NCBI GenBank assembly: GCA_947165435.1
Contig: CAMVAI010000028.1
Span: forward strand, 1 to 38,322
Reading direction: 5' to 3'
DNA from: an uncultured Prevotella sp.
GTDB lineage: Bacteria; Bacteroidota; Bacteroidia; Bacteroidales; Bacteroidaceae
DNA: 38,322 nucleotides
Below the pieces are notes generated by a model. It did no database searches. It saw only the letters and a list, made by a program, of their open reading frames with translations, and was not told the DNA's origin. How positions within the stretch are numbered: the first letter of the stretch is position 1; every line of letters begins with the position of its first letter. Both the position numbers and the translations under genes were made by a program. Below are positions 1 to 38,322 of the stretch, in pieces.

Positions 1-1
1 C

Positions 2-39
2 GTGGAGAGGCCACTGGCGGAAACCAGTGGCCTCTCCAC
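2..39 (-). terminator. Perfect 16-bp hairpin downstream of yebC
   Basis: Arms at 2-17 and 24-39 are exactly complementary, with a 6-base loop. The hairpin lies 52 bases past the yebC stop, where a terminator is expected. The bases that would follow it on the minus strand are outside the window, so a T-tract cannot be checked. It could equally serve a convergent gene to the left. Confidence 0.5.
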
Positions 40-90
40 AAATGGATTTATTATAGAAATGAGGTAAACACACACATTTTGGTTACTCCC

Positions 91-828
91 CTACTCCTCG
101 ACGCCCTCGGGCTTCATGTTGGTATAGACGGTCTGCACGTCGTCGAAGTCTTCGAGCTTTTCCACCATCTTGTCGATGGTCTCGCGCTCTTCAGCCGTTA
201 CGTCCTTCAGGTCGTTGGGGATGCGGGTGAACTCGGCACCCGTCACCTCGAAGCCGTTCTCTTCCAGGTGCTTCTGGATGGCTGCAAACGACGAGGGGTC
301 GCCGTAGATGGTGATGCTGCCTTCCTCTTCGTCCTCGTCGTACTCGTCTTCCACGCCGTAGTCTATCAGGTCGAGAATCATCTCGTCCATGTCCAGACCG
401 TCCTTCCGCTTGAAGGTGAAGACGGCCTTGTGGTCGAACAGGAACGACAGCGAGCCCTGGGTGCCCAGGTTGCCGTTGAACTTGTTGAACACCGAGCGCA
501 CGTCGCCCACGGTACGTGTGGTGTTGTCGGTCAGCGTCTCCACGAAGATAGCTATGCCGTGGGGACCGTAGCCCTCGTAGTTTACTTCCTTGTAGTCGGC
601 ATGGTCTTTTCCCATGGCGTTCTTGATGGCACGCTCGATGTTGTCCTTCGGCATGTTCTCGCGCTTGGCATTGGCGATACAGGCGCGTAGAGCCGGGTTC
701 ATGTCGGGGTCGGGACCGCCGGCTTTCACGGCAATGGCAATCTGCTTGCCAATCTTGGTGAATGTCTTGGCCATGTGGCCCCATCTCTTCAGCTTTGTAG
801 CTTTACGGTATTCAAATGCTCTTCCCAT
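91..828 (-). CDS. yebC: YebC/PmpR/TACO1 family protein
   Basis: This 245-residue protein has the usual length and the typical family start (MGRAFEYRKATKLKRWGHMAK), followed by the conserved run with GPDPDMNPALR and ENMPKDNIERAIK near residues 40-70. A very acidic stretch (DEYDEDEEEG) lies near residues 160-170. Family members bind DNA as regulators or, as shown more recently for bacterial YebC and mitochondrial TACO1, help ribosomes through difficult sequences. Which role applies here cannot be read from sequence. The gene lies 122 bp downstream of pheT on the same strand. I found no TAnnTTTG box in that gap, so transcription from the pheT promoter is likely. The family assignment is secure. 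Confidence 0.95.
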   Translation of the reverse strand: MGRAFEYRKATKLKRWGHMAKTFTKIGKQIAIAVKAGGPDPDMNPALRACIANAKRENMPKDNIERAIKNAMGKDHADYKEVNYEGYGPHGIAIFVETLTDNTTRTVGDVRSVFNKFNGNLGTQGSLSFLFDHKAVFTFKRKDGLDMDEMILDLIDYGVEDEYDEDEEEGSITIYGDPSSFAAIQKHLEENGFEVTGAEFTRIPNDLKDVTAEERETIDKMVEKLEDFDDVQTVYTNMKPEGVEE

Positions 829-950
829 TGTTATTTACGATTTACTGTATTTTCTGTTTTCGATTTATTTATTTTTTTTCGATGTTTCGGCATTTCGTTA
901 TTTCGATATTCCGACATTCCGCCGTCTCGATGCTGAAACGGGCGGTGCCC
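829..950. repeat. AT-rich gap of degenerate TTTCG-type repeats
   Basis: The gap between pheT and yebC is built from loosely repeated units such as TTTCGATATT, TTTCGGCATT and TTCCGACATT. They resemble one arm of the palindromes at 28859-28939 and 38030-38104. No promoter box or reading frame is convincing. It may be a decayed copy of an intergenic repeat family. Confidence 0.35.
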
Positions 951-3470
951 TTAGCGCAGCTCGGCGCCTAACTGTTTCTTCAGCTGGGCAATGAGTTTCT
1001 GCATGATGGCGTCTATCTGCTTGTCGCCCATGGTCTTCTCAGCATCCTGAAGGATGAAGTTGACGGCATACGACTTCTTGCCCTCGGGCAGGTTCTTGCC
1101 CTCATAGACATCGAACAACTCGACCTTCTTGAGGTATTTCTTCTCGGTCTGTCGGGCGATGGCCTCAATCTGGGCAAACTCTACCCCAGCATCGAGCAGC
1201 AGGGCAAGGTCGCGGCTGACGGCGGGGAAGCGGGGAATCTCGGTGTAGAGCACTTTCTGCTTGCGCACAGCTTTCGTCAGTGCGGTCCAGTTCAGCTCGG
1301 CATAATAGACGGTGGAGTCTATGTCGGCCTGTTTCTGCACCTTCTTCGACAGCACACCCATCTCAACGAGCTTCTTGCCGCCACGCTGTTCAATGGTCAT
1401 GCCTGCGGCGAAGAGCGGATTGTCGCTCTTGCGGCGCACCAGCATGCCGGGGTGAGCGCCCACACGTGTCAGTATATTCTCAATGTGGGCGGCCAGTTCT
1501 GCATACGATGTGTCTTCGTCGGCATGTGCCCACGAACCTGCCACGCGCTTGCCGGTGAGCCAGAGTGCCAGATGCTTCTCCTCGCTATAGCCGTTGGCTG
1601 ACAGCCAGTCGGTGCTTGCGCTGTTCTCCTGGCGTTTGTCGCTCGTGGCCTCCGCTGAGTCGGCAGACGTTTCGCGCTTGCTGTAAACATTGCCGAACTC
1701 GAAGAAGCGGCAGTTGCCGTTGCGCCGCTTAGCGTTATGCTCGATGCTCTCCAAGCCGCCATACAGCAGCGTGGCACGCATCACGTTCAGGTCGCTCGAC
1801 AGGGGATTCATAATGCGGACGAGCGTACGCGACTGCTCCTCGTCGTAGTAGGCGGCCTTGGTGAGCGAGTTGTTCAGAATCTCGTTGAAGCCGGCACCCA
1901 CCAGCTGTTCGCTCACCAGATTGGCCAGCTTGTGCTTCTGGTCTTCCTCGCCCTTGATGACAAGGCTCGACTTCAGCTGGGTGGGTATCTCGACGTTGTT
2001 GTAGCCATAGATGCGCAGGATGTCTTCCACCACGTCGCAGGGCCGCTGGACGTCAACACGATAGGCGGGCACGTCGATGAGCATGCCGTCGGCACCTTCG
2101 GAAACAACCTTCATCTCCAGTGACTCGCAGATGCTCTTGATAGTCTCGTTAGGTATCTCCTTGCCGATGAGCGACTTCACATAGTCGTATTGCAGCGACA
2201 CGCGGGCGTCGGCTATCGGCTCGGGATAGACATCGTTCACGTCCATCGACACCTTGCCGCCTGCCAGCTCCTTGCAGAGCAGGGCGGCATAGTGCAGTGC
2301 ATCGAGGGTGCCGTTGGGATCGACGCCGCGCTCGAAACGGAACGAGGCATCGGTGGACAGGCCGTGGCGGCGCGCCGACTTGCGAATCCATGTAGGATGG
2401 AAATAGGCCGACTCAAGCACCACGTTGCGGGTGGTCTCGTAGGTGCCGGACCCCTTGCCGCCAAAGACACCGGCTATGCACATCGGCTCGGCGGCATTGC
2501 AGATGGCCAGGTCGCGGTCGGAGAGCTTGTGCTCTTCGCCGTCGAGGGTCTGGAAGGGTGTGCCGTCGGGCATCGTCTTCACCACAATCTTGCGCCCCGT
2601 CACCATATCGGCATCGAAGCAATGCAGCGGCTGTCCGAGAGCCATCATGACATAGTTGGTAATGTCAACAATATTGTTGATGGGGCGCAGGCCGATGGTG
2701 GTCAGACGGGTCTTCAGCCAGTCGGGCGACTCCTTCACCTCGCAGCCAGTAATGCTCACGCAGGCATAGCGGCGGCAAGCCTCGCGGTTCTCTATCTCTA
2801 CTTCGATGGGAAGGTCGTGGTTGTCGGCATGCAGGGGGGCATCGATGGCCACACCGTTCACCTCGGGGCGGTGAAGAGCCGTCTGGTAGCCGTTCTGCCG
2901 CAGCCACGCATAGAGGTCGCGGGCCACGCCCCAATGCGACAGGGCATCGGCACGGTTGGCGGTGATGTCTATCTCGATGAGCCAGTCGCTCTCCAGGTGA
3001 TAATACTCGGCGGCTGGCGTACCCACCACGGCGTCGTCGGGCAATACGATGATGCCGTCGTGACTGCTGCCGATGCCTATCTCGTCTTCGGCACATATCA
3101 TGCCGAACGACTCGACACCGCGCAGCTTCGACTTCTTGATCTGGAACTCCTTGTCGCCATCGTAGAGCACGCAGCCAAGGTCGGCCACGATGACTTTCTG
3201 GCCGGCAGCCACGTTGGGGGCTCCGCAGACTATCTGCTGCGGCTCGTCCTTGCCCAAATCGACGGTGGTGACATGCAGGTGGTCGGAGTCGGGATGCATC
3301 GTGCAGGTGAGCACCTGTCCGACATAGAGACCCTTCAGACCGCCCTTGATACTTTGAACTTCTTCGAGCGAGTCGACTTCAAGACCTGTAGAGGTCAGCG
3401 CGTCGCACACCTGCTGGGGCGTGAGCGTGAAGTCAACATACTCCTTTAACCATTTATACGATATATTCAT
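951..3470 (-). CDS. pheT: Phenylalanyl-tRNA synthetase beta subunit
   Basis: The protein has 839 residues. It carries an EMAP-like tRNA-binding domain near residues 40-155, B3/4 and B5 domains near 215-480, a catalytic-like core to about 740, and a C-terminal FDX-ACB anticodon-binding domain (from YTEIPRFPAVSRDLALLL near 742). It charges tRNA-Phe as an alpha2-beta2 enzyme with PheS, which is not in this window. The start at 3470 (MNISYKWLKEY) matches the family. A longer frame to 3521 would run through the promoter box at 3511-3518. A Ser/Ala/Glu-rich insertion at about 599-628 is probably a surface loop. Confidence 0.97.
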   Translation of the reverse strand: MNISYKWLKEYVDFTLTPQQVCDALTSTGLEVDSLEEVQSIKGGLKGLYVGQVLTCTMHPDSDHLHVTTVDLGKDEPQQIVCGAPNVAAGQKVIVADLGCVLYDGDKEFQIKKSKLRGVESFGMICAEDEIGIGSSHDGIIVLPDDAVVGTPAAEYYHLESDWLIEIDITANRADALSHWGVARDLYAWLRQNGYQTALHRPEVNGVAIDAPLHADNHDLPIEVEIENREACRRYACVSITGCEVKESPDWLKTRLTTIGLRPINNIVDITNYVMMALGQPLHCFDADMVTGRKIVVKTMPDGTPFQTLDGEEHKLSDRDLAICNAAEPMCIAGVFGGKGSGTYETTRNVVLESAYFHPTWIRKSARRHGLSTDASFRFERGVDPNGTLDALHYAALLCKELAGGKVSMDVNDVYPEPIADARVSLQYDYVKSLIGKEIPNETIKSICESLEMKVVSEGADGMLIDVPAYRVDVQRPCDVVEDILRIYGYNNVEIPTQLKSSLVIKGEEDQKHKLANLVSEQLVGAGFNEILNNSLTKAAYYDEEQSRTLVRIMNPLSSDLNVMRATLLYGGLESIEHNAKRRNGNCRFFEFGNVYSKRETSADSAEATSDKRQENSASTDWLSANGYSEEKHLALWLTGKRVAGSWAHADEDTSYAELAAHIENILTRVGAHPGMLVRRKSDNPLFAAGMTIEQRGGKKLVEMGVLSKKVQKQADIDSTVYYAELNWTALTKAVRKQKVLYTEIPRFPAVSRDLALLLDAGVEFAQIEAIARQTEKKYLKKVELFDVYEGKNLPEGKKSYAVNFILQDAEKTMGDKQIDAIMQKLIAQLKKQLGAELR

Positions 3471-3510
3471 TATTATAACGATTTGACGATTGATTTCCCG
3501 AAATCGGGCA

Positions 3511-3541
3511 CAAAGGTACAAATAAGTCGGCGAAAAGCAAA
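3511..3541 (-). promoter_or_regulatory. Bacteroidota-type promoter of pheT
   Basis: On the minus strand, TTTG (3541-3538) is followed after exactly 19 bases by TACCTTTG (3518-3511). This is a full match to the sigma-ABfr -33/-7 consensus. The leader to the ATG at 3470 would be about 37 nt. Confidence 0.85.
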
Positions 3542-3558
3542 GGAAAATGACGAAAAAC

Positions 3559-5202
3559 TTACTCAGGCACCTGATAGCGGTCGCCAGTTTGCTTGACTAA
3601 CCGGCGGGCATAGGGGGCTGGAAATCCCGGACGAACGACGATAGAGCCCTGCCCGTACTCGGTGCGCGTGAAGCGTCCGTCGGCTTCGGGCTTCACCGCC
3701 ATGTCGTTGTATTTCACCACTAAATAGAAGGCCAACTGGCGCCAGCGAGCCAGCATCTGCTGAGCCTGACGCACGCTGTAGTCGTTGAGGAAACGCTGCA
3801 TCTCGGCTTCGGGCATGTCCTTGGCCTTGGCCTCTATGGCTGGCTGCTGGGCAAAGTAGGCCTGCTGTAGCGAGTCGCGCACGGTCTTGAGCGAAGGGAA
3901 AAGCATGGAATAGCGCGGATAGACCATGTTCGACACCCAGTTCTCCACCCAGTAGGCATTGCGGTCGCTGAAGTTCAGCTCGTCGGCATCGGGGGTGTTG
4001 TAGCACTCGGGGCGTTCGGTCATCGAGCAATAGACGGGTGTGTAGGCTACCATGTTGCCGTCGTCGTTGCCGAACCAGAAGCAGCCGCCTACCTGACGGG
4101 GCAGCCAGGAGCGCATCTGGCTGACGAACGACCAAGCCGTCTGCTGTGTAGAAATGGGGCGCTCGTTGAAATACTTCTTGCCATCGACATTGAAATAAAG
4201 GGGCGTAGGCCGGTAGGGCATCTGCCAGATGCCGCCGCCGATGTCGGTAGAGTCGATAGCCAGCGGAGTGTCTTCGTAATGGTCGCGCATGTCGGCCATC
4301 ACGTCAGCGACACTCAGCTTTTGGTCGGGTATCACCCAAAGGGGCATGTCTTCGGCATCCTTGTCCTTGCCTAACGCCCAGGGCAGATAGCGGTCCATAC
4401 CCTTGACATGATGGTTGAAGAAGCTCCACACACGGGCATCGCAGAGCCGACGGCCACCGAAGTCGGGGGCGGCATAGGCCTGCTTCCACGAGAAGTCGTC
4501 GTCCTTGCCGTTGAACCATCCCATCTTGCGGGCATAGCGTATGACGTTCTTAGAGTAGAGCACATTCTCCTTGTCCTTCAGCGGGAAACGGCCTATACGG
4601 CTTTGGTTGGCATGGCCGCAGATGGCTTCGTCGGGAATGCGACGGGCCACCCATACCACACGCTCCTTCGAGACCTTTCGGTCGGGTCCGCAGCCTTGCA
4701 TCTCAAGAATCCAGGCTTCTTCTGGGTCGCAGATGGTAAACGTCTCGCCTTCAGAATAGTAGCCGTATGTCTCTACCAACGAGGTCATTACAGCTATTGC
4801 CTCACGTGCTGATTTGGAACGTTGCAGACCGATGTAGATGAGTGAGCCATAGTCGATGATGCCTGTGGAATCGACCATCTCGTGGCGGCCGCCGTAGGTG
4901 GTCTCGCCAATGGTCACCTGCCACTCGTTGATATTGCCCACGACGTTGTAGGTCTCGGCTGCCTCGGGAATCTCGCCAAGATACTTGTTCGTGTCCCACT
5001 CGTATATCTTGCGCATGTCGCCCTTGGCATGCTTGGCAGCCGGAAAGTGGGCCAGATTCATAAAGGCTCCATACGAATCGGCATTGTAAGAACAGATGAC
5101 GCTACCGTCAACAGAGGCTTTCTTGCCAACAATAAAATTGGTGCAAGCAAACGCACAAGCCGAGGCGAAGAGCACCATAGACGTTAAAAGGTTTCTTTTC
5201 AT
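3559..5202 (-). CDS. C69 family dipeptidase, exported
   Basis: The protein has 547 residues and an N-terminal signal sequence ending right before CTNFIVGKKAS. Cys20 would become the new N-terminus and act as the N-terminal nucleophile of the C69 (PepD-like) Ntn-hydrolase family. Family features follow, including DGSVICSYNADSYG, the ITIGETTYGGR-like segment and the YGYYSEGETFTICDPEEAW region. The length fits the exported Bacteroidales members. It probably cleaves dipeptides in the periplasm, in line with the peptide-fermenting habit of this group. It lies 40 bp behind the zinc-ribbon lipoprotein on the same strand. No promoter box is visible between them, so co-transcription is possible. Confidence 0.93.
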   Translation of the reverse strand: MKRNLLTSMVLFASACAFACTNFIVGKKASVDGSVICSYNADSYGAFMNLAHFPAAKHAKGDMRKIYEWDTNKYLGEIPEAAETYNVVGNINEWQVTIGETTYGGRHEMVDSTGIIDYGSLIYIGLQRSKSAREAIAVMTSLVETYGYYSEGETFTICDPEEAWILEMQGCGPDRKVSKERVVWVARRIPDEAICGHANQSRIGRFPLKDKENVLYSKNVIRYARKMGWFNGKDDDFSWKQAYAAPDFGGRRLCDARVWSFFNHHVKGMDRYLPWALGKDKDAEDMPLWVIPDQKLSVADVMADMRDHYEDTPLAIDSTDIGGGIWQMPYRPTPLYFNVDGKKYFNERPISTQQTAWSFVSQMRSWLPRQVGGCFWFGNDDGNMVAYTPVYCSMTERPECYNTPDADELNFSDRNAYWVENWVSNMVYPRYSMLFPSLKTVRDSLQQAYFAQQPAIEAKAKDMPEAEMQRFLNDYSVRQAQQMLARWRQLAFYLVVKYNDMAVKPEADGRFTRTEYGQGSIVVRPGFPAPYARRLVKQTGDRYQVPE

Positions 5203-5242
5203 GTTACTATTATGTTGTTTGTTTTACATATTTTCTGGATTG

Positions 5243-6259
5243 TCACACATTTACGGCACCACAATGCGGGCATGTGCCCCTGGCCGGAATACGGGCCCCG
5301 CATTGCCCGCAACGATAGGCCGAACGAGAAACGCGGAGATAGCTGTAAAGACAGTAATAGACGTAGGTCGCCAGTAGAGGATAGCCTATATAATATAAGG
5401 TGGAGACGCTGAACACCACATAATCAACCGCACAGACGGCTCCCAGTCCGGCAAGATAAAGAATGGCTTCAGAGGCGGGCAGTACACGCCGTACATCATC
5501 TACAGCTGCGGCTGCCACAATGATGACAGCCCAGACAGAAGCCACAAAGAGCCCCAGATGGAATGGCAGGGCAAAGGGATTGAGCGAGGGGTGGAAATAG
5601 AAATGCCGCCACGACTCCGCTCCAAACATCTGGATGGAGGCATAGACAGTGGCCGACATAGAAATAAGCACACAGAGCAGTGTGGGGTAAAAGGAATCGA
5701 TGTCGTTGAAATGGACGATATAGGCCCTGCGTCGCATCAGGTGCTGCAGGGCAAAGGCTCCACCCACCACGACACAGAAGGCGAGGAAGATGAGCAGATG
5801 GGCATCGGAGAAGAAGTCGATGAACTGCGAGATAGGGTCATCGGGCGAAACACCCCGCAACAGCTCATTCTCGCGAATCCAACCTTGCGTAATCTGGTCG
5901 CGTGCCACCTTCACCCATATCGAATCGATGGTGTCGGAAGGCACGGTGGCTATCTCGGCCACTACCACGCGCTCGCCTCGGACCACATAGAGCGAGTCGA
6001 AAGCCATGTCGGGCAGGGCATCGGCCAACGGCAAACGGGGGGCGCGAACCAAGAAATTGTAATTCTGCGTGTAATGATGGGTGGTGGAGAAAGAAATGGA
6101 GTCGATTTGCTGCTTGGTAAGATCCCAGGCGTCAGGACTTTGCTGCCCTTGGTTATAGCACGAGGTGAGCAGCAGGAATAGCGAGAAAAACGGTACCGCC
6201 AAGTACCATTTCTTCATTTTTCTGTTTCTTTTTCTGTTGCCATTTCCCATTGTCTTCAT
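5243..6259 (-). CDS. Lipoprotein-type membrane protein with C-terminal zinc ribbon
   Basis: With the start at 6259 the protein has 338 residues. An inner start at 6217 (MKKWYLAVPFF) would give 324. I prefer 6259 because its ATG overlaps the stop of the U32 gene (TGATG), which suggests coupling. A basic stretch is followed by a hydrophobic signal and a lipobox-like LLLTSC. An extracytoplasmic part of about 110 residues has SH3b-like features (GERVVVAEI, WVKVARDQITQGWI). About five hydrophobic helices follow, then a terminal zinc ribbon with two CxxC pairs (CGQC and CPHC). I do not recognise a named family. The mix of a possible lipid anchor, helices and a cytosolic-type ribbon is odd, and the N-terminal segment may simply be a first membrane helix. 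Confidence 0.8.
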   Translation of the reverse strand: MKTMGNGNRKRNRKMKKWYLAVPFFSLFLLLTSCYNQGQQSPDAWDLTKQQIDSISFSTTHHYTQNYNFLVRAPRLPLADALPDMAFDSLYVVRGERVVVAEIATVPSDTIDSIWVKVARDQITQGWIRENELLRGVSPDDPISQFIDFFSDAHLLIFLAFCVVVGGAFALQHLMRRRAYIVHFNDIDSFYPTLLCVLISMSATVYASIQMFGAESWRHFYFHPSLNPFALPFHLGLFVASVWAVIIVAAAAVDDVRRVLPASEAILYLAGLGAVCAVDYVVFSVSTLYYIGYPLLATYVYYCLYSYLRVSRSAYRCGQCGARIPARGTCPHCGAVNV

Positions 6260-8136
6260 CACGCTTTTTCTCTGTAGCATTTGGAAGCATAGACATTCAT
6301 CTGGCATTGCTTACAATCGAACTCCAGACGGAAACGCCTTCCGTCGGCCAAACGCAGGAAGAGGGGTTCGCGAAACGGCATACGACTACCGCTGCGGCGC
6401 GTACAAAACCCCAACGAGAAGCGCAGGCAATGCCGACATTGCATCAATGGTCCATCCCCACCCTTCAGCTCGAAAGCTGTTGGTTCCATTATACCATAGA
6501 CTTGCTGGGCAAGTCGGTTTGAAACGTTATTGAGATAGGTATAGGCATAGTGTTCTGGGGAAAGGTCCTCTGTATGTGAGAGGATGCCTGTCTTCTGTTG
6601 GGGTTGGCTATTAGCAGTAAGTGCAGCAACCAGCTGCCGACGCAGGTCGGACAACAGGCTGCCGGGAATGAAATAATCGAAGTCGGAGGGTATCTCTACC
6701 CTACTCGCCTCATAGGGTGTGCCGCCTAACTTGGATAACTGGCGTACAATGTTGTCGTGCTGTGGTTTTTCGGCCTGCTGGTGTTCGCAGGCAATGCTGA
6801 CGCTGACGACTTCTGCCGACAACGTAAAGCCGGTGGACTTGGCTATTTCTGCCGACAACGTAAAGCCGGTGGGTATAGGGGCTATACGCAGCGTTAAGGC
6901 AATTTTGCGCTGGGGCACCTGACGGCTCAACAGCCGCTCAAACTCGATGTCGTAATTGCGGTAAAGGGCCATGCCGGGGCGCAGATGGGGCGGCATCTGC
7001 TGTGGGAAAAGCCTATTACCCTCAGCACGGTTGACGCGAAAACCCTCCAACTCGCGGTTCCGATTGATGAAGCACAGGCCGTCGCCATTGGCAAACGATG
7101 CAGTTCCCGCCACATTGAACGAGTCGCGGCGCAGTTCCTTGACACTGCCCACATACTCGCCGATAGCCTTGGGAGTATCTGGCGAGAAGATGTCTGCTTG
7201 CCGTCCCGACAGTGCTCCGTTTTCTGAACGACGGCAAGGCAGAAAATAGGTGGTGAAGCCACGATTGAAGGTCTTCAGCAGATTGGGCGTGAAAGCGTAA
7301 GAACATCGTCCCAGCGAGGCCCGGCAGTAGTCGGACGCATGGCTGGCAATGATGTCGTCAAGCCGTTGGCTGTAGGCCGCAACCACATTCCGAACGTAGG
7401 CGACGTCCTTCAGCCTGCCCTCAATCTTGAACGAGGTGGCTCCGGCCATGATGAGTTCTTCCAGATGGTGATACAGGTTCAGGTCTTTCAGCGACAGCAG
7501 GTGACGCTGGTGCTCCAGTTCGTGTCCGTCGGCATCGACCAGGTCGAACTTCATACGGCAGAACTGGGCGCACGCCCCTCGGTTGGCAGAGCGCCCGAAG
7601 CAATACTGCGAGGCATAGCACAAGCCGCTATAGCTGACGCATAAGGCCCCATGCACAAACACCTCAAGGGGCATGTCGGGAACATCGCGATGGATGGCGG
7701 CTATCTCGCTGACAGACAGTTCGCGGGCCAATACCACCCGACTGAACCCTTGTTGGCGAAGCCAGCGTACCTTGTAGGCGGTACGATTGTCGGTCTGGGT
7801 GGAGGCATGAAGGGCTATGGGCGGGAGGTCCATCTTCAGGATGCCCATATCCTGCACGAGGATGGCATCGGCTCCAGCTTGATAGAGCTGGTGAATCAAC
7901 CGTTCGGCATTGGCCAGTTCGTCGTCGTAAAGGATGGTATTTACCGTCACATAGACTTTGGCGGCATACTGATGGGCATATTCGCACAACTGCCGTATAT
8001 CATCTATGCTGTTGCCTGCCGACACACGGGCACCAAACTGAGCAGCACCGATGTAAACAGCATCGGCGCCACTATCGATGGCGGCAAGGCCACACGACAG
8101 ATTCTTTGCCGGAGCCAGCAGTTCGAGCGGGGTCAT
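6259..8136 (-). CDS. U32 family protein, RlhA/TrhP-like
   Basis: The protein has 625 residues. The N-terminal U32 domain begins with the typical LLAPAKNLSCGLAAIDSGAD and carries the family cysteine region near 166-193 (HGALCVSYSGLCYAS, then RSANRGACAQFCR). U32 proteins are annotated as peptidases, but characterised members (TrhP, RlhA, UbiU/UbiV) make hydroxylations on tRNA, rRNA or ubiquinone and hold Fe-S clusters on such cysteines. The long C-terminal part resembles RlhA-type proteins with a DUF3656 region, so RNA hydroxylation is the likeliest job. The start overlaps the metA stop by 4 bp (ATGA) and the end overlaps the next gene. A 36-bp in-frame duplication lies near residues 422-442. 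Confidence 0.9.
   Translation of the reverse strand: MTPLELLAPAKNLSCGLAAIDSGADAVYIGAAQFGARVSAGNSIDDIRQLCEYAHQYAAKVYVTVNTILYDDELANAERLIHQLYQAGADAILVQDMGILKMDLPPIALHASTQTDNRTAYKVRWLRQQGFSRVVLARELSVSEIAAIHRDVPDMPLEVFVHGALCVSYSGLCYASQYCFGRSANRGACAQFCRMKFDLVDADGHELEHQRHLLSLKDLNLYHHLEELIMAGATSFKIEGRLKDVAYVRNVVAAYSQRLDDIIASHASDYCRASLGRCSYAFTPNLLKTFNRGFTTYFLPCRRSENGALSGRQADIFSPDTPKAIGEYVGSVKELRRDSFNVAGTASFANGDGLCFINRNRELEGFRVNRAEGNRLFPQQMPPHLRPGMALYRNYDIEFERLLSRQVPQRKIALTLRIAPIPTGFTLSAEIAKSTGFTLSAEVVSVSIACEHQQAEKPQHDNIVRQLSKLGGTPYEASRVEIPSDFDYFIPGSLLSDLRRQLVAALTANSQPQQKTGILSHTEDLSPEHYAYTYLNNVSNRLAQQVYGIMEPTAFELKGGDGPLMQCRHCLRFSLGFCTRRSGSRMPFREPLFLRLADGRRFRLEFDCKQCQMNVYASKCYREKA
6811..6872. repeat. 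36-bp-period in-frame duplication in the U32 gene
   Basis: A 26-base stretch at 6811-6836 recurs without mismatch at 6847-6872. The period is 36 bp, so 12 residues are duplicated (TGFTLSAE appears twice) without shifting the frame. This looks like a recent slippage event in a tolerant loop. Confidence 0.9.
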
Positions 8137-9050
8137 ATGATATCGTCAATATTATAGGGCGTCTCTTGATAGACATAATAGTTTATCCAGTTGGAATACA
8201 GCAGATTGGCATGGGCACGCCATGTAACGAGAGGAGGATTGTCGGGATTGTCGTCAACGTAGTAGTAACGGGGCATCTCAACATCGTTGCGTACGTCCTT
8301 GTCGCGCTTATATTCTTTGTCCAAGGTGTTGGGAGCATACTCCAGATGGCCTGTGATGAAGAACTCGCGCCCCCCTCGTGCCATCACGATGCTGACACCA
8401 CTCTCTTCCGACTCAGCGATGAGTGTCAGTTCAGGATGAGCCATAATGTCATCGCGATGCAATTCGGTATGGCGGCTGTGAGGCATCTGGAACACGTCGT
8501 CAAAGCCTCGGAAGATAGGCAACTGGGGAGCAAGAGCCCGCTGGGGGAAAATGCCGAACATCTTTGTGGGCAGCGGGTACTTCGGTATGCCGTAATGGTA
8601 ATATAGGCCGGCTTGAGCAGCCCAACAGATATACAGGGTGCTGGTGACATGGGTACGTGCCCAGGCAAAGATGTCTTTCATCTCGTCCCAATAAAGCACG
8701 TCTTCATACTCCAGCTGTTCTACGGGGGCACCGGTAATAATCATGCCGTCGAACTTATGGTGGCGCAGCTCTTCGAACGAGCGGTAGAACATCATCATGT
8801 GCTCTATCGGAGTGTTCTTAGGGGTATGGCTTTTTAGCTTCATGAAGTTGATTTCCAACTGCAATGGTGTGTTGGACAGCAGGCGGATGAGGTCTGTTTC
8901 GGTGGTTATCTTTAACGGCATCAGATTGAGAATGACTATCTTCAATGGACGGATGTCTTGCATGTGGGCACGCGAGTCATCCATCACAAAGATATTCTCA
9001 TGCTTGAGAAGTTCTATGGCCGGGAGTCTGTCGGGTAATCGTAAAGGCAT
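8133..9050 (-). CDS. metA: Homoserine O-acetyltransferase (MetA family)
   Basis: The protein has 305 residues, the family length, and numbers exactly like the studied enzymes. Cys142 (YICWAAQAG) is the acyl nucleophile, and His235 and Glu237 (FITGHLEY) complete the catalytic set. It activates homoserine for methionine synthesis. Residue 111, in GAPVEQLEYEDV, is Glu. In this family Gly111 goes with succinyl-CoA use and Glu111 with acetyl-CoA use, so despite the common succinyltransferase label I call it an acetyltransferase. It is the first gene of a coupled trio with U32 and the zinc-ribbon lipoprotein. The 95-bp upstream gap holds four short repeats but no TAnnTTTG box and no recognisable SAM riboswitch. 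Confidence 0.95.
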   Translation of the reverse strand: MPLRLPDRLPAIELLKHENIFVMDDSRAHMQDIRPLKIVILNLMPLKITTETDLIRLLSNTPLQLEINFMKLKSHTPKNTPIEHMMMFYRSFEELRHHKFDGMIITGAPVEQLEYEDVLYWDEMKDIFAWARTHVTSTLYICWAAQAGLYYHYGIPKYPLPTKMFGIFPQRALAPQLPIFRGFDDVFQMPHSRHTELHRDDIMAHPELTLIAESEESGVSIVMARGGREFFITGHLEYAPNTLDKEYKRDKDVRNDVEMPRYYYVDDNPDNPPLVTWRAHANLLYSNWINYYVYQETPYNIDDII

Positions 9051-9054
9051 TTAT

Positions 9055-9124
9055 GCTAATTCTCTTATCTCTAAACACTAATCTCTTTTCTTAAATCGCT
9101 AATCTTTGTCTCTAAGTGCTAATC
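9055..9124. repeat. Four CTAAT-type repeats upstream of metA
   Basis: CTAAT recurs at 9056, 9079, 9099 and 9119, each followed by T/C-rich sequence ending in variants of TCTCTAA. On the metA strand this reads as degenerate 20-23-bp units, GATTAG-N-TTAGAGA. The spacing is close to two helical turns. It could be a regulatory array or a simple intergenic repeat. Confidence 0.7.
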
Positions 9125-9145
9125 ATTATCTCTGACCAAGTGCTC

Positions 9146-9901
9146 TCAACGGTTATCCATTACGGAAAAAACACATGCCGAAACATTGTCATAGCCACCG
9201 GCCTCGATGGCGGCTTCGCACAGCTTGTTAGCAGATGCCTGCCGGTTCAGCAATTCCTGGATGGCAGCGTCGGAAATCATATCGCTCAGTCCGTCGGAAC
9301 ATAACAGATAGGTGTCGCCGGGCAGAAAGTCGGCAGTAAACTCCTCCATGTCTATGTAAGAGTTCTTGCAACCCGCACCGATACAGTTGGTAATGACATT
9401 CGAGTGTTTCGCCTGCCCTGTCATCGTGTTCAGCGAGTGGTCAGTGGTCAGTTGAACCAGCTGCTTGTCGCGTAAGCGATAGAGACGACTGTCGCCGCAA
9501 TTCAGCCAGTAATACTTGCCTCCATAATAGACAACCCCCACCAGCGTGGTGCCCATTTCAGCCATCGAGGGATTCACATGCCCTTTCGATGCCATGACCT
9601 TGTTGATGGAGCTTAGCCATTCGACTATCATTTCATGAAAGTCGCCCGATGAGAGTACTGCCGGCAAGTCGCTGATGAAGAACTTCAGATTCGACAGTGC
9701 TTCCTCGCTGGCCACCTCGCCGGCATTATGGCCTCCCATACCGTCGGCTAAGGCTATGACGAAACGGTCCGTATTCTCTGTCATGAACTCCGTCTTGTAG
9801 GCCTCGCTGCGTATAAGTCGGTCATAGGCCAGTATCATGTCCTCGTTATTATCCCTTACACATCCTACACGGCTTGCCGCCGTTACAGTGATTCTACTCA
9901 T
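9146..9901 (-). CDS. PP2C family protein Ser/Thr phosphatase
   Basis: This 251-residue single-domain enzyme has the complete bacterial PP2C (Stp/PrpC type) metal-binding set: RDNNED (16-21), ADGMGGHNAGEVAS (52-65), GTTL (117-120), CGDSRLYRL (135-143), SDGLSD (202-207) and GGYDNVS (235-241). It should be a soluble Mn/Mg-dependent phosphatase for phospho-Ser/Thr. It is the last gene of the kinase operon, 54 bp after the FHA gene. By analogy with other kinase/PP2C pairs, it most likely reverses the action of the kinase encoded upstream. I saw no promoter box in the 54-bp gap. Confidence 0.95.
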   Translation of the reverse strand: MSRITVTAASRVGCVRDNNEDMILAYDRLIRSEAYKTEFMTENTDRFVIALADGMGGHNAGEVASEEALSNLKFFISDLPAVLSSGDFHEMIVEWLSSINKVMASKGHVNPSMAEMGTTLVGVVYYGGKYYWLNCGDSRLYRLRDKQLVQLTTDHSLNTMTGQAKHSNVITNCIGAGCKNSYIDMEEFTADFLPGDTYLLCSDGLSDMISDAAIQELLNRQASANKLCEAAIEAGGYDNVSACVFSVMDNR

Positions 9902-9955
9902 TTCTTTGTATTATATTATATATTGTGTTTTTTTAGTTCACAAACATCATGTCTG

Positions 9956-10540
9956 TCAGCTGATGCTCACCTGTAGGCTGATATTAGCAAGTGTCACGAT
10001 GTCACCGCTCTTGATAGACATGGGAACATCGGGCAAGACGTCACGCTGATTGAGCTTGGTGCCGTTAGAAGAGTGCTTATCAACAATACACCACCCTGTG
10101 TCAGGCTTATACAGCAGCTGTGCATGTACGCCAGAAACGAACATGTTGCCTTCGAAGAACTTCTGGTAAGGCCCTTGACGTCGCCCGATGACGGCACCAT
10201 TGATACCCTGCAGGCGGATGTCTAAAGAGGGATTGTAGAGTGTCAGTGACGGCAATCCCTTCGGCATCACCGACTGCTGCAGTGGCTCGCTGGCACGCAT
10301 CGACGAACCGAACGGCAGCACAGAGGCCGTCATCGGCATATCTGCCACAGAAGGCTGCTTGGGGGCATGCTGTTTCTCCAGATATTCGTCAGGACTAATC
10401 ATCAGGGCACCGCAATGTGTACAGCGGCGTCCCATTCCGACACGCCCACAGCTGCTACAATATACTAATGCCTGTCCGCATTGGTCGCAGTAATGGGAAT
10501 CGTCTTCTATATCTTCTTTACACTTCGGGCAAATTATCAT
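9956..10540 (-). CDS. Double zinc ribbon plus FHA domain protein
   Basis: The protein has 194 residues. Two zinc ribbons lie at the N-terminus (CxxC pairs at 4/7 with 18/21 and 28/31 with 40/43). A flexible linker covers about 48-95, and an FHA domain fills 98-194 with the phosphothreonine-binding residues in place: GRR at 119-121, SGVH at 136-139 and SSNGTKLN at 157-164. FHA domains read phosphothreonine, so this should be the reader for the kinase in the same operon. The ribbons may dock it to a partner. The start overlaps the stop of the AAA+ gene by 4 bp, pointing to coupled translation and a working complex with that ATPase. Confidence 0.95.
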   Translation of the reverse strand: MIICPKCKEDIEDDSHYCDQCGQALVYCSSCGRVGMGRRCTHCGALMISPDEYLEKQHAPKQPSVADMPMTASVLPFGSSMRASEPLQQSVMPKGLPSLTLYNPSLDIRLQGINGAVIGRRQGPYQKFFEGNMFVSGVHAQLLYKPDTGWCIVDKHSSNGTKLNQRDVLPDVPMSIKSGDIVTLANISLQVSIS

Positions 10541-13500
10541 ATCGTTTCTTTAATATCTTCTGGCATAATCAATTGATAAGTCTCCTGAGTCACCTCGCTG
10601 GGCGACATTTCGCTGACACGTACCGACAGTTGCTGAATGGTAGCATCGAGCATGTTGCGCATTTCTCGGGCATTGCCAAACGACTCGTTCTTGGTAACCA
10701 CCTTGCGGCAGATGAGGTCCATGAGTTTGAATTCGGCCTCGGACGACAGCTTGTAATTATCCTTGGCAGCCATTTTCTTGAAGATGGCCAGCAGCTCGTC
10801 TTCGTTGTAGTCGTCGATGTGCATCTTGTGGGTGAAACGGCTCGCAAGCCCCGGGTTGACGGCAAGGAATGTTTCCATCTCGTCCTTATATCCGGCGGCT
10901 ATCACCACAAATTTGCCACGATCGTCCTCCATGCGCTTCATCAGGGTGTCGATGGCTTCCTTACCATACTGGTCGTTCTCAGACGACAGCGTGTAGGCCT
11001 CGTCGATAAACAGAATGCCACCCATGGCCTTGTCGCACATGTTGTTGACAATCTTCGGTGTCTCACCCATGTACTTGCCCACCAGTGTGGCACGGCTGGC
11101 TTCGATGACCCGGCTCGTGGGAAGAATCTCCATCGCCTGTAATATCTCACCCATCTTACGGGCCACACTGGTTTTACCCGTACCGGGATTGCCGGTGAGG
11201 ATAAAGTTCATAGACAGTTGTTGCACCTTGCCAGCACCCATAGCCGCACGCTGTTTCATGAACATGCTCTGTACTGCCAGACGGCGAATCATATTCTTCA
11301 CCGAGCGCATACCGATGAACTCGTCCAGTTCGTTCAGCACCTCGTCGAGCGGACGGGCCTGTTCGCTCTGGGCCATCGGCAGGTCGGCAGACGTGATGCG
11401 ATACATGTCGTCTTCATTGAAGTCGGGATTACCCATCATGCTTACCAGACGTTGACTTTGCTTCTCGACTGCCTGATCGAAGATACGTCGCGCCTCACGG
11501 GCATTGCCGAAGTTCTTGTCGCGGCGTAGGTAGAGCTGTTCGAACTGGCGATGGATGGCTCCTTGCGTCTCCTCGTCAACAGTAAAGTTCTTTCCTTTGG
11601 CCAGATTGATAAATATCTGCGTCAGCTCGTCGGGAGTATAGTCCTCGAAATGGATGGTCTGCGTGAAACGGCTCTTCAGTCCCGGATTGGTATCGATGAA
11701 GTCGTGCATCTGGTCGGTATATCCCGCCACAATACAGATGAACTTGCCACGATCATCCTCCAGACGCTTCAGCAGCGTGTCGATGGCTTCGGCACCAAAC
11801 GAGTCTTGGTCGTTCGATTTCAGGGTGTATGCCTCGTCGATGAACAGCACACCACCCATTGCCGAGTCTATGAGCTGGTTGGTCTTGATGGCAGTCTGAC
11901 CCGAGTATCCTGCCACCAGCTTCGAACGGTCTGCTTCCACCAGCTGTCCGCGAGACAGGATGCCAAGTGTACGGAACACATCGGCCATGATGCGTGCGAC
12001 GGTTGTCTTGCCCGTACCGGGATTACCCGTAAAAACGTAGTGCTTGCCCTGGAATGTATTGGTTTCTCCACGGCGAATCTGCAGATTGAGGAAGGCTGCC
12101 AGGTTGGAAATCTCCTTCTTGACGGCAGCAAGGCCCACCATGCCGTTGAGCTTAGCCAGGCACTCGGTATAATCGACTGCCTTGGGAGCCTCGTAGGGTA
12201 TGTCGGCAGCCTCTATCGTCATCAGCACGTCGTTCGACAACTGTGAGATGTCACCCTTCTGCAGACGCTCGGCCTGCTTAGAGCAAATCTTGTCGAAGAG
12301 CTGGCGCATGGTGCGTCCGTTGGCAAAGTCTTTCTCGCGGGAGTTGTACAGCTCGGTAATCATCTTCCGCGTAAGCTCCTCGGCTGCTGCCGAGAACCGA
12401 TACTTCTTCTGCTTGGCAAACACACCCATGATCTGATAGAGCTGGTCGGGGGTGTAGTCGTCGATATTGAGGAAGTAGCTGAAGCGGCTTCTGAAGCCGA
12501 CATTGATGCGGAAGAGGTTTTCCATCTCTGTGCGGTAGCCTGCGGCAATAACCACAAACTTGCCCCGGTCGTCTTCCATGCGTTTCATCAGCTGTTCCAG
12601 AGCCTGCGCACCTTGGTTGTCGCGCTCTCCGCTCTGACTTAGTGGAGCCAGTGTGTAAGCCTCATCGACAAACAAGATGCCGCCCATGGCCTTGTCGCAG
12701 AGACGGTCCACCACCTTGGGTGTCTCGCCCTGATAGGGGCTGACCATCTTTGAACGGTCCACCTCCACGACATGTCCGCTGTCCAGATACCCGATGGATT
12801 CGAGTATTTCGCCAAGCTTGCGGGCAATCGTGGTCTTACCGGTACCCGGATTACCCGTCAGCACTATGTGTATGCCTGCCTTCTGCTGTTCGCCCAGTCC
12901 GCGTTCAGCACGCTGCACGCTGTTCTGCACCGAGTATGCGATTTCGCGTACAGCCTTCTTCACCTCGTCCATACCGATGTACTGGTCAAGATCGCTGAGA
13001 ATATCATCGAGCGAACGCTCCTCAGGCACATAGCCTCTGATGTCTTGCTCTTCTATCATCACAGCGTCTGCACCGCGACTGATGAAAGATGTGAAAATGT
13101 CCTCGGCAGTCTTGATGGCCACATGACCGAAGCCGAACGTCTCGTCCTTTACTTTCACCTGATATTGGAAGAAACGCTGCAGCTTTCGCTCTGCGGCCTC
13201 CGAATAGGCTGAGATGCCATATTTCGTGCGCAGTTCCAGCTTGCAGATGTCACACAGTTCCTGATAGCCCGGTGTGGGTAGCCGGAAGGTGTACTTGAAA
13301 CGGTTCTGCGCAGCGGGGTTGGCTGTCAGGAAATCGTCAAGGCCCTTTGGCAGACCGGCCATGATGACGATGGGGTTCTCGTCCCATTTGTCCATCTCGA
13401 CGAACAACTTGTCCAGCGGGTTCACCTGATTGGAATAGCGGTCTGGCAGCAGCTTCTGCACGTTATCGAAGAAAAGAATGCCGTCCTTGGCCTTCTTCAC

Positions 13501-13854
13501 GTTATCGTCCCACTTCTCGACAAAGCGCTGGTAGTCCACGGCATCCACCATGGTTAGCTTGGGCTTCTCTATAATCTTGTTCTGATAGAAATAATCACGA
13601 ATCACCTCTGCAAGAGCCGTCTTGCCGGTTCCCGTCTCGCCAATGATAATGGCATTCACGCTGAGGCGCACCTTCATGATGTCCTTACGCGAGTAAAGAT
13701 AGGTGTACGTATCCACAACGGTCTTCAGCTGCTGTTTCACCTCGTCCAGACCTATCATGCGGTCTAACACGTTCTGCGAAACAAGCGGCTGTCCGCACCA
13801 TTTGCAGAATTTCGCTTTCGAGCGGTTTTCTTTATGACAATGCTCACATAACAT
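10537..13854 (-). CDS. Zinc-ribbon protein with four CbxX/CfqX-type AAA+ modules
   Basis: The protein has 1105 residues. One zinc ribbon (C3, C6, C17, C20) leads into four AAA+ modules at about 30-280, 285-555, 560-825 and 835-1100. Walker A motifs lie at 72-79 (GETGTGKT), 334-341, 610-617 and 888-895 (each GNPGTGKT). Walker B reads LFVDEA or LFIDEA in modules 2-4 (near 394, 670 and 948), but module 1 has ILFFDNV, with Asn for the catalytic Glu. Modules 2-4 belong to the CbxX/CfqX/SpoVK group, relatives of the rubisco activase CbbX and of EccA of type VII secretion. Such ATPases remodel protein partners. One chain with four modules is unusual, since the common forms have one or two. It lies 2 bp behind the kinase gene. 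Confidence 0.93.
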   Translation of the reverse strand: MLCEHCHKENRSKAKFCKWCGQPLVSQNVLDRMIGLDEVKQQLKTVVDTYTYLYSRKDIMKVRLSVNAIIIGETGTGKTALAEVIRDYFYQNKIIEKPKLTMVDAVDYQRFVEKWDDNVKKAKDGILFFDNVQKLLPDRYSNQVNPLDKLFVEMDKWDENPIVIMAGLPKGLDDFLTANPAAQNRFKYTFRLPTPGYQELCDICKLELRTKYGISAYSEAAERKLQRFFQYQVKVKDETFGFGHVAIKTAEDIFTSFISRGADAVMIEEQDIRGYVPEERSLDDILSDLDQYIGMDEVKKAVREIAYSVQNSVQRAERGLGEQQKAGIHIVLTGNPGTGKTTIARKLGEILESIGYLDSGHVVEVDRSKMVSPYQGETPKVVDRLCDKAMGGILFVDEAYTLAPLSQSGERDNQGAQALEQLMKRMEDDRGKFVVIAAGYRTEMENLFRINVGFRSRFSYFLNIDDYTPDQLYQIMGVFAKQKKYRFSAAAEELTRKMITELYNSREKDFANGRTMRQLFDKICSKQAERLQKGDISQLSNDVLMTIEAADIPYEAPKAVDYTECLAKLNGMVGLAAVKKEISNLAAFLNLQIRRGETNTFQGKHYVFTGNPGTGKTTVARIMADVFRTLGILSRGQLVEADRSKLVAGYSGQTAIKTNQLIDSAMGGVLFIDEAYTLKSNDQDSFGAEAIDTLLKRLEDDRGKFICIVAGYTDQMHDFIDTNPGLKSRFTQTIHFEDYTPDELTQIFINLAKGKNFTVDEETQGAIHRQFEQLYLRRDKNFGNAREARRIFDQAVEKQSQRLVSMMGNPDFNEDDMYRITSADLPMAQSEQARPLDEVLNELDEFIGMRSVKNMIRRLAVQSMFMKQRAAMGAGKVQQLSMNFILTGNPGTGKTSVARKMGEILQAMEILPTSRVIEASRATLVGKYMGETPKIVNNMCDKAMGGILFIDEAYTLSSENDQYGKEAIDTLMKRMEDDRGKFVVIAAGYKDEMETFLAVNPGLASRFTHKMHIDDYNEDELLAIFKKMAAKDNYKLSSEAEFKLMDLICRKVVTKNESFGNAREMRNMLDATIQQLSVRVSEMSPSEVTQETYQLIMPEDIKETI

Positions 13855-13856
13855 AC

Positions 13857-16820
13857 TTATTCCACATCCTTTTGTAACTGTTTAACAACGCTGGACGGAC
13901 TCATATGAACCTTGCCGAAGTCCGGGTTCTTGAAGTTGAGCAAACCGGGACTGAAGAGCACCATCTCCAGCACAAGCAGCCCCACCATGATGCTCCACAA
14001 GATATAGTGCATCACCGATTCGCCGCTGATGGACCGTACCTGGTTCGTCACGTCGTCAAGCATGCCGAACTTAGAGCCTTTGAACTTGACGGCTTTCTGT
14101 CTGAAGGTATAATAGAGCGGTTCCAGAAGTGTCGATTTGATGTCGTCGTCCATCACTTCGTTAATCAGCTGGTTGTCACTCTTCGTGTCGCCACGGAAGT
14201 CGGTGAGATGACATACCAACATATATAATAAGGTGAGACCAATAATGACATAGACGAACATCGAGGGATGATTGGCCAATGTGTAGCGCAGCGATAGTAC
14301 CGGAATCCATGCTGACAAGGCTCCTGCGAGTCCCCACAGACAGGAGAACACAAAACCATAGCCCCGGAAGAAAGCCCTTAGTCCGACGATGACTGCCGTC
14401 ATGCCTCCTACAGGAACTCCTATGGTGAAGGCGTGATGCTCCAGCACGTATGTTGGATTGGAGATGCCGAAGAGCACCAGCAAGACTATCCATGCCGCAC
14501 AGAGGCTATAGAACGTGATACGCCACTGGTATTCCTTGGCCTTGGCACGACGATAGCCCCTGCGCACCTCCTGATACTTCTGGGCTGTCTCGCGCTTGGC
14601 ATTGCCATAGCGTTTGAAGTAAAGTTGGTTCTGGTCTATCTCGCCCAAATTCATAATCCACTCCTCCAATTTCCGCTCGTAACTGTATGTCTCGCTGAAG
14701 TCCTGGTTCGGGTCTTCATGATAGAATACCGACATCCATTGTGCCAGCGACCCACGCTTCATGGCAGCAAGCAGCAGCGGGCGGTTGGCCTCCCTGTCGA
14801 AATTGACACCGTCGGTCAGCGTCGTACCGTCTTCCAGAACATAGACCGGGGTGACACCCAGAATCCGGCAGAAGCGATAGGCTGCCGTACGCAGGTCGTA
14901 GGCTCCCAAGCGCTCGCGGTTCTCCTCACTCTTCAGGTCGAAGCAGGCACGCGCCTGGTTAATCTGTTCAAACCACCCGTGCAACTGTGCAAAGTAGAAA
15001 AAGCGTCCGTCAGGGTTCATATAGTCCTGCATCTGTTCGGCAAACTCCTGGTCGTTCAGCGACTGCCACTTCTTCAACTCCTCGCGATACACCTCGCCAA
15101 CCTTCTGTGGTGTGTCAGAGTGCCGCAAATCGTAGGCCGCATCGCGATCGATGTTGTAGAGAACCTTATAGCCCAGCGACCTGGAGGGCTTCTGCCCGTT
15201 GGTCATGATGCGCAACGCCTCGCAGGCCATCTTGTCCTCATGGCTGTACATCCACGACAAGAGCCTGCCGTCGCACAGACTGTTCCAGTCATCTTCGGTC
15301 AATTCCTCGTAGCCAAAGGCATGCACGATGTCTGCAAGTGTCGATGACTGGTATTTTGCCAGAAACGGTATCTCGGGGTCTATCTCGAAAGCCGTCCGCA
15401 ACAGTGCCAGGCGGTTTTCTATCTTGTTTTCGCCGCTGAAGTAACTGCGCAGCCTGTCCACGTCCGCCTTCGAGTGTGACTCTAAATACAGGAACAGCGT
15501 GTCGTTAGGATTGGCCAGTGCCATGGCATACTCATCCTGATAGCTGAGTACGGAGATGGCGATGCTGTGAATGTCGTCGCACACGTTGCCCCGAAGGTCG
15601 CGGTAGGGGTAAGTAGGCTCCATGACATATACCGACGACATCAGGCCGGCTTTCTGGTCAACGGGATACTTGTTCACCACGATATCTTTCAGTGCCGAAC
15701 TCAGCTTTACATTGCCGCATTGTTCTAGCCATCCAGCTATACGTCCGTTGTACAGATAGCTGATAGCCAAACGCTCGTTTTCCAGCAGCATGGGAATGAG
15801 TTCATGTACGTTGTCTGCCACGAGGTTCCGTTCCGGGTCAACCACAAAACTGCGATATTTCAAGATAGGCGACGAGATGTCCACATCGACATCCTCGCCC
15901 AGGAACCACCGCTCCACCTCTTCATAGCCCCATCGGCTCTGTGGATTGACGGCTGTCAGTCCCTGTATAATCATCTTCACACGATCCGGCAGCTCGTTGA
16001 TGCGCGGCAGGCGACCCTCATTCTTCTTACGCATCATCACACGTTCGTTCTGGCTCAGCGGATTCTCGCCTAACCAGAGCGTCATCAGCGTGATGCCCAG
16101 AGAGTAGAAATCTACTGCCGGGGTGATTTCCACCTCGCCGTCAATCACGTCGTTATACATCTCCGGAGCCGCATAGACCGGCGTCCGAGCCTGCGTGGTA
16201 CGGTGTAAGCGTCCTTCGCCCTCCATCACACTGGATATGCCGAAGTCTCCCAATACCAACTGCTTATGGTCTTCGTCGCGGAAAAAGTAATTGCTCGGCT
16301 TGATGTCCTTGTGAATGATATTGTTATTATGACAGTATGCCAAGGCGGCAGCACCCTGAAGGGCAATGCGCCGGAACTGGTTGAAATTGTCGTCCAAGTC
16401 GTAATCGGCCAGCGTGCCCCCCCTCAGGTATTCCATCAACTCGTAGTCGCGGTTCTTGCCGTCCACGTATGTCTTGCCGTAGTCGGTCACCTTCACCACC
16501 ATTTCCATGTTGAAGTTCTGTATGATGCGCATCAGCGTCTTCTTGATGGTGAAATTGGGGTAGTACACCTTCAGCACGCACTGCCCTTCGTCGCCCTCCA
16601 CCAGAAAGACCTGAGCCTCGCCGGAATTGTCGCTGAGGCACTTGATGCCTCTATACGGCCTACCCTTCAAGATAAAGTCGGCTACGCTGCTACTCGCTGC
16701 TAAGCCGGAACTGTCGGGGCGTACAGTAACCTCTGTCGAGGGAGCTGCCTTGGCCTGCGGGGCATCAACCCTTACCGTCTTACCTGTGTCTGCCACTTGG
16801 GGCTTGATGGTTTGGTCCAT
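13857..16820 (-). CDS. Membrane-anchored Ser/Thr protein kinase
   Basis: The protein has 987 residues. A Hanks-type kinase domain lies at about 55-310: Lys84 (CVLKVYY), catalytic HKDIKPSN (170-177), GDFGIS (191-196) and AAPE (217-220). HKD replaces HRD, and the glycine loop is reduced to SDNSGEAQVFLV. A region of about 450 residues with no domain I can name follows. About five membrane helices (near 767-787, 796-816, 820-846, 852-873 and 936-957) close the protein, with a long soluble stretch (874-935) between the last two. The kinase domain should be cytosolic. Its spacing is 5 bp to the zinc-ribbon gene and 2 bp to the AAA+ gene. Likely substrates are its operon partners, although no target can be read from sequence. 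Confidence 0.94.
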   Translation of the reverse strand: MDQTIKPQVADTGKTVRVDAPQAKAAPSTEVTVRPDSSGLAASSSVADFILKGRPYRGIKCLSDNSGEAQVFLVEGDEGQCVLKVYYPNFTIKKTLMRIIQNFNMEMVVKVTDYGKTYVDGKNRDYELMEYLRGGTLADYDLDDNFNQFRRIALQGAAALAYCHNNNIIHKDIKPSNYFFRDEDHKQLVLGDFGISSVMEGEGRLHRTTQARTPVYAAPEMYNDVIDGEVEITPAVDFYSLGITLMTLWLGENPLSQNERVMMRKKNEGRLPRINELPDRVKMIIQGLTAVNPQSRWGYEEVERWFLGEDVDVDISSPILKYRSFVVDPERNLVADNVHELIPMLLENERLAISYLYNGRIAGWLEQCGNVKLSSALKDIVVNKYPVDQKAGLMSSVYVMEPTYPYRDLRGNVCDDIHSIAISVLSYQDEYAMALANPNDTLFLYLESHSKADVDRLRSYFSGENKIENRLALLRTAFEIDPEIPFLAKYQSSTLADIVHAFGYEELTEDDWNSLCDGRLLSWMYSHEDKMACEALRIMTNGQKPSRSLGYKVLYNIDRDAAYDLRHSDTPQKVGEVYREELKKWQSLNDQEFAEQMQDYMNPDGRFFYFAQLHGWFEQINQARACFDLKSEENRERLGAYDLRTAAYRFCRILGVTPVYVLEDGTTLTDGVNFDREANRPLLLAAMKRGSLAQWMSVFYHEDPNQDFSETYSYERKLEEWIMNLGEIDQNQLYFKRYGNAKRETAQKYQEVRRGYRRAKAKEYQWRITFYSLCAAWIVLLVLFGISNPTYVLEHHAFTIGVPVGGMTAVIVGLRAFFRGYGFVFSCLWGLAGALSAWIPVLSLRYTLANHPSMFVYVIIGLTLLYMLVCHLTDFRGDTKSDNQLINEVMDDDIKSTLLEPLYYTFRQKAVKFKGSKFGMLDDVTNQVRSISGESVMHYILWSIMVGLLVLEMVLFSPGLLNFKNPDFGKVHMSPSSVVKQLQKDVE

Positions 16821-16825
16821 AATGT

Positions 16826-17761
16826 CTATTTGTCGTCTTTTATTTCTGCAGAATTATTCTTTCCTAAAACAATCCACTTGCCTCCCAGATGTGGCTTGGC
16901 GCACCCGCAGGGACTGCTGTGCATGGCGTGCTTGAAGTTGCACACCCATGCCAGACGTACCCCGGCTGGCTTGCTGGCCATGGCAAAGTTGCGGGCCTTT
17001 ACCGGCGACGGCATAGGGGGTACTGCCAATTTGTCGAGGATGGCCGACAGCATTTTCAGCTTGATGGCCTTCTGTTCGTCCAGCTCCTCCTTGGTCATGC
17101 GCTTCGACTCGATTTTCGGGATGACGGGATATTCCACGCCCTCGTCCTTGGCCAGCAGTGTCAGCACGCGCTCGCGGAGCTTCGAATTCATCTGTTCCTT
17201 GACGATGTCACGTTCCGAGTTATAGGGCAGTGCATTCTCCAGCTTGGAGAAGTCTTGTACGATTTCCAGAAGTTCCTGGTATTCGGGATTCTTGTGCAGC
17301 TCTTTCACCATCATCTTGGCTTCCTCCGTCAGCGCCGTGCCGCATTGCTTGCAGAAGGCGAAGTCGTTCAGCGTATGGCATGTAGGGCATACCAGTCCGC
17401 CTCGCGGGCTGCCGCACTCCGGGCAGTAGGCTTCATTGCCCGAGAGGTGAGCACCGCAATAGGAGCACACGTCCTTCTTGATATAGTGATGGCATGTCTC
17501 GCAAAAGTCAGCATCCACATCTACCTCTGCACCGCAGTAGGGGCATGTAGCCTGGCTGATGGGCTGTCCGCATTGTGCGCAGAACATGGCCTCCGGGTCA
17601 TTGACCGCTCCGCAGTATGGGCATTTCTTGCCTGCTGCCTGGCTATAGGCTACCTGTGGCTGCTGCTGTTGCTGGTAGTTGTCGCGTGCTTTCTCTAATG
17701 TCTTTTGCGGACGTACCGTTCGCTGTGTTGTCTCTCCAAATGAGGTAAAATCACTGTTCAT
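16826..17761 (-). CDS. Four-zinc-ribbon protein of the kinase operon
   Basis: This 311-residue protein begins with a Thr-containing, Gln-rich tail (about 1-45; TSFGETTQRT could hold phosphosites). Four zinc ribbons follow, with CxxC pairs at 47/50 and 61/64, 73/76 and 87/90, 99/102 and 113/116, and 125/128 and 137/140. A helical segment lies at 145-245, and the C-terminal part contains another Cys/His group (C274, H278, H281, C285, C287). It has no signal peptide or membrane helix. I do not recognise a named function. As the first gene behind the operon promoter it may be an adaptor or scaffold, and its N-terminal threonines could be docking sites for the FHA protein. That is inference from context only. 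Confidence 0.9.
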   Translation of the reverse strand: MNSDFTSFGETTQRTVRPQKTLEKARDNYQQQQQPQVAYSQAAGKKCPYCGAVNDPEAMFCAQCGQPISQATCPYCGAEVDVDADFCETCHHYIKKDVCSYCGAHLSGNEAYCPECGSPRGGLVCPTCHTLNDFAFCKQCGTALTEEAKMMVKELHKNPEYQELLEIVQDFSKLENALPYNSERDIVKEQMNSKLRERVLTLLAKDEGVEYPVIPKIESKRMTKEELDEQKAIKLKMLSAILDKLAVPPMPSPVKARNFAMASKPAGVRLAWVCNFKHAMHSSPCGCAKPHLGGKWIVLGKNNSAEIKDDK

Positions 17762-17788
17762 TTTTCAGTAGGTTGTAATAGACAGTTG

Positions 17789-17821
17789 CAAAGTTAGTGT
17801 TTTTTTTTGGAATATGACAAA
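17789..17821 (-). promoter_or_regulatory. Promoter of the kinase/AAA+/FHA/PP2C operon
   Basis: On the minus strand, TTTG (17821-17818) and TAACTTTG (17796-17789) are separated by 21 bases, a good match to the Bacteroidota consensus. The leader would be about 24 nt. It is the only consensus promoter I found in the gaps of the minus-strand block from 17761 down to 3559. Confidence 0.8.
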
Positions 17822-17825
17822 TAAA

Positions 17826-17851
17826 CCGCCGTAAATTTACATTTACGACGG
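17826..17851 (-). terminator. Hairpin between the M13 peptidase gene and the kinase operon
   Basis: Ten-base arms (17826-17835 and 17842-17851) pair with one mismatch around a TTTACA loop. On the minus strand a T-rich stretch follows. It would end transcripts of the M13 gene directly before the -33 box of the kinase operon. Confidence 0.55.
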
Positions 17852-17878
17852 CATTTTTTATGTTAAATGTTTGTAAAA

Positions 17879-19906
17879 CTACCAAAGTGGAAGTCGTTCA
17901 GACTTCGGTATGTACATTTTGTCGCCCTCTTTCACCCCGAAAGCCTCATACCATGCGTCGATGTGCGGCAGTGCTCCGTTGACACGCCAGCGGCCTAGCG
18001 AATGGGGGTCGCTCTTGGTGCGGTTTCTGATTTCTGCCTCACGGATATTGGCAGCCCACACGCCGGCGTATGCCAGGAAGAATCGCTGGTCGGGGGTCAG
18101 TCCGTCAATCACGGGCAGCTGCTGGCGGCGCGTAGCATTCTTGTAGGCAGTAAAGGCCACCTGCAGTCCTCCGTGGTCTGCCAGGTTCTCGCCCAGGGTC
18201 AGTCGTCCGTTGGCATTCAGGTCGGGCAGCACTTTGATGTTCGAGAAGAACTCTGCATACTTGTCAGTCCTCTCGGTAAAGTTCTTGCCGTCTGACTCCG
18301 TCCACCAGTCGTGCATGTTGCCGTCTTTGTCGTATTTGCGCCCCTGGTCATCGAATCCGTGGGTCATCTCATGACCTATCACCACACCGATGGCTCCGTA
18401 GTTGAAGGCATCGTCGGCTGTGGGGTCGAAGAAGGGTACCTGCAGGATACCTGCCGGGAAGCATATCTCGTTTGTCGTGGGGTTATAGTATGCGTTAACC
18501 GTCTGCGGTGTCATATACCAGTCGTCACGGTCAACGGGCTTTCCTGCCGTATGGTTGATGTGCCAAGCCGTCCAGAAGCGGGCACACTCCTTCATGTTCT
18601 CGTAGTACGACTTGGTGGCATCAATATCGAGAGCCGACATGTCGGTCCATTTGTCGGGATAGCCTATCTTGACGTTGAACGTGTTCAGCTTCAGCAGGGC
18701 ATTCACCTTCGTGGAATCGTCCATCCAGTCCTGTGCGGCAATGCGCTCACCGAGTGCGATGCGCAAGTTTTCCACCAACTGCTTCATGCGGCTCTTCGAC
18801 GAGGCGGGGAAATATTTCTGCACGTAGATGCGGCCAAGGGCCTCTCCCATGACACCCTGCACCTGATTGGTGGCACGGCGCCACAGCGGATGGTCTTCCT
18901 TGCGCCCCGAGAAGGCTACACCGTAGAAGTCGAAGTGGGCGGTGCGCACCTCATCGCTCAGCAACGTGGCGGCTCCGTCAATGATGCCCCACTCCATCAC
19001 GTCGCGATATTCGGCAGGTGTCAGCGCGGCAAAGAGCTTGTCGGCAGCCTCCATAAAGGCAGGTTGTCCCACCACCAGTTCCTGGATGTGTTCCGACTTG
19101 ATGCCCTTGGCGTTCATCTGCTTCTCTAACTGGAAATGAGGATAACGCTGTGCAAACTCCTTCAGCGTCATCTTGTTGTAGTTAGCTTCCGGGTCGCGCA
19201 GCTCGGTACGCGACTTCGACACCTTGGCCAATGCCGTCTCTACCTTCATGATGTTCTTCATTTTCTTCTCGGCCTCGCCTTTCTTGAATCCGAACAGACG
19301 GAACATCCGCACGATATACTGCTTGTATGCGTCGCGAATCTTCGTCGTGGCCTCGTCGGTCTCTAAGTAATAGTCCTTCTGGCCCAGCGTCAAGCCGCCC
19401 TGCATCACGCCGAGAATGTTTTCCGTAGCGTTTTTATCGTCGGCACCGATGCCACTGCCGAAGAACACCGACTCGCCGTAGGGCATCATTTCCAGCTGTA
19501 GGGCGAAAAGCTGTTCACGGGTCTTGGCAGCCTCCAGTTTCTTCAGTGTCGGCACTACGGGGGCTATGCCCTCCTTGTCGCGGCGCACCGTGTCCATAGC
19601 CATCTTGTAAAGGTCGCTGAGCTTCTGCTCAATAGTCCCCTTGGCATAGCTGTTGTTGAGCAACTCGGACAGGATTCCGTTAATGCGCTTGTTGTTGTCT
19701 TCGGCCAACCGCTCGAAACTGCCGTAGCGCGAATAGGCATCAGGCAGCGGATTGGCTTTCATCCAGCCACCGCAGGCATACTCGTAGAAGTCATCGGCAG
19801 GGCGTACACTCTTGTCCATATCTGCCGTATTAATGCCAGAGTGTAACTGTGCCCCAGCCGACATAGCCATCGTTGATAATGCCATGATAGTCAATAGTTT
19901 CTTCAT
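17879..19906 (-). CDS. M13 family zinc metallopeptidase (neprilysin/PepO type)
   Basis: The protein has 675 residues. A signal peptide (about 1-19) precedes the peptidase body. The zinc site is HEMTH at 512-516, with the third ligand Glu573 in ENLAD. The substrate-binding NAYY lies at 471-474, and the chain ends in PLW, the usual M13 C-terminal Trp. M13 enzymes cut oligopeptides, here in the periplasm. The gene lies only 13 bp behind the ABC-F gene and has no promoter box of its own, so the two are probably co-transcribed, though no functional link is evident. Confidence 0.96.
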   Translation of the reverse strand: MKKLLTIMALSTMAMSAGAQLHSGINTADMDKSVRPADDFYEYACGGWMKANPLPDAYSRYGSFERLAEDNNKRINGILSELLNNSYAKGTIEQKLSDLYKMAMDTVRRDKEGIAPVVPTLKKLEAAKTREQLFALQLEMMPYGESVFFGSGIGADDKNATENILGVMQGGLTLGQKDYYLETDEATTKIRDAYKQYIVRMFRLFGFKKGEAEKKMKNIMKVETALAKVSKSRTELRDPEANYNKMTLKEFAQRYPHFQLEKQMNAKGIKSEHIQELVVGQPAFMEAADKLFAALTPAEYRDVMEWGIIDGAATLLSDEVRTAHFDFYGVAFSGRKEDHPLWRRATNQVQGVMGEALGRIYVQKYFPASSKSRMKQLVENLRIALGERIAAQDWMDDSTKVNALLKLNTFNVKIGYPDKWTDMSALDIDATKSYYENMKECARFWTAWHINHTAGKPVDRDDWYMTPQTVNAYYNPTTNEICFPAGILQVPFFDPTADDAFNYGAIGVVIGHEMTHGFDDQGRKYDKDGNMHDWWTESDGKNFTERTDKYAEFFSNIKVLPDLNANGRLTLGENLADHGGLQVAFTAYKNATRRQQLPVIDGLTPDQRFFLAYAGVWAANIREAEIRNRTKSDPHSLGRWRVNGALPHIDAWYEAFGVKEGDKMYIPKSERLPLW

Positions 19907-19919
19907 GTTTATTTGTTTT

Positions 19920-21872
19920 TTAATTTGATAGTTGCTCCAATTCCTCTGAGAGCTGTTCCCATCGTTCCACTTCTTCGTCGAGAGCCTTTTTGATAGAGGT
20001 GTACTCCGTGACGAGTTCTATGTCCGACGCATGCTCTGGGTTCATCAGCAGACGGTCCAGCTTCTTCAGCCGCTGCTCCATGTCGTTGATTTTCTGCTCC
20101 GAAGCCTCTACGGCTTTCTCGGCCTTGCGAATCTGCCGTTGCTGGTTCTTGTGGTCGGCATAGCTCTGGGCTCCTGGTGTGGCAGGGGCTGATGCCGATG
20201 CCGAAGATAGCGGCGCAGAGGGCTTTTCCCCTTTTGCCGTCGCATAGCCCAGCTCATTGAGTTCGCTGATTTTTCTCGACTGCAGGAAGTCGTAGATGCC
20301 GCCCAGATGCTCCTTCACCCTGCCGCCGCCAAACTCATAGACCTTCGACACCAGTCCGTCGAGAAATTCTCGGTCGTGCGACACCACGATAGCTGTACCG
20401 TCGAAAGCCTTGATGGCTTCCTTCAGCACATCCTTCGACGCCATGTCCAGATGGTTGGTAGGCTCGTCGAGTATCAGCAGGTTGACGGGTTCCAGCAGCA
20501 GGCGTATCATTGCCAGTCGGCTGCGCTCGCCGCCACTGAGCACTTTCACTTTCTTGTCGCCATTCTCGCCGCCAAACATAAAGGCACCGAGGATGTCGTT
20601 GATGCGCAGGCGTACCTCGCCTTTTGCCACGTGGTCGATGGTCTGTAATACCGTCAGCGACTCGTCCAACAGCTGTGCCTGGTTCTGGGCGAAATAGCCT
20701 ATCTGTATGTTGTGACCTACTTTCAGCTGTCCGTCATAAGGTATCTCACCCATGATGCACTTCACAAGGGTTGATTTACCCTCGCCGTTCTTGCCTACAA
20801 AGGCTACTTTCTCGCCGCGCTTAATGGTCAGGTTGACATCGGCGAACACCCTGTGGTCACCGTAGCTCTTGGCCACATCCTCACAGATGACGGGATAGTC
20901 GCCGCTTCGAAGGCAGGGCGGAAACTTCAGGTGCATGGCGGCATTGTCCACCTCGTCCACCTCGATGGGCACAATTTTCTCCAGCTGTTTCACCTTTTGC
21001 TGCACCTGTACGGCCTTGGTGGCCTGATAGCGGAAGCGCTCAATGAAGGCTTTCATGTCGGCAATCTCTTTCTGCTGGTTCTCGTAGGCGCGCTGCTGCT
21101 GTTCGCGGCGTTCCTTGCGCAGCACGACATAATCGTCGTATTTCACCTTATAGTCGATGATGTGTCCACAGGAAATCTCCAGTGTCCGGTTCGACACATT
21201 ATTAATAAAAGCCCTGTCGTGCGACACCAGTACGACGGCACTTGCTGACTGAGCCAGCAGTTGTTCGAGCCATTGTATCGACTCGATGTCCAGGTGGTTG
21301 GTAGGCTCGTCGAGCAACAGCACATCGGGTTTCTGCAGCAGTATCTTGGCCAGCTCAATACGCATGCGCCAACCGCCGGAGAACTCGCTGGTAGGACGGT
21401 CGAAATCCGTACGCTGGAATCCCAGTCCTATCAACGTGCGCTCCAGCTCTGCCTCGCAGCCTTCAGCACCCATCATCATATAGCGTTCGTGAGCCTGGGT
21501 GAATTTTTCCACCAGTTCCATGTACGACGCACTCTCATAGTCGGTGCGGTCGGCCAACTGCTGGTTCAGCCGCTCCACGCGCTCCTTCATCTTTGCCACG
21601 TCGGCAAAGGCCTTCTGGGCTTCCTGCCTGACGGTGGTGTCGTCTTGCAGCACCATCACCTGCGGCAGATATCCGATGGTGGTGTCGTTGGGAATGTTCA
21701 CGCGGCCCGACGTGGGCTGCTGCATCCCGCAGAGTATTTTGAGCAGCGTCGATTTCCCCGCGCCGTTCTTGCCTACGAGGGCTATACGGTCGCGGTTGTT
21801 CACCACAAAGCAGGCATCGGTGAACAGGGGCTTCACCCCGAACTCCACGTGCAGAGATTCTACAGAAATCAT
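19920..21872 (-). CDS. ABC-F ATPase, Uup/YheS-like
   Basis: The protein has 650 residues and two complete ATP-binding cassettes with no membrane segment. Walker A motifs are GKNGAGKS (34-41) and GKNGEGKS (360-367). Signature motifs are FSGGW (164-168) and LSGGE (445-449), and both cassettes have DEPTNHLD. The charged interdomain linker (about 250-300) is the part ABC-F proteins insert into the ribosomal E site. A Ser/Ala/Pro-rich spacer and a coiled-coil tail (570-650) resemble the Uup C-terminal domain. It probably acts on ribosomes as a housekeeping translation factor. The linker gives no support for an antibiotic-resistance role. A consensus promoter lies 25 bp upstream. Confidence 0.94.
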   Translation of the reverse strand: MISVESLHVEFGVKPLFTDACFVVNNRDRIALVGKNGAGKSTLLKILCGMQQPTSGRVNIPNDTTIGYLPQVMVLQDDTTVRQEAQKAFADVAKMKERVERLNQQLADRTDYESASYMELVEKFTQAHERYMMMGAEGCEAELERTLIGLGFQRTDFDRPTSEFSGGWRMRIELAKILLQKPDVLLLDEPTNHLDIESIQWLEQLLAQSASAVVLVSHDRAFINNVSNRTLEISCGHIIDYKVKYDDYVVLRKERREQQQRAYENQQKEIADMKAFIERFRYQATKAVQVQQKVKQLEKIVPIEVDEVDNAAMHLKFPPCLRSGDYPVICEDVAKSYGDHRVFADVNLTIKRGEKVAFVGKNGEGKSTLVKCIMGEIPYDGQLKVGHNIQIGYFAQNQAQLLDESLTVLQTIDHVAKGEVRLRINDILGAFMFGGENGDKKVKVLSGGERSRLAMIRLLLEPVNLLILDEPTNHLDMASKDVLKEAIKAFDGTAIVVSHDREFLDGLVSKVYEFGGGRVKEHLGGIYDFLQSRKISELNELGYATAKGEKPSAPLSSASASAPATPGAQSYADHKNQQRQIRKAEKAVEASEQKINDMEQRLKKLDRLLMNPEHASDIELVTEYTSIKKALDEEVERWEQLSEELEQLSN

Positions 21873-21896
21873 GCTTTATTCTTAAGTTTTGGGCTG

Positions 21897-21927
21897 CAAA
21901 ATTAAGGAATTTCGGTCAATTATCAAA
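21897..21927 (-). promoter_or_regulatory. Promoter of the ABC-F/M13 peptidase pair
   Basis: On the minus strand, TTTG (21927-21924), 19 bases, then TAATTTTG (21904-21897). The leader would be about 21 nt. Confidence 0.82.
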
Positions 21928-21943
21928 ATATTATGCCGTATAA

Positions 21944-22582
21944 TTACAGTTCCAACATGACTTCCTCAAATTTTCCCTCCTTGCTGATGCGGTAGCGTCT
22001 GGCCTGGAAGAGTTCCGGCTGTGTGGCGTCGTGCGACAGGTAGTACTCCATCAGCGTAATCTCGTAGTCGCTGGTGATGAAAAATTCCGTATAGGTCTTG
22101 CCGAAGTCATCCTCGCGATCGGCATCCTTCTGTTCGTAGATGCACAGCATGTCCTGTGCATGCAGGTTGGGCTTCAGCGTATAGAGATAGAGCACTGGCG
22201 TAACGGAGTCTTGCATCTCGGCCAGCAGCATCACCCGATGGCGGTGGCTGTGGGGCAGCAAGAGGGCTTTCAGCTCGTCGGAAGGTTCGTAGCCGAAATG
22301 ACCGTTCAGCAGCTTCGGCACGGCAGTCATCGCCCCGATGCGGCTGAAGTCGCTCCGCTCCGACTTGACGGGCAGCGTATGGTAGCGCAGGGTGTCGAAG
22401 AAAGCCTGCAGCGGGTCTTCGCGGCCTATGCCGCTCTGTAGCTGCAGCTTCTTTATCTGCTCAGCCTTGCGGATGCTGTCTATCTTCTGTTCGTAGTAGG
22501 CTGCGTCGCGGCGTTTGCTGCCGCACGATACAGCAGCAGCGAGTAATAGCAGTAGGGGAAAGAATAGCACGATTTTTCTCAT
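21944..22582 (-). CDS. Small lipoprotein, function unknown
   Basis: From the start at 22582 the protein has 212 residues: a short basic start, a hydrophobic stretch and a lipobox (AAAVSC, Cys20), so it should be a lipid-anchored envelope protein. A longer frame to 22672 would cross the divergent gene start and both promoter boxes, so it is rejected. The mature part begins with a charged helix (about 25-55) and continues as a mixed alpha/beta domain with LLPHSHRHRVMLLAEMQDS in the middle. It resembles Prevotella lipoproteins of the DUF4738 kind, but I am not sure of that number. It runs divergently from the plug-family gene with only 70 bp between the starts. Confidence 0.82.
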   Translation of the reverse strand: MRKIVLFFPLLLLLAAAVSCGSKRRDAAYYEQKIDSIRKAEQIKKLQLQSGIGREDPLQAFFDTLRYHTLPVKSERSDFSRIGAMTAVPKLLNGHFGYEPSDELKALLLPHSHRHRVMLLAEMQDSVTPVLYLYTLKPNLHAQDMLCIYEQKDADREDDFGKTYTEFFITSDYEITLMEYYLSHDATQPELFQARRYRISKEGKFEEVMLEL

Positions 22583-22590
22583 AACGCGGG

Positions 22591-22598
22591 CAAATTTA
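22591..22598 (-). promoter_or_regulatory. -7 box of the small lipoprotein gene
   Basis: TAAATTTG on the minus strand ends 8 bases before the ATG, giving a leader of only a few nucleotides. No TTTG is found at the -33 distance. Confidence 0.5.
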
Positions 22599-22640
22599 CA
22601 AAATATGTGCGGAAAAAGAAAGGAAAACCAACTTTTTTTG

Positions 22641-22648
22641 TAACTTTG
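22641..22648 (+). promoter_or_regulatory. -7 box of the plug-family gene
   Basis: TAACTTTG ends 4 bases before the first ATG. The transcript would start at or within a base or two of the start codon, making it effectively leaderless. No good -33 TTTG is present. Confidence 0.6.
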
Positions 22649-22652
22649 CACC

Positions 22653-23888
22653 ATGATGAGGCATTTTTTCATAGCGAAGAGCAGCGTTTTGCTGCTGTGT
22701 TGCGCCCTTGCCGCCGTCTGCTATGGCGGCAATCGGGTGTATTCTTCCCGCATCCACTCACTGACCAGCATTGTCAACGGCGACTGGCTGAACCGCCCTG
22801 TCATGCTCTTGGGCAGCGGCGACAGGATGGAGATAGGATTCGACGAACTGTCGCACGACTACCACCGCTTCGTCTATCGGCTGGAGCACTGCGAGGCAGA
22901 CTGGAGCGTCTCCGAGGAGCTGTTCGAGAGTGACTGGTTAGAGGGCTTCAACGGCAACCCTATTGACGACTATCAGAACTCCATCAACACCACCGTGCTC
23001 TACACCCACTATCGGCTGACCATTCCCAACGACCGGTGCCACCTGAAGATGAGCGGCAACTACCGGCTGACCGTCTATGACGAGGACAACGACAACGAGC
23101 GCATGCTGGAGGTGGAGTTTTATGTCGTTGCCCCCATGATGGATATCGGGCTGCAGGCCACCACCAATACCGACATCGACCACAACGTGAGCCATCAGCA
23201 GGTAAGCATGAGCCTACAATTTAATAATGTACGCGTGACGAACACCACCGACCAGCTCTATACCGTGGTGATGCAGAACTGGCGCGAAGACAATGCCCGC
23301 AACAACCTGCGCCCCACGTTCGTCAGCAACAAAGGGCTGGCATGGGAGCACAACCGACAACTCATCTTCGATGCCGGCAACGAGTATCACAAGTTCGAGG
23401 TGCTTGACGTGAGCCATGCCACCATGGGGCTGGACAAGATAGAATGGGACGGTCACCACTATCAGGCCTATCCCTTCACCGCCGTTGTGCGCCGCAACTA
23501 CCTGACGGATGTTGATGCCGACGGAGCCTTCTGCATCCGCAACAGCGAATATACCGAAATCGACTACACCTGCGACTACGTCTATGTGAACTACGCACTA
23601 CAGGTTCCCTTTCAGGGCGACATCTATCTGCAGGGGCATTGGACAGACCGCGCAGACCGCGATACCTACCGCATGCAGTACGACCCGCAACACGGCATCT
23701 ACCATACCCGGCTGTTGCAGAAACAGGGCTATTACTCCTACCAGTTTCTTACTGCCGACGGGAAAGTTCCGCCTTCGGAAGGCAGCTTCTACCAAACGGA
23801 GAATACTTACCAGGCCTTTGTCTATTGGCGGGGCGACGGGGGCCGAACTTGGCAGCTGTTGGGCTACCGGGCTATCTCGTTGCGGTAG
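22653..23888 (+). CDS. Type IX secretion plug-family protein (DUF5103)
   Basis: This 411-residue protein has a signal peptide of about 25 residues and then the DUF5103 pattern: FVYRLEHCEADWSVSEEL near 68-90, a GFNGNPIDDYQNSINTTV segment and YTHYRLTIPN near 109-118. An Ig-like middle and a beta-rich C-terminal domain follow. The family includes Plug, shown in Flavobacterium johnsoniae to close the periplasmic side of the SprA translocon channel of type IX secretion. Members also occur in Bacteroidota without a gliding or full T9SS phenotype, so the role here is probable rather than certain. No other T9SS gene is in the window. The 3' end overlaps the convergent AraC-type gene by 25 bp. A second ATG three bases downstream is an equally good start. 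Confidence 0.88.
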   Translation: MMRHFFIAKSSVLLLCCALAAVCYGGNRVYSSRIHSLTSIVNGDWLNRPVMLLGSGDRMEIGFDELSHDYHRFVYRLEHCEADWSVSEELFESDWLEGFNGNPIDDYQNSINTTVLYTHYRLTIPNDRCHLKMSGNYRLTVYDEDNDNERMLEVEFYVVAPMMDIGLQATTNTDIDHNVSHQQVSMSLQFNNVRVTNTTDQLYTVVMQNWREDNARNNLRPTFVSNKGLAWEHNRQLIFDAGNEYHKFEVLDVSHATMGLDKIEWDGHHYQAYPFTAVVRRNYLTDVDADGAFCIRNSEYTEIDYTCDYVYVNYALQVPFQGDIYLQGHWTDRADRDTYRMQYDPQHGIYHTRLLQKQGYYSYQFLTADGKVPPSEGSFYQTENTYQAFVYWRGDGGRTWQLLGYRAISLR

Positions 23889-26335
23889 TCGGCAGGCGTG
23901 CGGCGATAGTGATGGTAAAAGCTGGCTATCAAGAAATTGGGCGACGCAAAGCCTAAGTCGGAAGCAATATCTTCCACTTTCTTGTCGGTAGTCAGCAGCT
24001 GTTCAGCAGCTTTGTGCAGACGGATGCGGAGGGTCAGCAGCCTCGGACTCTTATAGGTGTTGGCAGCTATGAGTTCTGCCAGTTCCGTGGGGCGCTTCCC
24101 CGTGACATGGGCCAGCCGTTCCAGCGTGAGGCTGTCGGCAGTGGCCTTATTCTCGAAGAGCGGATACACGTGCATGATGAAGTCTTGGAAGTCGCGGCTG
24201 AGCTTGCCTTCCACGCCGGCTTGTTCTTCCGAGAAGTCCTGATAGGACGGTGCCAGCACGTCGGACGAGAATCCCACGCAACGGTTGACGAATGTGCGCA
24301 GCCGCCGCATGACGCGTTCCTCCTCGTTGGTGCAGAAGGCCTTCAGGCGTGTGTTCCTGTTGTAGAAGAAGACGTTCGTCAGCAGCAGTGCCAACAGCAG
24401 CAGGGCCACCGAGAGGTGTACTCCCGTGGTGCGCCACCACGGCTCCTCGACGTAGATGGTCCACGTCAGCGGCTCGACGGGCCATTCGAAGGGCAGCGTC
24501 GATACCTGCATCTCCACCACATACCTGCCGGGGCGCAGTCCCGACAGAGGCAGATTCAGCATTCCCTGCCGGTCCACCTGGCCATTTGAATTGCTGTGCG
24601 ACAGCACCTTCCACTTGTCGCTCAATCCTACCACACGGTAGCGGTAGTAGGTCTGTATGGGCCGTGTATAGTTCAGTCCGGTGAAAGTGAGCAGCATCGA
24701 GTTCTGGTTGTAGTTCACCCTCAGCTCCCTGGCTCGCGTGATGGCGCGGTCTAGTATCACCCGTCCGTCCACGGTGTCGCCCGCCCCTATCACTTCGCCA
24801 GCAATCATCAGCCTCACCAGTTTCGGGTAGAGCCGTTGGTCCAACTTGCCCAACAGCCGGAAGTTGGCGGGATTGAAGGCCACTACATGGTCGAGCGACT
24901 GCATGACGATAGTGCCGTCGTCGAGCTTGACAGCCTTTCCGTTGACAAACGACTCCTCCGGCACGTTGTCGTGCTCAGCGTAGGTCTCTATCTGGCTGAT
25001 GCTGTCGTTGCGTATCAGGAAGAGCGAGATGCCGAAACTGGTGGCTGCCCAGATATTGTGGTTGTCGTCTTCTATCACACTGTGTATCATCTCGTTCAGC
25101 ATGCCGTCGCGGCGCGTATAGGTGTGGTGCGTCTTTCCTTTGTCTCGGCTCACTTGCAGCCCGCTGTACGTGCCCGTCCATATCCACCCCCGGCTGTCGG
25201 TGATGCGGCAGTTGACGTGGCGGGGCAACGGCTTCGACTCAGGCATCAGGCGGTCCATCTCTGTGGCCAGCCGGACGGCTTCGGGCTGGTTCCATGCATA
25301 GGAGTTGAAGGGCACCTTGAAGGGCTTCGAGTAGAACAGCCCGCGCTGCTCGGTGCCTACCCACATGCCTCCCTGTCGGTCGAAGGCGATGGTGTTGACA
25401 TCGGTTTCAAGCTGTCTGCCGTGAGTTAGTCCCAGCTTATTCTGGTGTACAGCGTGACCGGTGGCCAGGTCGTATATCCAGTAGCCGTACTCGCAGGCCA
25501 GATAGAGGCTGTTCTGGTTGATGGCCATGTTGTTCAGATGATAGTCGAGGCGCATGAGTGTCTCCCAACGGCGGCTCTTCATGTCGAAGCAGAGCAGTAC
25601 AGACTGCTTGTCGCCGTTGCGAATCTGGAAGAAACGGTCTTGGTACTGATAGACCACCGACGAATTGGTATAGCGGGCCGCCTCCGTCTCGTCAAGGGCG
25701 CGCACGTCGTACAGGTGGCGGCTGGTCTTCATGTCGTAGGCCGACACCACGCTGTTGGCAAAGAACTGCAGGTGTACGGTACTGTCATAGACGGCAACGT
25801 CCTGCAGCTCGGCCTGCTGGCCGACGGGCATCTCCCTGCCCTGCTCAATGCCCTTTAGCTTCGTGCCGGAGAGGAACCACAGGTGGCAGTCTTCGTCGGC
25901 AAAGAGGTCATCCACGGGCTTATCCATGCCGAGGGAGCGTATCACGCCACCTACATCTTTAATAAAGCGCTCCTGTAGCAGATCCACACAGGTCACCGTA
26001 TTCTTGTCTTTCAGCCAGAGGTGGTGGTGCTTGTCAAAGTACAGGCGGTAGTGGCCCGTATATTTAGGCAGGGGGAAGATGTTTTCGACGGTGGGGTCGA
26101 TATGGGTAAAGAAGGCTCCGTCGTAGAAGTTGATGTGGCCGATGGTGGATATGACCATACGTCCCGTCTTGGTGCATTTGATGACCTGTGCGCTGTTGTC
26201 GGCCAGTCCGTTCGAGGCATTGAACATAAAGAACACCCGATCGCTCTGTGCATGCACCATACTGGCAACCAGCACGGCAAGCAGGACTGCCGCGAGGCAG
26301 CGCAGGTTCTGGGTTATGGTGGGGTTTCCTGTCAT
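23864..26335 (-). CDS. Membrane-spanning Reg_prop/Y_Y_Y sensor with AraC DNA-binding domain
   Basis: The protein has 823 residues: signal peptide (about 1-29), beta-propeller-like sensor repeats (about 35-490, with Reg_prop-type units such as MWVGTEQRGLF and GWIWTGTYSGL), a Y_Y_Y-type beta domain (505-630), one membrane helix (637-658) and a C-terminal AraC helix-turn-helix (about 740-823, with IASDLGFASPNFLIASFYHHY). It is laid out like the hybrid two-component sensors of Bacteroidales, but the histidine kinase and receiver domains are absent. Binding outside would therefore act directly on a membrane-tethered DNA-binding domain. The neighbour is a plug-family gene, not a polysaccharide locus, so the ligand is unknown. 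Confidence 0.92.
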   Translation of the reverse strand: MTGNPTITQNLRCLAAVLLAVLVASMVHAQSDRVFFMFNASNGLADNSAQVIKCTKTGRMVISTIGHINFYDGAFFTHIDPTVENIFPLPKYTGHYRLYFDKHHHLWLKDKNTVTCVDLLQERFIKDVGGVIRSLGMDKPVDDLFADEDCHLWFLSGTKLKGIEQGREMPVGQQAELQDVAVYDSTVHLQFFANSVVSAYDMKTSRHLYDVRALDETEAARYTNSSVVYQYQDRFFQIRNGDKQSVLLCFDMKSRRWETLMRLDYHLNNMAINQNSLYLACEYGYWIYDLATGHAVHQNKLGLTHGRQLETDVNTIAFDRQGGMWVGTEQRGLFYSKPFKVPFNSYAWNQPEAVRLATEMDRLMPESKPLPRHVNCRITDSRGWIWTGTYSGLQVSRDKGKTHHTYTRRDGMLNEMIHSVIEDDNHNIWAATSFGISLFLIRNDSISQIETYAEHDNVPEESFVNGKAVKLDDGTIVMQSLDHVVAFNPANFRLLGKLDQRLYPKLVRLMIAGEVIGAGDTVDGRVILDRAITRARELRVNYNQNSMLLTFTGLNYTRPIQTYYRYRVVGLSDKWKVLSHSNSNGQVDRQGMLNLPLSGLRPGRYVVEMQVSTLPFEWPVEPLTWTIYVEEPWWRTTGVHLSVALLLLALLLTNVFFYNRNTRLKAFCTNEEERVMRRLRTFVNRCVGFSSDVLAPSYQDFSEEQAGVEGKLSRDFQDFIMHVYPLFENKATADSLTLERLAHVTGKRPTELAELIAANTYKSPRLLTLRIRLHKAAEQLLTTDKKVEDIASDLGFASPNFLIASFYHHYRRTPADYRNEIAR

Positions 26336-26369
26336 GGGTTTCTCGGTCTGATTGTTTTGTTTAGTCCTG

Positions 26370-26401
26370 CAAAATTAATAAATAAAATGGAATTTTGCAA
26401 A
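26370..26401 (-). promoter_or_regulatory. Promoter of the AraC-type regulator
   Basis: On the minus strand, TTTG (26401-26398), 20 bases, then TAATTTTG (26377-26370). The leader would be about 31 nt. Confidence 0.8.
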
Positions 26402-26466
26402 TTTTCAGCAGAGAAAATGCTGATGCGACGCTGTTAATCGGTAATAAAAAATCACTCTGCTGAAAA
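26402..26466. promoter_or_regulatory. 12-bp perfect inverted repeat next to the regulator's -33 box
   Basis: TTTTCAGCAGAG at 26402-26413 and CTCTGCTGAAAA at 26455-26466 are exact inverse copies 41 bases apart. The first abuts the -33 TTTG. Placement suggests binding sites, possibly for the adjacent regulator itself, but this is inference. Confidence 0.5.
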
Positions 26467-26660
26467 AAGAGATTAGTCATTATGAAATTTCTGTCTCTCT
26501 GCTGCTATTTTTCTCTTTGGTGTAAGTTGTAACTTCCCGGCATGAGGAATGGGGTATTGCCAAGAGCGAGGAGACTGCCGGACGGCACCCGTTGGCACGG
26601 CAGAAGTTTTAATAATGTTTAATTATTGGCATATTATACTCTTTTCTTAATAAAAAGTGA

Positions 26661-26668
26661 TACCTTTG
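26661..26668 (+). promoter_or_regulatory. -7 box of the mce-mmd operon
   Basis: TACCTTTG matches the consensus exactly and lies 41 bases before the mce ATG. No clear TTTG was found 19-21 bases upstream. Confidence 0.7.
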
Positions 26669-26709
26669 CACGAAAATTTGACTAATACTTAATAAATAAA
26701 TCGACAATC

Positions 26710-27114
26710 ATGAAGATTTCTCACATTGAGCATCTGGGCATTGCCGTCCAGAGCATTGAGGAGAGCCTGCCGTTCTTTACCGACGTGCTGGGCCTGGAGT
26801 GTTATGCAACGGAAGTAGTGGAAGACCAGAAGGTGAAGACCGCCTTCCTGAAGTGCGGTGAGGTGAAGCTGGAACTGCTGGAGCCGACATCGCCCGAGAG
26901 CACCATCCAGAAGTGGATAGACAAGGGCAACAAGGGTGTACACCACGTAGCCTTCTGCATCGAGGATGGTGTCAGCAATGCCCTGGCCGAGGTGTCGGAG
27001 AAGGGCGTGCGCCTTATCGACCAGCAGCCCCGCAAGGGTGCCGAGGGTCTGAACATCGCCTTCCTGCATCCGAAATCTACCGCAGGTGTGCTGACCGAAC
27101 TCTGTGAACATTAA
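26710..27114 (+). CDS. mce: Methylmalonyl-CoA epimerase
   Basis: This 134-residue VOC (glyoxalase-fold) protein has the family length. It begins MKISHIEHLGIAVQSIEE, with His8 as a metal ligand, continues with GVHHVAFCIED in the second half, and ends with a Glu (131) in STAGVLTELCEH that fits the C-terminal metal ligand. It interconverts (R)- and (S)-methylmalonyl-CoA, feeding the decarboxylase encoded just downstream, in the succinate-to-propionate route of Bacteroidales. It is the first gene behind the TACCTTTG box. A MITE-like element separates it from mmdA. Confidence 0.95.
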   Translation: MKISHIEHLGIAVQSIEESLPFFTDVLGLECYATEVVEDQKVKTAFLKCGEVKLELLEPTSPESTIQKWIDKGNKGVHHVAFCIEDGVSNALAEVSEKGVRLIDQQPRKGAEGLNIAFLHPKSTAGVLTELCEH

Positions 27115-27123
27115 AAGGAAGAA

Positions 27124-27275
27124 CCACCCAAGCCCTCCCCAAAGGAGGGGTGTCTGAATGGATGATGAAGGGTGGAACTATACAATAGTAATCATTAAAC
27201 AGTATAATTATTTAAAAAAGGAGCACCCTGTATGTAATCAAACATCCCTCTCTCCTTGGGGAGGTCTTGGGTGGG
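27124..27275. repeat. MITE-like element with long terminal inverted repeats
   Basis: Arms at 27124-27153 and 27242-27275 are imperfect inverse copies; both contain CCACCCAAG, CCTCCCC and AAGGAG-type blocks. About 88 bp of AT-rich DNA without a gene lies between them. It occupies nearly the whole mce-mmdA gap and ends 6 bases before the mmdA ATG. No transposase is present. Confidence 0.65.
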
Positions 27276-27281
27276 CTTATT

Positions 27282-28847
27282 ATGAGTAAACAACTTGAGA
27301 AAATCAAACAATTAATCGAGAAGCGCGAACAGGCCCGTCTCGGTGGTGGCGAGAAAGCCATACAGAAACAGCACGACAAAGGAAAATATACCGCTCGTGA
27401 GCGCATAGAGATGCTGCTTGACAAGGGTTCGTTCGAAGAGTACGACATGTTCAAGGAGCACCGCTGCCACAACTTCGGCATGGAGAAGAAGCAGTTCCTC
27501 GGCGACGGTGTGGTAGCCGGTAGCGGCACCATCGACGGACGCCTGGTGTTCATCTTCGCACAAGACTTCACCGTGCATGCCGGTTCGCTCAGCGAGACGA
27601 TGTCGCAGAAGATATGCAAGGTGATGGACATGGCTATGAAGATGGGGGCTCCCGTCATCGGCATCAACGACTCGGGCGGTGCCCGCATTCAGGAGGGTAT
27701 CAACGCCCTGGCAGGCTATGCCGAGATCTTCGAGCGCAACATCCTGGCTTCGGGTGTCATCCCGCAGATTTCCGGCATCTTCGGCCCCTGCGCCGGCGGT
27801 GCTGTGTATAGCCCTGCGCTGACCGACTTTACGCTGATGATGGAGGGCACGAGCTATATGTTCCTTACCGGTCCGAAGGTGGTGAAGACCGTCACCGGCG
27901 AGGACATCGACCAGGAGCACTTAGGCGGTGCGTCGGTACACGCCTCGAAGAGCGGTGTGACCCACTTTACCGCCAAGACCGAGGAAGAGGCTTGCGAGAT
28001 GCTGAAGACACTGCTGTCGTACATCCCCTCTAACAACATGGAGCTGGCTCCGCGCAAGAAATGCGACGACCCCATCGACCGCCTGGAGGACTCGCTGAAC
28101 GAGATTATTCCCGAGAACCCCAACGAGGCATACGATATGTATAAGGTGATCAGTGCCATCACCGACGACCATGAGTTCTTCGAGGTGCAGCCCAAGTTTG
28201 CCAAGAACATCATCGTGGGCTTCGCCCGCTTCAACGGACAGTCGGTAGGCATCGTGGCCAACCAGCCCTCATGCTATGCCGGCGTGCTCGACGTGAACGC
28301 AAGCCGCAAGGGCGCCCGCTTCGTGCGCTTCTGCGATGCCTTCAACATACCTATTGTGTCGCTCGTTGACGTGCCCGGATTCCTGCCCGGCACGGGTCAG
28401 GAGTATAATGCCGTCATCCTGCACGGCGCACAGCTGCTCTATGCCTACGGCGAGGCTACCGTGCCCAAGATTACGGTGACGCTGCGCAAGTCGTATGGTG
28501 GCTCGCATATCGTGATGGGTTCGAAACAGCTGCACACCGACCTGAACTACGCATGGCCCTCGGCCGAGATAGCCGTGATGGGGGCAAGCGGTGCCGCTGC
28601 CGTGCTGTATGCCAAGGAGGCCAAGGCCAAGAAGGAGGCTGGAGAGGACGTGAAGGCCTTCATTGCCGAGAAGGAAGAGGAGTACAACGAGCTGTTTGCC
28701 AACCCCTATCAGGCAGCCAAATACGGATACATCGACGACGTCATTGAGCCGCGCAACACGCGCTTCCGCATCTGCCGCGCCTTGGCCCAGCTGGCTACCA
28801 AGCGCGATGCCCTGCCCGCCAAGAAGCACGGTAACATCCCGATGTAA
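27282..28847 (+). CDS. mmdA: Methylmalonyl-CoA decarboxylase / acyl-CoA carboxylase, carboxyltransferase subunit
   Basis: The protein has 521 residues from the ATG at 27282; the upstream TTG (27267) lies inside the inverted-repeat arm and is not needed. It is a complete two-lobed carboxyltransferase: N-lobe with [12 protein letters not shown] and [17 protein letters not shown]-lobe with the [13 protein letters not shown] and [11 protein letters not shown] segments. It moves the carboxyl group between (S)-methylmalonyl-CoA and the biotin of MmdC. The operon (epimerase, small subunit, biotin protein) favours methylmalonyl-CoA decarboxylase over propionyl-CoA carboxylase, but sequence alone does not separate the two. 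No biotin carboxylase gene is present, which also speaks for decarboxylation. Confidence 0.93.
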
Positions 28848-28858
28848 TTTGCGATTGG

Positions 28859-28939
28859 GGGATTTTCGATTTACGATTTAAATTTCTTAACGCGGAAATT
28901 TAATTCCCCAGAACATTTGAATCGGAAATCGGAAATCCC
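28859..28939. repeat. Nested 81-bp palindrome between mmdA and the small subunit
   Basis: Outer 21-base arms (28859-28879 and 28919-28939) match at 18 positions, and the three exceptions would be G-U pairs in RNA. An inner TTAAATTT/AAATTTAA pair lies at 28878-28885 and 28896-28903. The mRNA should fold into a long stem here, which may separate expression of mmdA from the genes downstream. Confidence 0.65.
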
Positions 28940-28970
28940 GTAAATCAAAAATAAATAGATAATCGAAAAT

Positions 28971-29126
28971 ATGAAAATAGATAATGAGATAGGTGCTGCC
29001 ATTGCGATGGCACTCTTTGAGTTCAAGGGCAACAATGTACACGACAAGGAACCCGGCATCATCACCATTGCCGAGAAGCAGACCCAATGGAACGGCTATG
29101 CCCAGACCATGACGCTACACCCCTGA
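28971..29126 (+). CDS. Small subunit-like protein of the decarboxylase operon
   Basis: The ATG at 28971 opens a 51-residue frame that begins MKIDNEIGAAIAMALFEF, continues with HDKEPGIITIAEKQTQW, and stops 31 bp before mmdC. Bacteroidales keep a short protein at this place, resembling the soluble tail of OadG/MmdD-type gamma or delta subunits: a short helix with AIAMAL, then an ITI strand and a Trp. There is no membrane helix here, so if it is such a subunit it has only the cytosolic half. In other decarboxylases the delta/gamma subunit holds the complex together. The function is inferred from position and resemblance. Confidence 0.7.
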   Translation: MKIDNEIGAAIAMALFEFKGNNVHDKEPGIITIAEKQTQWNGYAQTMTLHP

Positions 29127-29157
29127 ACATAACGAACCACGAAAACAATCGAAAATC

Positions 29158-29592
29158 ATGAAGAAAGAATTCAAGTACACAATCAACGGCAATCGCTACG
29201 AAGTGGCTGTCGAAGCGATAGAAGAGAATATAGCCACCGTCACTGTGAACGGCGAGCAGTACAAGGTGGAAATGGAACCCGAGCCCGAACCCGAGCAGAA
29301 GAAGGTGGTGGTACACCGCCCGGCCCCCGCAGAAAGCAGCCAGCCAGAGAGCAGTACCGCCAGTGGCTCGAAGGCCAGCGGCAATGCCGTGAAGGCTCCG
29401 CTGCCCGGCACGATAACATCTGTAGAGGTGAATGTGGGCGACGAGGTGAAAGCCGGCGACACGCTGCTGGTGCTGGAAGCCATGAAGATGGCCAACAACA
29501 TTGAGAGCGAGAAGGACGGCAAGGTGACGGCCATCTATGTCAACCCAGGACAGAGCGTCATGGAAGACGACCCCCTGGTGCTGGTAGAATAA
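29158..29592 (+). CDS. mmdC: Biotin carboxyl carrier subunit of methylmalonyl-CoA decarboxylase
   Basis: The protein has 144 residues. The N-terminal part (1-45) is a small beta region, followed by a Pro/Glu- and then Ser/Ala-rich flexible linker (about 40-78). The C-terminal biotinyl domain (79-144) carries the biotin site EAMKM, with Lys110 as the attachment residue. The linker lets biotin swing between the carboxyltransferase (MmdA) and, in sodium-pumping enzymes, a membrane beta subunit. Such a beta-subunit gene usually follows at this place in related bacteria but is missing: the operon ends 43 bases later in a strong hairpin. Confidence 0.95.
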   Translation: MKKEFKYTINGNRYEVAVEAIEENIATVTVNGEQYKVEMEPEPEPEQKKVVVHRPAPAESSQPESSTASGSKASGNAVKAPLPGTITSVEVNVGDEVKAGDTLLVLEAMKMANNIESEKDGKVTAIYVNPGQSVMEDDPLVLVE

Positions 29593-29634
29593 GTGCGAGC
29601 CACGCCTACTATTATACTACACACGAAAAGAGAA

Positions 29635-29673
29635 CGAACCCCTTTGCTGCCTATCATGGCGCAAAGGGGTTCG
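29635..29673. terminator. 13-bp perfect hairpin, probably bidirectional
   Basis: Arms at 29635-29647 and 29661-29673 are exactly complementary around a 13-base loop. The hairpin lies between the convergent ends of mmdC and the DUF5715-like gene and can serve both. T-tracts on either side are weak. Confidence 0.75.
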
Positions 29674-29692
29674 CAGTGTTTTCAACGTGCCT

Positions 29693-30517
29693 CTACCGCA
29701 CGGTCATGTGGAAACAGCCCTGCTTCACCTCGTACTTGATATAGCAGCGCCCCTGCTCGCGCATGTCGCGTAGCACTTCGGAAAGCACCCACTTCAGCGT
29801 GTCGTTGCGCACCTCGCGGACGACGGGTTCGTAGCGGTTGTAGCAGATGTCGAACGTGGTGCCATACAGGTGGCACGACCGTTCGGTGGCATTGCCGTTG
29901 TGGCGGCGCAGCTTCTCGACATCGTCCATCGTGCGCAACACGCTGGTGACTATCAGCTGGTTGAAGGGAACACCCTTCACGTAGAGACTGTCGTAGAACG
30001 CCCTGCCGATGTCCTGTAGCAGCATAGCGGCGCGGGGCACCAGATAGGGTATGGAACTGTTCAGGCGGTCCACATGATAGTAGGGGCTGACACCCATATA
30101 TACCAACTCCTTCATGCGCTTCTCGGCATCCTCGCGGTTTCTGACGGGACGAACGCCCCAGCGTTCGGCAGCTACCAGCTGCACGCCGTTCGTGTCGGGG
30201 AAGGCCTCTTGATAGTTGGGTACGCTGTGTATCGGGTGTGGCTTAGCGACAACTTCTACACCTTCGGAGGTCAATGGCGTAGCATGCTCCCCGGCGGCTT
30301 CAGGTTGTTGCGACAAGGCTGTCTGTTCGGAGCAATGCTCCCCGGCGGCTTCAAGTTGTTGCGACAAGGCTGTCTGTTCGGAACAATGCACCCCGGCATC
30401 GTCAGCATGGCGCGTTCCGGCAGCCCGATTGACATCCGGGAAGATGAGTTTCACCACAAAAAGCAGGGCGACAACGATGGAAAAAGCCAGCAAATATCTG
30501 TTCTTCGTCAATTTCAT
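29693..30517 (-). CDS. DUF5715-like envelope protein with M15-type metal motif
   Basis: The protein has 274 residues. An N-terminal membrane anchor (about 7-26) is followed by a Gln/Ala/Glu-rich linker with two copies of a 17-residue unit (CSEQTALSQQ in each), and a conserved C-terminal domain covers about 95-274. This domain contains SCHLYGTTFD (214-223), matching the SxHxxGxxxD pattern of M15 D-Ala-D-Ala peptidases (VanY type), and CFHMTV with His270, which fits the second zinc His. The order R195-S214-H216-D223-H270 is also M15-like. It probably acts on peptidoglycan in the periplasm. The DUF number is from memory. The -7 box lies only 4 bases from the ATG. Confidence 0.82.
   Translation of the reverse strand: MKLTKNRYLLAFSIVVALLFVVKLIFPDVNRAAGTRHADDAGVHCSEQTALSQQLEAAGEHCSEQTALSQQPEAAGEHATPLTSEGVEVVAKPHPIHSVPNYQEAFPDTNGVQLVAAERWGVRPVRNREDAEKRMKELVYMGVSPYYHVDRLNSSIPYLVPRAAMLLQDIGRAFYDSLYVKGVPFNQLIVTSVLRTMDDVEKLRRHNGNATERSCHLYGTTFDICYNRYEPVVREVRNDTLKWVLSEVLRDMREQGRCYIKYEVKQGCFHMTVR
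30285..30386. repeat. 51-bp tandem duplication in the linker of the DUF5715-like gene
   Basis: Unit 1 (30285-30335) and unit 2 (30336-30386) are nearly identical; one difference changes Leu to Pro. Traces of a third unit follow (TGCACCCCGGC at 30387). The frame is kept, 17 residues per unit. Confidence 0.9.
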
Positions 30518-30521
30518 GGCG

Positions 30522-30529
30522 CAAAATTA
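30522..30529 (-). promoter_or_regulatory. -7 box of the DUF5715-like gene
   Basis: TAATTTTG on the minus strand ends 4 bases before the ATG at 30517, so the transcript would be nearly or fully leaderless. A TTTG lies 14 bases upstream, too close for a normal -33 box. Confidence 0.55.
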
Positions 30530-30622
30530 CATATTCTCTGCGACAAAAAGCATATACTTTAACTTTTTTAAGCAATATTTCTGCGGCTTCGCACGGATGG
30601 CGGTCTTTTAAGTGGATAATAA

Positions 30623-32314
<1,692 letters not shown>

Positions 32315-32369
32315 GTTGGGCACGGTTTTTGCATAGGCTGCTAAAGAACCTTTTAAAATAATACGCGAT

Positions 32370-32981
32370 ATGACAGAAAAAGATATCAACATCGAGGACG
32401 AAGAGTTGCAGGAAGACGCACAAGACGCAGCAACAGTCAACGAGACAGAAACGACTGCCGACGAGACAGAAAACACGGCAGACAACCCTTCCGAAGGCAA
32501 GGACGCAGAGGCTGGGGAGGCCACGGAGAAAGACCCGCTGGAGGCTGCCCAAGAAGAAATAGAGAGCCTGAAAGACAAATACCTGCGCTCCGTGGCAGAG
32601 TTTGACAACTACCGCAAGCGCACGCTCAAAGAGAAAGCCGACCTGATACTGAACGGCGGCGAAAAGACTGTCAGCGCCATACTGCCCGTCATCGACGACA
32701 TGGAACGTGCCATCGAGAACGGCAAGAAGACTGACGATGTGGCAGTGCTGCGCGAAGGCATGGAGCTGATATACCACAAATTCATGAAAACGCTGGAAGG
32801 TCTTGGCGTGAAGAAGATTGAGACGGAGAATGCCGACTTCAGTACCGACGTACACGAGGCCGTGGCTATGGTGCCAGGCATGGGCGACGACAAGAAGGGC
32901 AAGGTGATAGACTGTCTGCAGACGGGCTACCTGCTGAACGACAAGGTGATTCGTCACGCCAAGGTGGCCGTGGGACAATAA
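32370..32981 (+). CDS. grpE: GrpE nucleotide exchange factor
   Basis: The protein has 203 residues. The N-terminal tail (1-55) is acidic and disordered. A long helix follows (about 58-110, EEIESLKDKYLRSVAEFDNYRKR), then the beta domain with the family signature VHEAVAMVPG and GKVIDCLQTGYLLNDKVIRHAKV. It releases ADP from DnaK. It lies 39 bp before dnaJ. dnaK is not in the window. I see no CIRCE element or consensus promoter in the 55-bp gap after the ABC-F gene, so heat-shock control is not evident. Confidence 0.97.
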   Translation: MTEKDINIEDEELQEDAQDAATVNETETTADETENTADNPSEGKDAEAGEATEKDPLEAAQEEIESLKDKYLRSVAEFDNYRKRTLKEKADLILNGGEKTVSAILPVIDDMERAIENGKKTDDVAVLREGMELIYHKFMKTLEGLGVKKIETENADFSTDVHEAVAMVPGMGDDKKGKVIDCLQTGYLLNDKVIRHAKVAVGQ

Positions 32982-33020
32982 TAATAAGGTAACAGTAATA
33001 TAAGGTAGAAAGAAACAACA

Positions 33021-34169
33021 ATGGCACAAAAACGTGACTATTACGAGGTGCTTGGCGTAGATAAGAATGCCACCGAAGACCAGATTAAGAAGGCGTACCG
33101 CACCATCGCCATCAAATACCACCCCGACCGCAACCCCGGCAACAAGGAGGCAGAGGAGAAATTCAAGGAGGCTGCCGAGGCTTACGACGTGCTGCACGAC
33201 CCGCAGAAGCGCCAGCAGTACGACCAGTTCGGATTCAACGGTCCCACGGGAGGCTTCGACGGCTTCGGAGCATCGATGAACATGGACGACATCTTCTCGA
33301 TGTTCGGCGACATCTTCGGCGGGCGGGCCGGCTTCGGCGGTTTCGGCTCGGCAGGCCGTGGCGCACAGCGGCATCGCGGCTCCGACCTGCGCCTGAAGGT
33401 CAGGCTGTCGCTCAACGAGATAGCCCACGGCGTCACCAAGAAGTTCAAGGTGCGTAAAGACATCACCTGCAGCCATTGCAACGGCAGCGGTGCCGCCCCT
33501 GGCAGCACCAGCGACCAGTGTCCGACGTGCCATGGCAGCGGCGTCATCACGCATACCACGCAGAGCATCTTCGGCATGATGCAGACACAGGGCGTCTGTC
33601 CCACCTGCGGCGGCGAAGGGTCGGTCATCAAGAACAAATGCCACGAATGCGGCGGCACGGGTGTCGTGAAAGGCGAGGAAGTGGTGGAAATCAAGATTCC
33701 TGCCGGTGTGGCCGAGGGAATGGTAGTCAACGTTCCCGGAAAGGGTAATGCCGGACAGCGCAAAGGCATCAACGGCGACATTCAGGTGTTCATTGAGGAG
33801 GAGCCGAACGACACCTTCATCCGCGACGACAGCGACCTGATATACAACCTGTTGCTCGACTTCCCCACGGCAGCCCTGGGCGGCGAGGTGGAGATTCCCA
33901 CCATCGAGGGCACCAAGCTGAAAATCAAGATGGAACCGGGCACCCAGCCCGGCAAGACGCTACGGCTGAGGGGCAAGGGTCTGCCTGCCGTACAAGGCTA
34001 CGGGCGCGGCAACGGCGACCTGGTGGTGAACGTCAGCGTGTATGTTCCCAAGGAACTGTCGAAAGACGAGAAGGCTGCCATCGAGCACTTCCGTCAGAGC
34101 GACAACTTCAAGGGTGATGCCGCCACGAAGCGTAGCATTTTCCAGAGATTCAAGAACTACTTTAGCTGA
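33021..34169 (+). CDS. dnaJ: DnaJ co-chaperone
   Basis: The protein has 382 residues and is a type I DnaJ: J domain (1-70) with HPD at 34-36, Gly/Phe-rich region (about 71-115), four CxxCxGxG zinc motifs (Cys pairs at 150/153, 167/170, 193/196 and 207/210) and C-terminal substrate-binding domains. It delivers substrates to DnaK and triggers its ATPase. It follows grpE closely and ends 28 bp before folC, so the three are probably one transcript. Confidence 0.98.
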
Positions 34170-34197
34170 TTCATTTACAACGAGATACTGTGAAGCG

Positions 34198-35517
34198 ATG
34201 AACTACCAAGAGACCTGCGAATACCTGTTCCGCCAAACGCCCATGTTTGAGCATCAGGGAGCGTCGGCCTATAAAGAAGGGCTGGACAACACGCTGGCTC
34301 TCGACGAGCATTTCGGACATCCGCACCGTGCCTATGCCACCATCCACGTGGGGGGCACCAACGGCAAGGGCAGCGTGTCGCACTCGCTGGCAGCCATCCT
34401 CCAGGAATGCGGCTATCGCGTGGGGCTCTATACGTCACCACACCTGGTGGATTTCCGCGAGCGCATCCGCATCAACGGACAGCCCGTCAGCGAAAGCTAT
34501 GTGGTGGACTTCGTGGAGAGCGAGCGTGCGTTCTTCGAACCGCTGCACCCCTCGTTCTTCGAAGTCACTACCGCTATGGCGTTCAAGTACTTCCGCGACA
34601 TGGAGGTGGACGTTGCCGTCATCGAAGTGGGGCTGGGCGGCCGGCTGGACTGCACCAACATCATTACCCCTGTCGTGTCTGTCATCACCAACATCAGCTT
34701 CGACCACACACAGCTCTTAGGCGACACGCTGGCGAAGATTGCCGCCGAGAAAGCCGGTATTATTAAAAGAGGTGTGCCGGTAGTCATCGGCGAGGCAAAT
34801 GGCGAGACACGGCCCGTATTCGAGGCAAAAGCACAAGAGATGCAGGCACCCATCGTCTTTGCTGAAGACGAGCCGATGGTTGTCAGTGCCGAGTTCAAAC
34901 CGGAGGGGGGCATACGCTATACCACCCGCATCTTCGGACAGATAGACGGCGACCTGGGGGGCATCTACCAACCCAAGAACCTCAACACGCTCATGCCGGT
35001 GCTGAAGGTACTCACCGACAAGGGCTATCTGGCCCGATTCGAAGAGCCTGACAATCTGGCAAAATTCCTCTACGAGCTGAAAGAGGGGTTGGGCCATGTT
35101 GCCGAGAAGACCGGGCTGACGGGCCGCTGGCAAGTGGTCAGGCCTTCGGCACCGAAGGTGGTATGCGACACGGGGCACAACGTGGGGGGATGGCAGCACC
35201 TCAGTCAACAGCTGCAGCAGGTGCAGTGCCGGCAGATGCACATCGTCTTCGGAATGGTTGACGACAAGGACATCGACGGCGTGCTCGAACTGCTGCCCAA
35301 GACGGCAACCTATTACTTCACGAAAGCCGACAACCACCGTGCCGTCGGCGAAACAAAGCTACAGCAGCAAGCAGCCCGCCACGGGCTGAACGGCATGGCC
35401 TACCCCACCGTGGCCAAAGCCTACAAGGCGGCTCTGCGTGCGGCGGCTCACGACGACTTCATTTTCATCGGAGGCAGCTCTTATGTGGTTGGCGACCTGC
35501 TGAAAACGCTGAATTAG
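34198..35517 (+). CDS. folC: Folylpolyglutamate / dihydrofolate synthase
   Basis: The protein has 439 residues from the ATG at 34198. The frame is open further up, but that part lies inside dnaJ and shows no family similarity. The Mur-ligase-type P-loop GTNGKGSVSH lies at 53-62. TSPHLVDFRERIRING and VGLGGRLDCTNIITP follow, both FolC hallmarks, and the C-terminal domain has CDTGHNVGGW. It adds glutamates to folates and, in bifunctional members, joins dihydropteroate to glutamate. Which activities apply cannot be told here. It lies 28 bp behind dnaJ. A small GTGTT-TTT-AACAC palindrome (35518-35530) directly after the stop may be part of a weak terminator. Confidence 0.96.
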   Translation: MNYQETCEYLFRQTPMFEHQGASAYKEGLDNTLALDEHFGHPHRAYATIHVGGTNGKGSVSHSLAAILQECGYRVGLYTSPHLVDFRERIRINGQPVSESYVVDFVESERAFFEPLHPSFFEVTTAMAFKYFRDMEVDVAVIEVGLGGRLDCTNIITPVVSVITNISFDHTQLLGDTLAKIAAEKAGIIKRGVPVVIGEANGETRPVFEAKAQEMQAPIVFAEDEPMVVSAEFKPEGGIRYTTRIFGQIDGDLGGIYQPKNLNTLMPVLKVLTDKGYLARFEEPDNLAKFLYELKEGLGHVAEKTGLTGRWQVVRPSAPKVVCDTGHNVGGWQHLSQQLQQVQCRQMHIVFGMVDDKDIDGVLELLPKTATYYFTKADNHRAVGETKLQQQAARHGLNGMAYPTVAKAYKAALRAAAHDDFIFIGGSSYVVGDLLKTLN

Positions 35518-35581
35518 GTGTTTTTAACACTCTGACAAGCATTTTTTCCGCGAATCATTCTTTTAATTCGTTTTTTTTAAG

Positions 35582-35589
35582 TTACTTTG
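35582..35589 (+). promoter_or_regulatory. Near-consensus -7 box upstream of galM
   Basis: TTACTTTG differs from TAnnTTTG at one position, and an exact -33 TTTG is missing. It lies 40 bases before the ATG, after the folC end, where a promoter for galM-galK is expected. Confidence 0.4.
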
Positions 35590-35629
35590 CAAAAAGATAT
35601 TCTTTCTAGTAACTTTAAAACAACAGATT

Positions 35630-36718
35630 ATGGCTAACACAACGGAAAACGCGAATCTCTGTGGCCTGAACCGAAAGGACTTTCAGACCACGTTAAACGG
35701 TAAGAAAACTGATCTGTTCATTCTCAGGAACAGAAAGGGTTACGAAGTAGCTGTCACCAACTACGGAGGAGCCATCGTAGCCATCATGGTGCCTGACAAG
35801 AACGGACAAGTAGCCAATGTCATACAGGGGCATAGCAGCATCGAGGATGCCATCAACGACTCTGCTCCCTACAAGTCAACCATTATCGGACGCTTCGGCA
35901 ACCGCATCGCCAAAGGCCAGTTCGTGCTGAACGGTAAGGAATACCAGCTGGCAGTGAACAACGGGCCTAACGCCCTGCACGGCGGACCTACGGGATTCCA
36001 CGCACGGGTGTGGGATGCCAAGCAGATGGGGCCCCGCTCGCTGGCGCTGAACTATACGTCGAGCTACGGCGAAGAGGGATTCACCGGCGAGTGCCGCATC
36101 ACGGTGGAATATACCTTCACCGACGACAACGAGCTGGTGATAGAATACCTGGCCACTACCAACAAGCGTACCATCATCAACCTGACACACCATGCCTATT
36201 TCTCGCTGACGGGCATTGCCAACCCCACCCCCGTTGTCAACCAGCAGCTGTGCGAGGTGAATGCCGACTTCTTCCTGCCCATCGACGACACCTGCATTCC
36301 CACTGGCGAGATACTGAAGGTGGCCGGCACACCGTTCGACTTCCGCACACCCAAGGCCCTCGGGCAGGACATCGATGCCGACAACGAGCAGATCAAGAAC
36401 GGATGCGGATATGACCACTGCTTCGTGCTGAACAAGAAAGAGGAAGGCGAGCTGAGCTTTGCCGCACGGCTGACAGAACCGGAAAGCGGACGCACCCTGG
36501 AGGTATATACCACCGAGCCGGGCATGCAGCTATATACCGACAACTGGGGCGACGGCGACACCGGACAGAACGGTGCCACCTTCCCCAAGCGCTCTGCCGT
36601 ATGCTTCGAGTGCCAGCACTTCCCCGACTCGCCCAACCGTCCCTACTTCCCCACGGTGGTGCTGCATCCGGGCCGCCAGTACAAGCAGAAGACGGTCTAT
36701 CGCTTCGGCACCGTATAG
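35630..36718 (+). CDS. galM: Aldose 1-epimerase (mutarotase)
   Basis: The protein has 362 residues with family motifs IIGRFGNRIAKG (85-96), NNGPNALHGG with His117, NLTHHAYFSL with His188 as the likely catalytic acid, and FECQHFPDSPN with Glu327 as the likely base. It interconverts alpha and beta anomers of galactose and glucose. It has no signal peptide, so it is cytosolic. It stands 85 bp before galK, which uses the alpha anomer it makes. No transporter or other Leloir gene is adjacent. Confidence 0.96.
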   Translation: MANTTENANLCGLNRKDFQTTLNGKKTDLFILRNRKGYEVAVTNYGGAIVAIMVPDKNGQVANVIQGHSSIEDAINDSAPYKSTIIGRFGNRIAKGQFVLNGKEYQLAVNNGPNALHGGPTGFHARVWDAKQMGPRSLALNYTSSYGEEGFTGECRITVEYTFTDDNELVIEYLATTNKRTIINLTHHAYFSLTGIANPTPVVNQQLCEVNADFFLPIDDTCIPTGEILKVAGTPFDFRTPKALGQDIDADNEQIKNGCGYDHCFVLNKKEEGELSFAARLTEPESGRTLEVYTTEPGMQLYTDNWGDGDTGQNGATFPKRSAVCFECQHFPDSPNRPYFPTVVLHPGRQYKQKTVYRFGTV

Positions 36719-36803
36719 GACGACTTACACCTCACCGTGGGAATTAATAGAACCCACCTTAATATCATCGGAAATCAAATAAAACACTTAACTGTTATTA
36801 ATT

Positions 36804-37970
36804 ATGGTAGAAATAGAATATGTAAGAAGCCGTTTCATCAAGCATTTCGACGGCAAGACAGGCAATGTGTATGCTGCACCAGGACGTATCAACCTCATTG
36901 GCGAGCACACCGACTACAACGGGGGATTCGTGTTCCCCGGAGCCGTGGATAAAGGCGTGGTGGCAGAGATACGCCCCAACGGAACGGAAGACACCGTGAT
37001 GGCATACGCCATCGACCTGAAAGACCGCGTGGACTTCAAACTCTCCGACCCCGCTGGGCCGCGGGCCTCGTGGGCACGCTATATCTACGGCATCGCCCTG
37101 GAGATGAGAAAGCGCGGAGCCGACGTGAAGGGCTTCAACATCGCCTTTGCCGGCGACGTGCCCTTAGGGGCCGGCATGTCGTCGAGTGCCGCCATGGAGA
37201 GCTGCTTCGCCTGCGGACTGAACGACCTCTTCGGACAGAACAAAGTGTCGCAGTGGGACATGGTACTGGCCGGACAGGCTACCGAGCACAACTACTGCGG
37301 GGTGAACTGCGGCATCATGGACCAGTTTGCTTCCGTGTTCGGCAAGGCAGGCTGTCTGATGCGCTTGGACTGCCGTTCGCGCGAGTTCGAGTATTTCCCC
37401 TTCAAGCCCGACGGTTACCGCCTCGTGCTGTTAGACAGCGTGGTGAAGCACCAGCTGGCCGGTTCGCCGTATAACGACCGCCGCAACTCGTGCGAGAACG
37501 TGGTGAAGCATATCGCTGCCAAGCACCCCGAGGCACAGTTTGAGACGCTGCGCGACTGCACGTGGGAACAGCTGGAAGAAGTGAAGGCCGACATCAGTGC
37601 CGACGACTACAAGCGCGCCAAGTTCGTGCTGGGCGAGAAAGACCGCGTGTTAGCCGTCTGCGACGCTCTGAACGAGGGCGACTACGAGAAGGTGGGCGCG
37701 CTGATGTACCAGACACACGAAGGACTGTCGAAGGACTACGAGGTGAGCTGCGAAGAGCTGGACTATCTGAACGATATTGCCAAGGAGAACGGTGTCACCG
37801 GTTCGCGCATCATGGGCGGCGGCTTCGGAGGCTGCACCATCAATCTGGTTCGCAACGACCTCTATCGCCAGTTCATTGCCGATGCCAAGCAGAAGTTTAA
37901 TGCCAAATACGGCCACGAACCCAAGGTTTACGATGTCATCATCGACGACGGGGCACGAAAGCTCCTGTAA
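36804..37970 (+). CDS. galK: Galactokinase
   Basis: This 388-residue GHMP kinase starts with the galactokinase signature GRINLIGEHTDYNGG (27-41), has the ATP loop GAGMSSSA (122-129) and the catalytic Asp173 in GIMDQFAS, and ends with GGGFGGCTINLV. It phosphorylates galactose at C1 in the Leloir pathway. The 85-bp gap behind galM shows no consensus promoter, so the two are probably co-transcribed. Confidence 0.97.
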   Translation: MVEIEYVRSRFIKHFDGKTGNVYAAPGRINLIGEHTDYNGGFVFPGAVDKGVVAEIRPNGTEDTVMAYAIDLKDRVDFKLSDPAGPRASWARYIYGIALEMRKRGADVKGFNIAFAGDVPLGAGMSSSAAMESCFACGLNDLFGQNKVSQWDMVLAGQATEHNYCGVNCGIMDQFASVFGKAGCLMRLDCRSREFEYFPFKPDGYRLVLLDSVVKHQLAGSPYNDRRNSCENVVKHIAAKHPEAQFETLRDCTWEQLEEVKADISADDYKRAKFVLGEKDRVLAVCDALNEGDYEKVGALMYQTHEGLSKDYEVSCEELDYLNDIAKENGVTGSRIMGGGFGGCTINLVRNDLYRQFIADAKQKFNAKYGHEPKVYDVIIDDGARKLL

Positions 37971-38029
37971 GCCATAGTCGGCTGACTCGGATAAAAAAGG
38001 GTAAACACAAAGATTTCTCTTTAACCAAA

Positions 38030-38104
38030 GGATTTTACGGATTTCACGGACTTTTAATCGTCGCTGGTAGCCAGCCGGTTATAAGTCCGTAAAATCCGTA
38101 AATC
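38030..38104. repeat. Imperfect palindrome of ATCCGT(A/G)AA units after galK
   Basis: The left arm (from 38030) and right arm (38083-38104) pair over 19 bases with one mismatch. A small GCTGG-TAG-CCAGC hairpin (38063-38075) sits at the tip. The right arm runs on into a third AATCCGTGAAATC unit. It could end galK transcripts, but no T-tract follows. Confidence 0.6.
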
Positions 38105-38231
38105 CGTGAAATCTGCTTAATTCCAACTCGCTGTGCTTGGCATGGTGGCCAACTCGCTGCGCTCAGGTATAAGGAAGTTACTCACTTATTCACTTTAGAC
38201 ATTTTAATGAGTATATAGGCTAACAAAAAAA

Positions 38232-38258
38232 CATCCCGCACATCCCGCACATCTCGCA
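38232..38258. repeat. Three 9-bp tandem repeats
   Basis: CATCCCGCA, CATCCCGCA and CATCTCGCA follow one another directly. An inverse copy of the core (GTGCGGGATA) begins at 38311, close to the window end. Confidence 0.8.
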
Positions 38259-38322
38259 CGTGAAAAAGTTTCAACACAGCATAAAGCCATCCTATTGCTG
38301 CAACAGTCAGGTGCGGGATAGG

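Follow-up and report, generated by a model that had tools for sequence, protein, structure and literature searches.

The window analysed here, a stretch of 38,322 nucleotides from an uncultured Prevotella sp., carries on its minus strand a block of five genes (9146–17761; all features located below lie on this strand) whose frames are all open and whose gaps of 5, 2, −4 and 54 bp are exactly those given in the initial annotation. From gene 1 to gene 5 the open reading frames encode a zinc-ribbon protein (311 aa; 16826–17761), a Hanks-type kinase (987 aa; 13857–16820), an AAA+ protein (1105 aa; 10537–13854; also recognised by NCBIfam), an FHA reader (194 aa; 9956–10540) and a PP2C phosphatase (251 aa; 9146–9901), and Pfam agrees with all five names, the matches being double zinc ribbons, Pkinase, four AAA plus three AAA_lid_6 domains, FHA plus a double zinc ribbon, and PP2C, respectively. 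A single consensus promoter had also been claimed, and this survives in altered form: a promoter-like element, TTTG-N21-TAACTTTG (17789–17821), lies 27 bp 5' of the gene 1 ATG and fits the Bacteroidetes-type promoter consensus, a pattern found 5 times in the window vs 0.14 expected; a sigma-70 scan of the minus strand 5' of gene 1, however, gave no match, and a consensus sigma-70 promoter for the block was rejected in favour of the Bacteroidetes-type match. The sole minus-strand sigma-70 match between block genes (9943–9915) falls in the FHA–PP2C gap, and because of it the PP2C gene may have its own transcription start; single sigma-70 sites carry little weight, because 15 were found vs 8.6 expected. 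A terminator-like hairpin (17825–17852) lies 3' of the upstream M13 peptidase gene and divides that gene from the block. The window also holds a type 9 secretion plug-like gene ~5 kb from the block.

The arrangement is not peculiar to this contig. Neighbourhoods were read for the genome of the window and for 6 of 22, 8 of 13 and 9 of 14 other matching genomes in three samples, the remainder being covered with short flanks only. Of the 80 named Prevotella-type loci, 78 have all five genes in order; of the other two, one (L077) meets a contig edge and one (L007) has its kinase frame split. The block is also whole in 13 of the 16 further blocks read, where the flanks differ; these 13 include 4 of the 5 blocks from another class, taken from its named relatives to be Ignavibacteria. 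Because the order is kept in so many Prevotella-type loci and further blocks, it is above chance and the block is no one-genome accident; no scattering of the genes was seen within the blocks read. The initial description of a self-contained module is thus borne out, since gene order stays constant where flanks do not, both between families and in another class. The five proteins also vary together, their pairwise distances correlating over 12 blocks (Mantel r 0.50–0.86). In two blocks (L146, L182) PP2C was undetectable within the fetched stretch; one apparent three-gene remnant (L147) proved by tblastn to have FHA and PP2C genes in their usual order and was no longer treated as a remnant. Stand-alone AAA relatives, 795 to 1308 aa long, occur apart from any block at seven loci (L142, L151, L154–L158), which were excluded from the block counts. 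A literature search, with subscription papers mostly outside its scope, returned no description of the five-gene set among the matches listed; within this coverage, neither of the two outcomes named at the outset as refuting the module has appeared.

Carriers are nevertheless a minority in each genome sample, and an empty site is seen at 6 of the 10 loci read from non-carriers. Such a distribution would suit an accessory anti-phage defence system with the kinase as infection sensor and the AAA+ protein as effector, a reading that we regard as distinctly unlikely. What speaks for a defence purpose is confined to this uneven distribution, some relatives having an empty site, and to generic domain matches, namely those of PADLOC kinase and ATPase models to the kinase and AAA domains. 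Those PADLOC matches that are listed, however, lie entirely within the kinase domain and the AAA modules, while three proteins of the block are without a PADLOC match at E 0.01; the Prevotella-type block occupies one site, not a defence island, and of 80 loci 77 have the HTS gene next to it (the other 3 being contig ends), while 76 of 79 have M13 peptidase or ABC-F genes as neighbours; and 72,556 plasmid records contain no match to the kinase at E 1e-20.

Inspection of the individual proteins adds four features to the initial annotation: a predicted membrane location of the kinase, zinc ribbons in the FHA and AAA+ proteins, a defect in the first AAA module, and a kinase tail bearing threonine motifs. 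The kinase begins with a tail (residues 1–47; 16680–16820) that is predicted to be disordered (pLDDT under 50 for residues 1–45) and contains three candidate phosphothreonines, T4, T15 and T32, in the words TIK, TVR and TVR. It is followed by the kinase domain (residues ~48–310; 15891–16679; K84, HKDIKPSN, DFG) and by a middle region that is helical in the predicted structure (residues ~325–700; 14721–15848) and matches no Pfam family at E 0.01; in structure searches with the kinase model, the matches listed (50 of 1921 in one search; residues 45–310 in another) cover the kinase domain. Within residues 768–957 (13950–14519) a hydrophobic region with five membrane helices is predicted from hydropathy and predicted helices, and by hydropathy such helices stand near the C-terminus of all 16 kinases compared, five in 10 of them and four in 6. 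Some relatives also carry a recognisable domain: SH3_3 at the C-terminus of the L141 kinase, PF08239 for P0169, and PG_binding_1 in the more distant kinase P0132. The window kinase itself has no PASTA domain, kinase families alone being found by Pfam at E 0.01. Across 80 loci the catalytic or binding motifs are kept in 78 kinases and 78 FHA proteins, and all five PP2C motifs in 74; the window phosphatase retains its metal-site motifs.

The AAA+ protein consists of an N-terminal zinc ribbon and four modules that resemble SpoVK, CbbX and EccA; the kinship with CbbX and EccA proposed earlier is upheld by its AAA and AAA_lid_6 domains and by scores that exceed the NCBIfam cut-offs for EccA and SpoVK, each score being a sum over the four modules. 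Modules 2–4 (10540–12984) have the canonical GNPGTGKT and DE, while module 1 (residues ~40–280; 13015–13737) has an intact P-loop, GETGTGKT, and a Walker B, FFDN, that lacks the catalytic glutamate; this DN is present in 80 of 80 Prevotella-type loci, as is the N-terminal zinc-ribbon pattern, and module 1 is likely, from these motifs, to bind nucleotide without hydrolysing it. The models of this family span 261–284 positions, a single module, whereas the chain has four modules here, three to six in relatives and five or six in the other class; the first-module defect and the zinc ribbon further separate it from SpoVK, CbbX and EccA. Zinc ribbons recur in the FHA protein, whose FHA domain (~9989–10192) stands behind an N-terminal double zinc ribbon and gives the only FHA match of the genome in four of the five other-class block genomes. 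The gene 1 product is laid out as a disordered N-tail, three double-zinc-ribbon stretches, helices and a conserved C-terminal segment (R257 to ~298; 16868–16993) of pattern W-x-C-N...H...C...P...GG-x-W, in which C274, H281 and C287, invariant in 15 sequences, are likely to bind metal. Its structure model has no match in the PDB at E 0.001 or better, and weak matches to NZF/RanBP zinc fingers, being worse than this threshold, were set aside.

Several of these features would also be expected of a PrkC/PknB-like envelope-stress pathway, where the FHA and zinc-ribbon proteins would be no more than ordinary substrates and the AAA+ protein would be a chaperone that acts independently although it is co-transcribed. 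The kinase is predicted to lie in the membrane, some relatives end in SH3_3 or PG_binding_1 domains, the AAA+ protein has so far no tie to a phosphorylation signal, and the phosphatase resembles the Stp1/IreP family, albeit at 162.8 bits, below the cut-off of 230. We nonetheless consider this explanation unlikely: the AAA+ gene occupies the central position among the five and its product co-varies with the kinase and the FHA protein (Mantel r 0.85 and 0.86) and has a zinc ribbon in common with its partners, and PrkC and PknB carry extracellular PASTA repeats, which the window kinase does not have. As to purpose, an envelope signal is favoured, because the kinase is a predicted membrane protein and wall-binding C-terminal domains occur in some relatives; in kinases with four helices the C-terminus would lie inside, which counts against envelope sensing. 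None of the findings points specifically to a stress purpose.

The kinase tails offer the most direct clue to how the proteins might communicate. They are enriched in a motif, T-[IVLFMQ]-[RK], commonly present as tandem [DE]KT[IVLM]RP, that was defined post hoc from a first set of 16 tails, in which it occurs 44 times vs 3.9 expected, compared with 32 vs 27 in the remainder of the same proteins. In a test set of 25 non-redundant tails from kinases fetched by the middle region only, at least 3 of which (P0121, P0128, P0133) are identical or nearly so to first-set tails, 90 copies were found vs 8.0 expected, the maximum in 2000 shuffles being 19. Every Prevotella-type kinase tail scored has at least one copy (74/74; a further 6 of the 80 were unscored) and 72 of 74 have two or more, whereas among the first 80 residues of 206 other ORFs of at least 200 aa, taken mechanically from the fetched stretches, two motifs occur in 2 and three in none. 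By the narrower T[IVL][RK], 69 of 79 Prevotella-type tails have one to four copies, 2 have none and 8 were unscored. In the L140 kinase the words are DKTLKP repeats. The motif is not universal: the narrower form is absent from 5 of the 16 aligned kinase tails (L143–L146, L159) and the wider from 3, and another kinase branch has QGTATAP repeats in its place. Of 71 kinases in the middle-region set, 19 were dropped for want of a kinase start by pattern; 1 of these has the motif, 15 have threonine repeats of the TATAP or TAVAP type and 3 have neither.

The same word appears in some of the partner proteins. In the window zinc-ribbon protein it lies within TTQRTVRP (residues 11–18; 17708–17731), and zinc-ribbon N-tails contain the motif in 4 of 15 aligned sequences and in 52 of 79 Prevotella-type loci (35 of 71 for the narrower form). 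The FHA linker has it in 5 of 13 proteins (5 copies vs 1.26 expected, equalled in 6 of 2000 shuffles). In all five other-class blocks the FHA protein ends in T[IV]R[VIL], a word found at the C-terminus of 0 of 9 aligned FHA proteins outside that class, and its last six letters recur in its own kinase tail in L150 (DKTVRI) and L183 (DATVRV), as do the five letters preceding the last in L149 and L152; the L153 kinase is left out of this comparison. That the tails are neutral low-complexity repeats, drifting in length and with no role as ligands, would account for words that differ by lineage, for the variable copy number and for the tails from which the main motif is missing. It would not readily explain why the same words stand in other proteins of the operon, chiefly at the FHA C-termini of the other class and also in zinc-ribbon N-tails, or why tails that are not repetitive, such as that of the window kinase, still have three copies, and we judge it very unlikely.

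These shared threonine motif arrays therefore suggest a docking array like that of PknG and GarA, and the FHA protein likely reads the array on the kinase tail. They lend sequence support to the earlier suggestion that the FHA protein is recruited by phosphorylation, the binding itself being putative. In the actinobacterial PknG–GarA/OdhI system, autophosphorylation sites in a disordered PknG N-tail anchor the FHA protein GarA, and a helical-repeat domain stands behind the kinase domain (PMC8546545); the kinase here likewise has a disordered N-tail with threonine sites, in this case candidates, and a helical middle region. The present system differs in its kinase tail, frequently a tandem array, in the zinc ribbons of its FHA protein and in the inclusion of an AAA+ protein. 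PknG moreover has TPRs and mostly a rubredoxin domain; it is not known to have a membrane region, which is predicted for the window kinase.

Writer, eraser and FHA reader also stand together in the PpkA/PppA/Fha set of type VI secretion, where Fha binds a phosphothreonine of TssL (PMC3953482). The block could accordingly be the regulatory arm of a type VI, or via EccA a type VII, secretion system whose structural genes lie elsewhere: the kinase, PP2C and FHA trio is the same, and the AAA+ protein exceeds the EccA as well as the SpoVK cut-off, with four modules adding up in score. This we hold to be highly improbable. TssC (PF05943) was found in 0 of 17 carriers, a search whose controls matched E. 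coli only, so that Bacteroidota sheath proteins may escape it; the AAA+ protein is SpoVK/CbbX-like and not ClpV, the AAA+ protein of type VI secretion; and a Pfam scan of neighbouring genes, ten in the window and ten beside distant blocks, turned up nothing that belongs to type VI or VII secretion. The initial annotation had likewise seen no secretion gene and no VWA protein, and no vWA protein was found in the ten window neighbours or the five genes (for the AAA+ protein, among the best 25 of 70 families). TerD was found in 0 of 17 carrier genomes, so that neither it nor the vWA protein of Ter/TerY-P systems was found in the genes and genomes searched; after these tests the defence, type VI and Ter readings are all ranked low.

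Two further assemblies are partly similar. An archaeal operon with a calcineurin-like phosphatase encodes a zinc ribbon–FHA protein and a vWA protein (PMC7016017); the fusion of a zinc ribbon to FHA beside a protein phosphatase gene is common to both, but the phosphatase fold is another, a vWA protein is included, and the passage describing it names no kinase or AAA+ protein (PMC7016017). Actinobacterial GTPase-centred conflict systems contain genes for a zinc-ribbon kinase, PP2C and vWA proteins (PMC7159879); there too a PP2C gene adjoins that of the kinase, which frequently bears a zinc ribbon or membrane helices, but GTPase and vWA proteins are present, neither of which is among the five genes here (PMC7159879).

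With moderate confidence, we propose that the five genes form one self-contained switch. A signal would enter from the cell envelope through the C-terminal membrane region of the kinase, whose activity would place phosphates on a series of threonines in its own disordered tail; the phosphorylated tail would serve as docking site for the FHA protein, whose FHA domain would bind the motif threonines, and the docked complex would likely set the large AAA+ remodelling ATPase working, until the PP2C phosphatase resets the switch. Control of the ATPase by the FHA protein is what we infer, the sequence giving no sign of contact between the two. Zinc ribbons would hold the FHA, AAA+ and zinc-ribbon proteins together, and the AAA+ chain would remodel a client with module 1 and two to five canonical modules. 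A more specific form of the proposal, in which an FHA–zinc-ribbon adaptor counts the phosphothreonine marks of a multivalent array on the tail of an envelope-spanning kinase, the count gates a single-chain AAA+ motor of several modules with a first module that is a sensor incapable of hydrolysis, and the words of reader and array co-evolve in each lineage, is tentative and appears doubtful as a whole.

The ligands of FHA domains are rarely visible in sequence, whereas here the likely ligand is a repeated word common to the kinase and its partners. Since the genome itself seems to spell out that ligand, five genes would allow tests of the writer, the reader, the eraser and the candidate output of a single pathway. 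As a motor, a single chain that strings together three to six CbbX-like modules and begins with a dead one is unusual, and the way it is controlled could be studied directly; the set as a whole extends from rumen Prevotella to what, by named relatives, appear to be Ignavibacteria.

Five same-strand genes with gaps of 5, 2, -4 and 54 bp had been proposed in the initial annotation, and this block was confirmed at 9146-17761 (minus strand), reading from the promoter zinc-ribbon protein, Hanks kinase, four-module AAA+ protein, FHA protein and PP2C phosphatase. It is preceded by a promoter match at 17789-17821, to what we take to be the Bacteroidetes-type consensus, and ahead of that by a terminator-like hairpin 3' of the upstream M13 peptidase gene. 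A sigma-70-like TTGTGA-17-TATAAT (9915-9943, minus strand) within the 54-bp gap preceding the PP2C gene is possibly a separate start for that gene, or chance. Elsewhere in the window a type 9 secretion plug-like gene (22653-23888, plus strand) and a hybrid regulator-like gene (HTH_18, Reg_prop; 23864-26335, minus strand) have 3' ends that overlap by 25 bp.

Named genomes yielded 217 confirmed matches, of which the best 80, every one carrying the title Prevotella, Prevotellaceae or Bacteroidales, served to evaluate conservation. Among these best 80 of 217 (the Prevotella-type loci) all five genes are present in 79, the exception (L077) beginning within the kinase gene, and 78 of the 79 retain both order and strand (the exception, L007, has a split kinase frame). 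A homoserine O-succinyltransferase (HTS) gene comes next after the block in 77 of the 80, the other three being contig ends; of two genes sought upstream, the nearest is the M13 peptidase in 72/79, ABC-F in 4/79 and neither in 3/79. These loci mostly have the same neighbours as the window, so common ancestry at a single site could suffice to explain the pattern, and farther relatives were therefore examined. Of 12 same-family genomes lacking an AAA+ match, 11 had an HTS gene, and at the ten of these 11 places that were inspected it directly follows the M13 peptidase gene in six (L171, L172, L173, L176, L178 and L180), at a spacing of ~20 to 400 bp; the remaining four have other genes present, or M13 out of view. 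The empty sites argue that at this position the block is present or absent in its entirety. The kinase had no match among plasmid records at E 1e-20.

With the AAA+ protein as query at E 1e-100 (window's own genome counted each time), matches were obtained in 23/247 order, 14/395 phylum and 15/201 family genomes, many of them stand-alone AAA proteins. The stand-alone SpoVK/CbbX-like proteins at L142, L151 and L154-L158 (795 to 1308 aa, other Bacteroidota) have no kinase or FHA neighbours. When the surroundings of 16 farther blocks were inspected, the five genes were in order in 13 (L140, L141, L143, L144, L145, L147, L148, L149, L150, L152, L159, L181, L183); no PP2C was detectable in the fetched stretches of L146 and L182, and the L153 contig starts at the AAA+ gene. 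Whether the genes stay together across relatives, and between which flanks, was a question raised at the outset: order is kept this far out, flanking genes differ between distant groups, and within-block protein distances correlate over 12 blocks, so that the block behaves as one unit. Five of these blocks (L149, L150, L152, L153, L183) lie outside the window's class; we infer them to be Ignavibacteria from the names of relatives, namely P0128 (Melioribacteraceae) for L152, with L149 and L153 in the same family group, and P0125 (Ignavibacteriaceae) as nearest named relative of L150 and L183. An extra SUKH-type (SMI1_KNR4) gene stands between genes 1 and 2 of one block (L149:4288-5082), another directly after a block (L152:10445-10966) and a DUF1963 gene after a third (L140:12930-13574); these are either immunity-like companions or chance. 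On the contig of the G685 block there is a second cluster (G685:C47:26186-32636) that holds several FHA domains as well as more kinases, and similar genes occur on other contigs of another genome (G237:C22, G237:C75).

In the AlphaFold2 model of the window kinase, residues 1-45 form a disordered tail (pLDDT under 50), followed by the kinase domain, a helical middle region and C-terminal helices. By hydropathy, 10 of 16 kinases, including the window's, have five membrane-like helices close to the C-terminus and the other 6 have four; the C-terminus would be outside with five and inside with four. The L141 kinase ends in SH3_3, also assigned to P0169, and the more distant kinase P0132 in PG_binding_1. 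Because of these helices and C-terminal domains an envelope signal is favoured, by inference.

The tails of distant kinases carry arrays of threonine words, including DKTLKP (L140, many copies), DKTVRA (L150), SGTQRP (L141) and DKTIVA (L086). The motif T[IVLFMQ][RK] occurs 44 times in the tails of 16 aligned kinases (13 of the 16 tails) versus 3.9 expected by shuffling, and outside the tails 32 times versus 27 expected. Because this motif was defined after inspecting these first 16 tails, a second sample of 71 proteins was fetched solely by the middle region. Its 25 non-redundant tails, at least three of them identical or close to first-set members, hold 90 copies versus 8.0 expected, with at least one in 20 and at least two in 17. 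The 19 proteins left out, having no recognised kinase start, comprise one with seven copies, 15 with TATAP-/TAVAP-type repeats and three with neither. Over all repeat kinds, a threonine-containing four-letter word is repeated at least three times in 20 of 40 non-redundant tails versus 0.015 expected; among 206 other mechanical ORFs, two had two copies of T[IVLFMQ][RK] within residues 1-80 and none had three. A separate branch of shorter kinases (P0176-P0191, 652 to 924 aa) has N-tails composed mostly of QGTATAP repeats, again a threonine array but built on another word.

The same words occur in partner proteins. The motif is present in 52/79 zinc-ribbon N-tails of the Prevotella-type loci (best 80 of 217); aligned zinc-ribbon N-tails have 8 copies versus 1.35 expected, all within 4 of 15 sequences, and FHA linkers 5 versus 1.26, in 5 of 13 sequences. 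As judged from sequence, the strongest case of a word common to kinase and partner is the FHA C-terminus of the five blocks outside the window's class, which ends in EKTIRV, DKTVRI, EKTVRI, DKTIRL or DATVRV; none of nine other aligned FHA proteins has such a threonine-word ending. All six letters recur in the genome's own kinase tail for L150 (DKTVRI) and L183 (DATVRV), and the first five for L149 (EKTIR) and L152 (EKTVR). In the four such genomes within the search (G316, G507, G462, G362; G312, with L153, lay outside it) there is no FHA match other than that of the block, so the block's own FHA domain is the likely reader if an FHA domain reads the words at all.

A predicted zinc-ribbon theme is common to three of the five proteins: the zinc-ribbon protein, the FHA protein (Pfam) and the AAA+ protein, whose N-terminal C-x2-C...C-x2-C pattern is found in 80/80 Prevotella-type loci and in the 13 more distant members with N-termini inspected. 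The zinc-ribbon protein has a C-terminal segment (16868-16993, minus strand) in which W, C, H, C, P, GG and W are invariant over 15 sequences; no Pfam match covers this segment at E 0.01, and a PDB search with the protein's model gave none at E 0.001. The proposed relation of the AAA+ protein to CbbX held at the sequence level (SpoVK/CbbX family). In 80/80 Prevotella-type loci its module 1 has a P-loop and, at Walker B, DN instead of DE; modules 2-4 always keep DE. The module 1 glutamate is also absent in the 13 more distant members (mostly DN, else EN, DS, SD or DD), and L147 has an altered P-loop as well. Module 1, predicted to bind nucleotide and likely unable to hydrolyse it, may be a fixed or sensing part. 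Most chains have four modules in total; L159 has three, L153 six, and L149, L150 and L152 have five each.

PADLOC recognised no system among the five proteins, and no paper on this five-gene set was among those listed by the literature searches. TssC and TerD were each found in 0/17 carrier genomes, and type VI and Ter membership were set aside on these tests. The motor is of the SpoVK/CbbX family by sequence, its one-chain build here being unusual, and a zinc ribbon-FHA protein adjoining a phosphatase is on record in archaea (PMC7016017). The closest likeness in working, at the docking step, is PknG/GarA, in which, according to PMC8546545, the disordered tail of the kinase bears autophosphorylation sites and anchors the FHA protein. 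The parts of the block fit such a docking principle by analogy; unlike in PknG/GarA, the anchor here would be a multivalent array, and the FHA protein to be anchored carries zinc ribbons. The threonine array on the kinase tail would anchor the FHA protein, which, once docked, would bring the zinc-ribbon-bearing AAA+ and zinc-ribbon proteins together at the membrane; docking may then switch the AAA+ motor, which would act on a putative client, and the PP2C phosphatase would provide the reset.
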